This document shows, in pieces, positions 1 through 64,000 of a DNA stretch of 64,000 nt. The first letter of the stretch is position 1; each line of letters begins with the position of its first letter. The notes beneath the pieces were generated by a model that worked only from the letters and a program-made list of their open reading frames with translations, did not search any database and had not been told where the DNA came from. Both the position numbers and the translations under genes were made by a program. Location: NCBI RefSeq assembly GCF_025490915.1, contig NZ_JANQBA010000015.1, positions 1-64,000 of the forward strand, written 5' to 3'. The DNA comes from Lacticaseibacillus parakribbianus. Lineage in GTDB: Bacteria; Bacillota; Bacilli; Lactobacillales; Lactobacillaceae.

Positions 1-133
1 TGTTTGAATAGCTCGATTTGTTGTTACTAGCGAATTGACTTCGCAATGTTTAATTCTTTTCAATTAAGAAAAGCCCTATCACATTTACGAAACTTTGTTC
101 AGTTTTCAAAGGACTACCTTGTCCATAAGACAA
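1..133 (-). other. Leader of an rRNA operon (16S gene lies off the left edge)
   Basis: This stretch is AT-rich, unlike the rest of the window. Read on the minus strand it holds CCTTTGAAAACTGAACAAAG (about 95-114), the boxA-like leader motif found upstream of 16S rRNA in Firmicutes, and it ends in AAATCGAGCTATTCAAACA, typical of the bases just before 16S. A consensus promoter lies directly upstream. The 16S gene itself is not in the window, so this is an inference from leader motifs. Confidence 0.75.
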
Positions 134-140
134 CTTAATG

Positions 141-169
141 AGTATATCAGGTGGACAATGTATTGTCAA
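141..169 (-). promoter_or_regulatory. rRNA operon promoter (P2-like)
   Basis: On the minus strand TTGACA (164-169) is separated by 17 bases from TATACT (141-146), a near-perfect sigma-A promoter pointing at the rRNA leader. A weaker possible P1 lies upstream (TTGTCA at 235-240, CATATT at 210-215, 19-base spacer), matching the tandem arrangement common for rRNA operons. Confidence 0.8.
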
Positions 170-300
170 ACCTTATTTTTAAACTTGGATGCCGGTTAAT
201 CAATCAAGTAATATGCTTTCATAACCGGGCTGTTTGACAACGAGGAATATCATACCAAGCGAAGGCCGGTGGGTCAACCCCGAATTGAAAAAAACTAAAA

Positions 301-322
301 AAAGCAGCACGACGGCTGCTTT
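301..322 (-). terminator. serS terminator
   Basis: Stem AAAGCAGC/GCTGCTTT with a 6-base loop, followed on the minus strand by a T-rich run (288-301). It lies directly after the serS stop codon. Confidence 0.85.
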
Positions 323-333
323 TCTCTCAAAAT

Positions 334-1614
334 TTATTCGGCGGTGATGACGGTCTGGCCGGCCATGTAAGGCACCAACACCTCCGGCACGGTGACGCTG
401 CCATCCGCGTTCTGGTAGTTCTCAAGAATGGCGGCAACGGCCCGGCCGACCGCAAGCCCGGAGCCGTTCAGCGTGTGAACGAACTGCGGCTTGCCGTTGT
501 CATCGCGGTAGCGAATCTGGGAGCGACGGGCCTGGAAGTCCGTGCAGTTGGAGCAGCTGGAGATCTCACGGTAGCGGTCCTGCGCCGGCAGCCAGACTTC
601 AAGGTCGTTGGTCTTGGCGCTGGTGAAGCTGGCATCCCCGGAGGCCAGGGTGATCACGTGGTACGGCAGGCCCAACTTTTGCAGCAGGTCTTCGGCATCG
701 TGGATCAGCTTTTGCAGCTGGTTCCAGGAATCCTCCGGCTTGCAGAACTTGACCATCTCCACCTTGTTGAACTGGTGCATGCGAATCAAGCCGCGGGTAT
801 CGCGCCCGGCGCTGCCGGCCTCGGAGCGAAAGGCCGGGGAAAGCGCGGTGAAGCTGATCGGCAGCTTCTCCTTGTCGATAATCTCGCCGCGGTAGTAGTT
901 GACCAGCGGCACCTCGGCGGTCGGAATCAACGTCAGCGGCTCGCCGTCGTTGGTGATCGAGTACACATCCTCGGTGAACTTGGGAAACTGCCCGGTGCCA
1001 AACATCGAGTCGTCGTTCACCAGGTAAGGGGTGATCATTTCCGTGTAGCCTTCCTTGTAGTGCTCATCCAAAAAGAAGTTGTACACGGCGCGTTCCAACC
1101 GGGCACCAGCCCCCTTGTAGTAGACGAACCGGGCCCCGGAAACCTTGGCCGCGCGTTCAAAGTCGAGGATGCCCAGCGCCTCGCCGAGCTCATAGTGGGC
1201 CTTGGGGGTGAAGTCGAACTGCCGCGGGGTCCCCCACTTGTACTCCTCACGCGCGTCATTTTCGTCCATCGACATCGGCACGTCATCGGCCGGGAAGTTC
1301 GGCAGCCGTACCAAAATGCCGGTTTGCTCGGCCTCGATGTCGGCCAGCTGCTTGTCCAAAGCCCCGATTTCCTTGCCGACCTCGCGCATCGCGGCGATCT
1401 CGGCGTCTGCGCTTTCCTTGTTGCGCTTCTTGGCCGCAATCTGGTCGGAAACCTGGTTGCGCTTGGCCTTGAGCTCCTCGGTTTGAACAATCACCGCGCG
1501 ACGCTTGGCATCTAGTGCCAGCACCTCGTCGATTTGGTCCGGCTTGACGCCACGCGCCGCGAGCTTGGTCTTGGCCCAGTCTGGGTCGTTGCGCAATACT
1601 TTGATATCCAACAT
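334..1614 (-). CDS. serS: Seryl-tRNA synthetase
   Basis: Charges tRNA-Ser with serine in the cytoplasm (class II synthetase). The 426-residue protein starts [13 protein letters not shown], has the N-terminal helical arm that contacts the tRNA (about residues 30-100) and the class II core. Visible core motifs include [33 protein letters not shown] (motif 2) and [20 protein letters not shown] (motif 3). The reading frame stays open upstream, but the start at 1614 has a GGAGGAACTG ribosome site and lies downstream of the T-box, so the longer version is rejected. Length is normal for the family. Expression is expected to follow uncharged tRNA-Ser through the T-box. Confidence 0.97.
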
Positions 1615-1639
1615 CACAGTTCCTCCTTTTTCGTGTGAA

Positions 1640-1855
1640 GACACAAAAAGCCCCTCGTCCAAAAATTGGGACGAAAGGCTTCTTTCCGCGGTACCACCCA
1701 AGTTTGGCCAACCAGTGGCCACCCTCAATCGATAACGGTCGTTGCCGTGCGGCTCATCGCCGCCCACTGTCGCGCTGGAATGCGGGCTTGTGTGACTTGC
1801 ACCAACCGTCACCTCTCTGAACTGCCCTTAAGCGCCTACTCACGTGTTTGCTATT
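1640..1855 (-). promoter_or_regulatory. T-box riboswitch of serS
   Basis: The minus strand holds the T-box signature GGGTGGTACCGCG (1687-1699). It is followed by a terminator hairpin (AGCCTTTCGTCCC with its complement, about 1644-1680) ending in a T-run, and preceded by AGAGAGGTGACGGTTGGTG, as in T-box stem I. A likely specifier is TCC followed by A in GCATTCCAG; this is an inference. It would allow read-through into serS only when tRNA-Ser is uncharged. Confidence 0.93.
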
Positions 1856-1862
1856 TGCCTCT

Positions 1863-1891
1863 ATAATACGTCAGTGGGCCGGTCCTTGCAA
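1863..1891 (-). promoter_or_regulatory. serS promoter
   Basis: TTGCAA (1886-1891), 17-base spacer, TATTAT (1863-1868) on the minus strand, just upstream of the T-box leader. It overlaps the last bases of the upstream regulator gene. Confidence 0.65.
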
Positions 1892-2566
1892 GGCCGATTG
1901 CCGGGCCAACCCCGCCGGGTCCAGCACCCGAATCACGCTCGGGCGAACTTCCCGGATCAGGCCGACCTGCCCGAAGGCCTTCAGGCGCCGGCTCAGGGTT
2001 TCCGGCGTTGTGCCGAGGTACTGCGCCAGGTCCTTTTTCTTCATCGGTAGGCGAAATTCGGGCTGGGGTTGGGCCAGCAGGTAGGCCGCCAGCCGCCCCT
2101 CCACCGGCGCCATCGCCCCGGTGGCCTTAGCCTCCAGCTGGTCGATGCGCCGCGTCAGCTCCTGCATCACGGCAAAGGAGACCTCCGGGGCGTCCTTGAG
2201 CAGGCGCTGGAACTCACGCTTGTACAGGACGCAGGCCGACACCGGAGCGGTGGCCGTGGCCGCCGCCTCGTGCTGCTCGGTCACAAACAGCCCGTGGTCA
2301 CCGTCAAAATCGCCGGGTTCAAGCAGCCGCACAATTTGCTCGCGCCCATCCGCGAGGCTGCGCGAGACCTTGACGCTGCCTTCGTGGATGATGTAAAGCG
2401 CCGTCGCCGGGCTGCCGCTCAGGTACAGCGGCTCCCCCTTGGCAAAATGGGTATGCTGCACCACCGAGCCGATCTGCTCCAGCATGGGTTGCGGCAGGTG
2501 CTGGAAAATCGGCACGGTGGCGACGCACAGGTGCGGCGCATGGGCCTTAGTAATCAACGTTGCCAC
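1871..2566 (-). CDS. Crp/Fnr-family transcriptional regulator (FLP-like)
   Basis: A 231-residue DNA-binding regulator. An N-terminal cyclic-nucleotide-binding-type beta barrel (about 20-125) carries GEPLYLSGSPATALYIIHEG. A C-terminal winged helix (about 165-225) has the recognition helix GTTPETLSRRLKAFGQVGLI. Two cysteines, C14 and C112, are spaced much like the redox-active pair described for lactobacillal FLP proteins, so a thiol redox switch is possible. There is no Fe-S cysteine cluster. The start is a GTG (2566) inside the end of the upstream Mga-like gene, with only a weak ribosome site; translation is probably coupled, and a TTG three codons downstream is an alternative start. Confidence 0.85.
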   Translation of the reverse strand: MATLITKAHAPHLCVATVPIFQHLPQPMLEQIGSVVQHTHFAKGEPLYLSGSPATALYIIHEGSVKVSRSLADGREQIVRLLEPGDFDGDHGLFVTEQHEAAATATAPVSACVLYKREFQRLLKDAPEVSFAVMQELTRRIDQLEAKATGAMAPVEGRLAAYLLAQPQPEFRLPMKKKDLAQYLGTTPETLSRRLKAFGQVGLIREVRPSVIRVLDPAGLARQSALQGPAH

Positions 2567-4109
2567 CCAGGCTGAGCTTGTTGTCCCAAACCTGGCGAAT
2601 CTCGGCGTACAGCTCGCCGAACCAGTCGTTGGACGAGTTAGCCGCCCACTTGTAGGTCAGGACGTCACCGCGCTTGGCTGCCGCGTCCGGCACGGTGGAG
2701 CTTTCGATCACGAGGTCGGCGTCGCCGATCGCCTCGGGCTCGAGAATCTCGACGATCGGCTGGCTGATCAAGAAGGCCAAAAGGTCGATGTACCCCAGCA
2801 CCGTCTGCTCGATCACCAGCGCCACCTTGACCTTAACCGGCGGAATGAACTGGGTCGCCAGGTGCAACAGGTTGTGGTAGTAGGAATCGACCAGCGTGTC
2901 GAGCACCGGCGTGAAGACGTCGAGCTTGCGGGTGAAAATCACGTGCTCCAGCGTCTGGTGAACCTTTTTTTGCAGCGCGACGTTATCTGGAATCTGCTCG
3001 AGCTTCGCGTTGATCTCGTAGGCGATGGTCTGCGAGACATCGTCGCCGAACTCCAGGGTCGACACGGTGTTGGCCAGTAAATTGGCCTTGAGCATGTTCA
3101 TCGCCTGGGCCGGGAGCCGGTTTTGCTCCACGAAAGACACCGGCAGCTTGGCCAAAAAGTCGGTGACCAAGTCGTAGATGCTCGGGTTGTAACGCTTGAA
3201 GCGCTGCACCGTTTTCTCCAGCTGCGCCGGGTTGGTCGTGACGTAAAACGGCAGGAAATTGAACAGGAAGTAAACCGCGGCGCTTTCACCCAGCTGTTCG
3301 GACAAGGTGATGGCCGGCCAAGGAAAGGCGTCTTGCAGCTCCTCAAAGACGTTGGCGGTCGGGTACTTCAGCGTCAGCGTCGCCTCGTCGTAGGCAATCG
3401 CCGCGCCGTCTTTGATGCGGTAATAGGAGATGGCGACGTAGTACATCGCGATCTCGCGGGTGACAATGTTCGGCGTCCCCACGTCGTACAGGGTCACCAC
3501 CTGATCGACGATGTCGCCGATGGTCTCTCGCGCCAGGTCGGCGAACGGCCAGCCGGCTCCGTCCGTGGCCAGCCAGTACACCATGGTCAAGAAGACGCGG
3601 ATGCGCTTCTCCTCGCCTTGCAGGCGCAGCGTCTCGTAGGAGAAGCGAACGCCGAACTTGCGGGAAAAATCGCGCAAGGGCTTGAGGTGGCGCAGCATCG
3701 TGGCCTTCGAGGTGTCGGCCGCCGCCAGGAACTGATCGAAGTTCTCGTACTGGTGGGTCAACAGCGCCTGCAGGAACTGGTACGGGTGGCTTTGGTTGAC
3801 GAAGTAGTACCGCACCGCGCTTGAGGACAGGTTGAACAGCTTCTTGGTACTGACGTTCTTGCTGCCGGTCATGTCCTCCAAGGCGGCGACCAGCCCGTTG
3901 TACGTGTTGTACACGCTGCCGTAGTTTCGGCCGGTCAAGGAGGCAATCTGTTTGAGATTGACGTCCTTGACCAGCGGCTTGTGTGAAAGCTCGGCAACAA
4001 GTCGATCCGCGACTGGCGTCTGGGCGGTTCGAGAGTTGACGATCTTGCGGAACAAGCTCATTTTTTCTGTCTCTGACATCGACAGAAAGATATCTTCGCG
4101 TCCGCGCAT
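2547..4109 (-). CDS. Mga-like helix-turn-helix transcriptional regulator
   Basis: A 520-residue protein with an N-terminal HTH (about 45-75, LKQIASLTGRNYGSVYNTYN) and an Mga-type second HTH domain (about 85-170, with TSKATMLRHLKPLRDF and LRLQGEEKRIRVFLTMVYWL). A long helical C-terminal half resembles the PRD/EIIB-like part of Mga and AtxA regulators. Such proteins are usually activators responding to sugar-phosphotransfer state. It overlaps the Fnr-like gene by 20 bases. It is divergent from a damaged paralogue of the same family, so the pair looks like an old duplication. Targets cannot be told from the sequence. The start at 4109 follows a GGGGG tract; an internal ATG at 4079 has no ribosome site. 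Confidence 0.82.
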   Translation of the reverse strand: MRGREDIFLSMSETEKMSLFRKIVNSRTAQTPVADRLVAELSHKPLVKDVNLKQIASLTGRNYGSVYNTYNGLVAALEDMTGSKNVSTKKLFNLSSSAVRYYFVNQSHPYQFLQALLTHQYENFDQFLAAADTSKATMLRHLKPLRDFSRKFGVRFSYETLRLQGEEKRIRVFLTMVYWLATDGAGWPFADLARETIGDIVDQVVTLYDVGTPNIVTREIAMYYVAISYYRIKDGAAIAYDEATLTLKYPTANVFEELQDAFPWPAITLSEQLGESAAVYFLFNFLPFYVTTNPAQLEKTVQRFKRYNPSIYDLVTDFLAKLPVSFVEQNRLPAQAMNMLKANLLANTVSTLEFGDDVSQTIAYEINAKLEQIPDNVALQKKVHQTLEHVIFTRKLDVFTPVLDTLVDSYYHNLLHLATQFIPPVKVKVALVIEQTVLGYIDLLAFLISQPIVEILEPEAIGDADLVIESSTVPDAAAKRGDVLTYKWAANSSNDWFGELYAEIRQVWDNKLSLGGNVDY

Positions 4110-4160
4110 TGTAATATTTCCCCCAAAAAATGCTGATTTATCCGACGATATAACGGCCTA

Positions 4161-4190
4161 ATTATAACCTTGACCACGCCGTGTTTTCAA
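4161..4190 (-). promoter_or_regulatory. Promoter of the Mga-like regulator
   Basis: TTGAAA (4185-4190), 18-base spacer, TATAAT (4161-4166) on the minus strand, about 50 bases upstream of the start codon. Confidence 0.65.
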
Positions 4191-4364
4191 TTAAGTTTTC
4201 CAAATAATGATACCCTATTTTAAGTAAGCGGTCTAAACACGGTGACACTGGCGGCATTCATATTCCTTCAATCAGAATTTCAATGAAAACTCGATTAAAA
4301 ATAGCGGCCGCAAAGTTCATCTTTTTGATATACTAGGGGCAGCAAGCGGAAGGGATGTGAAAAC

Positions 4365-5852
4365 ATGCGGTTCGAGGAGATCTTCTTGGAGAAGGCCGAC
4401 TTGCAAAAGTTCGAGATGTACCGAACGCTGGTCAGCCAGCACGGTGAGCCGCTGACGATCACCGACCTGAGTGGGCGGCTGGGGCTTTCCTACCAGCAAA
4501 GCTACAACGTGTTTCAGGAGCTGTCGCGCGACATGGCCGACCTCGATGGGGCCACCAAAGCCGCGGTCAAGCACACCCTAACCCGCGGCGAGCCCGTGCT
4601 GCCGGTCGACGTCTACCGCGCCAAGCTACTTGAAGGGGCGATTGCCTTTTAGTTCATAGATTACGTCACCCAGAGCAATCAACCCAGCATCGATCAGTTC
4701 TGCGCCGAACATTTCATCAGCCACTCGACGCTGCTGCGCAAGACCGCGCCAGTTCGCAAATTCTTGGGGGGCTTTCGCCTGAAGCTGTCTTTGACCCAGG
4801 CCAAGTTCACCGGCGACGAGAAGCAGGTACGGCTGTTCCTCCACGCCTTTTACTGGCTGGGCTACCACGGCACCGCGTGGCCGTTCAACTTGATCGATGC
4901 CGCAACCGTTCGCCAGCAGTACCTGCAGCTTGCAAGCTGTTCCCAGGACCCAATCACCCAGCTGCAGGAGCAGGTGTTTTGGGCGGTGTGTCGCACCCGG
5001 CTGGCCCATGGCTTCACCGTCAAGTGGGGACCCGACTTCTACCAGCTCTTCGCCGGGATGCCCCCGCAGCCGCTGGTCTACTCGCAGGCCGGCTTTCCCC
5101 GCCTGACCCCTCACGCCTTGCGCGACGAGAGCAACTTTTTCGAGTTCTTCCAGGCCAAAAACATCCGCTTCACGCTGATGACCCCGCGTGAAAGCAGCCT
5201 GTTGTCCTACCTGCAGGGCCGCGAAGCGACGTCTTGGGACCTGGTCGCACGGCTGATGAGCTTCCTAGACGACTACGACGAGGCCGCCGCGACGCCTTTG
5301 TGGGAGGACCCGCAGCTGGTGATGAACCTGCTGCGGCTGAGCCTTGCGTGGTCGTTGATGGGCGGCGATTACGTCAAGCAGGCCGACTTTTTCACCACCA
5401 CCCAGCTGAGCTACAAGCAGCGGCAGATGCGCGACCTGCTCGGCGACTTTGTCGATCAGCTGCCGGAGACGCCGGCCTTCGCCCCGTTCAAAACGGACCG
5501 GGCAGCCTTCATCGAGATGCTCTTTTTGCTGTTCGTGCCCTACCTCAGCCGCTTCAAGTGGACCGACCGCGTTCACGTCGCTTTGTGGATGGCCAGCACC
5601 GACATCGGCAACGCGGCGATTCGCCACTTCCTCCAAAACATCAGCGTGGTGGCTTTGATGGCCCCGGAGGCCGACCTCGGCCAGGCCGATCTGATCATCA
5701 CCAGCCCAGACGACTTCGCCAACGCCCCCCTGCCGCCCGGGGCCGGGCCGCGGTTTGACTGGTACCTCGACGCGACGGAAACCGACTACTACCGGCTGTA
5801 CCAGCAGGTCTTTCGCCTTTACGAGCAAAAGCTTGCGGCCGCGGCCGAGTGA
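4365..5852 (+). pseudogene. Mga-like regulator interrupted by an in-frame TAG
   Basis: One reading frame of 496 codons runs from ATG 4365 (ribosome site GGAAGGG) to the TGA at 5850-5852, broken only by a TAG at 4650-4652. The first part (95 residues) holds the N-terminal HTH (ITDLSGRLGLSYQQSYNVFQ). After the stop the frame continues as FIDYVTQSNQPSIDQF and the second Mga-type HTH (HSTLLRKTAPVRKF, TGDEKQVRLFLHAFYWLGYH). Aligned with the divergent paralogue, the stop falls exactly on a glutamine (PYQFLQ), so one C-to-T change of CAG explains it. There are no frameshifts and the rest looks intact, so the lesion is recent, a sequencing error, or read through. No ribosome site is evident for a separate downstream protein. 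Confidence 0.85.
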
Positions 5853-5896
5853 CGCAAAAGGCACTTCCCACCAACAGCGGGAAGTGCCTTTTGCGT
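5852..5896. terminator. Bidirectional terminator
   Basis: An 18-base perfect inverted repeat (ACGCAAAAGGCACTTCCC and its complement, 5852-5869 and 5879-5896) between the convergent Mga-like pseudogene and the TetR gene. Confidence 0.8.
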
Positions 5897-5900
5897 TGCC

Positions 5901-6545
5901 CTATTCCGGTCGCAGCCCCTTCATCAGGAATTCCACCTCGCGTGAAACTAGCTGGTCGACCGCAATCGGCGTATCGTTCAACAGTCGTGTGAGGACGTCG
6001 CCGAGCAGGGTGCCGGCGATGAAGCGCATGATCTGAGCGGCCGGCCAGTCAACCAGCTGCCCGGCCGCTTGGTAATGCACGATGGTCGGGGTGAACCGCT
6101 CGGCGATTGCCTGGTCGAAAACCGTTTTGACCTGTTCGATCAGCTCCGGTCGCTGCAGCGCCTCGGCCATCATGATTTTCACCACCTGGTAGTTGCGAAC
6201 CGCAAACTGCATCCGGTCCGTCAACAGCCCGGTGAGCAACGTGGCGAAGTCGGCCGGCAGCCCAACCAGGGTGTGGTCGATGAACTCACCGGCCGCCTTG
6301 GGCACGACCTCGGCAAAAAAAGGCGCCAGGATGGCCTGCAAGATGTCCTCCTTGGTCTTGAACCGCTTGTACACCGTGCCCTCTGAAACCCCGGCGGCCT
6401 TAGCAATGTCCCCGGTGCTGGTTCGCGAAAACCCCTGCTTGGCAAACAGCTCGAGGCTGGCCTTCAGCACCGCCTTTTGCCTGGCGGTCAGGTCGCTGGC
6501 CTCAAGCGACTGATCAAACAGGGTCCCCACATCGTTCACGCGCAT
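5901..6545 (-). CDS. TetR/AcrR-family transcriptional repressor
   Basis: A 214-residue regulator. The N-terminal TetR HTH (about 23-70) reads LKASLELFAKQGFSRTSTGD and AAGVSEGTVYKRFKTKEDIL, and is followed by an all-helical ligand domain. The frame is open to 6596, but that start would lie in the operator. ATG 6545 has the ribosome site AAAGGAGCGATTGCG and is preferred. No efflux gene is adjacent, so the only visible target is itself, through the palindrome just upstream. The ligand is unknown. Confidence 0.9.
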   Translation of the reverse strand: MRVNDVGTLFDQSLEASDLTARQKAVLKASLELFAKQGFSRTSTGDIAKAAGVSEGTVYKRFKTKEDILQAILAPFFAEVVPKAAGEFIDHTLVGLPADFATLLTGLLTDRMQFAVRNYQVVKIMMAEALQRPELIEQVKTVFDQAIAERFTPTIVHYQAAGQLVDWPAAQIMRFIAGTLLGDVLTRLLNDTPIAVDQLVSREVEFLMKGLRPE

Positions 6546-6581
6546 CGCAATCGCTCCTTTGCCCCAGGCGTCGGCGTCTGG

Positions 6582-6599
6582 TAAGTGAATACTCACTTA
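6582..6599. promoter_or_regulatory. Putative TetR autoregulatory operator
   Basis: Perfect inverted repeat TAAGTGA-ATAC-TCACTTA, 37 bases upstream of the TetR start codon. Size and symmetry fit TetR/AcrR operators. Confidence 0.7.
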
Positions 6600-6691
6600 T
6601 CATACGTCGCGCAGGCCCAAGACTCAAGGGCGATTGCTAACCCCGCCGGCACCGCGACCGAATAATACCGAATACCGTCAGACGGCAGCGT

Positions 6692-7705
6692 TCACCGGTT
6701 CAAGTCGCGCTGGGCCTGACACCAGGCGTGGCACTGCGCCTGAACGGGCGAGCCGAACAGCGCCAGAGGTGGCGTACTCAGCTCCTCTAGCCGAGTCTGG
6801 TCGTAAGCGGCGTTCAGCGCCGCCGTCACGGCGGCCGGCACCGCGGTCGCCGTCTGGGCCAGGCTACCCACGGTCGGCCAATCCACCAGCTGGTCGAACT
6901 GGGCCAGGCGCGTGGCGGCGGCGAAGTCCCAGGCGGCAAGCGCAAGCCCTGCGCCAACCGCCGTCAGCCGGTAGCCCAGGCCGGCGCCGACGTAGCCGAG
7001 CTCGCTGACGCTCAGCGCCGGCAAATCCACCAACGTCGCGTATGTCCGCGGAATCACCTCGGTGTAGCCGAAACCGTTGTGAATGTGACCGGACAAAAGC
7101 ACCGTGTTGGGATGCGCGGCCAAAACCCGCTTGAGCGGCGCATCGAAGGCGCCGAAGCCGCCGTACAGGTCGCTGCGCCAGTGGGTGTGGTCAAGCGGCT
7201 GGTGGATGAAGACCAGCGGTTGCAAGGCGGTCGCCTCCAGCTCGGCATCCAACCAGGCCAACTGCGTGTCAGACAGCGCCGCGGCGTCCTTGAGCCCCCG
7301 CTCGAGGTTCAGCAGGATTACCCGCCACGGCCCCACGTCAACCGCCCCGTACAGCGTCTGAATCGGCGACCCAACTCGGCGCTGTATGGCGGCGAAGCTC
7401 GGTACGGTGACCTGGTGGTAATGCGCCGGATCGGCGTCGGGGGCCGCCTGCCAGCCGGCGGAGAACGGGCCTCGCACATCGTGGTTGCCTAGATTCAGCA
7501 GGAAGGTCAACGGCGAATACTGCGTCAACAGATCCCCCAGCCCGGCGAACTCGGCGGCCAATCCCGAGTTGGTCAAATCGCCGTCGATCACCACCGTGGC
7601 GGCCGGATTCAGGCGCCGAATCGTGTCAAGGCTTGCCCCCAGCGCCTGAGTGCGAGGCGCGGTGCCGTCGTAGTGAACATCCGAAAGCACGAACAAGTCA
7701 GTCAT
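6692..7705 (-). CDS. Calcineurin-like metallophosphoesterase
   Basis: A 337-residue hydrolase with all metal-ligand motifs of the calcineurin-type phosphoesterase fold: DVHYDG near residue 9, GDLTN (about 41), GNHD (about 74), and H-containing FIHQPLDH and GHIHNG further on. It probably cleaves a phosphomonoester or diester; the substrate is not predictable. The start ATG 7705 has the ribosome site AAAGGAGACTGCAG and overlaps the end of the beta-galactosidase gene by 8 bases, so the two are translationally coupled. The open frame upstream of 7705 belongs to the galactosidase region. Confidence 0.88.
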   Translation of the reverse strand: MTDLFVLSDVHYDGTAPRTQALGASLDTIRRLNPAATVVIDGDLTNSGLAAEFAGLGDLLTQYSPLTFLLNLGNHDVRGPFSAGWQAAPDADPAHYHQVTVPSFAAIQRRVGSPIQTLYGAVDVGPWRVILLNLERGLKDAAALSDTQLAWLDAELEATALQPLVFIHQPLDHTHWRSDLYGGFGAFDAPLKRVLAAHPNTVLLSGHIHNGFGYTEVIPRTYATLVDLPALSVSELGYVGAGLGYRLTAVGAGLALAAWDFAAATRLAQFDQLVDWPTVGSLAQTATAVPAAVTAALNAAYDQTRLEELSTPPLALFGSPVQAQCHAWCQAQRDLNR

Positions 7706-9464
7706 CTGCAGTCTCCTTTTCAATCGGGCCGGCCGCAAAACGCAGCTGCGAAAGCCTTGGCCCACTTTCCTGAAAAATCTCGACGGTGTTGGCGCCGGCC
7801 ACTAATGCGTCCTGCGGGACAAAGGCCGTCAGGTAAGGCCCCACGTCCCAGTAGCGGCCCAAGTTGCGCCCGTTGACGAAGACCACCCCCTTGCCGGCAC
7901 CAGTCAGGTCCAGAAAGGTCTCGCAAGGTGTGGCCAGCTCGAAAACGAAGCGGTAGCAGACGGGTTGGCCGGCCACCACCGGCCGCGTGTCAGCCAGCGG
8001 CGGCAGCGCATCCAGCGCAAGCGCGGTTTGAACCCAGCCGTTCAGGAAGTGATTCCCCTGAAAAACACCGCCGCGCAGACCTTTCTCCTGGTTGGGACCC
8101 AGCAGCCACGTCCCGAAGTTGGTGCGGCCGCGGTTTTCGACCAGCACCGCCAGCGTCGCGCCAAGCGGGTCCTCGGCCAGCGTGATCGGCGCGGCCGCGT
8201 TCTCGCGGTCTCGCACCGCCACCGGTTGGCCGTTCAAATAAACCGTCGCCCGGTCGGCCATGCCGATCAGCTGCAGCGTCCGGTCGCCCGACCGCAGCGG
8301 GTGATCCAGCTGGTACCACGCGTAACCCGCAAGCTGCCCCTGCGCGTCCATGCTTTGCGGCTCGGCCACGTGGGTCTGCGGCCACTGCGACAGGTTGGCC
8401 ACCAGCCCAGCCGCCGCCGGGCTGGTCAAAGGCGGCAGCGCCTGGGCGTGGCTGATGATTGGGGCGGTTTTGGTCCGGCCCTCGCACAGTAGGTCCTGCA
8501 GCAGGTAGAACTTGGCCGTCGGGTTGCCCTGCTCCGTCAAAATCGCGTCGTAGTCGTAGGACGTGACCTGCGGCTGGTAGCCCTCCCCGGCCGTCTCGTT
8601 GGCCCCATTGGTGAAGCCGAAGTTCGTGCCGCCATGGAACATATAGAAATTGATGCTACCGCGCTTCAACACCGCGGCGGCTTCGGCAACCACGTCCGCC
8701 GCGGCGCGATGGACGGCGGGTTTGCCCCACTGCGCGAACCACCCGTCCCAAAACTCGGTACACATCAGGGGGCCAGCGAAGTCGTGTTCGGCCATGAACG
8801 TCTGCAGGTTATCGAAGTTGGTCGTCGCGTCGCTGCCGAAGTTGGCGGTGGGTAAAATACCGTCTTCAATCAAGCTACCGGCGTCAAGCGCCGCATGCCA
8901 GCCGCCATCGGCCGTAAACAGCGGCACCGTCACGCCGCAGTCGCGCAGGATGCCGGCAAGCGCCCGGAGGTAACCTTTGTCCTCGGCGTAGGAGCCGTAC
9001 TCATTTTCCAGCTGCATCATGATCAGCCGGCCGCCGTGGTCAACTTGGTGCGGCACCAGGTGCGGCATCAAGGCCTGATAGTAGCGCCGCACCAGCGCCA
9101 AGAACCGCGGGTCACGGCTGCGCGGCCGGTTGGGCGTCTGCAAAAGCCAGGCCGGCAGGCCGCCGAACTCCCACTCGGCGCAGATGTATGGCGACGGCCG
9201 CACAATCACGTTCAGCCCCAGCGCCTCTGCCTGGTCGATGAAGCCGTCCAGGTTCCGCCAGCCGCCAAAGTCGAACACCCCGGGCTGCGGCTCGTGGAAG
9301 TTCCACGGCACGTAGGTCTCGACCGTGTTGGCCCCCATCGCCTTGAGGTTGAACAGGCTTTGGTACCACTTGCTCGGGGCGATGCGGAAGTAATGAATGG
9401 CGCCGCTGATGATTTTGAACGGCTGGCCGTCCAGCATGAAGTCGTGTTGAATGTCAAAGCGCAT
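7698..9464 (-). CDS. Glycoside hydrolase family 35 beta-galactosidase
   Basis: A 588-residue intracellular enzyme (no signal peptide) that removes terminal beta-galactose. The GH35 barrel starts at once (GAIHYFRIAPSKW, NTVETYVPWNFHEP). The predicted acid/base is E155 in QLENEYG and the nucleophile E237 in CTEFWDGW, both present. C-terminal beta-jelly-roll domains follow (about 390-580, ending GRNLGRYWDVGPY). Length matches bacterial family members such as BgaC. A strong ribosome site (AGAGGAGGATAACC) fixes the start. The downstream phosphoesterase is co-expressed. A palindrome at the promoter suggests catabolite or LacI-type control. The natural substrate is probably a galactosyl glycan rather than lactose (family inference). 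Confidence 0.95.
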   Translation of the reverse strand: MRFDIQHDFMLDGQPFKIISGAIHYFRIAPSKWYQSLFNLKAMGANTVETYVPWNFHEPQPGVFDFGGWRNLDGFIDQAEALGLNVIVRPSPYICAEWEFGGLPAWLLQTPNRPRSRDPRFLALVRRYYQALMPHLVPHQVDHGGRLIMMQLENEYGSYAEDKGYLRALAGILRDCGVTVPLFTADGGWHAALDAGSLIEDGILPTANFGSDATTNFDNLQTFMAEHDFAGPLMCTEFWDGWFAQWGKPAVHRAAADVVAEAAAVLKRGSINFYMFHGGTNFGFTNGANETAGEGYQPQVTSYDYDAILTEQGNPTAKFYLLQDLLCEGRTKTAPIISHAQALPPLTSPAAAGLVANLSQWPQTHVAEPQSMDAQGQLAGYAWYQLDHPLRSGDRTLQLIGMADRATVYLNGQPVAVRDRENAAAPITLAEDPLGATLAVLVENRGRTNFGTWLLGPNQEKGLRGGVFQGNHFLNGWVQTALALDALPPLADTRPVVAGQPVCYRFVFELATPCETFLDLTGAGKGVVFVNGRNLGRYWDVGPYLTAFVPQDALVAGANTVEIFQESGPRLSQLRFAAGPIEKETADD

Positions 9465-9499
9465 GGTTATCCTCCTCTTGTCAGAAGCATGATGCCGTT

Positions 9500-9536
9500 A
9501 GTCTACCACGTCACGCCCCGTTTGTAAGCCGTTACA
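9500..9536 (-). promoter_or_regulatory. GH35 promoter with overlapping palindromic operator
   Basis: On the minus strand CTTACA (9523-9528), 17 bases, TAGACT (9500-9505). The perfect palindrome TGTAA-GCCG-TTACA style half-sites (9523-9536) overlap the -35. It resembles a cre/LacI-family operator but its centre differs from the standard cre core, so the factor could be CcpA or a local sugar regulator. Confidence 0.5.
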
Positions 9537-9607
9537 CGCCCCTGCCTTCACAAAAAATTCACATTTGTTCGCCACAATGAAAAGTACGATTAATGAAAGA
9601 AGTGGTG

Positions 9608-10837
9608 ATGGTGAAAGAACAGTCAGACAATCAGCAAAATCCTTGGCGGCGCAACCTCTATGTGTTGTGGGGCTGCACCTTCATCGCCGGGGTCGCCTTT
9701 TCAGAGCTGATGCCTTTCATGTCGCTGTACGTCAGCCAGCTGGGGAACTTCACCAAGGCGCAGGTCTCCTTTTACTCGGGGCTGGTCTACGCGGCCACCT
9801 TCCTGGTCACCGCGATTGTGTCACCGATCTGGGGGGCCCTGGCCGATCGCAAGGGTCGCAAAATCATGCTGATTCGCGCGAGCTTCGGCATGGCCACGGC
9901 GATGTTTCTGATGGGGCTTGCGACCAACATCTGGCAGCTGATCGCGCTGCGAGCCCTGCAAGGCCTGTTTTCCGGCTTCATCAGCAACGCTCAGGCCCTG
10001 ATTGCCGCCCAGACGCCGCGTGAAAACGCCGGCAAGGCGCTGGGGACGTTGGTCACCGGGTCGACGTCGGGGATGCTGATGGGCCCGATTCTCGGTGGCG
10101 CGTTGGCGTCGGTCTTCTCCATCCGCAACACCTTCTTCATCACCGCCGGCCTCCTGTTCGTCGCCGGGCTGCTGTCGGCGACCCTGGTGACCGAACACTT
10201 CGTTCCCATCGCCAAGCCCAAGGCGGCCGGCAAGGGGCTGCTCGGCGGCCTGCTCGGGCAGTTCCAAAATCCCAAGCTGATCGTCGTCTTGCTGTTTTCC
10301 ACCCTGTTCGTGCAGCTGGGCAACACCTCGATTGCGCCGATCATCAGCCTGTACGTCAAGGAGCTGATGCACAACGGCGGGGCCGTCGCCTTCGTCGCCG
10401 GCATCATCGCGGCCCTGCCCGGCATCTCCAACATTTTGGCCGCGCCGCGGCTGGGGGCTTACGGCGACAAGCACGGCTCGGGCAAGATCCTGATGGCCGG
10501 CTACCTGTTTGCGGTGCTGGTCTACTTCCCGCAAGGCTTCGTCACCAGCATCTGGGCCCTCGGGTTCCTGCGGCTGTTGGTCGGCATCTCGGACGGCGCG
10601 TTGTTCCCGACGATTCAGACGCTACTGACTAAGAACTCACCCGCCAGCGCGACCTCCGCGATTTTCTCTTGGAACCAGTCCTTCCAGGCCCTCGGCAACA
10701 TGTTCGGGTCGCTGCTCGGCGGTACGCTGGCCGGACTGTTCGACTACAACGTCGTGTTCATCTCCACCGCCTGCATGCTGCTGATCAACTTGCTCATGTT
10801 GTGGTTCGCGGCACCGAGCCTGCGCCATGCCCGGTAG
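9608..10837 (+). CDS. MFS-family drug/solute exporter (DHA1 type)
   Basis: About 409 residues with twelve predicted membrane segments. The MFS signature between segments 2 and 3 (GALADRKGRKIMLIRASFG) and motif C of antiporters in segment 5 (GPILGGALASVF) mark it as a proton-coupled exporter like PmrA/MdtG; the substrate is unknown. The start is uncertain: ATG 9593 has no ribosome site, whereas ATG 9608 follows AGAAGTGG. It is divergent from the GH35 gene and ends in a clear terminator, so it is monocistronic. Confidence 0.87.
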   Translation: MVKEQSDNQQNPWRRNLYVLWGCTFIAGVAFSELMPFMSLYVSQLGNFTKAQVSFYSGLVYAATFLVTAIVSPIWGALADRKGRKIMLIRASFGMATAMFLMGLATNIWQLIALRALQGLFSGFISNAQALIAAQTPRENAGKALGTLVTGSTSGMLMGPILGGALASVFSIRNTFFITAGLLFVAGLLSATLVTEHFVPIAKPKAAGKGLLGGLLGQFQNPKLIVVLLFSTLFVQLGNTSIAPIISLYVKELMHNGGAVAFVAGIIAALPGISNILAAPRLGAYGDKHGSGKILMAGYLFAVLVYFPQGFVTSIWALGFLRLLVGISDGALFPTIQTLLTKNSPASATSAIFSWNQSFQALGNMFGSLLGGTLAGLFDYNVVFISTACMLLINLLMLWFAAPSLRHAR

Positions 10838-10843
10838 TGCCGG

Positions 10844-10875
10844 ACGCCTCGCCAATTTTGCGAGGCGTTTTTTTT
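10844..10875 (+). terminator. Terminator of the MFS gene
   Basis: ACGCCTCGC/GCGAGGCGT stem with a 7-base loop followed by eight T residues. Confidence 0.9.
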
Positions 10876-10879
10876 CGCG

Positions 10880-10917
10880 CGAAAACGCTTTGCACCGGCG
10901 GCCTTTCGTGGTATCTT
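10880..10917 (+). promoter_or_regulatory. Promoter of the barrel-protein gene, with a cre-like sequence
   Basis: TTGCAC (10890-10895), 16-base spacer, TATCTT (10912-10917). CGAAAACGCTTTGC (10880-10893) overlaps the -35 and partly matches the catabolite-responsive consensus. The cre reading is weak. Confidence 0.45.
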
Positions 10918-10943
10918 CAGGGCAAAACCCAAGGAGGCAGCCC

Positions 10944-11642
10944 ATGACTGACCGGCCCATCATCCCCAACCTCACCTCCGCCTTGCGCGACCACATCGTC
11001 GAATCCCCCGACGTGATTCGCAAGGCGTCTGGCATTCGCCTGTTCGGCAAGCGAATCAAAACCATCGTCTACTCCACCGACGTCGCGGTGATCGCCAACT
11101 GCGACGCCGACGCCATTCTCGCCGTCTACCCCTGGACGCCCAACACCCGCATCCTCGACGCCATCAGCCGCGTCGCCAACGTGCCGATTCTGGCTGGGGT
11201 CGGCGGTGGCCTGACCAAGGGGCTGCGCTCGGCCACCGTCGCCCGCTTCGCCGAGGAGAACGGGGCCCAGGCGGTGGTGCTCAACGCCCCGACCAGCCTG
11301 GAGACGCTGCGCAGCGTCCGGCGCATCGTCGATATTCCGATTTTTTACACGGTGGTCAACCAAACGCCGAACCTCGCCGCCTACCTTGATGCCGGCGTCA
11401 ACGCCTTGAACATCGCCGGCGGCCGCGACACGGCGGCGCTGGTCGCCTGGGCCCGAACCCAGCTGGCGGACGTCGATCCGCACTTTCCAATCATCGCGTC
11501 CGGTGGCAAAACCGACGCGCAGATCGAAGCCACGATTCAGGCCGGGGCCAACGCAATCACCTACACGGCTTACGGCATGACCGAAAAGACCTTCCACGAG
11601 AAAATGGCGAAGTACCGCGACGAACAGGCCCCACAGGACTGA
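10944..11642 (+). CDS. Conserved TIM-barrel-like protein of unknown function
   Basis: A 232-residue protein with a strong ribosome site (AAGGAGGCAGCCC). It starts MTDRPIIPNLTSALRDHIVE. The alternating strand/helix pattern and glycine-rich segments (VPILAGVGGGLTKGL, VNALNIAGGRDTAAL, FPIIASGGKTDAQIEATIQA) look like a phosphate-binding (beta/alpha)8 barrel. Homologues in lactobacilli are annotated only as hydrolase or hypothetical (recalled, not searched). I cannot assign a reaction. It has its own promoter and a bidirectional terminator shared with pepN. Confidence 0.75.
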   Translation: MTDRPIIPNLTSALRDHIVESPDVIRKASGIRLFGKRIKTIVYSTDVAVIANCDADAILAVYPWTPNTRILDAISRVANVPILAGVGGGLTKGLRSATVARFAEENGAQAVVLNAPTSLETLRSVRRIVDIPIFYTVVNQTPNLAAYLDAGVNALNIAGGRDTAALVAWARTQLADVDPHFPIIASGGKTDAQIEATIQAGANAITYTAYGMTEKTFHEKMAKYRDEQAPQD

Positions 11643-11660
11643 GTCGCGCCAACCACACAA

Positions 11661-11698
11661 AAAAAATCAGTTGCCGGCAATGCGGCAACTGATTTTTT
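11661..11698. terminator. Bidirectional terminator
   Basis: AAAAAATCAGTTGCCG paired with CGGCAACTGATTTTTT, between convergent genes. Confidence 0.92.
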
Positions 11699-11706
11699 GG
11701 TGCGGT

Positions 11707-14235
11707 TTACTTGGTGGCCTCGGCCACCGCGGCGTTAACCGCGGCGCCTTCCGCCGCGATCAGGGCGACGCGACCGGCGATGGCCTTAGTGTCCATCGCG
11801 ATCTCGCGACCCAGGCCCGGCACGTCCTTCTTGGGTTCGAAGAAGGCCTTGAACTCGGCCAGGCGTTCCGGCGTGTAGAAGCGACCGGCGGAAACGGTGA
11901 TGTAGGTGGTGAATTCCATGTCGCCACCGACCGTTTTTTCAAGCCAGGACCACTCCGTCCGCAGCCAGTCCCAGGCCGCCTCTTGGGCAACCGGGTTGGC
12001 GAGCAGGCCGGCGTACCAGCCGCGCAGGTCCTGCGGCTTGATGGTGTCGGCGTCCTCGAAGACGTCGATCAGCCGCCCAATCAACACCGTATCCTGCGTG
12101 TCCGTCAAGGCGTAGGCAATCGCGGCCTTGTAGTTCGGATCGGCGGACGTGCGGTAGTCGCGGAGCAGCTTCTCGAACAGCTCCACGCTTGCGTGCCAGC
12201 GAACCTCGCTGGCCAGGATGTACGGCCGGGTGTTGGCCGGCAGGTCCTTGGGCTCGCTCGCCTTGGCGAAGGCGGCGTGAGCCCCGGCCACCGTGGCCGG
12301 GTCGCCGGCGTAGGCCGCCGCACTCAGGATAATCGGCCGGGCCAGCTGGTCGTTGTTGGACTCACCATCAACCGGGGCCCAACCCAGCCGCGCAACGTGG
12401 GCGGCGGTCAGCTTGGTGAACAGCGCCTTGAGCGCCTTTTCCTCGGCCGAATCCGGGGTCGTGAACTTCTTGAGCATGTTCGCGAGGCCAAAGACGGCGC
12501 TGAGCACAACGGCGGAGGTGCTGTCGGCAAACTCCGTCAAAAGCGGCACGACGGTCGCGTAAGAAATCTGACCGCCTTCCGCCAGCAGGCGCTGGTCCTG
12601 CAGCAGCTGGAGCTGAGAAATCGGGTCGAGTGCTTGGGCGGTGGCCAAAAGGTCCGCCAAAAGCGTCGCGTCGTACTTGACGATGAAGTGCGACTCGTTG
12701 CCGACGTTCAAGCGGAACGGCTTGCCGGCGGCCTCGCGCAGCGCTTGGTAATCCCCGAGCTCAAGCGTCTGGGTGGTCATCAGCTGCGGCGTCGCGTAGT
12801 TGCCGTTCAACGGGATCTGCCACTGGCGGCCGGTGTCTTCACCGTCGCCGATGAAGAACTGCTTTTGGCTCAAGGTGAGCTTGCCGTCAACCACGGCGGC
12901 GGTCACCACCGGGTAGCCGGACTGCTCAAGCCAGCCGTGCATGATGGTGCCAAGGTCGATGCCCGCGGCCTCGCCCAGGGCGGCCCAGAGGTCGGACCCG
13001 GCGGCGTTGCCGTACTGATGCGCGTCGAAGTAGGCCTTCAAGCCCTTGCGCAGCGCCGCGTCGCCAATCAGGCCACGGACCATCACCAGCATCCGCGCCC
13101 CCTTGGCGTAGACAATCGCGCCGTCGAAAAGCGCGTCGATTTCGGCCGGGTCCTCCACCTGCATGTGAACGGACTGAACGCCAGGCGTCGCGTCGCGGCG
13201 CAGGGCGGACGGCGCATCGCCGGTCTGGAAGGTTTCCCAGATGTGCCAGTCGGGCTCGAGGGCGTCGATGGCGACGAATTCCATCATGTTGGCGAAGCTT
13301 TCGTTCAGCCACAGGTCGTCCCACCACTTCATGGTGACCAGGTCGCCGAACCACTGGTGAGCCAACTCATGGGCGATCACGGTGCCGATCTGCTGCTTTT
13401 GACGCAGCGTCGAGTTGCTCGGGTCCAGAGTCAGGTAGGCCTCGCGGTAGGTGACCAGCCCCCAGTTCTCCATCGCGCCGGCGGAAAAGTCCGGCAGCCC
13501 CAGCTGGTAGGAGTGCGGCAGCGGGTACGGGGTCTGGTAGAAGTCCTCGTAAAACTCGATCGACCGCTTGGCGATGTCCAGGGCGAAGTCGAGCTCTTCT
13601 GGCTTGTGGGCCTTGGTGGTGAAAACGCCGATTTCAACGCCGGAGTTGGTCTTGGTCAGCTTCTTTTGCATGTCACCGAAGGCAAAGGCCACCAGGTACG
13701 TGGACATCTTGCGGGTGGTGTCGAAGTAGTGGACGCCGCCTTCTTCCTTGACCTCTGGCATGTTGGCGATCACGGTTTCGCCCGGCTGCTCGTCGAACTT
13801 GATGGCCAGATCGAAGGTCGCCTTAGCCTCCGGCTCGTCGACGCCTGGGAAGGCCTGCCGCGCCGCGGTGGTTTCAAACTGGGTGCCGATCAGCTGCTTT
13901 TTGACGCCAGCGACCTCGTAGTAAGATGGGTAAATCCCCATCATGGTGTCGGTCAAAGGCGCCGTGTAGTCGACGGTCAGCGTCACGTCGCCGGCGGCCG
14001 GCAGCGTGATCGCGATGGTCTGCGCCGCGTTATCCACGGTGAACGGCACGGCCGCGCCGTCCGCTTCAACGGCGCTGACGGTCAGGTCCTTTTGGTTGAG
14101 CCGAATCTCGGCCGCCGTGGCGTGACCTTCAATCGTCGTCTTGCCGGCGATCAGCTTGGTCTGGCGGTCGACATCCAAGTAGAGGTCGTAATGGGTCGGC
14201 TGGAAAGTCTCATACAAATGCTTCGTCGCTGTCAT
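11707..14235 (-). CDS. pepN: Aminopeptidase N (M1 zinc metallopeptidase)
   Basis: An 842-residue cytoplasmic aminopeptidase that removes N-terminal residues from casein-derived and other peptides. The substrate-anchoring GAMEN motif is at 253-257, and the zinc site HELAH at 289-293 has its distal glutamate at E312 (WLNESFANMM). All catalytic residues are present. Length matches lactic-acid-bacterial PepN (about 845). The start ATG 14235 has the ribosome site GGAGGATATT; the 14 upstream codons in frame have none. The 220 bases upstream are very GC-rich and hold no gene I can support. It is monocistronic, ending at a bidirectional terminator. Confidence 0.97.
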   Translation of the reverse strand: MTATKHLYETFQPTHYDLYLDVDRQTKLIAGKTTIEGHATAAEIRLNQKDLTVSAVEADGAAVPFTVDNAAQTIAITLPAAGDVTLTVDYTAPLTDTMMGIYPSYYEVAGVKKQLIGTQFETTAARQAFPGVDEPEAKATFDLAIKFDEQPGETVIANMPEVKEEGGVHYFDTTRKMSTYLVAFAFGDMQKKLTKTNSGVEIGVFTTKAHKPEELDFALDIAKRSIEFYEDFYQTPYPLPHSYQLGLPDFSAGAMENWGLVTYREAYLTLDPSNSTLRQKQQIGTVIAHELAHQWFGDLVTMKWWDDLWLNESFANMMEFVAIDALEPDWHIWETFQTGDAPSALRRDATPGVQSVHMQVEDPAEIDALFDGAIVYAKGARMLVMVRGLIGDAALRKGLKAYFDAHQYGNAAGSDLWAALGEAAGIDLGTIMHGWLEQSGYPVVTAAVVDGKLTLSQKQFFIGDGEDTGRQWQIPLNGNYATPQLMTTQTLELGDYQALREAAGKPFRLNVGNESHFIVKYDATLLADLLATAQALDPISQLQLLQDQRLLAEGGQISYATVVPLLTEFADSTSAVVLSAVFGLANMLKKFTTPDSAEEKALKALFTKLTAAHVARLGWAPVDGESNNDQLARPIILSAAAYAGDPATVAGAHAAFAKASEPKDLPANTRPYILASEVRWHASVELFEKLLRDYRTSADPNYKAAIAYALTDTQDTVLIGRLIDVFEDADTIKPQDLRGWYAGLLANPVAQEAAWDWLRTEWSWLEKTVGGDMEFTTYITVSAGRFYTPERLAEFKAFFEPKKDVPGLGREIAMDTKAIAGRVALIAAEGAAVNAAVAEATK

Positions 14236-14468
14236 AATATCCTCCATAAAATGTAATGTGAATTCATTATAACGCAATCGGATGGCGCCTGCCGCTTTTT
14301 CAGTGCGTCCCCCGTGCGGCCGGGTCGTCGGGCCGCACCCGCTAGCCCGGATCGCGCAACCCGCGCTTCGTCGCGCAGGTCGCCAGGCGCCAGCCGGCCG
14401 GCAACGCGCCGTGGCCCGGGGCCAGGCCGAGCGTCCCGGCAGCTACACCGTCTTTCGCGCCGGCACAC

Positions 14469-14495
14469 AAAAAGCGACCCTCACCAGAGTCGCTT
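14469..14495 (-). terminator. Terminator after tsaE
   Basis: AAGCGAC/GTCGCTT stem followed by a T-run on the minus strand, just past the tsaE stop codon. Confidence 0.85.
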
Positions 14496-14502
14496 GTCGA
14501 AG

Positions 14503-14952
14503 CTAAGTCAGATCGGCCAACAGCGCCTGGGCTCGCGGCCCCACCGCCGTGTAGGAAAGCTGTCGCAGGTCGTCATGCGCCGGATCCTTGTGAAAATGGA
14601 TCATCAGGTAGGCCTCGGGCAGCGCGTCGCCCAGAAACTCGGGCCACTCGACGACGCTGACGCCGTCGCCTTCGAAGTACTCCTCAAGGCCCAAGTCGCC
14701 GGCCCCGCCGTCTTCTAGGCGGTAGATGTCCATGTGGTACAGTGGCAGGCGGCCATCCTGGTACTCGCGAATGATGGTGAACGTCGGGCTCTTGATGTAA
14801 TCGGCGATGCCCAGGCCCGAGGCGAGCCCCTTGGTGAAGCTGGTTTTGCCGGCGCCTAAGTCGCCGTCCAAAAGCAGCACATCCCCGGCCTGAAGTTTGG
14901 CGGCCAGGGCCGTCGCCAGCGCCTGCAGTTGTTGTTCATTCAGTGATTCCAT
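14503..14952 (-). CDS. tsaE: tRNA threonylcarbamoyladenosine biosynthesis ATPase TsaE
   Basis: A 149-residue P-loop ATPase that works with TsaB and TsaD to make t6A37 in ANN-decoding tRNAs. Walker A GDLGAGKT lies at 30-37, followed by the family motifs SPTFTIIREY and LYHMDIYRLE. The ribosome site GGAGGTCACC fixes the start. It follows pta, separated by a terminator, in the ung-pta-tsaE order usual for lactobacilli; some read-through or a weak promoter of its own must drive it. Confidence 0.96.
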   Translation of the reverse strand: MESLNEQQLQALATALAAKLQAGDVLLLDGDLGAGKTSFTKGLASGLGIADYIKSPTFTIIREYQDGRLPLYHMDIYRLEDGGAGDLGLEEYFEGDGVSVVEWPEFLGDALPEAYLMIHFHKDPAHDDLRQLSYTAVGPRAQALLADLT

Positions 14953-14986
14953 GGTGACCTCCAGTCAACGCCCGGTTCCCCGGGGT

Positions 14987-15012
14987 AAAAACACGCCTGC
15001 GAGGCAGGCGTG
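14987..15012 (-). terminator. Terminator between pta and tsaE
   Basis: CACGCCTGC/GCAGGCGTG stem with a 3-base loop, followed by TTTTT on the minus strand. Confidence 0.85.
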
Positions 15013-15029
15013 AGCAAAGCGTGAGCGGC

Positions 15030-16007
15030 CTAGGCCGTGATGTTTTGGGCCGCGGTGATGATGGCCAGCTTGTAGACGTCCTCTTCGTTGCAGCCGCGCG
15101 ACAGGTCGGCGACCGGCGCGTTCAGGCCCTGCAGGATCGGGCCGATGGCCTCAAAGCCGCCGAAGCGCTGCGCGATCTTGTAGCCGATGTTGCCGGCCTG
15201 CAGATCTGGGAAAATGAAAACATTGGCGTTGCCGGCGACCGCCGAATCCGGCGCCTTGAGCTTGGCGACGCTTGGCACAAAGGCGGCGTCGAACTGCAGC
15301 TCGCCGTCAAGCGCCAGGTCCGGGGCCAGCTCGTGGGCAATCTTGGTGGCCTCAACCACCTTGTCGACCTGAGGCGCCTTGGCGGAACCCTTGGTGGAGA
15401 AGCTCAGCATCGCAACCTTGGGATCGATGTCGAACAGCTTGGCCGTGCGAGCGGATTCCACCGCAATCTCGGCCAGTTCCTGGGCGTTGGGGTCGATGTT
15501 GATCGCGTTGTCGGCGAACAGGTAACGCTCGTCGCGACCGCGCTGCATGATGAACGCGCCGCTGATGCGCGAGGCATCCGGCCGGGTCTTCACGATCTGC
15601 AGGGCCGGGCGAACGGTATCCGCGGTGCTGTGAACGGCGCCGGACACCATGCCGTTGGCCTTGCCCATGTACACCAGCATTGTGCCGAAGTAGTTGGGAT
15701 CTTGCACCATCGTGGCGGCCTGCTCCGGCGTCGCCTTGCCCTTGCGGCGGTCGACGAAGGCCGCGGCCATTTCGTCGTGAATCGGGTCGGTCGCCGGGTC
15801 GCGCAGTTCGACGCGGGAGAGGTCGAAGCCCTTGGCCGTGGCGACTTCGCGAATCGCGTCCAGGTTGCCCAAGATGATTGGCTTAATCAGGCCATCGGCG
15901 GCCAGCCGAACGGCGGCGCCGATAATCCGTGGGTCTGTGCCTTCGGGGAAAACGATAGTCAGGTTTTTGCCGGAAATTTTTTGTTTCAAACTGTCAAATA
16001 AATCCAA
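15030..16007 (-). CDS. pta: Phosphate acetyltransferase
   Basis: Interconverts acetyl-CoA and acetyl phosphate. The 325-residue protein is the short Pta form without a DRTGG domain. It starts LDLFDSLKQKISGKN and carries LTIVFPEGTDPR and, near the C-terminus, ANVFIFPDLQAGNIGYKIAQ. The start is a TTG at 16007, seven bases after GGAGGG; a TTG at 16022 in the same frame would lie upstream of that ribosome site. Promoter and terminator are both clear, so it is largely a single-gene unit between ung and tsaE. Confidence 0.96.
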   Translation of the reverse strand: MDLFDSLKQKISGKNLTIVFPEGTDPRIIGAAVRLAADGLIKPIILGNLDAIREVATAKGFDLSRVELRDPATDPIHDEMAAAFVDRRKGKATPEQAATMVQDPNYFGTMLVYMGKANGMVSGAVHSTADTVRPALQIVKTRPDASRISGAFIMQRGRDERYLFADNAINIDPNAQELAEIAVESARTAKLFDIDPKVAMLSFSTKGSAKAPQVDKVVEATKIAHELAPDLALDGELQFDAAFVPSVAKLKAPDSAVAGNANVFIFPDLQAGNIGYKIAQRFGGFEAIGPILQGLNAPVADLSRGCNEEDVYKLAIITAAQNITA

Positions 16008-16063
16008 GAGCGGTCCCTCCAAATGTCTTTTGCCAATGTTAGCGCATCCACGCTTCGCTGACT

Positions 16064-16092
16064 ATCATACCAGTCCCGCGGCGTGACGGCAA
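16064..16092 (-). promoter_or_regulatory. pta promoter
   Basis: TTGCCG (16087-16092), 17-base spacer, TATGAT (16064-16069) on the minus strand, about 55 bases upstream of the TTG start. Confidence 0.7.
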
Positions 16093-16139
16093 TGACTACG
16101 CTTACTTTATGAGACAGTTTTGACCCAAATTGAAACACT

Positions 16140-16823
16140 TCAGGCCTCGGGTACCGCCGGCAGCCGCCAGTCGATCGGCGCCTGTCCCAGCCGGGCCAGC
16201 GCCGCGTTGGTCTTGGAGAACGGCTTGCTGCCAAAGAATCCGCGGTAGGCCGACAACGGGCTGGGGTGGACGGACGAGATGATCGCGTTTTTGCTGGTGT
16301 CGATCAAGGCCGCCTTGGCCTTGGCCGCGCTGCCCCACAGGATGAACACGACGCCGCCGCGGTCCGATAAGGCCGCAATCGCCGCGTCGGTCAGCTCCTC
16401 CCAGCCCTGATGCTGGTGGGAGTATGCCTGCCCGGCCCGGACGGTCAGCACCGCGTTGAGCAAAAGCACCCCTTGCTGGGCCCAGGCCTTCAGGTAGCCG
16501 TGGGTCACCGGGGCGATGCCTAAGTCGTCTTGCAACTCCTTGTAAATGTTGACCAGAGACGGCGGCAGCGCCACCCCCGGGGCGACGGCGAAGCTCGCCC
16601 CCACCGCCTGGTTGGGCCCGTGGTACGGGTCCTGGCCGAGGATCACGACCTTGGTGGCCGCAAAGCTGGTCCATTCGAAGGCCTGGAAAATGTGGTGCAT
16701 CTCCGGGTAGATGGTCGCAGTGGCGTACTCCTGCTTGAGAAACTGGTGCAGCCGGCGGTAGGTTGGCCCGGCGAACACCGGTGCCAGCACCGTCTGCCAG
16801 TCGTTGTGAATCAAGGTTTTCAT
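16140..16823 (-). CDS. ung: Uracil-DNA glycosylase
   Basis: A 227-residue family 1 UDG that removes uracil from DNA to begin base-excision repair. The water-activating motif GQDPYHGP is at 63-70 (D65) and the minor-groove loop [14 protein letters not shown] has its histidine at 186; both are intact. The start ATG 16823 has the ribosome site CAGGGAGGATTCGCC; the longer open frame reaches into the divergent HAD gene region and is rejected. First gene of the ung-pta-tsaE group. Confidence 0.96.
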
Positions 16824-16931
16824 GGCGAATCCTCCCTGACTAGTGTACAAAAGCAAACGCCGCTTGGCTACCTTCCACACGGGATTCGTGCTACTCTTTA
16901 AGTAGCCACTCACCCAAAGGAGGAACCCCAC

Positions 16932-17828
16932 GTGATTAAGATCATTGCCTCAGACATGGACGGCACCTTGCTCAACGACCAGATGCAAGTCAGCCCGGCC
17001 AACGCCGCCGCCATTCGCCGCGCCCAAGCCGGCGGCATCGAGTTCATGGTGGCCACCGGCCGCGCTTTGGCCGAGGCCCAGCCGCTGATGGCGGCCCACG
17101 ACCTGCACCCGGCCTTCATCACCCTGAACGGGGCCCGGGTGTTCGATGCCGAAGGGTCGCTCAAGGTCGACGTGCCGCTGACGCCGGCCAGCGTGTCGCG
17201 CATCACCACGCTTTTGGACGCCGACCACCTCTACTACGAGCTGGTCACGGCCACCGGCGTCGTGTCCAACAGCAAGGTCTCGCGTATCCAAAATATCGCC
17301 GACCTGCTGGTGAACCTGAACCCGGACACCACCTACAAAATCGCCGTCGCCCTGGCCGCCGCGCGACTTGAGCTGATGAACATCACCTACGTGCCGGATT
17401 ACGCGCCGCTGTTGGCCGACCCGAACGTCGAAATCATGAAGATCATCGCCTTTTCAAGCGCCGGGCAGCAGGTGCTGGCCGGGCCCAAGGCGGCGCTTGA
17501 GGCCCAAGGCGACCTGATCGTCACCGCCAGCGCCGAAACCAACATCGAGATCAACGACCGCCGCGCCCAAAAAGGCCTGGCGCTGGCCGCCTACGCCGCT
17601 CAGCAAGGCGTGACGATGGCCGAGTGCATGGCCATCGGCGACAACCTCAACGACGCGTCGATGATCCAACGCGCAGGCTTTGGGGTGGCGATGGGCAACG
17701 CCGTGCCGGCCATCAAGCAGCTGGCTTGGGCCACAACCGGCACCAACACCGAAGACGGCGTCGCCCAGGCGATCGACCGCGCCCTTGAGATCAACCGCCA
17801 GGAGGCAGACGATGGATTACTACATTGA
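16932..17828 (+). CDS. Cof-type HAD-superfamily phosphatase
   Basis: A 298-residue HAD hydrolase of the Cof (type IIB cap) group. Motif I DMDGT has D8 (nucleophile) and D10, and motif IV is GDNLNDASM near the C-terminus. Such enzymes dephosphorylate sugar phosphates or FMN-like compounds; the substrate is unknown. The start is GTG 16932 with the ribosome site AAAGGAGGAACCCCAC. Its end overlaps the next gene by 17 bases, indicating coupled translation. Divergent from ung. Confidence 0.92.
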
Positions 17829-18330
17829 TGCCCAGGCGCTGCACGACGGCGGCATGACGGTGGTCAAGGACGCCGCCTTTCGCCCCGCCTTCATCCTGAA
17901 CGGCCGCCACGGGCTGGCCAACGACGGCTTCAACCTGCACACCATCGACGGCACTCACGTCGGCAGCATCCGCCAACGCACCGTGGGGATGTTCCCGCGC
18001 TACGACCTGTACCTCAGCCAGTCGCGAGTCGGCTCGGTGAAAAAAATGTTCGGCGTCTGGCACGAGTTCGTCTTCGTCTCCGATCTCAACTGGATGATCA
18101 TCGGCAACATGCTGGCCAATAACTACCGCATCTACCACGGCATGAAGGCGGTCACCACCATCGCCGCGGTCGGCGCGGCGACCGGCACTACCTTCAAAAT
18201 CGCGATCAAGGACCAAAAAGACGCGCCGGCCGGCATTTTGCTGGCCGCGATTTTGGACCGCTGGCGCCAGATCTACCAGGCCAACCCGCTGGTTCGCCAC
18301 GACCCCGCCAGCATCAGCTACGGCGTGTGA
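17812..18330 (+). CDS. LURP-one-related (YxjI-like) protein
   Basis: A 172-residue protein of the LURP-one/Tubby-like C-terminal fold: short beta strands such as AFILNGRHGLANDGFNLHTI, GTHVGSIRQRTVGMFPRYDLYL and FVFVSDLNWMIIGNMLANNYRIYH, and the closing helix GILLAAILDRWRQIY. The biochemical role of the bacterial family is unknown; membrane-lipid binding has been suggested for the fold. The start ATG 17812 has an excellent ribosome site (CAGGAGGCAGACG) inside the HAD gene, so both form an operon ended by a strong terminator. Confidence 0.85.
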   Translation: MDYYIDAQALHDGGMTVVKDAAFRPAFILNGRHGLANDGFNLHTIDGTHVGSIRQRTVGMFPRYDLYLSQSRVGSVKKMFGVWHEFVFVSDLNWMIIGNMLANNYRIYHGMKAVTTIAAVGAATGTTFKIAIKDQKDAPAGILLAAILDRWRQIYQANPLVRHDPASISYGV

Positions 18331-18340
18331 CGCCGCGGCC

Positions 18341-18378
18341 AAAAACGAAGCCACCTCACGCGAGGTGGCTTCGTTTTT
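18341..18378. terminator. Bidirectional terminator
   Basis: AAAAACGAAGCCACCTC paired with GAGGTGGCTTCGTTTTT (17-base stem, 4-base loop) between convergent genes. Confidence 0.93.
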
Positions 18379-18384
18379 GGCTTG

Positions 18385-19047
18385 CTAGTCATCTGGTTGC
18401 GGCGCGTCGAGGCTGTAGTACAGCCCGGGCTCGGGCTCGAGCACTTCAGCCCAGGGGTCGGCCTCAAGCGCCGCGGCCGCCTTGGCCGAATCCGGCGCCA
18501 GCCAAGGCACCACGAAGCGCGGCGCCAGCCGGCGACAAACCGCCAGGCGTTCCGGCGTGGCGCCATCGGGCATCGCCAGCACCAGCATCGCCAGCCGCCG
18601 GTCGTGCAGCGTCTGCAGGGTGGCCGCGCCAGGCGCGGCGGCGGTCACGAAGCCAAACGCGTGAAAGTCATCGGCCACCACCCAGGCCGCCGGTCCGACC
18701 GCCGTGACGGTCAGCCCCGCGACGGCGATGGTGGTACCGGCGGCCAGCGCGTGAAAGCAGCCCAGCGGTTGGCCGACAGGGCCGACCGCCGCCGGCTCGG
18801 GTGCCGCGGCCGCGACATACACCGGCACGGCGGCCGCTGGCGCCTGCCAGGCCGCTTCGCCCTGCGGGGTGGCGGCCGGTTGCAGGACCACCACCGCGGT
18901 CGCGCCGGCGATGACCGCTCGCAGCCGCGGCGCCAACGCCCTCAAGTCGCCGGCGCGATCCAGCACCACCACCCGGGTGGCGCCTTGGCTGAGTGCAACG
19001 CCGGTGACGCCGCACTCGGGGCCGGCCAAGAATCTGATCTGTGTCAT
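18385..19047 (-). CDS. Alanine-rich protein of unknown function
   Basis: A 220-residue protein, very rich in alanine and valine, without signal peptide or clear membrane segments. It starts MTQIRFLAGPECGVTG with the ribosome site GGAGGCCCC. Alternating hydrophobic strands (TRVVVLDRAGDL, TAVVVLQPA, AWVVADDFHAFGF, LAMLVLAMPDG) suggest an alpha/beta or beta-sandwich core and vaguely recall a metallo-beta-lactamase fold without its HxHxDH motif; I would not assign a function. It lies 23 bases downstream of a GNAT gene and is probably co-transcribed with it. Confidence 0.6.
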   Translation of the reverse strand: MTQIRFLAGPECGVTGVALSQGATRVVVLDRAGDLRALAPRLRAVIAGATAVVVLQPAATPQGEAAWQAPAAAVPVYVAAAAPEPAAVGPVGQPLGCFHALAAGTTIAVAGLTVTAVGPAAWVVADDFHAFGFVTAAAPGAATLQTLHDRRLAMLVLAMPDGATPERLAVCRRLAPRFVVPWLAPDSAKAAAALEADPWAEVLEPEPGLYYSLDAPQPDD

Positions 19048-19070
19048 GGGGCCTCCAAGCCGCCGCCGGC

Positions 19071-19634
19071 TCAGATGGCCAGCGTCATGTGATTGTAGCG
19101 GTGCGAACCGATCATCAGCTCGCCTTGCTTCAGGTAGCCGCACTTGCGGTACAGGTGCTCGGCCTTGGGATTGGTCTGATCGACGTTCAACGACAGCGTG
19201 GTCACGCCTCGCGCGGCCAGCAGCTTGGCCACTTCGGTCAAGAGCTTGGTGCCGATGCCGTGGCCCTGTGCCGCCGGCGCCACGGCGAGGGTGTCGACGT
19301 ACCACTCGCCGGGGTAGCTTTCAAAATCTGGGAACAACTCCTGGTCTGGCGTCAGGCCGACCTTGGGCAAAAGCGGCTTGAACGCGTCGTCGATGTGGGC
19401 CTCGCGGTCGTGGCCGTAGCCGACCAAGATGCCGTCGACACCGTGGTCGCCGACGTGAACGAAGGTCTGCGGGTAGCCGTAGCGGTAGTCCTTGAGCAGA
19501 AAAGCCTGCTCGAACACCGCAAACAGCGCGGGTTCCGACATGGCCTGAAGCTCAGGCACCTCCATCTCCTCAAAGACGAGGTTGATCAAGGGAACCACTT
19601 GCTTGGCGTCTTTTGGAACAGCTGGTCGAATCAT
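19071..19634 (-). CDS. GNAT-family N-acetyltransferase
   Basis: A 187-residue acetyltransferase. The acetyl-CoA-binding motif is VDTLAVAPAAQGHGIGTKLL, with Q/RxxGxG/A-like QGHGIG, followed by motif B around NPKAEHLYRKCGYLKQGEL. The substrate is unknown. The start ATG 19634 has only a weak ribosome site (GTGAGTAA). Divergent from cfa across 247 bases that hold no gene; a loosely cre-like sequence CGCAAACGGTTACA (19781-19794) lies there. Confidence 0.85.
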   Translation of the reverse strand: MIRPAVPKDAKQVVPLINLVFEEMEVPELQAMSEPALFAVFEQAFLLKDYRYGYPQTFVHVGDHGVDGILVGYGHDREAHIDDAFKPLLPKVGLTPDQELFPDFESYPGEWYVDTLAVAPAAQGHGIGTKLLTEVAKLLAARGVTTLSLNVDQTNPKAEHLYRKCGYLKQGELMIGSHRYNHMTLAI

Positions 19635-19881
19635 TTTTACTCACGGCTTCACTTTTGTTGGCGCGGCTTGCCGTGAATTCCCTCCTCGAGGCCGCGCCCA
19701 ATGTATCCAGCGTAACGCATACGCCCCCGCAACACTAGGTGTCATCGGCCATTTTGTCCAAAATGTGACAATTAACCAGTCGCAAACGGTTACATGAGTT
19801 CTCGCGCTTACCAACGGGCCCTTCGTTGCGTTATGGTAATAGGGTAAGAAAATACGCACCCATCATGCGCCGGAGGTCAGT

Positions 19882-21060
19882 ATGTTAGAGAAGAAATTTT
19901 ACGATCAGTTATTCGCCCACTCGTTCAACATTCCCGTTCTTGTCACCTACTGGGACGGCGACGTCAAGCAGTACGGCACCGGAACGAATCCGCTGAGCGT
20001 CACCTTCAAGAAGCCGGTTTCCCTGCTTCAGGTGATGAAAAACGCGAGCCTGGCTTTGGGCGAGGCCTACATGCGCGGCGACATCACCGTAGTCGGCGGC
20101 CAGTACCCACTGCAGCGGCTGTTGACCGCGGCCTACGAAAGCGCCGGCAGCTTCATGAAAAACCCCGCCCTCAAGCGCTTCATTCCCAAGCAGTCGCACT
20201 CGGAGCAAAAGAGCAAAAAAGACATCCAGGCCCATTACGACCTGGGCAACGACTTCTACCGCCTGTGGCTGGACGACACGATGACCTACTCTTGTGCCTA
20301 CTTCGACGACTGGCACGAAGACCTCACCCAGGCCCAAAAAAATAAGGTCGAGCACATTTTGCGCAAGCTCGACCCGCAGCCCGGCCGCACCTTCCTGGAC
20401 ATCGGCTGCGGCTGGGGGACCCTGATGCTTCGCGCCGCCACCGAATACCACTTGGACGTGACCGGCATCACGCTGAGCGAAGAGCAGTTCAAGTACGTCA
20501 ACCAGCGCATCAAGGCGCTGGGGCTTGAAGACCACGCCCGGGTGCTGCTTTGCGACTACCGCGAGCTGGATCACGCGCCGTTCGATTACGTCACCTCCGT
20601 CGGCATGTTCGAGCACGTCGGCCGCGAGAACCTCGGCCTGTACTTCCAAGACGTCGCCAAGCTGATGAAGGCAAACGGCACCGCGCTGATTCACGGCATC
20701 ACGCGCCAGCAAGGCGGCGCGACCAACGCCTGGCTGACCAAGTACATTTTCCCCGGTGGTTACGTTCCCGGCCTGAGCGAAAACGTCGACCACATCACGG
20801 CGGCCGGCCTTGAAATCGCCGACCTCGAGCCGCTGCGCCGCCACTACCAGCGAACGCTTGAGCTGTGGGACCAAAACTTCAACGCGAAGCGCAACCTGAT
20901 TCAATCGCAGTTCGATTACACCTTCGTTCGCATGTGGGACCTCTACCTGCAGGCGGCCGCCGCCTCCTTCGAATCCGGCAACATCGACGTCATCCAGTAC
21001 CTGTTGACCAAAGGTGCCTCAGGCCACGGCCTGCCCTTGACCCGCGAGTACATGTACTGA
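19882..21060 (+). CDS. cfa: Cyclopropane-fatty-acyl-phospholipid synthase
   Basis: A 392-residue SAM-dependent enzyme that methylenates cis-unsaturated acyl chains of membrane phospholipids, a common acid and stationary-phase adaptation of lactobacilli. The family motif [20 protein letters not shown] begins at residue 118, and the SAM site [11 protein letters not shown] is at 171-181. The C-terminal part ([14 protein letters not shown]) is intact. The ribosome site CGGAGGTCAGT fixes the start. Single gene with a GC-rich terminator behind it. Confidence 0.96.
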
Positions 21061-21072
21061 TTCCGTGCAACC

Positions 21073-21130
21073 CAAAACCGCGCCGCACGGTCGCCCATCC
21101 AGTGGATGGCGGCCGCGCGGCGCGGTTTTT
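21073..21130. terminator. Terminator between cfa and smpB
   Basis: AAAACCGCGCCGC (21074-21086) pairs with GCGGCGCGGTTTT (21117-21129), with an inner stem CCATCC/GGATGG. Usable from both sides. Confidence 0.85.
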
Positions 21131-21137
21131 TGACGTC

Positions 21138-21611
21138 TCAGTAGCGTTCCTTCATCGCCCGGGCGATGTCACGCTTTTGGTCCTTTTGCTTCAGGGCCTC
21201 GCGCTTGTCGTAGAGCTTCTTGCCCTGGGCCACGCCGATCAGGACCTTGGCGTAACCGTGCTTGAGGTACATGCGCAGCGGGACGATGGTCAGCCCCTGC
21301 TGATCCGTGGCCTCGAGCAGCTTCTTGATTTCCTTCTTGTGGAGCAAAAGCTTGCGGTTGCGCAGCGGATCGGCGTTGAACTGGTTGCCCTGCGCGAACG
21401 GGCTGATGTTGACGTTCTCCAGCCACGCCTCGTTGTTGCGAACCCGGGCGAAGCCGTCCTTGAGGTTGACCTTGCCGGCTCGCACGGACTTGATCTCCGT
21501 GCCGGTCAGCGCGATGCCGGCCTCGTAAGTGTCGAGGATGTTGTAGTCGTGGCGCGCCTTTTTGTTTTGCGCCAGCAAATTATCAGGCTTTGGCTGCATT
21601 TTCTTGGCCAA
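21138..21611 (-). CDS. smpB: SsrA-binding protein SmpB
   Basis: A 157-residue tmRNA partner for rescue of stalled ribosomes. Typical features are [20 protein letters not shown], the OB-fold strand [19 protein letters not shown] and the basic C-terminal tail [15 protein letters not shown]. The start is TTG 21611 with AAAGGAGTGACG upstream; ATG 21599 is the alternative. It lies downstream of rnr, as in most Bacilli, but here the gap of 406 bases holds a repeat array. No tmRNA gene is seen nearby. Confidence 0.96.
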
Positions 21612-21632
21612 GGTGACGTCACTCCTTTCAAG

Positions 21633-21995
21633 AGAGGGTGGAGCGAGGCGGGTTTAGCCGGTCGGGTAGCGTAAGGCTGGACATTGGGCCCGAACTTGGC
21701 CCGGTGCCCGGCCTTAGCAGGCCGAACCGGCGTTGCCTCGCGGAACCCGTTTCAGAGGGTGGAACGAGGCGGGTGTAGCCGGTCGGGTAGCGTAAGGCTG
21801 GACATTGGGCCCGAACTTGGCCCAGTGCCCGGCCTTAGCAGGCCGAACCGGCGTTGCCTCGCGGAACCCGTTTTAGAGGGTGAAAAAGCGCGGGTTTAGC
21901 GGGACGGGTAGCCTAGCGCTAGCGTCGGGGCGGGTTGTGCCCCGGCGCTGGTGCGTCGCTAGCCGCTCCCGCGTTGCGATTTGGAACCCGTTTAG
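21633..21995. repeat. Three tandem 120-121-bp structured units between rnr and smpB
   Basis: Units begin at 21633, 21754 and 21875 (AGAGGGT each time) and each closes with GGAACCCGTTT. Units 1 and 2 differ at only a few bases; unit 3 is strongly diverged. Each unit can fold: an outer stem (CGAGGC/GCCTCG in 1 and 2, CGCGGG/CCCGCG in 3) encloses a hairpin with a 7-base loop. That hairpin is TGGGCC/GGCCCG at 21685-21703 in unit 1 and GTCGGGGC/GCCCCGGC at 21924-21946 in unit 3, so pairing survives while sequence changes. No reading frame explains it. Together with its flanks it fills the whole 406-base gap. Confidence 0.85.
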
Positions 21996-22017
21996 CGAGC
22001 CGGTAGTCGACCCTTCC

Positions 22018-24474
22018 CTAGTGCTTGCCGCGGTTGCCGCCGCGGCCTTGGGTGTTGCGAATCTGGGCGCCGATGGTGTTGCCGAAGCCGTGGCTTTGGC
22101 CGCCGTTGCCGCGCCCGTTGCCTTGGCCGTTACGCCCACGGTTTGGGCCACCCTGGCCCGGCCGGTTGCGGTTTTGACCGTTACCGCCACCCTGGCCGTT
22201 GCGCGGCCCATTGCCGCGGCGATCCGAGCGACCTTGGCCGCCGTTGCCGCGACCGCGGCTGTTTTGCGCGGCCAGGGCCTGGACGTCGGCGTCGGCCACC
22301 GGCGCATCCTTGTCCGGAATCAGCGAGAAGTCGACCTGGCGCTGCTCGACGTCGACGTTGTCGAGCTTCACGGAAAGCGGCTGGCCGATGCGGAAGATGT
22401 GGTGCATCCGAGAGCCGACCAGGGCCATCTGGCTTTCGACGAAGTTGTAGTAGTCGTCGCCCATGCGGGTGATGTGAACCAGGCCCTCGACGGTGTTGGG
22501 CAGGGCCACGAACATGCCGAAGCTGGTGACACCGCTGACCACGGCGTCGAAGGTCTCGCCGACCTTGTCGGCCATGAACTCGGCCTTTTTGAGGTCGTCG
22601 ACGGCGCGTTCGGCGTCGATGCTGTGGCGTTCACGCACGGAGGCCTGCACGGCGATCCCCGGCAGCTTCTCGGTCCACTTGTCCTGCACGGCCTCGCCGG
22701 CCCCGCGCAGCGCGTAATCGCGAATCAAGCGGTGGACGATCAGGTCCGGGTAGCGGCGAATCGGGCTGGTGAAGTGCGTGTAGTACTGCGCCGCGATGCC
22801 GAAGTGACCCAGCGGATCCTCGGAGTAACGCGCCTGCTTCAGGCTGCGCAGCATTTTGACGTTGACCATCATCTCCTCCGGGGTACCGGCGACTTCGGTG
22901 TTGACGTCTTGCAGCATCTTCGGGGTGACCGGCACGCCCTTTTTAATCGGGACGTGGATGCCGAAGGTCGACAGGAAGTCGATGAAGTCCTTGATGCGGT
23001 CGTCGTCCGGGGTTTCGTGGACGCGGTACAGGAACGGCAGGTGCAGCTTGCTGTAATGCTCGGCCACGGTTTCGTTGGCCTGCAGCATGAAGCTTTCGAT
23101 CATCCGCTCGGAGATGCCGCGGTCCCGCAGCACGATGTCCGTCGGGTGGCCCTGGTCATCGACGATGATCTTGGCCTCGTTTTCTTCAAAATCAATCGCG
23201 CCGCGGCCGTGACGCATCTTGTACAGCACGTCATGCATCTCGTGCATCAGCTTCAGCATCGGCACGAGGTCGCCGTACTCGGCGATCGCCGCCGCGTCAC
23301 CCTTGAACACGTCGTTGACCTTGTTGTAGGTCAAGCGCCCGTGCGAGCGGATCACGCTTTGGTAAATCTCGTGGCTGACCACGTGGCCCTCGTGGTCGAT
23401 CTCCATGTCGCAAGACATCGCGAGGCGGTCGACATCCGGGTTCAGCGAGCAGATGCCGTTGGACAGGCGGAACGGCAGCATCGGAATCACGCGGTCGACC
23501 AGGTACGTCGAGGTGCCGCGGTCGTATGTCTCCTTGTCAAGCGGCGAGCCCTCGGTGACGTAGTACGACACGTCGGCGATGTGAACGCCCAGGTGGTAGT
23601 TGCCGTTGGGCAGCTGCCAGGCGACCACCGCGTCGTCGAAGTCCTTGGAGTCGTCGCCGTCGATGGTCACCACCGGCTGATCGGTGATGTCGCGGCGGCC
23701 GACGCGGTCGGCGTCGGTCACGTGGTCTGGAATCGCGTTGGCCTGAGCCATCGCGTCTTCGGGGTAGTCGACGTGAATGTCGTTGGCCATGACCAGCGAC
23801 ATGATGTCGACGCCCGGGTCGTTCTTGTTGCCCAGGTTGGCGACGATGATGCCGAGCATGCTGGCCGGACGGCTTTCATCCGGGTAGGCCGTGATTTCCA
23901 CCTGCAGCATGTCGCCGAGCTGCGGGGTACTGCCGGTGTCTTGAACCAGCACCGGGTAGCGGTGCAGCTTCTTTTCGTGGCTGGTCACCGTGCCGATGAA
24001 GCCGGTGCGAGCCGCCTCGCCGTCGGACAGCGGGGTGTACTCGCCGACCAGCCGCGTGATTTTGCGCTCGACCACGGCCACAACCTCGCCTTCGGGGCCG
24101 CGGGTGTCGCCTGGTGCCGGCTGGCGCGTGATGCGGACCTCGACCGTGTCGCCGTCCAAGGCGAACTTAGTGCTTGGCGGGGCGATGAAGACGTCGTTGT
24201 CTTGGTCTTCGATGGCCACGAAGCCAAAGCCCTTCTCGTTGCCGTGGAAAATCCCCAGCAGGCTTTGGGCCTTGCCGCCCAAGTGGTACAGGTCTTGTTC
24301 CTGGTGAATCAGGTTATCGTTTTGCAGTCCTTCCAGTGCCTGCACCAGCACCTTGAAGTCCCCGGCGTCCGAAAACTTCAACGCGCGGTTCAAGGACTGC
24401 ACGGAAAAGCCGACTTCCGGGTTGCGCCGAAACAGCGCTAGTAATTCGTTTCTAATGTGGCCGACAGTGGTCAT
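22018..24474 (-). CDS. rnr: Ribonuclease R
   Basis: An 818-residue 3'-to-5' exoribonuclease that degrades structured RNA and works with tmRNA-SmpB. Order: N-terminal winged helix (1-70), two cold-shock domains (about 75-225, GNEKGFGFVAIED), the RNB catalytic domain (TIDGDDSKDFDDAV with the metal-binding aspartates) and an S1 domain (about 630-720, DAVVSGVTSFGMFVALPN). The last ~80 residues are a Gly/Asn/Arg tail (GRGNGGQGRSDRRGNG), longer and more RGG-like than usual. The start ATG 24474 follows GAGGG; the TTG two codons earlier is too close to it. Confidence 0.97.
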   Translation of the reverse strand: MTTVGHIRNELLALFRRNPEVGFSVQSLNRALKFSDAGDFKVLVQALEGLQNDNLIHQEQDLYHLGGKAQSLLGIFHGNEKGFGFVAIEDQDNDVFIAPPSTKFALDGDTVEVRITRQPAPGDTRGPEGEVVAVVERKITRLVGEYTPLSDGEAARTGFIGTVTSHEKKLHRYPVLVQDTGSTPQLGDMLQVEITAYPDESRPASMLGIIVANLGNKNDPGVDIMSLVMANDIHVDYPEDAMAQANAIPDHVTDADRVGRRDITDQPVVTIDGDDSKDFDDAVVAWQLPNGNYHLGVHIADVSYYVTEGSPLDKETYDRGTSTYLVDRVIPMLPFRLSNGICSLNPDVDRLAMSCDMEIDHEGHVVSHEIYQSVIRSHGRLTYNKVNDVFKGDAAAIAEYGDLVPMLKLMHEMHDVLYKMRHGRGAIDFEENEAKIIVDDQGHPTDIVLRDRGISERMIESFMLQANETVAEHYSKLHLPFLYRVHETPDDDRIKDFIDFLSTFGIHVPIKKGVPVTPKMLQDVNTEVAGTPEEMMVNVKMLRSLKQARYSEDPLGHFGIAAQYYTHFTSPIRRYPDLIVHRLIRDYALRGAGEAVQDKWTEKLPGIAVQASVRERHSIDAERAVDDLKKAEFMADKVGETFDAVVSGVTSFGMFVALPNTVEGLVHITRMGDDYYNFVESQMALVGSRMHHIFRIGQPLSVKLDNVDVEQRQVDFSLIPDKDAPVADADVQALAAQNSRGRGNGGQGRSDRRGNGPRNGQGGGNGQNRNRPGQGGPNRGRNGQGNGRGNGGQSHGFGNTIGAQIRNTQGRGGNRGKH

Positions 24475-24512
24475 GGACAATTCCCTCGTTTTCTAGAATG
24501 GGTGACTTACTC

Positions 24513-24543
24513 AAAAAAAGACCTCCGGATTTCAGGAGGCCTT
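24513..24543 (-). terminator. Terminator between secG and rnr
   Basis: AGGCCTCC/GGAGGTCT stem followed by seven T residues on the minus strand. Confidence 0.88.
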
Positions 24544-24545
24544 CG

Positions 24546-24782
24546 TTAGTGGGATGACAGGTACACCAGGGCAAGCGACAAGCCGAAGAACAACGCGCCC
24601 AAGACGACGGTCACTTTCTCCATGAAGGCTTCGAACCCTCGCGACTTTTGCTTACCGAACAGGTCCGTTGCCCCACCGGATAACGCACTCAAGGCGTCTT
24701 GCTGCTTGCTTGGCTGCATCAAGGTCGCGATCACGATTAGGACCGAGTCGATGATGAGCAGCACCGTGAATAGATTGCTCAA
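24546..24782 (-). CDS. secG: Preprotein translocase subunit SecG
   Basis: A 78-residue membrane protein of the SecYEG channel: two hydrophobic segments (FTVLLIIDSVLIVIATLM and VTVVLGALFFGLSLALVYL) joined by a polar loop with DALSALSGGATDLFGKQKSRG, the SecG signature. The start is TTG 24782, seven bases after GGAGG. It precedes rnr-smpB, a standard Bacilli gene order, but is separated from eno by an inserted ClC/LysE pair and a non-coding element. Confidence 0.95.
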   Translation of the reverse strand: MSNLFTVLLIIDSVLIVIATLMQPSKQQDALSALSGGATDLFGKQKSRGFEAFMEKVTVVLGALFFGLSLALVYLSSH

Positions 24783-24865
24783 GTGAATGCCTCCTCAAAT
24801 GAAAAACTCACTAGTAGTAGCCTATCACAAAGCCTTGCAATTGGCTAGACCAAGCGGCAAATTGC

Positions 24866-26404
24866 TCAGCCATCCGTGCCTTGCGCCGCCTTGGCGGCAA
24901 TCTGCGCCGCCACCTTCGCCCGGCGGCTGCTGTCGGTCAGCACCACCAGGGTGTCACCGGCGCGAATCACGGTGTCCCCGTGCGGCAGCACGGTGTCCGA
25001 GCCGCGGCGAATGCTCATCAAGAGCGTGTGTTTAGGCCAGCTGACGCTGCGAACCGCGACGCCTTCCAACGCGCTGCCCTCAAAAATCGGCACCTCCACG
25101 CGGTCCATGTGGTGAATCCCGGCCAGCGCCTCCGGCTTGGTCAGCCGCGCCAGCAGCGACTCGTAAATCGGGGCCCCGCCCAGCACGTCGACGACGACGT
25201 AGGCGACCAACGACAGCACCGCCATGGCCATCAGGTTGGTCAGGTTCCCCACCATTTCGGTGATCAGAAGAATCGCGGTGAACGGCGCCTTGCCGATGCC
25301 GGCGAAGTACCCGGCCATGGAGAAAATGATCAGGTTCATGATGTAGACGTGCGGCAGCCAGCCAATCTGGGCCATGAACACCGCATACACCGCGCCGATC
25401 ACCGCGCCAAGCGACAGGATCGGCAGGAAAATCCCGCCGGGCAGCCCCGAGCCGTAGGAAATCATCGAGAAGGTGAAGCGCAGTGCCAGCATCCCGCACA
25501 AGGCGGCCAAAGTCGGCAGCTGGTCGCCCATCGCGATAATCAGCCCGTTGCCGCCGCCCAGAAGCTGCGGCACGGTCAGGCCAATGGGAATCACCAACAG
25601 AAACGGCACGATGCCCTGAAAGGCCCGGGGGATACGGGTTTTGGCGTACCACTGCGGCATGGCCAACAGCACCCGCTGGTAAAGGTAGCCGAGCAGCCCC
25701 AAGACGATGCCCAACAGCAGCAGGTGCCAGTACAGCGTGACCGGCAGCGGCTTGGTGTACGCCAAGTGCAGCACCGGCACCTCGCCGAAGACGTTCAGCG
25801 AGATGAAGTTGGCCCCGATGGCGCTGGCGAGGCTTGTGATCCACACCAGCGGACTGAAGTTGTGATAGACCTCCTCCAGCACAAACATCGTACCGGCGAT
25901 CGGCGCGTTGAACGCAGCGGCCAACCCGCCGGCGGCCCCGGCGGCGATCATGATGCGCCGGTCCGACCCCCGCCGCTTGAAACCGGCGGCGACGCCCTGG
26001 CCGACCGCGGCGCCGAGCTGAATCGATGGGCCTTCCCGCCCCAAAAACAGCCCGGCCCCGAGTCCGAGGACCCCGGCGACGAACTTCTTCCAAAGCACCG
26101 ACCACCAGGAGAACTCAAGCTCGCCTTGCAACTGGCCTTCGACCTGCGGAATCCCCGAGCCCGAGATGTTGGGCTCGCTGTGCAACAGCCAGGCCACAAG
26201 CGCGGCCAACACGACCGCCACGACCACCAGCAACGCCACGGTGCCGGGCGTCGCGTGGCGGTAGACGCCTTGCACGAAGGCCAGGCTGCGCTCGATGCTC
26301 AAGCGAAACAGCGAGACCACGGCGCCGGTGGCCACCCCTACCAAAAGCCCCTGCAGCACAAAGCGCAGGCGCGTCGGATCCAAATACCGTTTTGCGGGGT
26401 TCAA
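24866..26404 (-). CDS. ClC-family chloride/proton antiporter with C-terminal RCK_C domain
   Basis: A 512-residue membrane protein. Chloride-site motifs are GSGIP (82-86), GREGP (122-126) and GSGLPGGIFLP. The gating glutamate E124 is present, which marks a 2Cl-/H+ antiporter rather than a channel (family knowledge). The last ~75 residues (GSALEGVAVRSVSW to GDTLVVLTDS) form a TrkA-C-like regulatory domain. A TATACT box lies so close to ATG 26419 that the transcript would start a few bases before it; GGGAGGTG then serves TTG 26404, the preferred start. Probable role is acid tolerance. Confidence 0.9.
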   Translation of the reverse strand: MNPAKRYLDPTRLRFVLQGLLVGVATGAVVSLFRLSIERSLAFVQGVYRHATPGTVALLVVVAVVLAALVAWLLHSEPNISGSGIPQVEGQLQGELEFSWWSVLWKKFVAGVLGLGAGLFLGREGPSIQLGAAVGQGVAAGFKRRGSDRRIMIAAGAAGGLAAAFNAPIAGTMFVLEEVYHNFSPLVWITSLASAIGANFISLNVFGEVPVLHLAYTKPLPVTLYWHLLLLGIVLGLLGYLYQRVLLAMPQWYAKTRIPRAFQGIVPFLLVIPIGLTVPQLLGGGNGLIIAMGDQLPTLAALCGMLALRFTFSMISYGSGLPGGIFLPILSLGAVIGAVYAVFMAQIGWLPHVYIMNLIIFSMAGYFAGIGKAPFTAILLITEMVGNLTNLMAMAVLSLVAYVVVDVLGGAPIYESLLARLTKPEALAGIHHMDRVEVPIFEGSALEGVAVRSVSWPKHTLLMSIRRGSDTVLPHGDTVIRAGDTLVVLTDSSRRAKVAAQIAAKAAQGTDG

Positions 26405-26471
26405 GCCGCCACCTCCCATGATTGATACCTTCAGTATACACGGATTCGCCGCTCGCCAAAACCCGCCGGGC

Positions 26472-27098
26472 TCACCGCACCCAGGCGATCAGCTGCGAGC
26501 CGGCCTGCCACAGCAGCGTGGTGCCGTAGACCATCACGATCAGACCGGAAATCAGGTTCACCCACATCAAGAAGCGCTGCGGCAGGCGGTTTTTGAGCAG
26601 TCCGATGACCAAGGTGACGCCAAAGAACCACAGCGTGGTGGAAGAGAGAATCCCCAACAAGAACGGCAGCACCTCGCCGCTGGCCAGGGTACTGCGCATC
26701 GCCCCGAACGAGACGCTGGTGTCGATGATCGCCTGGGGGTTGGCGAAGGCCACCACCCAGGCGCCGGTGAAGGCCTCGCCCAGCGGCATGACACGACTGG
26801 AGCCGGCCAAAGTCGCCGCCTTGGCGCCACGGAAAATCCCCCAGCCCATCCAGACCACGATGCCGCCGCCGACCAGCAGAATCAGCAGCTTCAGCCACTC
26901 AAAGCGCGTGATCAAGGCCCCCATGCCCAAGAAGGCGATCACCGTCAGCGTGGTGTCGGCCAACCAGACGAACAGCGTGATGAGCATCGCCCGGCGCAGC
27001 CGGTTGGTCATCGCGTTATTGAAGACAAATAAATTCTGCATGCCAATTGAGCTGACCAAGGCGATGCTGATCAGCATCCCGCGCAAGTATACCGCCAT
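26472..27098 (-). CDS. LysE/ArgO-family amino-acid exporter
   Basis: A 208-residue membrane protein with about six hydrophobic segments and the LysE-type N-terminus (ISIALVSSIGMQNLFVFNNA) and FANPQAIIDTSV segment. The family exports basic amino acids such as lysine or arginine. The start ATG 27098 has GGAGGG nine bases upstream; the long in-frame extension reaches into the non-coding element and is rejected. Followed on the same strand by the ClC gene. Confidence 0.9.
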   Translation of the reverse strand: MAVYLRGMLISIALVSSIGMQNLFVFNNAMTNRLRRAMLITLFVWLADTTLTVIAFLGMGALITRFEWLKLLILLVGGGIVVWMGWGIFRGAKAATLAGSSRVMPLGEAFTGAWVVAFANPQAIIDTSVSFGAMRSTLASGEVLPFLLGILSSTTLWFFGVTLVIGLLKNRLPQRFLMWVNLISGLIVMVYGTTLLWQAGSQLIAWVR

Positions 27099-27155
27099 TC
27101 GTGTGCTCCCTCCGCGGACGTGCCCGCGATTACGTGATAGGGTCCAGCGTAGCGC

Positions 27156-27187
27156 AAAAAAAGCCCGGCTGTCAATAACCGCCGGGC
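27156..27187 (-). terminator. Strong terminator downstream of non-coding element copy 1
   Basis: GCCCGGC/GCCGGGC stem (27163-27169, 27181-27187) followed by seven T residues on the minus strand. It lies 6 bases past the element, so it would end a minus-strand transcript of it. Confidence 0.85.
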
Positions 27188-27193
27188 CAAAAG

Positions 27194-27611
27194 CACACAA
27201 AGGGTACCGCGGGCTGCCCCGCAGTACCCCAATTGAGATTGAATTGATGAACCGCCCCAACCGCAAGGCAGACCGCCCCCGCCGGCTGGTGAAACCGATT
27301 CGGTTGGTGGTACGCACTGTGGTGGACCCGGCAGTCGCAGCTCCCTGGAATCAAACCAGTTAAGCTGTTTTCTTTTACGCGAATTTCTTCGTCGCTAGAC
27401 ACTCACGCCGCGGACGTGGTCGACATAGGTCGACGTTCATCAGATGAGGATGATAGTCACTGCGAGCTGCCTTAAGCTGCGCTTCGGCCGTGCGACCGAG
27501 AGGCGCTGTCGAATTCTACGACAATAGAATAACACCGGGTGGTTGGAAATACCATGACGCCAGTGTAAATGTTAGGTAAATATCTTGTAAATAAATAACG
27601 CAGGCCGAATG
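27194..27611 (-). ncRNA. Putative structured RNA element, copy 1
   Basis: About 418 bases nearly co-linear with 49696-50113, with long identical blocks and clustered differences. Differences keep pairing: CACG/CGTG (27404-27407, 27415-27418) is CGCG/CGCG in the other copy, and GTCGAC/GTCGAC (27419-27424, 27429-27434) is GTTGAC/GTCAAC. Other shared hairpins are CTGG-TTTGATT-CCAG, AACCGATTCGGTT and a GGGTACC-type end stem (about 27201-27230). The AT-rich end (27561-27600) has three 11-bp-spaced repeats. A terminator follows at the opposite end, favouring minus-strand transcription. I do not recognise a known family; tmRNA, RNase P and 6S do not fit. The bases from 27612 to 27729 hold nothing I can name. 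Confidence 0.6.
27564..27592 (-). promoter_or_regulatory. Three 11-bp-phased direct repeats (Pho-box-like) of copy 1
   Basis: On the plus strand TGTAAAT, GGTAAAT and TGTAAAT start at 27564, 27575 and 27586. On the minus strand these are TTTACA/TTTACC hexamers with 5-base spacers, the arrangement of PhoP-type response-regulator boxes. Which regulator binds is an inference. Confidence 0.5.
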
Positions 27612-27729
27612 CTGAGCCCGGCAAACGGACCTCGCGCCACACGCCGACCCAACGCGCAACACCCGCAGCCACGTGCAAAGCAGCGACCGCTCAGGCGTCA
27701 GGCGCCGCGACGCGCAACCGCAGGACACC

Positions 27730-27763
27730 AAAACGGCGCCGCCAAGAGGTCTTGGCGGCGCCG
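27730..27763 (-). terminator. eno terminator
   Basis: CGGCGCCGCCAAGA paired with TCTTGGCGGCGCCG, followed by TTTT on the minus strand, right after the enolase stop codon. Confidence 0.88.
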
Positions 27764-27780
27764 CGCAGAACTAGTCGAGA

Positions 27781-29909
<2,129 letters not shown>

Positions 29910-29969
29910 GAATAAATCTCCTTTGTGTCGCCGTGCCTGGCGTATCCGGATACGTCAGACGCGAGTTAA

Positions 29970-31160
29970 TTACTTGTTGGTGATCGCCGCGATACCAGGC
30001 AATTCCTTGCCTTCAAGGTATTCAAGCGAAGCGCCACCGCCAGTGGAGATGTGGGTGATCTTCGGGGCGATGCCGAGCTGCTTAGCAGCCGCGGTGGAGT
30101 CGCCACCACCGATGATCGTCGTGGCGTCGGTCAGGTCGCCGAGGGCCTTGCCGATTTCGAGGGTCCCCTTGGCGTAGTTCGGCATTTCGAACACGCCCAT
30201 TGGGCCGTTCCAAACAACGGTCTTCGCGTCGGCCAAAACGGCCTTGAAGTCCGCAATCGCCTTAGGGCCGATGTCAAGCGCCATGTAGCCGTCAGGAATG
30301 TTACCTTCAACGACCTTGTGCGGGGCGTCGTTGGCGAATTCGGTTGCGACCACGTTGTCGACTGGCAAAACCAGCTTGTCGCCGGCCTCGGCCATGATCT
30401 GCTTGGCCAGGTCGATCTTGTCGGTTTCAACCAGGGACTTACCAACGGTCAGGCCCTTAGCTGCGTAGAAGGTGTAGGTCATGCCGCCGCCGACGATGAT
30501 CTTGTCCGCCTTGTTGATCAGGTTGGAGATCACGCCGATCTTGTCGGAAACCTTGGCGCCGCCCAGGATGGCAACGAATGGGTGCTTCGGGTTTTCAACC
30601 GCGTCGCCCAAGAACTTGATTTCCTTTTCCATCAGGAAGCCGGCAGCCGCCTGAGGCATGTTGGAGGAAATGCCGACGTTAGAAGCGTGGGAACGGTGAG
30701 CCGTACCGAAGGCGTCGTTGACGAACAGGTCGCCCAAGGATGCCCAGTACTTGCCAAGCTCAGGGTCGTTCTTGCTTTCCTTCTTGCCGTCAAGGTCCTC
30801 AAAACGCGTGTTCTCCATCACAAGAACGTCGCCGTCCTTGAGGTTGGCGATCGCGTCTTCGAGTTCCTTGCCGCGGGTCGCTGGCACGAAGGTAACCGGC
30901 TTCTTCAGCAGTTCGGACAGGCGCTCTGCAACGGGACGCAGGGACAGCTTAGCCTTGTCTTCTTCGGTCTTGATGCGGCCCAAGTGGGACAGCAGGATGG
31001 CCTTGCCACCGTGATCGATTACGTACTGGATGGTCGGCAAAGCGGCAACAATCCGGTTGTCATCGCCGATGACCCCGTCCTTGATCGGCACGTTGAAGTC
31101 AACGCGGATCAGGACCTTTTTATCTTTGACGTCTAAGTCGGAGACGATCAATTTAGCCAT
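29970..31160 (-). CDS. pgk: Phosphoglycerate kinase
   Basis: A 396-residue glycolytic kinase making ATP from 1,3-bisphosphoglycerate. Motifs: [16 protein letters not shown] at the N-terminus, [31 protein letters not shown], the hinge region with [15 protein letters not shown] and the C-terminal nucleotide loop [16 protein letters not shown]. The ribosome site is AGGAGGG. A strong hairpin between gap and pgk probably adjusts their relative expression. Confidence 0.98.
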
Positions 31161-31287
31161 TAGATAAAACCCTCCTATTAGTGGTTGATTCTATTGCGGC
31201 AACCGGCCGCGATGCTTGGATCAAGGCCACGCCCTCATCCAAACACCGCGGCGAGTCGCTGCGGTGAGAGGCGGTCACCCGCCCCTA

Positions 31288-31318
31288 GAAAAAGAGCGGA
31301 GGGAGTAACTCCCTCCGC
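31288..31318 (-). terminator. Hairpin terminator between gap and pgk
   Basis: GCGGAGGGAG/CTCCCTCCGC (10-base stem, 3-base loop, 31296-31318) followed by a T-run on the minus strand. As it sits inside an operon, partial termination or an mRNA-stabilising 3' end for cggR-gap is likely. Confidence 0.85.
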
Positions 31319-31349
31319 CCTTTTTGCGGTTGAAAGTAGTTACTCTAGA

Positions 31350-32372
31350 CTACAGAGTAGCGAACTTCAGCAGGGTACGGATCATCTGGCAGGTAAAGCC
31401 GTATTCGTTGTCGTACCAAGCAACCGTCTTAACAAGTTGGTAGTCACCGGCGGTCGTCACTTCGGTCTGGGTAGGATCGAAGATGGAGCCGAAGGTGGTG
31501 CCGATGATGTCGGAAGATACAACCTGGTCAGCGTTGTAGCCGAAGGATGGGTTGTTTTCCGTGTGCTTCTTGATCGCTTCGTTGATCTGGTCAGCCGTAA
31601 CGTTCTTGGTCTTCAGGATGGAAACCAGTTCGGTCAGGGAGCCGTCAACGACGGAGACACGCTGAGCGTGACCCTGCAGCTTGCCGTTCAGTTCTGGGAT
31701 AACAATGCCGATCGCCTTAGCAGCACCGGTGCTGTGAGGAATCGTGTTAACCGCAGCGGAACGAGCCGCACGCAGGTTGCCACCGCGAACAGGGCCGTCA
31801 AGCAGCATCTGAGTGGAGGTGTAAGCGTGAACCGTGGTCATGGTACCAACTTCGATGCCGAATTCCTTGTTCAGGAAGTAAGCCATTGGTGCCAGGCAGT
31901 TGGTCGTGCAAGAACCGGCGGAAACGATCTTGTCGTCGGAGGTCAGCGTGTCATCGTTAACGTTGTAAACGATGGTACGGATCTTGCCGGCAGGAGCGGA
32001 GATCAGAACGCGTTCTGCACCGGCATCCAAGTGAGCCTGGGCCTTTTCAGCGGAGGTGTAGAAGCCCGTGCATTCGAGGACGTACTGAACGCCATCGTTC
32101 TTAACCCACGGAATGTTCTGAGCTTGTGGTTCAGCATAAACGCGGTATTCCTTGCCGTTGACAACGATGCCGTTGTCGGTTGCACTAACTTCACCAGGGA
32201 AGGTGCCGTGAGTGGAATCGTACTTCAGCAGGTGTGCCAACATTGCTGGGCTGGTCAGGTCGTTGATCGCAACAACTTCGATGTCGTTGCTCTTTGCGCC
32301 AAGTTCGAAGATCCGGCGGAAAGCCAGACGACCAATGCGGCCGAAACCATTGATACCAATTTTAACAGTCAT
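31350..32372 (-). CDS. gap: Glyceraldehyde-3-phosphate dehydrogenase
   Basis: A 340-residue NAD-dependent glycolytic enzyme. The Rossmann motif INGFGRIGR is at 7-15 and the catalytic cysteine C155 in [25 protein letters not shown] and [14 protein letters not shown] follow. Ribosome site AAAGGAGG. It directly follows cggR (37 bases) and is read from the cggR promoter, so CggR controls it. A terminator-like hairpin follows. Confidence 0.98.
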
Positions 32373-32409
32373 GCTAAAATTTCCTCCTTTAGGAAATAAG
32401 AGTTTTATT

Positions 32410-33447
32410 CTAACGGGTCTCCCCAGTTAAAATCGCGTTGGAGGCGCCGACGTCCGTGATCAGCCACGTGTGGGCCGGCGCATTCTTCATGTATGCGGCG
32501 ATCGCCTTGGCCTTGCTTTGGCCGCCGGCGATGGCGAACACATACGGGATGTGATCAAGATCCGGGATCTGCAATCCGATCCGCGGTATCTTGTAGATGA
32601 CTTGCCCCTCGGCATCGAAGAACGTGCCGAAAGTTTCTGAAACCGCGCGGTGATTGATCAGCTCGCGGATGGTCGAAACCGGCATGGAACGCCGCTTCGC
32701 CATGATCAAGGCATCACCTATACTATGAATCACTACCTGAGCGTTGTCAATCATTTGCAACACTTCTTGCACCGCCGGCTCACGGAGCAGCGGCTGGTAG
32801 GTTTTGGCGCTGACATTTTCTGGAATGTACAGCACCCGGTAGTTGGCATCGGTGGCTTCCGCCATGGCGGCGGCCACCGAGTTGGCTTGGATCGAGACGG
32901 CCTCACCGACGCCGCCACGCGCCGGCACGAAGGTCAGCTCGCGGCCGGCCGACAGCTTGTAGTTCAGCTGCGTGGCCACCCGCGCCATCGTGGTGCCGCC
33001 CATGACGGCGATGGTCAGCCGCCCGGCCGGTAGCACGACCTGCAGGGTCTGATTCAGGAGCTTACCCATCTCGTCCATCACCCGGCTGCTTTGGTCGGCA
33101 TCACCGTTAACGATCAGGCAATGCGCGATGCCAAGCTTGTCGGCCAGGCGCTTCTCGTCGTCCTTGACCCCCAGCAGCTGGTTCATCAGCTGCTCAAGGC
33201 CTTGGAACGTCTCGATGCCCTTGCTGGTCAGCACCATGCCGGACTTGGAGCTTTCGATCAACCCCTGCTTGCGGAGGAATTCGGTTTCCGTTCGCAAAAC
33301 GCGTTCGGAAATCTTCATCTGCTCGGCCAAGTTGCGGCGGCCGACCGGCGCCATCCAGCTGATGAATTGAAGGATCTGATACCGTTTGGTGATGACGCCC
33401 ATCATGTCCGGGGCGATTGATTCGATCCAGGCAAATTCAGAGTGCAT
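32410..33447 (-). CDS. cggR: Central glycolytic genes regulator CggR
   Basis: A 345-residue SorC/DeoR-type repressor of the gap operon; fructose-1,6-bisphosphate relieves repression in studied homologues. An N-terminal HTH (about 30-70, [20 protein letters not shown]) is followed by a sugar-phosphate-binding domain ([53 protein letters not shown]). The start ATG 33447 follows GAAGGATAGCGATT; the in-frame extension upstream runs through the operator and is rejected. Heads the gap-pgk-tpi-eno cluster. Confidence 0.96.
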
Positions 33448-33468
33448 AATCGCTATCCTTCTCGGTGG

Positions 33469-33504
33469 GTCATTTTGTGTCCAACCGTGTCGCTTACCGA
33501 CCCG
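33469..33504 (-). promoter_or_regulatory. Putative CggR operator
   Basis: On the minus strand: CGGGTC-N6-CGAC-N4-TTGGAC-N6-TGAC, the exact spacing of the Bacillus CggR operator (CGGGAC-N6-TGTC repeated after N4) with a few changed bases. It sits between promoter and cggR start, as in B. subtilis. Confidence 0.7.
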
Positions 33505-33563
33505 GTTGGGCCAAAAAAATTTGGGTGCCCCAGTCATCCCGAGCTTCCCTAACCAACATCGCA

Positions 33564-33592
33564 ATTATAACAATGAATTTTTGGCCGTGCAA
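33564..33592 (-). promoter_or_regulatory. cggR-gap operon promoter
   Basis: TTGCAC (33587-33592), 17-base spacer, TATAAT (33564-33569) on the minus strand. The remaining bases up to 33818 (no gene seen) hold the divergent ohrR control region, where TACAAT (33785-33790) is a candidate -10. Confidence 0.7.
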
Positions 33593-33818
33593 GCCTTTCC
33601 CCGGACTTGCCGCCGACTTCACAAAAAGAAAGAAAGTCGGTCGCCGAATTTTCACGTTCTTTCGGAGTGTAACCGGTTTAGCGGCGTTGACCGCGCCGTT
33701 GAACGTGAAAACGTTCGGTTTGGCGCTCACCGATTTTTCATTTGGACCGATCAACCGCGACTTCCCTTGCGCCACCGTATCGTGTACAATAATCTTGACA
33801 CATCTGGAGGCGAAGTTT

Positions 33819-34268
33819 ATGGTAAAACCGATTTTATTAGATGAGCAGCTCTGCTTCTCCATCTACCGAGCGCAAAAGCAGTACAATCACTTCTACGCGC
33901 AGGCCCTGGCCCGTTTTGGCCTGACCTACCCGCAGTACATCACCCTGCTGTCTTTGTACGAGCACGGGACCATGTCCGTCAAGGAGGTGGGCAAGACCCT
34001 CGAGCTTGACTCCGGCACCCTGACGCCGCTGATGAAGCGCCTCGAAAAGGGCGGCTGGATCACCCGCACCCGCTCCACCACCGACGAACGGCGCGTCGAC
34101 GTCAGCCTGACCCAAAAGGCCAAGGACTCGCGCGACGAGATCTTCGCCCACGTCGGCGACTGCACCCGGCTGATGCAGCTGGATCAACCCACCTACGACG
34201 CGATCAAGGCGCAGGTCGACCGCGTCGACTCGCACCTGGCCGCCATTCAAGACCAGGCCCTGAGCTAA
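33819..34268 (+). CDS. OhrR-type MarR-family peroxide-sensing repressor
   Basis: A 149-residue winged-helix regulator. The N-terminal LLDEQLCFSIYRAQ carries C12, aligned with the redox cysteine of OhrR, and FGLTYPQYITLLSLYEH, LELDSGTLTPLMKRLEKGGWITR and the wing STTDERRVDVSLT match OhrR closely. It is expected to respond to organic hydroperoxides, but no ohr gene is in the window. Start ATG 33819 with CTGGAGGCGAAG; the upstream open frame lacks a start signal. An imperfect repeat GTGT..ACAC (33782-33801) over the -10 may be its operator. Confidence 0.87.
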   Translation: MVKPILLDEQLCFSIYRAQKQYNHFYAQALARFGLTYPQYITLLSLYEHGTMSVKEVGKTLELDSGTLTPLMKRLEKGGWITRTRSTTDERRVDVSLTQKAKDSRDEIFAHVGDCTRLMQLDQPTYDAIKAQVDRVDSHLAAIQDQALS

Positions 34269-34283
34269 CTCAACAACGCAAGC

Positions 34284-34319
34284 AAAAAGCCGTTTCTCAA
34301 TTGCGAGAAACGGCTTTTT
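34284..34319. terminator. Bidirectional terminator
   Basis: AAAAAGCCGTTTCTC paired with GAGAAACGGCTTTTT between the convergent ohrR-like and clpP genes. Confidence 0.93.
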
Positions 34320-34334
34320 GGCGTCACCGGCCGC

Positions 34335-34925
34335 TTACTTCTGGTCGGCCTTGGTGGTCAAAATCGCATCGATCAAACCGTAATCCTTGGCCTGTTGCGC
34401 GGTCAAGTAGTGGTCGCGTTCGGTGTCGGCCTTGATCTCGTCGACGGACTTGCCGGTCGCGTCGGACAGGATCTGGTTCAAGCTGACGCGGGCCTTCAGG
34501 ATCTGCTCGGCGGCGATTTCGATTTCGGTCTGCTGGCCCTGGGCCCCGCCCAGCGGCTGGTGAATCAGAACCTCGGAGTGCGGCAGCGCAAAGCGCTTGC
34601 CCTTCTTCCCGCCGGCCAGAAGAACGCTGGCCATGGAGGCGGCCATCCCGATGGCGATGGTCTGCACATCCGCGTGGATGAGGTTCATCGTGTCGAGAAT
34701 CGCCAGCCCGGAGGTGATCACACCACCGGGCGAGTTGATGTAGAGGTAGATGTCTTTATCCGGATCTTGGGCGTCCAGGAAAAGCAGTTGGGCAATGATC
34801 GAGTTGGCCACCTGATCATTGATCTCCCCGGACAGCATGATGATCCGGTCTTTGAGTAGGCGTGAGTAAATGTCGTAGGCGCGTTCGCCGCGGCTGGTCT
34901 GTTCAACGACTGTAGGAACTAGCAT
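34335..34925 (-). CDS. clpP: ATP-dependent Clp protease proteolytic subunit
   Basis: A 196-residue serine protease forming the ClpP chamber used with ClpX/ClpC/ClpE. The catalytic triad S97 (GMAASMAS), H122 (LIHQP) and D171 (ERDHY) is intact, and the N-terminal [20 protein letters not shown] is typical. Start ATG 34925 follows AGGAGGAATACCC. Its promoter carries both a CtsR site and a CIRCE element, so both heat-shock repressors probably control it. Monocistronic with a strong terminator. Confidence 0.98.
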
Positions 34926-34954
34926 GGGTATTCCTCCTAGGTTACGTGCGTGAA

Positions 34955-34981
34955 TTAGCACTCATTTGAATACAGTGCTAA
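34955..34981. promoter_or_regulatory. CIRCE element (HrcA operator) of clpP
   Basis: TTAGCACTC (34955-34963), 9 bases, CAGTGCTAA (34973-34981): one mismatch from the CIRCE consensus. It lies in the clpP leader, directly after the -10 box. Confidence 0.88.
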
Positions 34982-35010
34982 GCATACGTCAAAAGTCAAA
35001 AAAGGTCAAA
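34981..35010 (-). promoter_or_regulatory. clpP promoter overlapped by a CtsR operator
   Basis: Minus-strand TTGACC (35004-35009), 17 bases, TATGCT (34981-34986). On the plus strand AGTCAAA-AAA-GGTCAAA (34994-35010) is a perfect CtsR heptad pair, and an extra CGTCAAA (34987-34993) directly abuts it. Confidence 0.9.
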
Positions 35011-35192
35011 TACTTCGGCTCACTTTTTTTCGTGTCCTCAGCATAGCACAACGGCGCGGTCCCGCGCATCGGTCGGCGCCTGAAATTCGCCGAGGCGGAT
35101 TGCTTTATTCACCGCGGGGCAACGTGCCACAATGAAGGCGGCAACGTCCAGCCCTGATCGACGTTAAAAGCTGCCCGTAAGGAGATTGTCGC

Positions 35193-35897
35193 ATGTCCTA
35201 TTTATCCACCCTGCTCGCCTGGCTCGGCGTCGGCTTCATCGCCGTCGGCCTGATTCTGCTGATTTTGCACGTCCTCAAGCACCGCTCGCTCAAGGTGCCG
35301 GGCAGCGATGTGCTCGTCGGCGTCGTGCTGTTCGCCGTCGGCCTGGCCGTCGCCCCGGCGCCGCCGACCAAACAGGAACAGGCGGCCGCCTCGCGGTCTT
35401 CGCGGGCCGCCCAACAATCGGCGCAGGCCGCAAGCAGCCGCGAAGCCAGCGCCGAAAGCCACGCTGCCGCCGCATCCCGGGCCAAGGTCCAAAGGGCCAA
35501 GGCGGCGCTGGCCAAGCTCAACGCCGCCATCGCCAGGACCCTGAAGCAGGACCAAGGCTTTGCCGCCGGCACCCTCGATCACAACGGTCACCCGACCAAA
35601 AACGGCACCGCCAACCCCGCCTTCGCCTGGGCCCTGATGGTGATCAGCGTCAAGGTCGACCAAGACCACCACGTCAAGGCACAGGTCAACGCCAAGGTCG
35701 CACCGCTGACCGATCGCGCCAAGGAACAGCTCGGCACCCACTGCGCCAACCTCGCGCTGGCCACCCTGGCGGAGCTGGGGCAGGCCAAAGACGCCGAGCT
35801 GAACGAGGGGCTGTTCACCGAGGTCTACTTCGGCCACCAGATTGTCGCGCAGTCGCACCTCACCGACAACAAGGCGTTTCGCGCCTACTCCTGGTAA
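35193..35897 (+). CDS. Membrane-anchored coiled-coil protein of unknown function
   Basis: A 234-residue protein with two hydrophobic segments at the N-terminus (about 6-28 and 38-55), then an Ala/Ser/Gln-rich helical stretch (about 58-112, probable coiled coil) and a C-terminal domain (about 115-234, ending LTDNKAFRAYSW). The C-terminal domain probably faces outside. I do not recognise the family. Ribosome site GTAAGGAGATT. Single gene between the clpP promoter region and a tRNA; no function can be inferred from context. Confidence 0.75.
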   Translation: MSYLSTLLAWLGVGFIAVGLILLILHVLKHRSLKVPGSDVLVGVVLFAVGLAVAPAPPTKQEQAAASRSSRAAQQSAQAASSREASAESHAAAASRAKVQRAKAALAKLNAAIARTLKQDQGFAAGTLDHNGHPTKNGTANPAFAWALMVISVKVDQDHHVKAQVNAKVAPLTDRAKEQLGTHCANLALATLAELGQAKDAELNEGLFTEVYFGHQIVAQSHLTDNKAFRAYSW

Positions 35898-35913
35898 CCG
35901 CCGAACGCAAAAA

Positions 35914-35941
35914 CAGGCGTCGCCATCACTGGCGACGCCTG
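35914..35941. terminator. Terminator hairpin
   Basis: CAGGCGTCGCC/GGCGACGCCTG stem with a 6-base loop; T-poor on the right but preceded by A residues, so it may also serve the tRNA transcript on the minus strand. Confidence 0.75.
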
Positions 35942-35958
35942 CTTTGTGTGGTACCTGA

Positions 35959-36030
35959 TGCGCAGCCCGGGAGTCGAACCCGGATTTCGAGAACCGGAAT
36001 CTCACGTGCGATCCATTACACTAACCGCGC
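35959..36030 (-). tRNA. tRNA-Arg (anticodon CCG)
   Basis: A complete cloverleaf: acceptor GCGCGGT/GCTGCGC with two G-T pairs, D stem GTG/CAC, anticodon stem TGAGA/TCTCG with loop TTCCGGT, and T stem CCGGG/CCCGG with loop TTCGACT. It reads CGG codons. CCA is not encoded. TATAAT (36040-36045) lies just upstream as its -10. Confidence 0.95.
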
Positions 36031-36077
36031 AAGTACCTAATTATATTAAGGGAAGCGGCGGCAAAAAGCAAGCAAAA

Positions 36078-36647
36078 TCACGAATTACTCTCGCCCGGCC
36101 GCGATTCTGGGCCGCTTGCGGCCGTGGCCGCCGGCACCGGCGCTTCCATCAGCCAATCGCGCTGCGGGTCATCCCCGACCTGAAAGACATGCTCCCCCAC
36201 CTTGACAAAGCCGCGCTTGGCGTAGAAGGCCTTGGCCGGCTCGTTGTGCTCCCAGACGCCCAAGGCGATGACGGGCTTGTGCTGGGCCTGGGCCAGCTTC
36301 AGCGCGTGGGCGTACAGCAGGCTCCCCAGGCCGTGGCGCTTGTAGGCCGGTAAAATGTAGATGCGCTCGAGCTCCAAGGCATTGGGCGCCGTGACGTCTG
36401 CGGTCACCGCCGCGTCGACGTTGAGCTTGAGGTAGCCGGCCGGTACCCCGGCAACGGTCGCGAACCAAAAGCTGGTGCCGGGTGTCTGCAGCTCGGCCAA
36501 AAGCTGGGCCGGTGCGTAGGCAGTGTCTAGGAATTCCTGCATGTCGGCCGGCGCGGTGTTGGCCCCGAAGGTGTCGGCGAAGGTGGTTCTCGCCATCGTC
36601 ACCAGCGTGGGAATATCGGTTTCGGTAATGCGTTGAATTGCGTTCAT
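36078..36647 (-). CDS. GNAT-family acetyltransferase, PaiA-like
   Basis: A 189-residue acetyltransferase. Motif A is LELERIYILPAYKRHGLGSL, and the C-terminal block LGVWEHNEPAKAFYAKRGF with GEHVFQVGDDPQRDWLM closely resembles the polyamine N-acetyltransferase PaiA. A polyamine substrate is therefore plausible but unproven. Start ATG 36647 with CAGGAGGAAC; the upstream open frame crosses a GC-rich gap (36648-36881) with no gene. It follows a MarR gene on the same strand. Confidence 0.87.
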   Translation of the reverse strand: MNAIQRITETDIPTLVTMARTTFADTFGANTAPADMQEFLDTAYAPAQLLAELQTPGTSFWFATVAGVPAGYLKLNVDAAVTADVTAPNALELERIYILPAYKRHGLGSLLYAHALKLAQAQHKPVIALGVWEHNEPAKAFYAKRGFVKVGEHVFQVGDDPQRDWLMEAPVPAATAASGPESRPGESNS

Positions 36648-36881
36648 TGTTCCTCCTGTGGCGACCGGCTGCGGTCGCCTGTTTGCGCTGGTGCGATGAT
36701 GGCGGCGTTCGGTTTCGGGGGCAGCGGCGGTGTGGTGGCCGCACCGTCGCCGGCTTGCGGCCGCGCGACGACTGGCCCGGTCGCTGGCCTCCCGCCGGTT
36801 GGCCACGACCGTCCCTGGCCTGTTGCCGGTCGGTCAAGGCGAGCCACTGCTCGGCGGCGGCAGCCCGATTCGGCGGCGGGG

Positions 36882-37334
36882 TCAGTACTCGCGCTTGCCG
36901 CCACCTTTGACCAGCTGCCAATCGCGGTCGACGTTATCGCACATCTGGTTCAACAGCCGCGTCAGCGTGGCCACCTCTGCCGGTGTCATGCCGGCCAGCG
37001 CCTGGTTGAGCGAGTACTGGTTCTCGCGGTGAATCGGCTGGTAGGCGCGAAGGCCGGCCGGGGTGGCGAAGAGCTGGTTGGCCTTGGCGTTGGCCGGGGC
37101 CGGCCGCTTGAACACCAGCCCCTGGGCGCAGAGCTTGGCGACGCTTCGCGCCACGGTCGCGCGGTCGACCTTGAGCTGATTGACCAGCTGCTCCTGAATG
37201 ATCCCGGGCTGCTCGACGATTCGTACCAAGTAGAGGTACTGGCCGCGCGTCAGCTGTTGATCGCGAAACTCGATGTTGGCGATGCTGTCCAAAGCCCGGG
37301 CCACCACCCCGATGGCGCGTAACGCGTCTTCCAT
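36882..37334 (-). CDS. MarR-family transcriptional regulator
   Basis: A 150-residue regulator with a central winged helix (about 45-95: GIIQEQLVNQLKVDRATVAR, LCAQGLVFKRPAPANAKANQ). Ribosome site AAGGAAGGTGAG. A perfect 20-base palindrome over its own -35 suggests autoregulation, and the downstream PaiA-like gene is probably a co-regulated target. The ligand is unknown. Confidence 0.9.
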   Translation of the reverse strand: MEDALRAIGVVARALDSIANIEFRDQQLTRGQYLYLVRIVEQPGIIQEQLVNQLKVDRATVARSVAKLCAQGLVFKRPAPANAKANQLFATPAGLRAYQPIHRENQYSLNQALAGMTPAEVATLTRLLNQMCDNVDRDWQLVKGGGKREY

Positions 37335-37357
37335 GGGCTCACCTTCCTTCGAGTCTC

Positions 37358-37389
37358 AGTATACCAGAACGTGTTGCAATTGCAACACG
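37358..37389 (-). promoter_or_regulatory. marR promoter with perfect palindromic operator
   Basis: The palindrome CGTGTTGCAATTGCAACACG (37370-37389) covers the -35 (TTGCAA at 37380-37385, 16 bases before TATACT at 37358-37363). TTGCAA-type half-sites are typical of MarR operators. Confidence 0.8.
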
Positions 37390-37396
37390 ATATTCT

Positions 37397-37422
37397 AAAA
37401 AAACGACCGCAGGGGTCGTTTT
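37397..37422 (-). terminator. whiA terminator
   Basis: AACGACC/GGTCGTT stem followed by seven T residues on the minus strand, just past the whiA stop codon. Confidence 0.88.
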
Positions 37423-37428
37423 CGCGTG

Positions 37429-38373
37429 TCACACCGCCGGGGTCTGGGCCCCTTCGGCAATCTGGTTGAGCTTGCGCAGCCGGTGGTTGATGCCGGACTT
37501 GGAAATCGCGCCGCTGGGCACCATCTCCCCCAGCTCCTTGAGCGACACCTCGGGATGCGCCAGCCGAAGCACCGCGATTTCGCGCAGCTTCTCCGGCAGG
37601 GTCTCCAAGACCCCGTGATCCGCCAGGTACTGGATGTTTTCGATCGCGCGTTGGGCCGCGTCGATGGTCTTGTTCAGGTTCGCGTTCTCGCAGTTGACCA
37701 GCCGGTTGACCGAGTTGCGCATGTCGCGAACGATTCGCACGTCCTCGAACTTCAGCATCGCGTTGGTCGCGCCGATCAGCTGCAGGAAGTCGGCGATTTT
37801 CTCCGCCTCCTTGAGGTAGACGATGTAGCCGCTGCGCCGCTCGACGGTTCGCGCGTTGAGGTCGAAGTCGTTCATCATCTTGAGGATGCCGTCGTTGTGG
37901 TCCTGGTACAGGGAGTAAATCTCCAGGTGGTAGCGCGAGGTCTCGGGGTTGTTGACCGAGCCGCCGGCCAAAAAGGCGCCGCGCAAATACGAGCGTTCGC
38001 GCTGGTCCTCGTTGAGCACCTTGGGCGACACCGCGGTCTGAATCGCCATAGTGTCACCGGCCAAGATGTCGAGGTCTTCGAGCAGCGAGTTGACGCCGGT
38101 GGCCAGCCGCACCACGTACTGGTTGTTCTTCTTGAGCTTCATCTTGCGCCGCACGATCAGGTTGGCCTCGTGGTGGTAGAGTTGGCGAATCAGGCTGTAG
38201 ATGCGCCGGGCGATCGCCGGGTTTTCGGTCTGCACGTTCAAGACGAACTGGTAGTTTTGAATGCCGAGGCTGCCGTTCATGCGGATCAGGGCGGATAGCT
38301 CCGCTCGGGCATGCTCGGGGTGAACCTCGAGGCCGGTCAGCTCTTTTTTGACGAGACTGGCAAAACTGGCCAT
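37429..38373 (-). CDS. whiA: DNA-binding protein WhiA
   Basis: A 314-residue protein combining a LAGLIDADG-like N-terminal domain (about 1-210, [20 protein letters not shown]) with a C-terminal HTH ([35 protein letters not shown]). In Bacilli it influences cell division and chromosome segregation. It starts one base after the yvcK stop with GGAGGCGGTGAC. Last gene of rapZ-yvcK-whiA. Confidence 0.96.
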
Positions 38374-38374
38374 G

Positions 38375-39409
38375 TCACCGCCTCCGTTTCTTCATCGTCC
38401 CCACCTGAAAAGCGAGGTTCATGATTTCTTGGGCGACCTTGTCGCCGTCGTGGAACACGCCTTCGTCGCGCAGGCGCAGGAAGTCGGCCGAGATCACCCG
38501 GCAGCCCATGTGGCGCAGCGCCTGGTAGTCGGACCGCACAGGGCCCAGGATCTCGTCGTACTTCTGGTGGTTCAGGTAATGCGCCGGCACCGGTGCGATG
38601 TTGACCAGCACGGTGTCGACGAAGTTGGCGCCGAGGTGGTCGTTGAGCACCTTGACGTGGTCGGCGTCGCTGAAGTGCTCGGTTTCGCCCTTTTGCGTCA
38701 TGATGTTGACGATGTAAATCACCTCGGCCCGGGTCTTCAGCACCGCCTCGCCGAGGTTCTTGATCATCAGGTTGGGCAGGATGCTGGTGAACAGGCTCCC
38801 GGGGCCGAGCACCACGACGTCGGCGGCCATGATCGCATCGATCACCTCGGGTACGGCGGCCGGGGCCTCACCAGTGGCGGTGTCGGTCACGAAGACGCGG
38901 GTGATGTTCTTGTCGGCGGCGGTGATCTCCGCCTCGCCGGCGAGGCTGGTGCCGTCGTCAAAATCGGCGTGAAGCGTCAGCGGCCGGTCGGCGGCGGGGT
39001 AAATGTGGCCGTCGACCTTCATCATCTGGGACAGCTGCTGCACGGCATCGAAGATCCCGCTGCGCATCTCGGACAAGGCCGCGATAATCAGGTTGCCGAT
39101 CGCGTGGCCGGCAAAAAAGGCGTCGCCGGAGCAAAAGCGGTACTGGAAGATGTCCAGGTACAGCTGCGGCAGGTCGGACAAGGCGACCAGCACGTTGCGA
39201 ATGTCACCGGGCGGGACGACGTTGATGTAGTTGCGAATCACGCCGCTTGAGCCGCCGTCGTCGGCCACCGTCACAATCGCGGTGACATCGGCATTTTGCT
39301 CGTGCAGGCTCTTGACGATCACCGGCAGGCCGGTGCCGCCACCGATCACGACCACCTTGGGGCGGCGGCCGCGAATCACGCGGATGGTGCGATCATTGTC
39401 TGCGGTCAT
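38375..39409 (-). CDS. yvcK: Gluconeogenesis factor YvcK
   Basis: A 344-residue cytoplasmic protein of the CofD-like family that binds UDP-sugars and helps control cell-wall precursor supply on gluconeogenic carbon. Motifs: [37 protein letters not shown], and [20 protein letters not shown]. It overlaps rapZ by four bases (ATGA) and abuts whiA. Confidence 0.96.
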
Positions 39410-40290
39410 GAGCGGTTCACCGTCGCTTTGCGCTTATTGACGTCGCGGTGGGTGATGTCGACCGGGTAAGTCTTTGCGAAGGCCTTGCCGATGCGCTCGG
39501 CAAAGGCGACGCTGCGGTGCTGGCCGCCGGTGCAGCCGATCGCGATGGTGACGCTCGACTTGCCCTCCGCCTGGTACTGTGGCATCACGTCGGCCAAGAG
39601 CGTGTAGAACTCCTGGTAGAACTTCTCCGCGGCCGGCTGCTGCATCACGTAGTCGTACACCGGCTGATCCTTGCCGGTTTGGTTGCGGAACTCCGGCACG
39701 TAATACGGGTTGGGCAAAAACCGCACGTCCATCACGATGTCGGCGTCGATCGGCAGCCCGTACTTGAAGCCAAAGCTCATCACCTCCAGGTGGAAGGTCG
39801 GGTGATCCGTGGTTTTGAAGGTCAAAAACAGCTTCTCGCGCAGCTGGCGGGGGCTGAGGTTAGTGGTGTCGATCACCACCTGGGCGCGGTTTTTCAGCTC
39901 GGTGAGCAGGTTGCGCTCCTTGCGAATGCCGTCCATCAGCCGGCCCTCCATGGCCAGCGGGTGGCTGCGGCGGGTCTCCTTGTAGCGCGAGACCAGCTCG
40001 GCGTCGGTCGCGTCGAGAAACAGGATCTTGGTCGCGACTTTCTCGGCCTTGTCCAGGCCGGTCAGCATGTCGAGAATCTGGTCGTAAAAGGCGTGGGACC
40101 GCAGATCCACCACCAAGGCGACCTTGTCAATCTTGCCGCTTTCCTTCACCAGCTCCCAGAACTTGGGCAAAAGCGCCGGTGGCATGTTGTCGACGCAAAA
40201 GTAGCCGAGGTCTTCAAAAGACTGCATCGCCACGGTTTTGCCGGCGCCGGACATGCCGGTGATCACCACGAGGTTCAGGCTATCGCTCAT
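39406..40290 (-). CDS. rapZ: RNase adapter protein RapZ
   Basis: A 294-residue P-loop protein (YvcJ in Bacillus). Walker A GMSGAGKT is at 12-19; Walker B-like [13 protein letters not shown] and the C-terminal domain with [20 protein letters not shown] are present. It binds nucleotides; the glmZ-directed RNase role is known only in enterobacteria. First gene of the rapZ-yvcK-whiA operon. Ribosome site AAAGAAGGAATAGCG. Confidence 0.96.
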
Positions 40291-40335
40291 CGCTATTCCT
40301 TCTTTCGTCAGGCCAAGCCTGCGTTTAATAATTCA

Positions 40336-40344
40336 ATTATAACA
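40336..40344 (-). promoter_or_regulatory. rapZ operon promoter (extended -10)
   Basis: TGTTATAAT on the minus strand, 45 bases upstream of the rapZ start. The -35 (TGGGAA) is poor, as usual for extended -10 promoters. Confidence 0.6.
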
Positions 40345-40439
40345 TGCCGGGCGTGTCATTCCCAGCCACTGCCCCCGTCCCGCGCAAATTCTAGCCGCGG
40401 TCGGCCTGCCACCACGCCCCGCCCCGGCGACCGCCGCAC

Positions 40440-40465
40440 AAAAAAACGAGCCCTCAACAGGCTCG
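40440..40465 (-). terminator. Terminator of the HdeD-like gene
   Basis: CGAGCC/GGCTCG stem followed by a T-run on the minus strand. Confidence 0.85.
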
Positions 40466-40483
40466 CGTGGCCGCCCCGGACCG

Positions 40484-41026
40484 CTACAGCTGGCGCCGGG
40501 CGAAGGCCGTGATAATCGCGTTGAGGCCGAATAGCACGAAGGCGATGGCCAGAAGCGACACCATGCCGACGGCCGACACCACCGGCTGCATCAACAGCAG
40601 CACCCCGACGGCCACCGTGAACAGGTCCAAGAGCAGGTCCAAAATCACCCAGCCCATCCCGGCCTGGCGCAGGTGGCCGACGTTGAACAGATTGGCGATC
40701 GCGTCGACCAGGAACCACGCCGCAAACAGGTAGGACAAGGTTAAGGCCGCCGTGACCAGGTTGAACAGGAACACGACGCCCAGGCCGATGTCCAAGACGC
40801 CGGCCAGAAGCGACAGCCACGACTTTTTGCCGGTGTACTCGCGCAGCTTGTTGAACCCGGCGAGCGTCGCGATGCCGCGGATAATCGCGATGATCGCGAA
40901 GATGAAGGTCAGCGTCAACAGCGTCGCACCGGGATTGCGGAACATCACCACCGCCGCGATAATCAGGGCGATGCCGGTAATGAATTCGCCCCAGTCAAAA
41001 CCAAAATGTGCTTGTCGATTGAACAT
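40484..41026 (-). CDS. HdeD/DUF308-family membrane protein
   Basis: A 180-residue protein with about six hydrophobic segments (FITGIALIIAAVVMF, LLTLTFIFAIIAIIRGIATL, LLAGVLDIGLGVVFLFNLVT, LDLLLDLFTVAVGVLLLM). The pattern matches HdeD, linked to acid resistance in enterobacteria; in lactobacilli the role is unknown. Ribosome site GTGAGAGA is moderate. It has its own terminator and a terminator upstream, so it is a single-gene unit. Confidence 0.87.
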   Translation of the reverse strand: MFNRQAHFGFDWGEFITGIALIIAAVVMFRNPGATLLTLTFIFAIIAIIRGIATLAGFNKLREYTGKKSWLSLLAGVLDIGLGVVFLFNLVTAALTLSYLFAAWFLVDAIANLFNVGHLRQAGMGWVILDLLLDLFTVAVGVLLLMQPVVSAVGMVSLLAIAFVLFGLNAIITAFARRQL

Positions 41027-41080
41027 TCTCTCACCACTTTCTTGCCCTTATTGTACTGGCCTGGCCGACCCGACACAAGC

Positions 41081-41109
41081 AAAACCCGTCGCGGTTGGGC
41101 GACGGGTTT
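41081..41109 (-). terminator. Probable uvrA terminator
   Basis: AAACCCGTCGC/GCGACGGGTTT stem followed by TTTTGC on the minus strand, 240 bases past the uvrA stop codon. Confidence 0.75.
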
Positions 41110-41113
41110 GGCG

Positions 41114-41349
41114 GTGCCGGGCGTTATTGATTCGCTCGCCGCGCTGGCGCGACGTTGGCGCCGCACCACCGCGCGAGCCGGCGGCCGGCGGTGTGGCGGG
41201 GCCCAGGGAGCGGCGGGGCTGGCGAGGCGGCCCTGCGGCGGTCAGCGGGGCAATTCGCGCGGCGCGGCGTTAGGCCCCCCGGTGCGAACACCGGCGGCCG
41301 CGAAGCGGGCATTGGCGCGAGCGGCGGCCGGTTGACCCCGGTGCCGCCG
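41114..41349. other. GC-extreme intergenic stretch
   Basis: The bases between the uvrA stop and the terminator are almost entirely G and C, with many short inverted repeats (GGCGCC, GCCGGC, CCGGCGG). No frame has gene-like features or a ribosome site. It would be the 3' untranslated part of the uvrBA mRNA. Confidence 0.6.
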
Positions 41350-44208
41350 TTATTTTTCGGCCGCGGCCGCCGCGGTGCGAGCCGCGTCGCGCTCGAGGAT
41401 TGGGCGTAGGTAGATGCCGGTGTAGCTCTTGGTGTTTTGGGCGATGGTCTCCGGGGTGCCGGTGGCGATCACCGTGCCGCCGCCGTCGCCGCCTTCCGGT
41501 CCCAGGTCGATCAGCCAGTCGGCGGTCTTGATCACGTCCAAGTTGTGCTCGATCACAAGCACCGTGTTGCCCTCGTCGACCAGGCGCTGCAAGACGCCCA
41601 GCAGCCGGCGGATGTCGTCGGTGTGCAGGCCGGTGGTCGGCTCGTCGAGGATGTAGAAGTTCTTGCCGGTCGAGAGCTTTTGCAGCTCGGAGGCGAGCTT
41701 CATGCGCTGGGCCTCGCCGCCGGACAGCGTGGTGGCGCTTTGGCCCATGGTGACGTAGCCCAGGCCGACGTCGACGATGGTCTGGAGCTTCCGCGCGATT
41801 TTGGGAATCGGGGCGAAGAACTTGACTGCCTCGTCAACGGTCATGTCGAGGATCTCCGCGATGTTTTTGCCCTTGTAGGTGACCTCGAGGGTCTCGGAGT
41901 TGTAGCGCTTGCCGTGGCAGACCTCGCACGGCACGTAGACGTCGGGCAGGAAGTTCATCTCGATTTTGATGATGCCGTCGCCCTTGCAGTTCTCGCAGCG
42001 GCCGCCCTTGACGTTGAAGGAAAAACGCCCCTGCGAGTAGCCGCGCAGCTTGGCCTCTTGGGTCTGGGCCATCAAGGCGCGGATGTCGTTGAACACGCCG
42101 GTGTAGGTCGCCGGGTTGCTCCGCGGGGTGCGGCCGATCGGGCTTTGGTCGATATCGACCAGCTTTTCAATCTGGTCGTAGCCCTCGATGCGGTCGTAGG
42201 CGCCGGGTTTTTCGGAGTTGCGGTAGAGCTTTTGGGCCAGCACCCGCTTGAGGATGCCGTTGACCAGCGTCGACTTGCCCGAGCCGGACACGCCCGTGAC
42301 GGCGATGAACTTGCCCAGGGGGAATTCGACGTCGATGTGCTTGAGGTTGTTGGCCGCGGCCCCAAAGAGGCGGATCGATTCGCCGTTCCCGGCGCGGCGC
42401 TTGGTCGGCACCGGAATGAACTTCTTGCCGGCCAAGTACTGCCCGGTCAAAGACTTCGCCGAGCGCATCACCTGCTTGGGGGTGCCGGCGGCCATGATGC
42501 GACCGCCGTTGTCGCCGGCGCCGGGGCCGACGTCGACCAGGTAGTCGGCGGCGAGCATCGTGTCCTCGTCGTGCTCGACCACGATCAGCGTGTTGCCCAG
42601 GTCGCGCATTTTCTTCAGCGAGCGAATCAGCCGGTCGTTGTCGCGCTGGTGCAGGCCGATCGACGGCTCGTCGAGGATGTACATCACCCCAGACAAGTTG
42701 GAGCCGATCTGCGTGGCCAGCCGGATGCGCTGCGCCTCCCCGCCGGACAGGGTGCCGGCGGCGCGGCTCAGGGTCAGGTAATCCAGGCCGACGTTTTTGA
42801 GGAAGGTCAGGCGGTCGGCGACCTCCTTGACGATCGGCTGGGCGATCACCTTCTCGTTGTCAGACAGCGTGATGCCTTGGTAAAACGGCAGCGCGTCCTT
42901 AATCGACATGTCGGAGGCCTCCGCGATGTCGTGGCCCTCGACCTTGACGGCCAGGGCCTGGCGGTTCAGCCGCTTGCCGTGGCAAACCGGGCAGACCAAG
43001 GCGGTCATGTACTGGCGCATCTGATCGGAGCCGAACGCGTAGTTATTAGAGTGGTAACGCCGCTCGACGTTGTTGAGCACCCCTTCGAACGGGACGTCTT
43101 GGTCCTTGACGCCGCCGAAGTCGCTGTGGCTGTGGAAGTGAAAGACCTTGCCGTGGCTGCCGTTCAAAATGATGTCTTGCTGGCGTTCGGTCAGCTTGCC
43201 GAAGGGCTTGTCCATCGGCACCTTGAAGGCCTTGGCCGCCTGCTCCAGCATCGACGGGTAGTAGACAGACGTGGCCGACGACCAAGGCGCAATCGCCCCT
43301 TCCGCCAGCGTCTTGTCGCGGTCCGGCACCACCAAGTCGACGTCGACCGTCAGCTTTTGGCCCAGGCCGTCGCACTCCGGGCAGGCCCCGAACGGCGCGT
43401 TGAAGGAGAACAGGCGCGGCTCCAAGACCCCGATGGTGAAGCCGCACAGTGGACAGGCGAAGTGCTCGGAGAACACGAGGGGATCTGAACCGATCACGTC
43501 GACGGTGGCGTAACCCTCGGCCAGGCGCAGCGCCGCTTCGAACGAGTCGAACAGGCGCGAGCGGACCTCGGGCTTGGTCACGATGCGGTCGATCACGATG
43601 TCGATGTCGTGGAATTTGTTTTTGTCCAGCTCCAGGTCGGCGGTCGCGTCCATCACCTCACCGTCGACGCGCATCCGCACGTAACCCTCCCGGACGATCT
43701 TCTCCAAGACCTTCTTGTGGCTGCCCTTCTTGTGGCGAACAATCGGGCTGAGAATCTGGATGCGGGTCTTGTCCGGGAGCTTTTGGACCCGGTCGACCAT
43801 CTGCTCGACGCTTTGGGACACGATCGGGGTGCCGTCGTTGGGGCAGATCGGGTGGCCGATCCGCGCCCACAGCAGGCGCAGGTAGTCGTTGATCTCGGTG
43901 ACCGTGCCGACCGTACTGCGCGGGTTCTTGCTGGTGGTTTTTTGGTCGATCGAAATGGCGGGGCTCAGCCCGTCAATCGAGTCGACATCTGGCTTGTCCA
44001 TCTGGCCCAGAAACTGCCGGGCATACGCCGACAGGCTCTCGACGTAGCGGCGCTGGCCTTCAGCGTAAAGCGTGTCGAAGGCCAGGCTGGACTTACCGGA
44101 GCCGGACAGGCCGGTCATCACGACCAGCTTGTTTCGGGGAATCGTCACGTCGACGTTCTTCAGGTTATGCGCCCGGGCGCCGTGAATCACAATTTTGTCG
44201 TTTGCCAT
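41350..44208 (-). CDS. uvrA: Excinuclease ABC subunit A
   Basis: A 952-residue DNA-damage recognition ATPase of nucleotide-excision repair. It has two ABC modules, with Walker [21 protein letters not shown] near the N-terminus and [13 protein letters not shown] in the second half, two signature motifs ([28 protein letters not shown]), and zinc-finger cysteine pairs ([26 protein letters not shown]). It starts four bases after uvrB with a weak ribosome site, suggesting coupling. Confidence 0.98.
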
Positions 44209-44212
44209 TTGT

Positions 44213-46222
<2,010 letters not shown>

Positions 46223-46310
46223 TGCGATTCCTCCCGTACCCAAGATTGTGGCGCCGTGTTTGACGCGATAAAAAAGTCGGAACCGAAATTCCAACTTCTG
46301 ACTGGTACTT

Positions 46311-46336
46311 ATTATAGCATAGCGAACATACTTTCG
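46311..46336 (-). promoter_or_regulatory. uvrB promoter with LexA/DinR-like SOS box
   Basis: Extended -10 TGCTATAAT on the minus strand (TATAAT at 46311-46316). CGAACATACTTTCG (46323-46336) covers the -35 region and matches the Gram-positive SOS consensus CGAACRNRYGTTYG with one mismatch. Confidence 0.7.
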
Positions 46337-46463
46337 CGACCCGTTTCGGCGGCCGCGGCGGCGGCCCAGTTACCGGCCCGGTAACCGCTCAGTTGCGCCC
46401 GGCGATCGCTTGGCCGCCACCGCGCAGCTGCCCCACCGCGCCGGTCGCACCGGCGCCGCTAGG

Positions 46464-47099
46464 CTACTGCTTGTCCATGATCGCGCGGGTCAGCTTGGTC
46501 AGCATGTCGCGGTCGGCGAACTCCTCGTTGAGCATGTCCGGCAGAATGTCCTTGAGGAAGTACTGAACGCAAGGCCGCGAAGCAAAGGACATGATCACCG
46601 CCAGGCTTTCGGTGTAGATGCTGACGAAGACCCGCTCCGGGTTGCCCTTCTCGATTTCACCGAAGGATTCGTACAGCAGATCGACCTTGTCGGCGATGCT
46701 CAAAATCTCGCCTTCCAGCGTGTTGTCCTTGCCTTCGGACAGGCGCCGCCGGTAGGCCTCTTGGAACTCGGCGGGGATTTCGTTTTGGATGAAGTTTTCC
46801 GTCAGGGATTCCTCGACGTCGGCCAGCATCGCGCGAAGCGCCGGCGTGGCGTACTTGACCGGGGTCTTGATGTCGCCGATGAAGCGTTCGGTGTAGTCGT
46901 GGTTCAGCGCCTTTTCGTACAGGCGCTGCCAGTTGACCGTGTTGCCGGCGTTCTCCTCGATGTCACCCAGCAGCTGGGCGATTTCGGCGACCTTGAAGCT
47001 GTGGGCCGCCACGCTGTGCTCCGCGTACTTGAAAAATCCCGGCGCCCGGCGCAGCGTCTCTAAGTTGTTGAGTCCCTGAATGAACTGGTGCATCCCCAT
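46464..47099 (-). CDS. HD-domain phosphohydrolase (YfbR-like)
   Basis: A 211-residue metal-dependent hydrolase. H33 (EHSVAAHSFKVAEIAQLL), H67-D68 (LNHDYTERFIGD) and a later aspartate (SIADKVDLL) are the HD metal ligands. Related proteins dephosphorylate 5'-deoxynucleotides; the activity here is inferred. Ribosome site AGGAGG nine bases before ATG 47099; an ATG two codons later is possible. Lies upstream of uvrB on the same strand, separated by a GC-rich gap and the SOS promoter. Confidence 0.88.
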   Translation of the reverse strand: MGMHQFIQGLNNLETLRRAPGFFKYAEHSVAAHSFKVAEIAQLLGDIEENAGNTVNWQRLYEKALNHDYTERFIGDIKTPVKYATPALRAMLADVEESLTENFIQNEIPAEFQEAYRRRLSEGKDNTLEGEILSIADKVDLLYESFGEIEKGNPERVFVSIYTESLAVIMSFASRPCVQYFLKDILPDMLNEEFADRDMLTKLTRAIMDKQ

Positions 47100-47241
47100 G
47101 TCTTGTAGCCTCCTAGGTAAATTTTTACTATGCTATCACCAACCGGCCGCCGATGCAAGTGAGAATTGCTGACAAAATGCCTTGCAACCACCGCCGACCT
47201 TGGTTAAGCTCGACGTAATCACGCAAAAAGGAAGTCACGCC

Positions 47242-47739
47242 ATGCCAGCCTTTACCCTTGCCACCACCGCCGACCTGCCGGCGATCGTCGCCATTTACAA
47301 CGCCGCGATTCCCGGCCGCCTCGCCACCGCCGACCTCGAGCCGGTGACCGTGGCCGCCAAAACCGCCTGGTTCGCCCAGTTCAACGCCGAACGCCGCCCA
47401 CTCTGGCTGATTCACGACGGCCCCGACCTGGCCGGCTGGGTCAGCCTGGAGAACTTCTACGGGCGGCCGGCTTACGCCCACACCGCGGAGATCAGCATCT
47501 ACCTGGACCCGGCCTTTCAGCACCGCCACCTCGGCCAGGCGGCGCTGGATTTCGTCTTCGCCCAGCTCAAGCGGCTGGACCTTGACACCATCGTCGCCTT
47601 CGTGTTCCACCACAACCAAGCGAGCCAGGGCCTGTTTGCCCGCAACGGCTTTGCCACCTGGGGCCACCTGCCTGAGGTCGCCTTGATGGACGGGGTGCGA
47701 CGCGACCTGGACATCTTGGGTCGCCGCTTCAATGCCTAA
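47242..47739 (+). CDS. GNAT acetyltransferase, phosphinothricin/methionine-sulfoximine type
   Basis: A 165-residue acetyltransferase that starts MPAFTLATTADLPAIVAIYN and has the Pat/YwnH-type segments AEISIYLDPAFQHRHLGQAALDFVF and FHHNQASQGLFARNGFATWG. Family members acetylate amino acids or their analogues; the natural substrate is unclear. Start ATG 47242 with AAAAAGGAAGTC. Convergent with pgm across a bidirectional terminator. Confidence 0.88.
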   Translation: MPAFTLATTADLPAIVAIYNAAIPGRLATADLEPVTVAAKTAWFAQFNAERRPLWLIHDGPDLAGWVSLENFYGRPAYAHTAEISIYLDPAFQHRHLGQAALDFVFAQLKRLDLDTIVAFVFHHNQASQGLFARNGFATWGHLPEVALMDGVRRDLDILGRRFNA

Positions 47740-47767
47740 AAAAAATCACCCCGCGGGGTGATTTTTT
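47739..47767. terminator. Bidirectional terminator
   Basis: AAAAAATCACCCC/GGGGTGATTTTTT between convergent genes. Confidence 0.93.
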
Positions 47768-47778
47768 AGTGGTGTGAC

Positions 47779-49503
47779 TTATTCCTGACGAAAGGCGGTC
47801 AGCGCGGCCTCAAAGTCGGCGAGCTTCTGCTCGGCCGCCGCCTTGTGTTCGGCGCTGGTGCCGACGTAAAACTTCACCTTAGGCTCGGTGCCGGACGGCC
47901 GAATGGCGATCCAGGTGCCGTCTTGCAGCACGTACTTCAAGACGTCGGACACCGGCATGTCGATCGCCTGCTTGGTGCCGTCGGCCTTGGTCGTGGTCTG
48001 GGCCTTGTAGTCTTGAACCTCGGCCACGGCGACACCGGCGAAGTCTTTGGGCTGGTGCTCGCGGAACTTGGTCATCAACGCGGCCATCTGCGCCGCGCCA
48101 TCGACGCCTTCAAAGTCGACCCCCACCGTCTTTTCGGCGAAGTAGCCGTACTTTTGGTAAAGCGCCTGGATGCCGTCCCACAGGGTCATGTTGCGGCTCT
48201 TGTAGTAGGCCGCGACCTCGGCGAGCAGCACGGTGGACTGAATCGCGTCCTTGTCCCGCACGAACGGCTTGATCAAGTAGCCGTAGCTCTCCTCGAAGCC
48301 GAACAGGAACTCGTGGCTGCCGGTTTCCTCGTACTGCTTGATCTGATCGCCGATGAACTTGAAGCCGGTTTCGACGTTGATCATCGCGACGCCGTAGTCC
48401 TTGGCGATCGCCGTGGCCAGCTCGGTGGAGACGATAGACTTGACCACCGCCCCGTTGCGCGGCAAGGTGCCGGCCGCCCGCCGCGCCTCCAAAATGTAGT
48501 GGAGCAAGAGGCTGGCAATCTGGTTACCGGTCAACAGCTGGTAGTGATCGCCGGTCCACACCGCGGTGCCCAGCCGGTCGGCGTCGGGGTCCGTAGCGAT
48601 CAAGACGTCGGCCTGGCTCTTTTTGCCCAGCGCGATGGCCATGTCAAAGGCCTGCGCGAATTCCGGGTTCGGGAACGGCACGGTGGCGAACTCTGGGTCG
48701 GCCACTGCCTGCTTGGCCACCAGCTGGAAGTTGGCGAAGCCGGCGTTACGCAGCACCATCTGGGCCGGGATGCGGCCGGTGCCGTGAAGCGGGGTGTACA
48801 CCAGGCTCATGTCCTTGCCGGTGGTGGCGATCAGGTCGTGGTTGATGGTGACCGTGGCGACCTGGGCGTAGTAGGCCTCATCGACGTCTTCGCCAATCGG
48901 GGTCAACAGCTTCTGGCGGCGCAGCTCGTGGACGTCCAGCGCCTTGATGGCGAACAGATCGGTCACTGACCGGACGTACTCGGTGATGCGGTCGGATTCC
49001 TCCGGCGGCATCTGGCCGCCATCCGGCCCGTAGATCTTGTAGCCGTTATAGGCCTTCGGGTTGTGGCTGGCCGTGATCATGATGCCGGCGTAAGTCTTGA
49101 GGTACCGCACCGCAAAGGACAGCTCCGGCGTCGGGCGCAGGCTGTCGAACACGAAGCTGGGAATGCCATGCGCCCCCAAGACCCCGGCCGCCTCTTGGGC
49201 GAACGCGGTGCTTTCGTAGCGCGAGTCAAAACTGATCGCCACGCCGGCCTGCTTTTGCGCCGCCGGCAAGGTGTCCATGAACCGGGCCAGCCCCTCGGTC
49301 GCCTGCCGCACCGTGTACAGGTTGATGCGTCCGATACCGGCCCCGATGATGCCGCGCATGCCCGCGGTCCCAAAGGCCATCGGGGCGGAGAAGGCGGCCT
49401 CTTGAGTCTCGGGGTCGTCAGCCATCGCCAGCACCTCTTGCCTCATTCGTGGGTCGATGCCCGTCGCGTCTGCCCAGACAGCGTAGTTCTCTTTGTAACC
49501 CAT
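47779..49503 (-). CDS. pgm: Alpha-phosphoglucomutase
   Basis: A 574-residue phosphohexomutase linking glucose 6-phosphate and glucose 1-phosphate for UDP-glucose and cell-wall sugar synthesis. The phospho-serine S146 is in TASHNPKAYNGYK, the metal loop is ATDPDADRLG, the sugar loop GFEESYGYL and the phosphate-binding C-terminal loop IRPSGTEPKVKFY. Ribosome site AGGAGTTGAG. Preceded by its own promoter; the second non-coding element lies further upstream. Confidence 0.97.
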   Translation of the reverse strand: MGYKENYAVWADATGIDPRMRQEVLAMADDPETQEAAFSAPMAFGTAGMRGIIGAGIGRINLYTVRQATEGLARFMDTLPAAQKQAGVAISFDSRYESTAFAQEAAGVLGAHGIPSFVFDSLRPTPELSFAVRYLKTYAGIMITASHNPKAYNGYKIYGPDGGQMPPEESDRITEYVRSVTDLFAIKALDVHELRRQKLLTPIGEDVDEAYYAQVATVTINHDLIATTGKDMSLVYTPLHGTGRIPAQMVLRNAGFANFQLVAKQAVADPEFATVPFPNPEFAQAFDMAIALGKKSQADVLIATDPDADRLGTAVWTGDHYQLLTGNQIASLLLHYILEARRAAGTLPRNGAVVKSIVSTELATAIAKDYGVAMINVETGFKFIGDQIKQYEETGSHEFLFGFEESYGYLIKPFVRDKDAIQSTVLLAEVAAYYKSRNMTLWDGIQALYQKYGYFAEKTVGVDFEGVDGAAQMAALMTKFREHQPKDFAGVAVAEVQDYKAQTTTKADGTKQAIDMPVSDVLKYVLQDGTWIAIRPSGTEPKVKFYVGTSAEHKAAAEQKLADFEAALTAFRQE

Positions 49504-49558
49504 AAGCTCAACTCCTATTCATTGTCGTGCCGGTGCCACCACCGGTCATCTCGCTTAG

Positions 49559-49586
49559 ATTATCTCACTTGAGAAAGACCAGTCAA
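49559..49586 (-). promoter_or_regulatory. pgm promoter
   Basis: TTGACT (49581-49586), 16-base spacer, GATAAT (49559-49564) on the minus strand. The bases 49587-49695 beyond it hold nothing else I can name. Confidence 0.65.
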
Positions 49587-49695
49587 CAAATAAGCGCGAT
49601 TCTCACCAAGGTTTCGCCGGCCGCTTGCGGCTTGACGGTGGCTTCAGACACTGGGTAGACCAATACTGACCCGCCAGCCCCGGCGAGCGCCCCGC

Positions 49696-50113
49696 CACAC
49701 GCAAAGGGTACCGCGGGTTGCCCCGCAGTACCCCGGTTGCGATTGAGTTGAGGAATCGACCCAACTGCAAGGCAGACTGCCCCCGCTAGCTGGTGAAACC
49801 GATTCGGTTGGTGGTACGCACTGTGGTGGACCCGGCAGTCGCAGCTCCCTGGAATCAAACCAGAGCCGTTTTCTTTTGCGAGAATTTCTCCATCGCTAGA
49901 CGCTCGCGCCGCGGACGCGGTTGACATAGGTCAACGTTCATCGGATGAGAATGATAGTCACTGCAAGCTGCCGTAGGCTGCGCTTCGGCCGTGCGACCGA
50001 GAGGCGCTGTCGAATTCTACGCCAATAGAATAACACCGGGTGGTCGGAAATACCATGACGCCAGTGTAAATGTTAGGTAAATTTTGTGTAAATAAATAAC
50101 ACTGGGCGAATGC
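49696..50113 (-). ncRNA. Putative structured RNA element, copy 2
   Basis: Nearly co-linear with 27194-27611. The covarying stems here are CGCG/CGCG (49905-49908, 49916-49919) and GTTGAC/GTCAAC (49920-49925, 49930-49935). The shared TTTGATT-loop hairpin, the AACCGATTCGGTT hairpin and the GGGTACC-type end stem (about 49705-49733) are kept. Here the element lies between the trxB terminator and the pgm promoter; no T-rich terminator follows its end stem. Short reading frames in both copies look similar only because the DNA is similar; they lack ribosome sites. Confidence 0.6.
50065..50093 (-). promoter_or_regulatory. Three 11-bp-phased direct repeats (Pho-box-like) of copy 2
   Basis: TGTAAAT, GGTAAAT and TGTAAAT start at 50065, 50076 and 50087 on the plus strand. 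The repeats are identical to copy 1 while the bases between the second and third differ, pointing to selection on the repeats. Confidence 0.5.
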
Positions 50114-50120
50114 AGGGACG

Positions 50121-50157
50121 CAAAACGCGGCCGCCTGGAAGCACCAGGCGGCCGCGT
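50121..50157 (-). terminator. trxB terminator
   Basis: ACGCGGCCGCCTGG/CCAGGCGGCCGCGT stem with a 5-base loop, followed by TTTTG on the minus strand. Confidence 0.85.
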
Positions 50158-50170
50158 CAGCGTCGCGTGT

Positions 50171-51133
50171 TTAGTTGGCCGCCGGCACGGCGCCGTTCTC
50201 AAGCGTCGCGTCCTGCAGGCCCTGCAGGTAATTGAAGGCGCTCTGGCCGGCCTGGCCGCCTTCCCCGACGGCCGTGGTGATCTGGCGCAAGGTCTTCGCG
50301 CGAACGTCGCCGATGGCGAAGACGCCCGGCACCTTGGTGGCCATCAGGTCGTCGGTGGGAATCCAGCCATTCTCGTCCAGCACCCCGAGATTCTGGAAGC
50401 TGTCGGTCAGCGGCTTGATGCCGACGTAGATGAAGACCCCGGCGGCCGGCACGGTGGTTTCCTCACCGGTCACCTTGTCGCGGTAGACCACGCCCGTCAC
50501 CTTGTTGTCGTCGCCGACAATTTCCTTGACCTGTGCGTTCCAGATGAAGGACATTTTCTCGTTGGCAAAGGCCCGCTGCTGGATGATCTTCTGCGCCCGC
50601 AGCTGGTCGCGGCGGTGAATCACCGTGACCTTGGACGCCAGGCCCGTCAGGTAGAGGCCCTCCTCGACGGCGGAGTCACCGCCGCCGATCACAACGACTT
50701 CGCGATTCTTGAAGAACGCGCCGTCGCAGACCGCGCAGTAGGACACGCCGCGGCCGCCGTATTGCTCTTCGCCGGGAATGCCCAGCTTGCGGTGCTCGGC
50801 ACCGGTGGCGATGATCACGGCCTTGGCCTCGTAGGTGGTCTCGTCGGTCGTCACGACCTTGACCGCACCCTTGTCGGTCACATCCGTCACGTTGCCGTAC
50901 GCGTACTCCGCGCCAAACTGGGTCGCCCCGTCGTACATCTTCTGGCCGAGTTCCGGGCCGAGGATCGAGCTGAAGCCCGGGTAGTTCTCCACGGCGGCGG
51001 TGTTGTTCATCTGACCACCGTAGATGCCGCGGTCCAGCATCAACACGGACAGGTTCGCCCGCGATGCGTAGAGGGCGGCGGTCATGCCGCCGGGCCCGGC
51101 CCCGATCACGATCACATCATAAAGCTTAGACAT
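50171..51133 (-). CDS. trxB: Thioredoxin reductase
   Basis: A 320-residue FAD/NADPH flavoprotein that reduces thioredoxin. FAD motif VIGAGPGGMTAALYASRANL at the N-terminus, redox pair C133/C136 in SYCAVCDGAFF, NADPH motif VVIGGGDSAVEEGLYLT, and C-terminal GVFAIGDVRAKTLRQITTAV. Start ATG 51133 follows AAGGAGTTTTTGCCC; the TTG two codons earlier is less likely. Last gene of hprK-lgt-gpsA-trxB. Confidence 0.97.
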   Translation of the reverse strand: MSKLYDVIVIGAGPGGMTAALYASRANLSVLMLDRGIYGGQMNNTAAVENYPGFSSILGPELGQKMYDGATQFGAEYAYGNVTDVTDKGAVKVVTTDETTYEAKAVIIATGAEHRKLGIPGEEQYGGRGVSYCAVCDGAFFKNREVVVIGGGDSAVEEGLYLTGLASKVTVIHRRDQLRAQKIIQQRAFANEKMSFIWNAQVKEIVGDDNKVTGVVYRDKVTGEETTVPAAGVFIYVGIKPLTDSFQNLGVLDENGWIPTDDLMATKVPGVFAIGDVRAKTLRQITTAVGEGGQAGQSAFNYLQGLQDATLENGAVPAAN

Positions 51134-51186
51134 GGGCAAAAACTCCTTTTGGTTGGTTTGCTTACGAAAGGTAAGTATACGCGCTT

Positions 51187-52227
51187 TTAGTCCTGCTGTA
51201 AAGTCGTGTCGAAATCAAACTCCGGCTTGCCGTCTCGGGCCATCAGGTCGGTGATCACGCTGGCAATCGGCGCGTCCTGGTACAACACCCGGTAAATGGC
51301 GGCCGAAATCGGCATTTCGACGTCCAGCTGCGCCGCCAGCTCATGCACCACTTTGGCGGTGGAGACGCCTTCGACCACCATGCCCATGTTCTCCAACACG
51401 TCCGCCAGCTTCTGGCCCTGCCCCAGCGCGTTGCCGGCTCGCCAGTTGCGGCTGTGAACGCTGGTGCAGGTGACGATCAAGTCGCCGACGCCGGACAGGC
51501 CGATGAAGGTCAGCGGGTTGGCGCCCATTTTGACGCCCAGGCGGGTGATCTCGGCCAAGCCGCGGGTCATCAAGGCCGCCTTGGTGTTGTCACCGTAGCC
51601 CAGGCCATGCAGGGCCCCGGCGCCGATGGCGATCACGTTCTTCAAGGCGGCGCCGCACTCGACGCCGATCACGTCTTGGTTGGTATAAAGGCGGAAGTAA
51701 TCGTTCATGAACGTGTCTTGAATCGACTGGGCCGCCGCCAGGTCCTTGGAGGCCGCGGTCAACGTCGTGATGTCCTTGGTCGCGACGTCCTCGGCGTGGC
51801 TCGGCCCGGAAATCACCACCAGCCCCTGGTACAGGTCGGCCGGCAGAACGGATTCGATCACCTGCGACACGCGCAGCTTGGAGCCGACCTCAAGCCCCTT
51901 GGCCGCATGGGCGATGATCGGGCGCTTGGCGGCGCCTGCCAAAAGCGGCATCACCTGCGTGGCCACGCTGCGAATCGCGTTGGTCGGCACGACGAACAAG
52001 ATCACATCGGCGTCTTGCACCGCCGCGGCCAGGTCGGTTGTGGCCTGCAAGGCCTCATGCAGGTGGAACTCCGGCAGGTAGTGGGTGTTGGTGTGTTGCT
52101 GGTTGATTTCCGGAATCTGCTTGGGATTGTTGGTCCACAGCGCGACATCGTGCCCATTTTCCACCAACAGGTTCGCTAAGACGGTACCCCAGGAACCGGC
52201 GCCTAGTACGGCCACTTTTTTAGTCAA
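51187..52227 (-). CDS. gpsA: Glycerol-3-phosphate dehydrogenase [NAD(P)+]
   Basis: A 346-residue enzyme making sn-glycerol 3-phosphate for phospholipids. Rossmann motif [15 protein letters not shown], catalytic-lysine region [14 protein letters not shown] and substrate segment [16 protein letters not shown] with SRNWRAG. The start is a TTG at 52227, five bases after AGGAGTG. Third gene of the hprK operon. Confidence 0.97.
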
Positions 52228-52251
52228 AAGATCACTCCTATTTGTTTAAAG

Positions 52252-53073
52252 TTAAAGGTTGTTCAGCTTGTTGCCATCCAGGTACCACGGCAGGTCCTGC
52301 CGACGCCGGTACCACCACATAAAGGCCGCGGCGGCGAACAAGACGATCGACAGCAGCTGCGAGACCCGCAGCCCCGGCAGCATGTACAGGCTGTCGGTTC
52401 GCATCCCCTCGACGAAGAAGCGGCCGAAGCTGTACCACATCACGTAGGACAAGAAGACCTCGCCCTGCTTGAACCAGCCCTTGTGGTGCCGGACGCTCAT
52501 GATCAAGACGAAGCCGGCGACGTTCCACGCGGATTCGTACAAGAAGGTCGGCTGGCGGTAGGCCCCGTCGATCAGCATCTGAGACACGATGAACGGCGGC
52601 AGGTGCAACCCCTGCAGGAAGGCCAGCGTCGTCTTGGCGCCGAACGCCTCTTGGTTCATGAAGTTGCCCCAGCGCCCGATGGCCTGGGCGATCATCACGG
52701 TCGGGGCGGCGATGTCCAGAATCAGCCAGGCCGGCAACCACTTGGCGTGACAGTAGACGAGAAATACAATGACGCTGGCGATCAGCGCCCCGTATATCGC
52801 GATGCCGCCGTGCCAGATTGCGATGATTTCGCCGGGATGCGCCGCGTAGTACGGCCACTCGAAGGCCACGTAGTACAGCCGGGCCCCGATCAGGGCGAAG
52901 GGCAACGCCCACAGCACCAGGTTCAGGATGTGATCCTCGTTGACGTTGCGGCGCTTGGCCTCTTGCATCGCCAGGTAGGCCGCAAGCAGCACCCCGGCGG
53001 CGATGATTACGCCGTACCAGTGAACCTCAAGGCCCCCCAGGCGCAGCGCGATCGGATTCAGTGCATTGAACAT
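52252..53073 (-). CDS. lgt: Prolipoprotein diacylglyceryl transferase
   Basis: A 273-residue membrane enzyme that attaches diacylglycerol to lipobox cysteines. It has about seven membrane segments, the signature [13 protein letters not shown] and [22 protein letters not shown] 53073 shares one base with the hprK stop (TGATG) and has GGAGG at ideal distance; the GTG just before it is too close. A likely substrate, the lipoprotein at 56617-57654, is nearby. Confidence 0.97.
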
Positions 53074-54011
53074 CACTTGTCCTCCGAGTTCGTCTTGATC
53101 AGGTTGTTCAGGTTGCGCTCGAAGGTCTTGGTCGCGTCAAAGCCCATGGACTTGGCGCGGAAGTTCATCGCCGCGACCTCGATAATCGAGGCCAGGTTGC
53201 GGCCGACCTTGACCGGAATGGTGATCTTCGGCACGGCGACGTCGAAGATCTGCTGGCTCTGCTCGCCGGAGCCCAGGCGGTCGAACTGCTTGTCCGGCGT
53301 CCAGTTCTCCAGGTGAACGATCAGGTCGACCGAGGCGTTGGTCCGCACCGCCCCGGCCCCGAACAGGCTCATCACATCGATGATGCCCAGGCCGCGAATC
53401 TCCAGCAGGTGGGCCAAAATGGCCGGGGCCTCGCCGATGATGGTCTGCTCGTCTTTTTGGTAGACATCGACGCGGTCGTCGGCGATCAGCCGGTGCCCGC
53501 GCTGAATCAGCTCCAGCGCGGTTTCGGACTTGCCGACCCCGGAATCGCCGGTGATCATCACGCCCAGCCCGTACAGGTCGACCAAGACGCCGTGCATGCT
53601 GCGCCGCTCGGCCAGCTCGCTTTCCAGGTAATCGGTGAGCAGGCTGGACAGGCGCGTGGTGGACAACTTGGAGCCAAGCACCGGAATGTGGGCGGCCGCG
53701 GCGGCCATCAGCATTTCGTCTAGCGGCTCGATGCCGCGCGACACCAGAAACGCCGGCGTGTCCTCGGCGGCCATGCGCTTGAGAATCACCAGCCGCTCCT
53801 CGGAGGTCATGTTCCGCGCAAAGGCGCTTTCCGTGCGACCGAACAACTGCACGCGTTCGTGCGGGTAGTAATTGAAGTACCCGGTCAGCTCCAAGCCCGG
53901 CCGCGAAATATCTGACACGACCACCTTGCGCTCATCTAGGTACGCCTCACCGCTGTACACGGTCAGGTTCGTGTCGGTCACGAGCTGGCGTACTGAAACA
54001 CTTTCTACCAT
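53073..54011 (-). CDS. hprK: HPr kinase/phosphorylase
   Basis: A 312-residue regulator that phosphorylates HPr at Ser46 and so drives CcpA-dependent catabolite repression. Walker A GDSGVGKS is at 155-162, preceded by H140 in [10 protein letters not shown], followed by [11 protein letters not shown] and the signature [20 protein letters not shown]. The start ATG 54011 follows AGGTGG; a 15-codon upstream extension has no ribosome site. First gene of hprK-lgt-gpsA-trxB. Confidence 0.97.
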
Positions 54012-54119
54012 CGGGTCCACCTGTCTTTCGCCATAGTTTGTCTCTAATTTTATCATCGTTTGGCCTAACTTAACAGGGCCGGGGCCAAAAGCGCGGCGCG
54101 GCGGCCTTAGCGACGCCGC

Positions 54120-55064
54120 TCACTGGCTGCCGCCGAGGTTGATCAGCACCAAGTCGCGGTGGTCGGGCCCCAGAATTGCGTCCAGCCTAGCCTGCCACAT
54201 CGCCGCGTCCTCGGGCAGCTCGATGGTGGCCATCAAGGCGATCGCCGCCCGGCAGGTCGCGGTGCCACTGGCCACAGCGCCTCGGCGAATCGCCAGCCAG
54301 CCGGTGAGGAAGCGCCGCACCAGCGCCGTGGCGCCAAAGTTCGGCTCTTTTTGCAGAAGCGCCAGCACCGCGGCCGCGGCGTCAAACTCCCGCCGCGCCA
54401 CAAACACCGTGAAATCCCCCACGAGCAGGTCAAAGGGCAGCGTTCGGTACCGCGCATTGGCCTTGAGGCGGCGGCTGAGCTTAACGCCGATGGCGAGCAG
54501 GCGCAGGTTCTCCGCGGTCGGCATCATCACCATGAATAGCTGGAAGAGCTGCACCTCGTACACCCCCCAGCTGTCGACCTGCTGCAGGTAGCGAATCACC
54601 GGCCCGGCCGCAGCCACGTCGGCGGTGATGGTGTCGGCCGCACTGGCCGCGAGCATCCCTTGGTAGAACAGGTAGGCGAAATGGTGGTTGCGCGTCGGGG
54701 CGGCGCGAAAGGTCGCCTCGGCCGCGTCTTTGGCCTGGCGGATCTCGGCCAGGTTGGCGCCGCCATACGTCCCCCGGGCCAGGAACGGCCGCAAAAACGG
54801 CAGCTCCCGCTTGGCCAGCCACAGCTGCGCCGCGTCACCCGCCAGCTCGGGCGGTTGACCGGTGCGGTTGGCGACGAACCAAAACTCGGCCGCAGTCACG
54901 TTGATGGCGGTCAAAAGCTTCATAAAATTGGTCTGCGACACGTCGGTTCGCCCCCGCTCGAAGCGCGAGACGAACGAGGCGGTCAGGCCGGTTTCCAGTT
55001 CAATGTCTTGCAGCGTGATGCCGCGGCTTTGGCGCATCTGCCGGTATAATGCTCCGATTGGCAT
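54120..55064 (-). CDS. Rgg/GadR/MutR-family transcriptional regulator
   Basis: A 314-residue protein with an N-terminal XRE-type HTH (about 5-60: MRQSRGITLQDIELETGLTA, SFVSRFERGRTDVSQTNFMK) and a long helical-repeat C-terminal domain, the Rgg layout. Rgg proteins often bind short peptide pheromones; no peptide gene was found beside it. Divergent from an MFS gene with a perfect palindrome between them, so it probably controls that exporter. Ribosome site GCGAGGAC is moderate. Confidence 0.85.
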   Translation of the reverse strand: MPIGALYRQMRQSRGITLQDIELETGLTASFVSRFERGRTDVSQTNFMKLLTAINVTAAEFWFVANRTGQPPELAGDAAQLWLAKRELPFLRPFLARGTYGGANLAEIRQAKDAAEATFRAAPTRNHHFAYLFYQGMLAASAADTITADVAAAGPVIRYLQQVDSWGVYEVQLFQLFMVMMPTAENLRLLAIGVKLSRRLKANARYRTLPFDLLVGDFTVFVARREFDAAAAVLALLQKEPNFGATALVRRFLTGWLAIRRGAVASGTATCRAAIALMATIELPEDAAMWQARLDAILGPDHRDLVLINLGGSQ

Positions 55065-55083
55065 GTCCTCGCCCCACTTTGTT

Positions 55084-55097
55084 TGTCATATATGACA
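55084..55097. promoter_or_regulatory. Putative Rgg-like operator
   Basis: Perfect 14-base palindrome TGTCATATATGACA, in the short gap between the divergent Rgg-like and MFS genes. Confidence 0.65.
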
Positions 55098-55171
55098 TTT
55101 TGAACTAGCGGGTGGCGGCCGTCAACTATCATGAGGCCATGCATCAATTACCGGACCACGGAGGAATCGTC

Positions 55172-56458
55172 ATGAACATCTACTTGCACAACCGCCCGTT
55201 TCGCGCCTTGGCCAACGCCAGCTTCCTGTCCAGCATCGGCTCGGTGCTGTTCAACTTTGTTTTTCTGGTTTACGCCCAGACCCTGCCATTCAAAACCCTG
55301 GCGCTGTCCTTGGTCACCGCGATTAACTTGTTGCCGCAGCTTTTGGCCGTGCCCAGCGGCTACCTGGCCGATCGCCTCGCCCCGCGGCGCCGCTTCACCG
55401 CGATGGTCGGCTTGCGGCTGGTTCAGGCCGCGGCCTACGTCGGACTGGCCTTCATCATTCAGGCACCGGGGACCCTGGGCCTGTTCGCCGTGCTGTTGGC
55501 CATCAACCTGGGGTCGGACCTGCTGGCCGACTTCACCGGTAACCTGGTCATGCACTACCAAAAGCACGTGTTGGCCAACCAAGACGAGTACCAGCAGGGC
55601 TTCGGGCTGCTCAGCGGCGTCGGCAACCTGATCAGCCTGGTTTTCCAGGCGCTGGGGGCCAGCCTGATTGTGCTGCTGCACCACAATTACGTCGTCTTCG
55701 GTCTGATCAACGCCGCAAGCTTCGCCCTGGCCGCACTGGCGCTGCTTCACGACCGCGCCGTCTTTCGGGCCGCCGACCAGGCCGCCCAGGATGCGCAAAC
55801 CGCCGCCCCACAGGCCAGTGAATCCATGCGTCAAGGCATCGGTCACGCGCTGCGGTTCATCACCCAAGACCACTTCTTGTTCAGCATCATCGGCCTGGCC
55901 TTGGGGGTCAACGCCTTAGGCACCGGGCTGGACGGCCTGCTCACCGTGCTTTTGGCCAACGTGCCGCGGCTGTGGTTCGGCGCCAGCTTCGGCACCACCG
56001 TTGCCGTGGTCGGCGTGGCCGCAAGCCTCAGCACCACCGTCGCCGCCTTGTTCATGCACGATGGCTTGCAGCGCTGGTCGCTGCCGGCCCTGGCCGCGGT
56101 CACCATGGTGGCCTTGGCCGCCGAGTCGGCCAACCTGGTTTGGTGGCAAAACCGCGGCGCGATGGTCGCCTTGATCGTCGTAGCCTGCTACCCGGTCGGC
56201 AAAATCAACCCGCGCCTGTCGGCCATCGTGCTGAGCCGCGTCGACGCCGCTCACCTCGCCACCGTCTCCGCCGCCATGCAGACGCTGGTGATGATCGGTG
56301 CCCCGGCCGGTACCGCCGTGTTCTTGGGGATCGCCAACCTCGCCCAACCGACCAGCGCCTGGCTGGTGTACGGCGTCTGCGCAGCCTTGATGGCCGGCGT
56401 CGCCGTGGTGCTGGCGCTGCACCAGCCGGAGTCGGGCAAGCGACCGGCCGGCGACTGA
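55172..56458 (+). CDS. MFS transporter, probable exporter
   Basis: A 428-residue protein with about twelve membrane segments. Start MNIYLHNRPFRALANASF; the loop 2-3 region has GYLADRLAPRRRFTAMVGLR, and the mid-loop is acidic/alanine-rich (RAADQAAQDAQTAAPQASES). The type resembles permeases often paired with Rgg regulators; the substrate is unknown. Ribosome site CACGGAGGAATCGTC. The following 100 bases contain two copies of CCGAAGCCAGC but no gene. Confidence 0.87.
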   Translation: MNIYLHNRPFRALANASFLSSIGSVLFNFVFLVYAQTLPFKTLALSLVTAINLLPQLLAVPSGYLADRLAPRRRFTAMVGLRLVQAAAYVGLAFIIQAPGTLGLFAVLLAINLGSDLLADFTGNLVMHYQKHVLANQDEYQQGFGLLSGVGNLISLVFQALGASLIVLLHHNYVVFGLINAASFALAALALLHDRAVFRAADQAAQDAQTAAPQASESMRQGIGHALRFITQDHFLFSIIGLALGVNALGTGLDGLLTVLLANVPRLWFGASFGTTVAVVGVAASLSTTVAALFMHDGLQRWSLPALAAVTMVALAAESANLVWWQNRGAMVALIVVACYPVGKINPRLSAIVLSRVDAAHLATVSAAMQTLVMIGAPAGTAVFLGIANLAQPTSAWLVYGVCAALMAGVAVVLALHQPESGKRPAGD

Positions 56459-56561
56459 CCGCCGGGTGACCACCTCGGCCGAAGCCAGCGACCGCCGAGC
56501 GACTGAGCGCCGAAGCCAGCAACCGGGCCGCAACCGATTGGACGAGCGGCCGCCGACGCCA

Positions 56562-56605
56562 AACACCCCGCCTCACCACGCATGTGCGTGGCGAGGCGGG
56601 GTGTT
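56562..56605. terminator. Bidirectional terminator hairpin
   Basis: A long stem AACACCCCGCCTC/GAGGCGGGGTGTT extended by CCACGCA/TGCGTGG, between convergent genes. Confidence 0.85.
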
Positions 56606-56616
56606 ATTGGCTGCAC

Positions 56617-57654
56617 TCAGTTGCCGCCGGTCGTGCTGTCGTCACCGGTGGTGGTCGCCGCCTTGCCATTCGCCACCACATCCGGGTAGCGTTCCTCCAG
56701 CAGCGACACGGTGTAGCCGACGTCGCCACCGACGGCCAGCGTGTCCTTGTAGGCCTGCAGGATGCCGCTGTCCGGCACGGCGTTGACCGCCGCGGCCGAC
56801 AGCTGGGTGCCAAAGTAGGTCAAAACGGCGCTGCGAACGTCGGCGGCGCTCAGGTCGTTGCCGGCCGGGGCCGTCGCGGTGGCCGTGTCCTTGCTCGAGC
56901 TCGAGTCACTGGCCGCACCGGCGTCAGCGTCGCTACCTTGGGCCTTGGCCGCCTGGTTCCAGCTGACCTTCGGCTGATCGGCCGCGGTTGGGTCGCTCGC
57001 CTTGGCGCTGCCGCCCTTGGCAGCGCTGCTGGTGCTGGTCTGATCGCTGGTGCTGGTGCTGTCGCTGGATGCAGCCGTTGCCGTGCTGGCCGCGGCGGCA
57101 TCGAGCTGTTGGACCAAGGCGTCGTAATCGGCCTTGAGCCGCTTGAGGTAGTCCTGACTCCAATCAAGCGGGGCCAGCGGCGCGAGCGTCTCCTTGGCCT
57201 GGGTGGTTTCCCCGGCATCTGCCTGGGCCTGGGCCTCCTTGAGCAGGCTGGCGGCGCGGCGGTACTGCTTGGCGACCTTGGCCAGCCGCTTGGCGTAGGC
57301 CTTGAGCTTGGTGGTCAGGGCCTTCGCCCCGTGCTTGCGCTTGAGGGCCTGGGTCACCGTCTTGTGGGCGCGAACGGGCCGGCCGGCCTGCTCCTGCGAC
57401 TGCGCCTTCAGATACGCCTTGGTCTGCGCCAGATCGGTGGCCGCAGCCTTGGTCTTTTTGGCCGCCACCGCCGCTTGAAAGTGGTCCAAGGCACCGGCGA
57501 AGTCGTCTTGTTTCACCGCCAGCACCCCGGCCGCAAGCGCCGTCTGGTAGGTGCTTGGCTTGGTTTCGGCCGCCTTCTTGCCGCCGAAGCAGCCGGCCAA
57601 GGCGACGACCGACACCGCCAAGGCAACCGCGAGTTTGACCCATTTGCTTTTCAC
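56617..57654 (-). CDS. Putative surface lipoprotein with helical repeats and Ser/Thr-rich linker
   Basis: A 345-residue protein with a lipoprotein signal peptide (VALAVSVVALAGC, lipidated C22). A helical region (about 38-190) rich in Ala, Lys and Gln may be TPR-like, a low-complexity Ser/Thr/Asp/Ala linker follows (about 190-265), and a small C-terminal domain (about 265-335: LSAADVRSAVLTYFGTQLSA, GYTVSLLEERYPD). Substrate for Lgt encoded nearby. Function unknown. The ribosome site (AACAGGAGTG) supports the start. Confidence 0.82.
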   Translation of the reverse strand: MKSKWVKLAVALAVSVVALAGCFGGKKAAETKPSTYQTALAAGVLAVKQDDFAGALDHFQAAVAAKKTKAAATDLAQTKAYLKAQSQEQAGRPVRAHKTVTQALKRKHGAKALTTKLKAYAKRLAKVAKQYRRAASLLKEAQAQADAGETTQAKETLAPLAPLDWSQDYLKRLKADYDALVQQLDAAAASTATAASSDSTSTSDQTSTSSAAKGGSAKASDPTAADQPKVSWNQAAKAQGSDADAGAASDSSSSKDTATATAPAGNDLSAADVRSAVLTYFGTQLSAAAVNAVPDSGILQAYKDTLAVGGDVGYTVSLLEERYPDVVANGKAATTTGDDSTTGGN

Positions 57655-57731
57655 GCTATCACTCCTGTTCTGTCCTTATAGTTTACTACATCCCGCCGCG
57701 GATTGCGGCCGCACAACGGAATCTTAAGGAC

Positions 57732-57757
57732 AAAAAAACAGCCGCGGTGGCGGCTGT
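57732..57757 (-). terminator. gpmA terminator
   Basis: ACAGCCG/CGGCTGT stem followed by seven T residues on the minus strand. Confidence 0.88.
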
Positions 57758-57766
57758 CTGAGGCAA

Positions 57767-58459
57767 TTACTTGCCCAGCTTGGTCTTGTCGGTCACTTCA
57801 AGCTTGTCGTTGAAGGTGTAAACAACGGGTTCGCCGGTGGCCATTTCCAAGTTGATGATGTCTTCGTCGGAAATGTTTTCGATGTACTTGGTCAAAGCAC
57901 GCAGGGAGTTACCGTGGGCGGCGATGATCACGTTCTTGCCGGCCAGCAGGTCCGGGGCGATGTGGTCTTCCCAAAACGGAATGACACGCTCAAGGGTGAC
58001 CTTGAGGTTCTCACCACCCGGCACGATGCGAGGGTCCAGGTTGGCGTAGCGCCGATCCTGCGCAGCGGAGCCTTCGTCGTCGGCGCTCAAAAGCGGTGGC
58101 AGCACGTCGTAGGAACGACGCCAGATGTGAACCTGTTCGTCGCCCCACTTCTTGGCGGCCTCGGCCTTGTTTTGGCCCTGCAAAGCGCCGTAGTGGCGTT
58201 CGTTCAGGCGCCAGGTCTTGGTTTCCGGAATCCAGAGCTGACCGGATTCTTCCAGTGCAAAGTGCAACGTCTTGATCGCGCGGGTCAAAACAGAGGTGTA
58301 AGCCTGGTCGAATTCAAGGCCGGCTTCCTTGATCTTGCGACCCGCCGTCTTTGCTTCCTCAACACCTTTTTCGCTTAAGTTAACGTCGACCCAACCGGTG
58401 AACTGGTTGGACAGGTTCCATTCACTTTGACCGTGACGGATAAGCACTAATTTTGCCAT
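57767..58459 (-). CDS. gpmA: 2,3-bisphosphoglycerate-dependent phosphoglycerate mutase
   Basis: A 230-residue glycolytic enzyme interconverting 3- and 2-phosphoglycerate. The phospho-histidine H9 is in [18 protein letters not shown], and the second histidine in [28 protein letters not shown] is also typical. Ribosome site GCGAGGTAATCTC. Stands alone with its own terminator, away from the gap operon. Base composition is lower in GC than its neighbours, as for other highly expressed genes here. Confidence 0.97.
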
Positions 58460-58622
58460 CTAGAGATTACCTCGCTTTTAATTTTTGTCAGCTGGCTGAC
58501 TGCTTTACATCCACTTATCATACACTATTTCTGAAAAGCGTGCTACTCAAAGTGCAGGCGCCGGCTGGTGCGGCCGCCCGGCATCTGCTACACTACGGGA
58601 AAAAGCTCACGAAGGGACCCTC

Positions 58623-58826
58623 ATGAAAAAATTCTGGCTTGCCATCGCCGCGCTGTGGGTGCTCAGCATCGTTTACTTCCTCGTCTACGTCAACGCGCCG
58701 GCCCTGCAGACGGCGGTCGACCAAAGCGCCGGCCTGTCGCTGCTCCACGGCATCATGGACATTTTGCTTTTGGGCGGCGGCTTCGCCCTGATTGCCCGCG
58801 GCCTCTACCGCCTGTTTCACCGCTGA
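58623..58826 (+). CDS. Small two-span membrane protein, function unknown
   Basis: A 67-residue protein with two hydrophobic segments (FWLAIAALWVLSIVYFLVYV and HGIMDILLLGGGFALIARGLY) and a basic C-terminus. Ribosome site CACGAAGGGACC, and a possible -10 TACACT lies about 20 bases upstream of it. No homologue is recognised. The GC-rich gap behind it (58827-59021) holds no gene. Confidence 0.6.
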   Translation: MKKFWLAIAALWVLSIVYFLVYVNAPALQTAVDQSAGLSLLHGIMDILLLGGGFALIARGLYRLFHR

Positions 58827-59021
58827 GGCCAAGCGGCAGCGGCCGCCAGGGCGTTGCCCGACAATTCCGCCCGTGGCGCGGCTTGGCCGCGGCCTTTGGC
58901 CAAGCGGCGGCGCCTGTGGGCGGCCCGGGTTTCGGCCGCCTGCGGTCGCCGAGTCGTCTGAGAAGCTTTTGGGCGCCAACGGGGGTATCATGACGGTATC
59001 CTAGCGAAAGAAGGCGTCACC

Positions 59022-59384
59022 ATGACTCTTGAGATCACCAGCAGCCTGCAGAACCTGCAACGGACCGTTAACCACCACTTCCGCCACATTCAAGCCGCCC
59101 ATCCCTTTGCCAGACCAATTGCGGTGCAATACGAGCTAGCCTACACCGATTACCGCGTCGTTCAGCTCGCCCTGCAGTTGGGCGAACAGCCGGCCCTGAA
59201 CGCCGAGCTGACCGCGGCCTACGAGGCGGTGCAGGCCTTCGAGTGGCCGTTCATCGCCGGTGGCCCCGCCGAGTTCGCCGCACAGCACGGCGAAGCGCCG
59301 GCCGGCTACGCCCAAGCCGTCGCCACCTTCGACGCGGTTTGCGCCAGGGTCGCCGCCTGGCAGGGCGGCGCAACCAGGCACTGA
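59022..59384 (+). CDS. Small conserved-looking protein of unknown function
   Basis: A 120-residue, mostly helical soluble protein (MTLEITSSLQNLQRTVNHHF, ALNAELTAAYEAVQAFEWPF). Ribosome site GAAAGAAGGCGTC. No family is recognised. It ends before a strong bidirectional terminator shared with the AI-2E-type gene. Confidence 0.6.
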   Translation: MTLEITSSLQNLQRTVNHHFRHIQAAHPFARPIAVQYELAYTDYRVVQLALQLGEQPALNAELTAAYEAVQAFEWPFIAGGPAEFAAQHGEAPAGYAQAVATFDAVCARVAAWQGGATRH

Positions 59385-59431
59385 CGCCGGCGCCTGCAAG
59401 GCAACGACCCACCGCACCGCACGGCGCGACC

Positions 59432-59486
59432 AAAAAACCGGTGTCCCCCGCTCGCCACGCAGGCGAGGCAAGGACACCGGTTTTTT
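59432..59486. terminator. Bidirectional terminator
   Basis: AAAAAACCGGTGTCC/GGACACCGGTTTTTT with an inner GC-rich loop that can fold as CTCGCC/GGCGAG. Confidence 0.9.
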
Positions 59487-60525
59487 ACTTGGCGCCGGGT
59501 CCGGTCTTGGCCGGCTCTTCCGGAATCTTTTTGACCCCCAGAATGTCCAAGATGAAGGTGAAGATTGGAATGCCGACGATCAGCCCCCAGGTGCCGAACA
59601 GCCGCTCGCCGACTAAGAGGACGACGAAGGTGAAAAACACCGGCAACTTGGTGCGGCTGGACATGAACTTGGGGTTGAGCACGTAGGCCTCGAGCATGTG
59701 GATCACCAAGATCATCACGATGATCGTGATCACCCCTTGCAGCCCGTCGACCGTGAAGGCGATGATGGCCAGCGGCACCACCGAAATGATCGCGCCGGCG
59801 ACGGGAATCATCGACAGCAGAAAGACCATGATGGCCAGGCTTGGCACGTTGGGCATTTTCAGCGCAATCAGGGTGATGGTCGTGATCACCGTGTTGACGA
59901 TGGCGATGAAAATCTGTGCCTCGATCACCACGCCGAACGTGTTGATGAACTTCTCGGCGAAGTACTTGAGATCGGCGAAGTACCAGCCGAACGGCGAGGT
60001 TAAAAAGCGCCGGCCGAAGACCTTCAGCTCATCGATTTCAACGGTGAAAAAGAAGCTGAGGATCAAAGACAGCAACAGCGTGACCCCCATCGCGGTGATG
60101 CTGCCGGCGTATTCCAGAATCGTGTTGATGCCGGCCTGCAGCTGGGTCTTCAGGTTCATCTTGTTCAAGGAATCGAGCACCCACTGCATCGCCTGGTTGT
60201 TGGCGAACTCCTTGCTGTTGTAGAAGGTTTGGACCTGGTTGTACAGATGCACCGTCTGGTTGGCAATCACCGGCACGTAATGAATCAGGGTATACATCAG
60301 CCCCGCCACCACCAGCAGGTACAAGGGGGCGACCACCACCACCGCCTTGACGCGCAGCTTGCGTCGCACCAAGTTGATCACCCGGGTCACCAAAAAGGCG
60401 AAGATGAAGGTGAGCAAAATCGTACTCATGATGCTTCGGGCCAGCCACAATAAGGCGACGACGCTGGTCATCACGGCCGCGCGGCGCAGTTTTTCATTCG
60501 CAACGAATTTCTGGTAAGGTGTCAT
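59485..60525 (-). CDS. AI-2E-family (PF01594-type) membrane transporter
   Basis: A 346-residue protein with about eight membrane segments (LLTFIFAFLVTRVINLV, VVVVAPLYLLVVAGLMYTLI, FIAIVNTVITTITLIALKM, GTWGLIVGIPIFTFIL). Members move quorum signals or act as Na+/H+ antiporters; the role here is not determined. Start ATG 60525 with CGAGGAG; the TTG two codons upstream is too close to it. Downstream of sfsA on the same strand. Confidence 0.9.
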   Translation of the reverse strand: MTPYQKFVANEKLRRAAVMTSVVALLWLARSIMSTILLTFIFAFLVTRVINLVRRKLRVKAVVVVAPLYLLVVAGLMYTLIHYVPVIANQTVHLYNQVQTFYNSKEFANNQAMQWVLDSLNKMNLKTQLQAGINTILEYAGSITAMGVTLLLSLILSFFFTVEIDELKVFGRRFLTSPFGWYFADLKYFAEKFINTFGVVIEAQIFIAIVNTVITTITLIALKMPNVPSLAIMVFLLSMIPVAGAIISVVPLAIIAFTVDGLQGVITIIVMILVIHMLEAYVLNPKFMSSRTKLPVFFTFVVLLVGERLFGTWGLIVGIPIFTFILDILGVKKIPEEPAKTGPGAK

Positions 60526-60556
60526 GCACAAGCTCCTCGGGTTAACTTCCCGGTCA

Positions 60557-61279
60557 TTATACCACGACCTCGCTGAACGGCAGGTTCAAGTCGAAGGGTA
60601 CCGGCCGCGCCAGCGTCAAAAAGTCCGGGCCGCTGGCGCAGGTCACGGCCAGGACCTGCACCCCTGCCGCCTGGGCGGTCGCAATCGCCGGGGCGAGCGC
60701 CGGAAAGCGGTCGCGGTAGATGGTCGCGTCGTGAATGCCATCCAGCTGAATCACGAACACCAAGAAGGCCTTGTACCCTTCCTGGGCCGCGGCGGTCAGC
60801 GTGTGGACGTGCTTGAGGCCGCGGGTGGTCGGCGCATCCGGAAAGGCCGCCCGGGTGCCGTTGGCCAAAGTCACCCCCTTGGTCTCGGCGAACCATTCCT
60901 GGCCGGTCTGAGTGTGACCGGCAAAATCCAGCCGCGAGTCGCGGTAGGTGGTCTCCGGATGCACGACGTAAGGCCCCGGGCAGCCGGGCAGACTCAGGCT
61001 GCCGTCGCGCAAGGCGGCGTTGACCAGCCGGTTGGGCGCCAGGCTGTCGATGTTGATCCAGCGGTTGTCGCGCTGCACGGCGATGATGTCGTAAGGCGTC
61101 TTGCGGTCCGGATTTTGGGCCTTGCGAATGCTGATGGCGTGACCGGGAACCAGCAACTCCTTGTTGCGGCCGGTGTTGCTCAGGTGAGCGGCGACCACCG
61201 TATCGTCGCAGGCGACGGTGACCGTGAAGCGGCTGATCCGCTTGACCACCCGCCCGATTTCAACTGTTCCGTAATCCAT
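60557..61279 (-). CDS. sfsA: SfsA-family DNA/RNA nuclease-like protein
   Basis: A 240-residue protein with an N-terminal OB-like region (VEIGRVVKRISRFTVTV, AHLSNTGRNKELLVPG) and the C-terminal nuclease-like core (ETKGVTLANGTRAAFPDAPT, TRGLKH, VFVIQLDG). E. coli SfsA was named for sugar fermentation stimulation; the fold suggests a nuclease. Start ATG 61279 with GGAAAGGCGCGTC; the open frame beyond it crosses the usp terminator. Confidence 0.92.
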   Translation of the reverse strand: MDYGTVEIGRVVKRISRFTVTVACDDTVVAAHLSNTGRNKELLVPGHAISIRKAQNPDRKTPYDIIAVQRDNRWINIDSLAPNRLVNAALRDGSLSLPGCPGPYVVHPETTYRDSRLDFAGHTQTGQEWFAETKGVTLANGTRAAFPDAPTTRGLKHVHTLTAAAQEGYKAFLVFVIQLDGIHDATIYRDRFPALAPAIATAQAAGVQVLAVTCASGPDFLTLARPVPFDLNLPFSEVVV

Positions 61280-61319
61280 GACGCGCCTTTCCGGGCAATG
61301 CCCCAACCCTGCGGCCAGC

Positions 61320-61345
61320 AAAAAAGCGGCGCAACCGCGCCGCTT
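61320..61345 (-). terminator. usp terminator
   Basis: AAGCGGCGC/GCGCCGCTT stem with a 4-base loop followed by a T-run on the minus strand. Confidence 0.88.
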
Positions 61346-61348
61346 GGT

Positions 61349-61810
61349 CTAACGCACGACGATGACCGAAGTCTCCGCCTCACGCACGATGTCACCGGCG
61401 ACGTGGCCGATGTGAACGTGGCCGCGGCGGCTGTGGGAGCCCAAGATGATCAGGTCCGGCTTGAAGGCCGGCACGATTTCGTCCAGAATCACGCGGCCGG
61501 GCTTGCCCTCACCGATCAGAGGCTGCACGTCTTGGGCCCCGAACGCCGTGGCCTTTTCCACGTAGGTGTTGAGGTGAGCGGCGATCTCGGACCGGCGCTG
61601 GCTCAAGAGGTCCGGCGACAGCGACTGGTAGATGTTCAGGTCGCCGGTTTCAAGAATCGACACGATGCCCAGCGGAATGCTGTAGATTTTCGCCAGGGTG
61701 CAGGCGTAGTTGAACGCCTTTCGCGATGAGTCATCGTCGTCGTCATCCACCGCCAAAAGCAGGCGGTCGTAGTGCATTGATTGAACTTCGAAGTCTTCTT
61801 CTGTGGCCAT
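61349..61810 (-). CDS. Universal stress protein (UspA family)
   Basis: A 153-residue single-domain Usp. N-terminal YDRLLLAVDDDDDDSSRKAF and C-terminal DLIILGSHSRRGHVHIGHVA, close to the ATP-binding GxxGxnG(S/T) pattern but with H/A changes, so nucleotide binding is uncertain. Six aspartates in a row near residue 22-27 are unusual. Ribosome site AAAGGAGCG. Directly downstream of the D-Asp ligase gene and probably co-transcribed with it. Confidence 0.93.
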   Translation of the reverse strand: MATEEDFEVQSMHYDRLLLAVDDDDDDSSRKAFNYACTLAKIYSIPLGIVSILETGDLNIYQSLSPDLLSQRRSEIAAHLNTYVEKATAFGAQDVQPLIGEGKPGRVILDEIVPAFKPDLIILGSHSRRGHVHIGHVAGDIVREAETSVIVVR

Positions 61811-61843
61811 GTGTATCGCTCCTTTGCTTGTGCTTACAGGATA

Positions 61844-63088
61844 CTACGCGCCGCCCTTGTTTTCAGCAAAATACTGCCGAAACCGGCCGTAATAATTGTG
61901 GAACATATACGTCATCAACACCCAGCGGCGAAAGGACATGTCGCCGTCGTAAAACACGGTGGTGCCGACCTGCCCCGCCGCGATCAGCCGCAGCGCGTCG
62001 GCCTTGGCCGGGTTGCCGCTGGCGTAGGTGGCAAAGACCTTCTTCGGCACCCCCAGCCACAGCTTGCGCGAGGCGGCCGGCGGATCGGCGAACACCGGCG
62101 GCTCGCTGGCCAAGGTGTGATCGATCAGCTCCGCCACCGGCCACTGCGCCAGGTTGTAGCCGTTCAAGGTGACGTAATAGGCGCTGCGGCCGGGCCGTAG
62201 GTTCAAGTCGAGAATCTTGAACTGCGAATCTCGCACGTCGTACTTTAGGTCGATGTTGGCGAACCCGACGTAGCCGATGGCCTCAAGGAACCCGGCGAAC
62301 TGGTCGTACAGCGTCTGGTCGTGAGCCGGCAGAATCGCGACGTAGGAGCCGATGACGTTAGGCGTCGGGTCCTCCAAGAGCGGGTGGCCCAAGCACATCA
62401 TTTTGACCCGGTGGTCGCCGGTCACGTAGGCGTTCAAAACGCGGGTCTGCGAATCGTCGCCGGGGATGAAGTCCTGCAAAATCAGGTTGCCGCGGTAGCC
62501 GTTGGCGTAGGCCTTTTGCACCGTGGCGTTGAGCTCGACTTGCGAGTGAATCAGGTAGGCCTTCTTCACGCCTTCAAAGCTCAGGCGGTGCCAGGCCAGG
62601 CTGTCGGCCGGCTTGAGCATGACGGGGAACGCGTAGGGCGAGCTGATCGCCACCCCGCTGGCCGCCATGGCCGGCGTCACGATTCGCGTCGCCGGATACG
62701 CGATGCCGTGATCCGCACACAGCTGGTAGAAGCGCTCCTTGTCGGCCAGCTCGGCCAACAGTGTCGCGTCGATGGTCGGGCAAAGAAACTTCGTGGCCAG
62801 CTCCTGCTTGTGCGTGGCCACCAGGCTGGCGTAGGCGTCGCCGCAGGGCAACAGCAACGTCGGCTTGGAGCAGGTGAGCTGCATCAACGTCTTGGTGAAC
62901 ACCGCGTCTTGGTCGAAGTCCGCCACCAGGTGAACCGCTACAATCTTGGAGTAGCGCGTCGGGGCGAACTGCTCACGGGCATACACCGTCGCTACCGTGC
63001 CGTACCGTTCGTGAAAGGAACGGGCAATGCCGTACACATTATCATCGCTGCCTAGCAGCACCACCGCAAACTCCGGACTTTCCGCCAA
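61844..63088 (-). CDS. D-aspartate ligase (ATP-grasp), peptidoglycan cross-bridge synthesis
   Basis: A 414-residue ATP-grasp enzyme resembling, along its whole length, the D-aspartate ligase Asl(fm) of Enterococcus faecium as I recall it: LLGSDDNVYGIARSF, QFAPTRYSKIV, LILQDFIPGDDSQTRVLNAY, MCLGHPLLEDPTP, LDLNLRPGRSAYYVTLNGYN and YMFHNYYGRFRQYF. It would add D-Asp to the lysine side chain of peptidoglycan precursors, giving A4-type D-Asp/D-Asn bridges. The start is TTG 63088 after GGGAGGG. No aspartate racemase is in the window. Confidence 0.9.
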   Translation of the reverse strand: MAESPEFAVVLLGSDDNVYGIARSFHERYGTVATVYAREQFAPTRYSKIVAVHLVADFDQDAVFTKTLMQLTCSKPTLLLPCGDAYASLVATHKQELATKFLCPTIDATLLAELADKERFYQLCADHGIAYPATRIVTPAMAASGVAISSPYAFPVMLKPADSLAWHRLSFEGVKKAYLIHSQVELNATVQKAYANGYRGNLILQDFIPGDDSQTRVLNAYVTGDHRVKMMCLGHPLLEDPTPNVIGSYVAILPAHDQTLYDQFAGFLEAIGYVGFANIDLKYDVRDSQFKILDLNLRPGRSAYYVTLNGYNLAQWPVAELIDHTLASEPPVFADPPAASRKLWLGVPKKVFATYASGNPAKADALRLIAAGQVGTTVFYDGDMSFRRWVLMTYMFHNYYGRFRQYFAENKGGA

Positions 63089-63229
63089 CCGCGTCGCCCT
63101 CCCTTATCCACACTTTGGCTCAAGTATACCATGCCGCCGGGTTTTTACCTAAAACCGCGCGGTGGCGCAGGCGGACCCCCGCTCGCCGCAAAGGCGCGGC
63201 AAAGCCCCCCGCGGCATCGGCCCGGCCGC

Positions 63230-64000
63230 TCAGGCGTTGGGTGCAGGCGGCGCGACGGCCGGCCAGCGGTGGGTCGCCTCAAACTCGGCGGCCAGCTGCT
63301 TGGCCGTGGCCGTCACCGCCGCTGGGTACTGGAGGTGGGCCAGCAGCGCAATCGCGTTGTGCGTGGTGGCCGGGCCTTGGTGCAGCCGGTAATCGAAGTG
63401 AACCCCACCGGCGTCGACGCTTTCTTGGAAGTGCCAGTTGACCACGCCGGCGCCGAGAATCGCGGTCAGCTCGCTGTCGTGGGTCGCGACCATGGTCAAG
63501 GCCGCGGTCGGCTCCAGCCAGTCGATGATGCTGGCCGAGGCCGCGATGCGCTCGACCGTGTTGGTGCCCTTCAGGATTTCGTCGACGAAGCCATAGGTCC
63601 GCGCCCCTTTTTGGACCTGGGTCAAAAGCCGACGAATCGCCTTGATCTCGGCGATGAAGTAGGAGTCGCCGGCACTGAGGTCGTCTTGAATCGCCATGGC
63701 GGTGATCACGTGGCCCGGCGCCAGCGTGAAGGTTTCCGCCGTCGCGGTGTTGATGGTCTGCGCCAGCAGGCAGTTGATTGCGACGCTTTTGACGTAGGTC
63801 GACTTGCCCGAGGCGTTGCTCCCGGTGATCAAGGCCGTGCGAGCCCAGGCCAAGTCATTGGCCACCGGCTTTTTGAGCAGCGGGTGAACCAGGCCGGTCG
63901 CGCTGACGCCGCCTTCCTCAAACCGCGGGATGCAGCTGACCGGCTGGGCCAGGCGGTAATTGGCGATGGCAATCGCGCATTCGAGGTCACCCAGCTGCCG
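63230..64000 (-). CDS. MutS-like ATPase, 5' end beyond the window
   Basis: 256 codons of a longer gene; the frame is open to the right edge, so the N-terminus is missing. Visible is the MutS C-terminal ATPase: Walker A ITGSNASGKSTYVKS, the M-loop, IQDDLSAGDSYFIAEIKAI, Walker B GFVDEILKGTNTVER and ATHDSEL. Replication MutS is usually followed by mutL, which is absent here, so this is more likely the shorter MutS-related protein of lactobacilli (role unknown). A GC-rich 140-base gap precedes the D-Asp ligase. Confidence 0.88.
   Translation of the reverse strand, partial: RQLGDLECAIAIANYRLAQPVSCIPRFEEGGVSATGLVHPLLKKPVANDLAWARTALITGSNASGKSTYVKSVAINCLLAQTINTATAETFTLAPGHVITAMAIQDDLSAGDSYFIAEIKAIRRLLTQVQKGARTYGFVDEILKGTNTVERIAASASIIDWLEPTAALTMVATHDSELTAILGAGVVNWHFQESVDAGGVHFDYRLHQGPATTHNAIALLAHLQYPAAVTATAKQLAAEFEATHRWPAVAPPAPNA

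Follow-up and report, generated by a model that had tools for sequence, protein, structure and literature searches.

Results

The locus and the likely transcript

The window (the whole stretch of DNA analyzed here, 64,000 nucleotides with a G+C content of 62%) carries a noncoding element on its minus strand between an upstream gene, presumably eno, as named in the preliminary description and in line with its translation, and a gene of the LysE family that is also encoded on the minus strand. The element (27194-27612) aligns over its whole length and with 91% identity to a second stretch (49698-50113), located between a Pyr_redox_2 gene, presumably thioredoxin-reductase-like, and a phosphoglucomutase-family gene. 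This whole-length match had been recognized at the outset. However, the element is not confined to two copies as then described, and BLAST finds 12 in the assembly that contains the window (32 contigs with 2.82 Mb in total), 2 of them inside the window. We refer to the copies as L001 to L012; copy 2 of the window is L004. Nine copies (L001 to L009) give near-full-length BLAST matches, while in L010 to L012 the match is confined to query positions 160 to 268. The match of L007 starts only at query position 77, and its repeats and -10 hexamer continue upstream. A covariance model built from the 12 copies (R1), which matches those by construction, detected no thirteenth copy in the same genome at E-values up to 1. 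The transcript and its ends are as follows.

27193..27525, minus strand: likely transcript of copy 1, about 330 nt, with the 5' end placed from the -10 hexamer
49697..50026, minus strand: likely transcript of copy 2 (L004), placed from the -10 hexamer and the 3' hairpin and tail
27477..27506, minus strand: 5' hairpin GCGC...GCGC, recognized by eye, pairs not counted
27202..27229, minus strand: 3' closing hairpin GGGTACTGCGGG-GCAG-CCCGCGGTACCC, from fold and alignment
27194..27201, minus strand: conserved 3' tail TTTGTGTG, from the alignment of the 12 copies
27156..27181, minus strand: copy-specific intrinsic terminator outside the repeat and before the LysE-family gene, from terminator prediction

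A minus-strand transcript of about 400 bases, bounded by a perfect terminator, had been proposed. We retain the strand but predict a shorter RNA of about 330 nt (27525 to 27193) rather than 415; positions 27526 to 27612 look like a promoter with upstream repeats and lie outside the likely transcript. The terminator exists (27181-27156) but does not form the boundary, being outside the repeat, and the element has its own closing hairpin (27229-27202). Across the copies, the predicted length from the -10 hexamer to the closing hairpin and tail is 279 to 337 nt. The sequence from 27194 to 27530 folds with -134.3 kcal/mol compared to -117.3 for shuffled sequences (z = -3.4; 0 of 100 shuffles as good).

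All 12 copies have a closing hairpin of their own. It is followed by TTTGYG in 11 of them and by CTTAGTG in L008, and the tail contains no U-run. In the alignment of this hairpin (10 of the 12 copies), 98.8% of the cells are paired and two pairs show double changes, a number matched by 49 of 500 shuffles and also obtained when the structure is slid by +2; for further pair types, 500 of 500 shuffles were as high. Hence, the 3' hairpin agrees in part with the reading as a structured RNA. At the position of the 5' hairpin, L008, L009, and L011 have a hairpin of other letters, as judged by eye.

As stated in the preliminary description, the element encodes no plausible protein, and we saw no conserved one. 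We rejected a 21-amino-acid frame in the core as a gene; it has no visible Shine-Dalgarno sequence, and in copy 2 several residues differ and the stop codon is gone.

The order of copy 1, an intrinsic terminator, and a LysE-family exporter gene on the same strand is what a cis-acting leader (a riboswitch or T-box-like element) for the downstream gene would look like. Gene calls based on third-position G+C place a same-strand gene end at most about 550 nt before 9 of the 12 copies, but at 7 of the 12 the gene that follows is convergent, which argues against one cis-switch. The downstream translations differ by eye, with only two assigned to a family, each copy ends in its own hairpin, and no riboswitch matched at the scanned copies. 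We therefore regard a cis-acting leader as highly improbable.

A conserved core closed by a covarying helix

The most conserved part of the element is a core of 109 nt, in which five hairpins are closed by helix P1 in a six-way junction.

27345..27453, minus strand: 109-nt conserved core, H1 to H5, from the alignment
49849..49954, minus strand: core of copy 2, identical to copy 1 at 94 of 109 columns, from the alignment
27459..27471, minus strand: 5' arm of closing helix P1, from covariation
27330..27341, minus strand: 3' arm of closing helix P1, from covariation
27437..27453, minus strand: core hairpin H1, UCAUC-CUCAUCU-GAUGA, from fold and alignment
27419..27434, minus strand: core hairpin H2, GUCGAC-CUAU-GUCGAC, with C-G changed to U-A in copy 2
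27404..27418, minus strand: core hairpin H3, CACG...CGUG, with A-U changed to G-C in copy 2
27377..27395, minus strand: core hairpin H4 with a GAAA loop, presumably of the GNRA type, from fold and alignment
27345..27359, minus strand: core hairpin H5, CUGG-UUUGAUU-CCAG, with an invariant stem and a loop that we take to fit the T-loop pattern, from fold and alignment

The paired changes between the two window copies that first drew attention to the element are real and read on the minus strand (GTCGAC/GTCGAC to GTTGAC/GTCAAC and CACG/CGTG to CGCG/CGCG), and the CTGG-TTTGATT-CCAG hairpin is the same in both, as had been noted. However, the strongest covariation is in P1, which was absent from that first list and becomes visible only with the other copies.

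Of the other 11 copies, 9 have a core identical to that of copy 1 at 106 to 109 of the 109 columns (97 to 100%); the exceptions are L004 (94) and L012 (88). Outside the core, the transcripts are 89 to 93% identical to copy 1 in L002 to L007, 74% in L008 and L009, and 32%, 45%, and 33% in L010, L011, and L012, respectively. L010 illustrates the pattern, with a core one base different from copy 1 and a remainder near random similarity, while in L004 the core is kept no better than its flanks (Fisher's exact test, P = 0.12). This uniformity would fit strong selection acting on the core as well as gene conversion limited to that region. Folded in isolation, the core is not unusually stable, with a z-score of -1.5 (14 of 200 shuffles as good).

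We quantified the covariation with a named structure of 39 pairs (12 in P1, the others in H1 to H5). The alignment contains 12 sequences in 8 distinct rows, all paralogues of one genome, and the counts below therefore reflect few evolutionary events. The named structure exceeded all 500 shuffled alignments on four of five measures: 94.8% of the cells pair (shuffle mean, 86.8%), 10 pairs are double changed (mean, 4.9), 25 cells are double changed (mean, 7.9), and the covariation score is 0.254 (shuffles, 0.111). The fifth measure, further pair types (22 versus 18.4; 31 of 500 shuffles as high), is not decisive. Slid versions of the structure pair at 28 to 41%, and the named structure is above every slide on all measures, although it was drawn by hand from the fold of copy 1 and the alignment and is favored in this comparison for that reason. 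Without guidance, RNAalifold returned nearly the same structure with 40 pairs, 11 of which have double changes.

The signal is unevenly distributed. Double changes affect 8 of the 12 pairs of P1, one pair each in H2 and H3, and none in H1, H4, and H5. In P1, 88.5% of the cells are paired, and the unpaired 11.5% are mostly in the outer part of L010 to L012 as aligned. Among the 27 core pairs, 18 never vary, and these invariant stems are silent on pairing. The two double-changed core pairs come from L004 only, a copy that breaks one pair of H4; in L012, most of H3 is missing and other pairs are broken. Related sequences can outdo shuffles without any structure; this caution is answered in good part by the slid control and by P1, which is written in at least four sets of letters (the types of L001, L008, L010, and L011). 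A possible contact between columns 20 to 23 and the loop of H5 is suggested by a single split, in which L001 to L009 have A-U and L010 to L012 have C-G. Judged from these comparisons, a structured RNA is strongly supported, and a new structured minus-strand RNA, as initially proposed, is still the best reading given the excess of pairing over the shuffles and Rfam scores below threshold at the copies.

Direct repeats upstream of each copy

27564..27591, minus strand: triple direct repeat TTTACA-N5-TTTACC-N5-TTTACA of copy 1, 11-bp period, a putative response-regulator site
50065..50092, minus strand: triple direct repeat of copy 2, from a pattern search
27526..27534, minus strand: candidate extended -10 element TGT-TATTCT of copy 1, placed from the sequence

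With up to two mismatches, the pattern TTTACA-N5-TTTACC-N5-TTTACA matches twice in the window, both times at the copies (shuffle mean, 0.00). In the whole genome, TTTAC-N6-TTTAC-N6-TTTAC has 10 matches, 9 of which are at copies, and the reversed pattern has none. The copies contain two or three TTTAC repeats each; L010 and L011 have two exact repeats and L012 has two with one mismatch, such that TTTAC-N6-TTTAC is exact in 11 of the 12. A TGN precedes the -10 hexamer in 11 copies, and L011 has TAG. The distance from the start of the last TTTAC to the -10 hexamer is 38 bp in five copies (L001 to L004 and L008), 49 bp in four (L005, L006, L007, and L009), and 50 bp in three (L010 to L012). These spacings differ by 11 to 12 bp, about one helical turn, which would suit a bound activator. 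All copies thus have direct repeats in common that keep a fixed phase to the putative promoter, the arrangement expected of a multicopy RNA controlled by a response regulator. In copy 1, a promoter consensus scan favors the repeats themselves as the -35 and -10 elements, and the start site given here is therefore a candidate.

The upstream region of pstS contains no such TTTAC repeat box; regulation by PhoP is therefore not supported. A WalR- or LisR-like regulator would be our guess, based on consensus sequences. Outside the copies, the two-repeat pattern has 6 matches in the genome, not above the 7 of the reversed control.

Several individual sites are recorded here. Double TTTAC repeats are present in the window's genome before a phosphodiester-glycosidase gene (G000:C12:282023), an AI-2E transporter gene (C5:72716), and a CitMHS gene (C23:19357); these three may belong to the same regulon as the copies, with off-copy counts not above the control. 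Two further double sites are next to a small frame and a YjbH/CYTH gene, both of which were recognized by eye. A triple repeat in the same genome (L022, C27:203069-203095) is just upstream of a gene that we take to be YjbH-like, and an almost identical triple repeat in the genus genome G011 (L055) is, judged only by its sequence, taken to be the corresponding site. Genome G005 has a four-repeat TTTAC site in AT-rich DNA and no R1 match.

Distribution of the element

With the 419-nt element as the query, BLAST found no match in 29 other genomes of the genus, and with the 111-nt core it found none in 396 other genomes of the family, in a scan that recovered just 2 of the 12 copies of the element's own genome. 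Model R1 gave one match in the 29 genus genomes at E-values up to 1 (L037, E = 0.216), four in the 396 family genomes at E-values up to 0.1 (L050 to L053, best E = 0.0038), and none in 394 other genomes of the order at E-values up to 0.01; the three genome sets overlap. In these large scans, only a small number of candidates was evaluated in each genome, and the R1 scans of the family and the order retrieved 7 of the 12 own copies, a rate at which a weak relative could be missed. We take the five weak hits as chance: four overlap long reading frames, the fifth (L052) is an apparent terminator stem, and none has TTTAC repeats upstream. Blastn against phages and plasmids gave no match. Exact core patterns were absent from the viral contigs searched, a set that may exclude records close to the genome of the window. 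Among genome contigs, a set of the same limited coverage, they occurred in one contig, an Acidobacteria metagenome-assembled genome; this hit is inside long frames, R1 finds nothing there, and we rejected it. The preliminary description had made its claim depend on homologues elsewhere that preserve the pairing. We found none beyond the species, but the paralogues mostly preserve it.

The closest of the 29 genus genomes by eno (G011, 96% identical) has no R1 match, and after its eno gene a different self-complementary repeat fills the gap to the LysE-family gene. More than half of the letters differ between some copies outside the core and the split from G011 is recent, which makes it hard for the family to have arisen since. 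Either it is older and was lost in relatives, or it entered more than once.

The dispersed and sharply bounded copies in varied intergenic sites, together with the missing copy and the other repeat after eno in G011, are what one would see if the element were a nonautonomous mobile repeat (MITE-like or similar) that spread by transposition, is conserved through recent copying, and folds by chance. However, the two window copies (2 of the 12 were tested) have no inverted pair of 10 or more bases as terminal inverted repeats; the longest exact inverted match in the outer 60 bases is 7, in copy 1, and derives from the flanking terminator stem. L010 to L012 are only 32 to 45% identical to copy 1 outside the core and yet keep the repeats, the -10 hexamer, the P1 pairing, and the tail, which does not fit recent copying, and the double changes in P1 also speak against it. 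We therefore consider a mobile repeat improbable.

The self-complementary repeat of G011 (L084:2938-3160, about 220 bp) is dispersed and MITE-like. With the whole eno-LysE gap as the query, there were 52 matches in G011, 13 in the window's genome (G000), and none in G007 or G001.

Discussion

Relation to known RNAs

At gathering scores, Rfam 15 matched only a tRNA (35959-36030) in the whole window, copies 1 and 2 included. At permissive E-values, the best match to copy 1 reached 20.7 bits against a cutoff of 114, and at six further loci there was no match inside the RNA and one subthreshold match touching the promoter side of L005; the scans thus cover all copies but L003, L006, L007, and L009. 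The early remark was that the element does not fit tmRNA, RNase P, SRP, or 6S RNA. No Rfam match at the scanned copies reaches threshold. In addition, a match resembling a T-box leader (L011:2772-3009, plus strand; 80.8 bits, gathering score 93) lies near one RNA copy and not in it. We found no description of this RNA family in the literature searched.

The core strands of the hammerhead ribozyme are CUGAUGA and GAAA. CUGAUGA is present in 11 of the 12 copies (CCGAUGA in L004), but no GAAA strand directly follows the next stem, and we rejected this candidate. GOLLD, ROOL, OLE, and raiA, the last another large and ornate bacterial RNA, are longer than the present RNA. The first three are likewise large, intricately folded noncoding RNAs, and GOLLD is named after Lactobacillales among others (PMC12286853). 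The present RNA has no Rfam match to any of these families at the scanned copies, and it occurs in 12 copies.

The closest working analogues, in logic only, are the csRNAs (CiaR-dependent small RNAs of streptococci) and LhrC. The csRNAs are encoded in several intergenic copies per genome, carry TTTAAG-N5-TTTAAG with an 11-bp period, and end in a hairpin (PMC3091779, PMC8186281), and the predicted types are 51 to 202 nt long, with one or two stem-loops in 48 of 61 (PMC3091779). The present family shares the multiple intergenic copies, the 11-bp period of the direct repeat, and the hairpin end. The csRNA search placed the CiaR repeat 10 bp before the -10 hexamer (PMC3091779), whereas here the repeat is TTTAC-N6-TTTAC and ends 33 to 45 bp before it, and the RNA has about 280 to 337 nt and a conserved six-way junction instead of mostly one or two stem-loops. 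LhrC of Listeria comprises five sibling copies controlled by one two-component system (LisRK) and requires the promoter region upstream of -53; its target motifs, UCCC, are located in two loops and in a linker (PMC4132741). Sibling copies behind one two-component system, putative in our case, are the common feature; the fold here is much larger, and the sequence relation was compared through Rfam only. Nine of the 12 transcripts contain no UCCC. The other three (L010, L011, and L012) have a single one, and in no copy does the motif fall within the core. As the details that define csRNAs and LhrC (repeat letters and spacing, UCCC) are not found here, we file the family under neither.

These analogues bear on whether the RNAs are trans-acting antisense small RNAs proper, in which the H1 loop and other exposed stretches would pair with the Shine-Dalgarno regions of mRNAs as in csRNAs and LhrC. 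The H1 loop region is C/U rich in the 12 copies (CCUC, UCUC, or CCCUC), and the promoter logic resembles that of csRNAs (PMC3091779) and LhrC (PMC4132741). However, a six-way-junction core that is conserved almost base for base in the majority of copies is not typical of csRNAs, which were mostly predicted with one or two stem-loops (PMC3091779). The conservation extends to loops as well as stems, which somewhat favors a platform for a protein or another common partner over pure antisense action. We consider antisense RNAs proper to be possible but doubtful.

Proposed function

Our preferred reading, with a probability of roughly 0.6, is that the 12 copies form an orphan RNA family whose members are structured, transcribed independently of one another, and probably controlled by a response regulator. 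As for the class of regulator, the induction, the action in trans, and the partner, we infer that an OmpR-type response regulator would bind the TTTAC repeats and induce all copies jointly in response to some stress. The RNAs would then act in trans, with the core as a rigid platform for one common partner. This partner could be a protein; alternatively, exposed loops such as that of H1 could contact several mRNAs. The many copies might raise the dosage or add copy-specific arms.

A rather unlikely extension of this reading is a new RNA machine, in which the 109-nt six-way junction would be a fixed domain that serves as a protein platform, a ligand sensor, or a catalyst and is set into outer sequences of at least three strongly diverged types, with the core kept uniform by selection or core-limited gene conversion and one two-component switch for the whole set.

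Multicopy regulatory RNAs behind a shared two-component switch are already known, and those compared here are small and simple. In the present family, the core is as elaborate as a riboswitch or a small ribozyme, and most copies have it almost unchanged at every base. The letters of the closing helix, in contrast, change and its pairing is preserved, a covariation that is visible within a single genome. Because no described relative was found, the family offers a clean test of the role of the core and of why 12 copies are kept.

Apart from the RNA element, the window contains a tandem pair of a 121-bp unit (21633-21874; the two units are 97% alike), flanked by genes that, from their translations, we take to encode RNase R-like and SmpB-like proteins.
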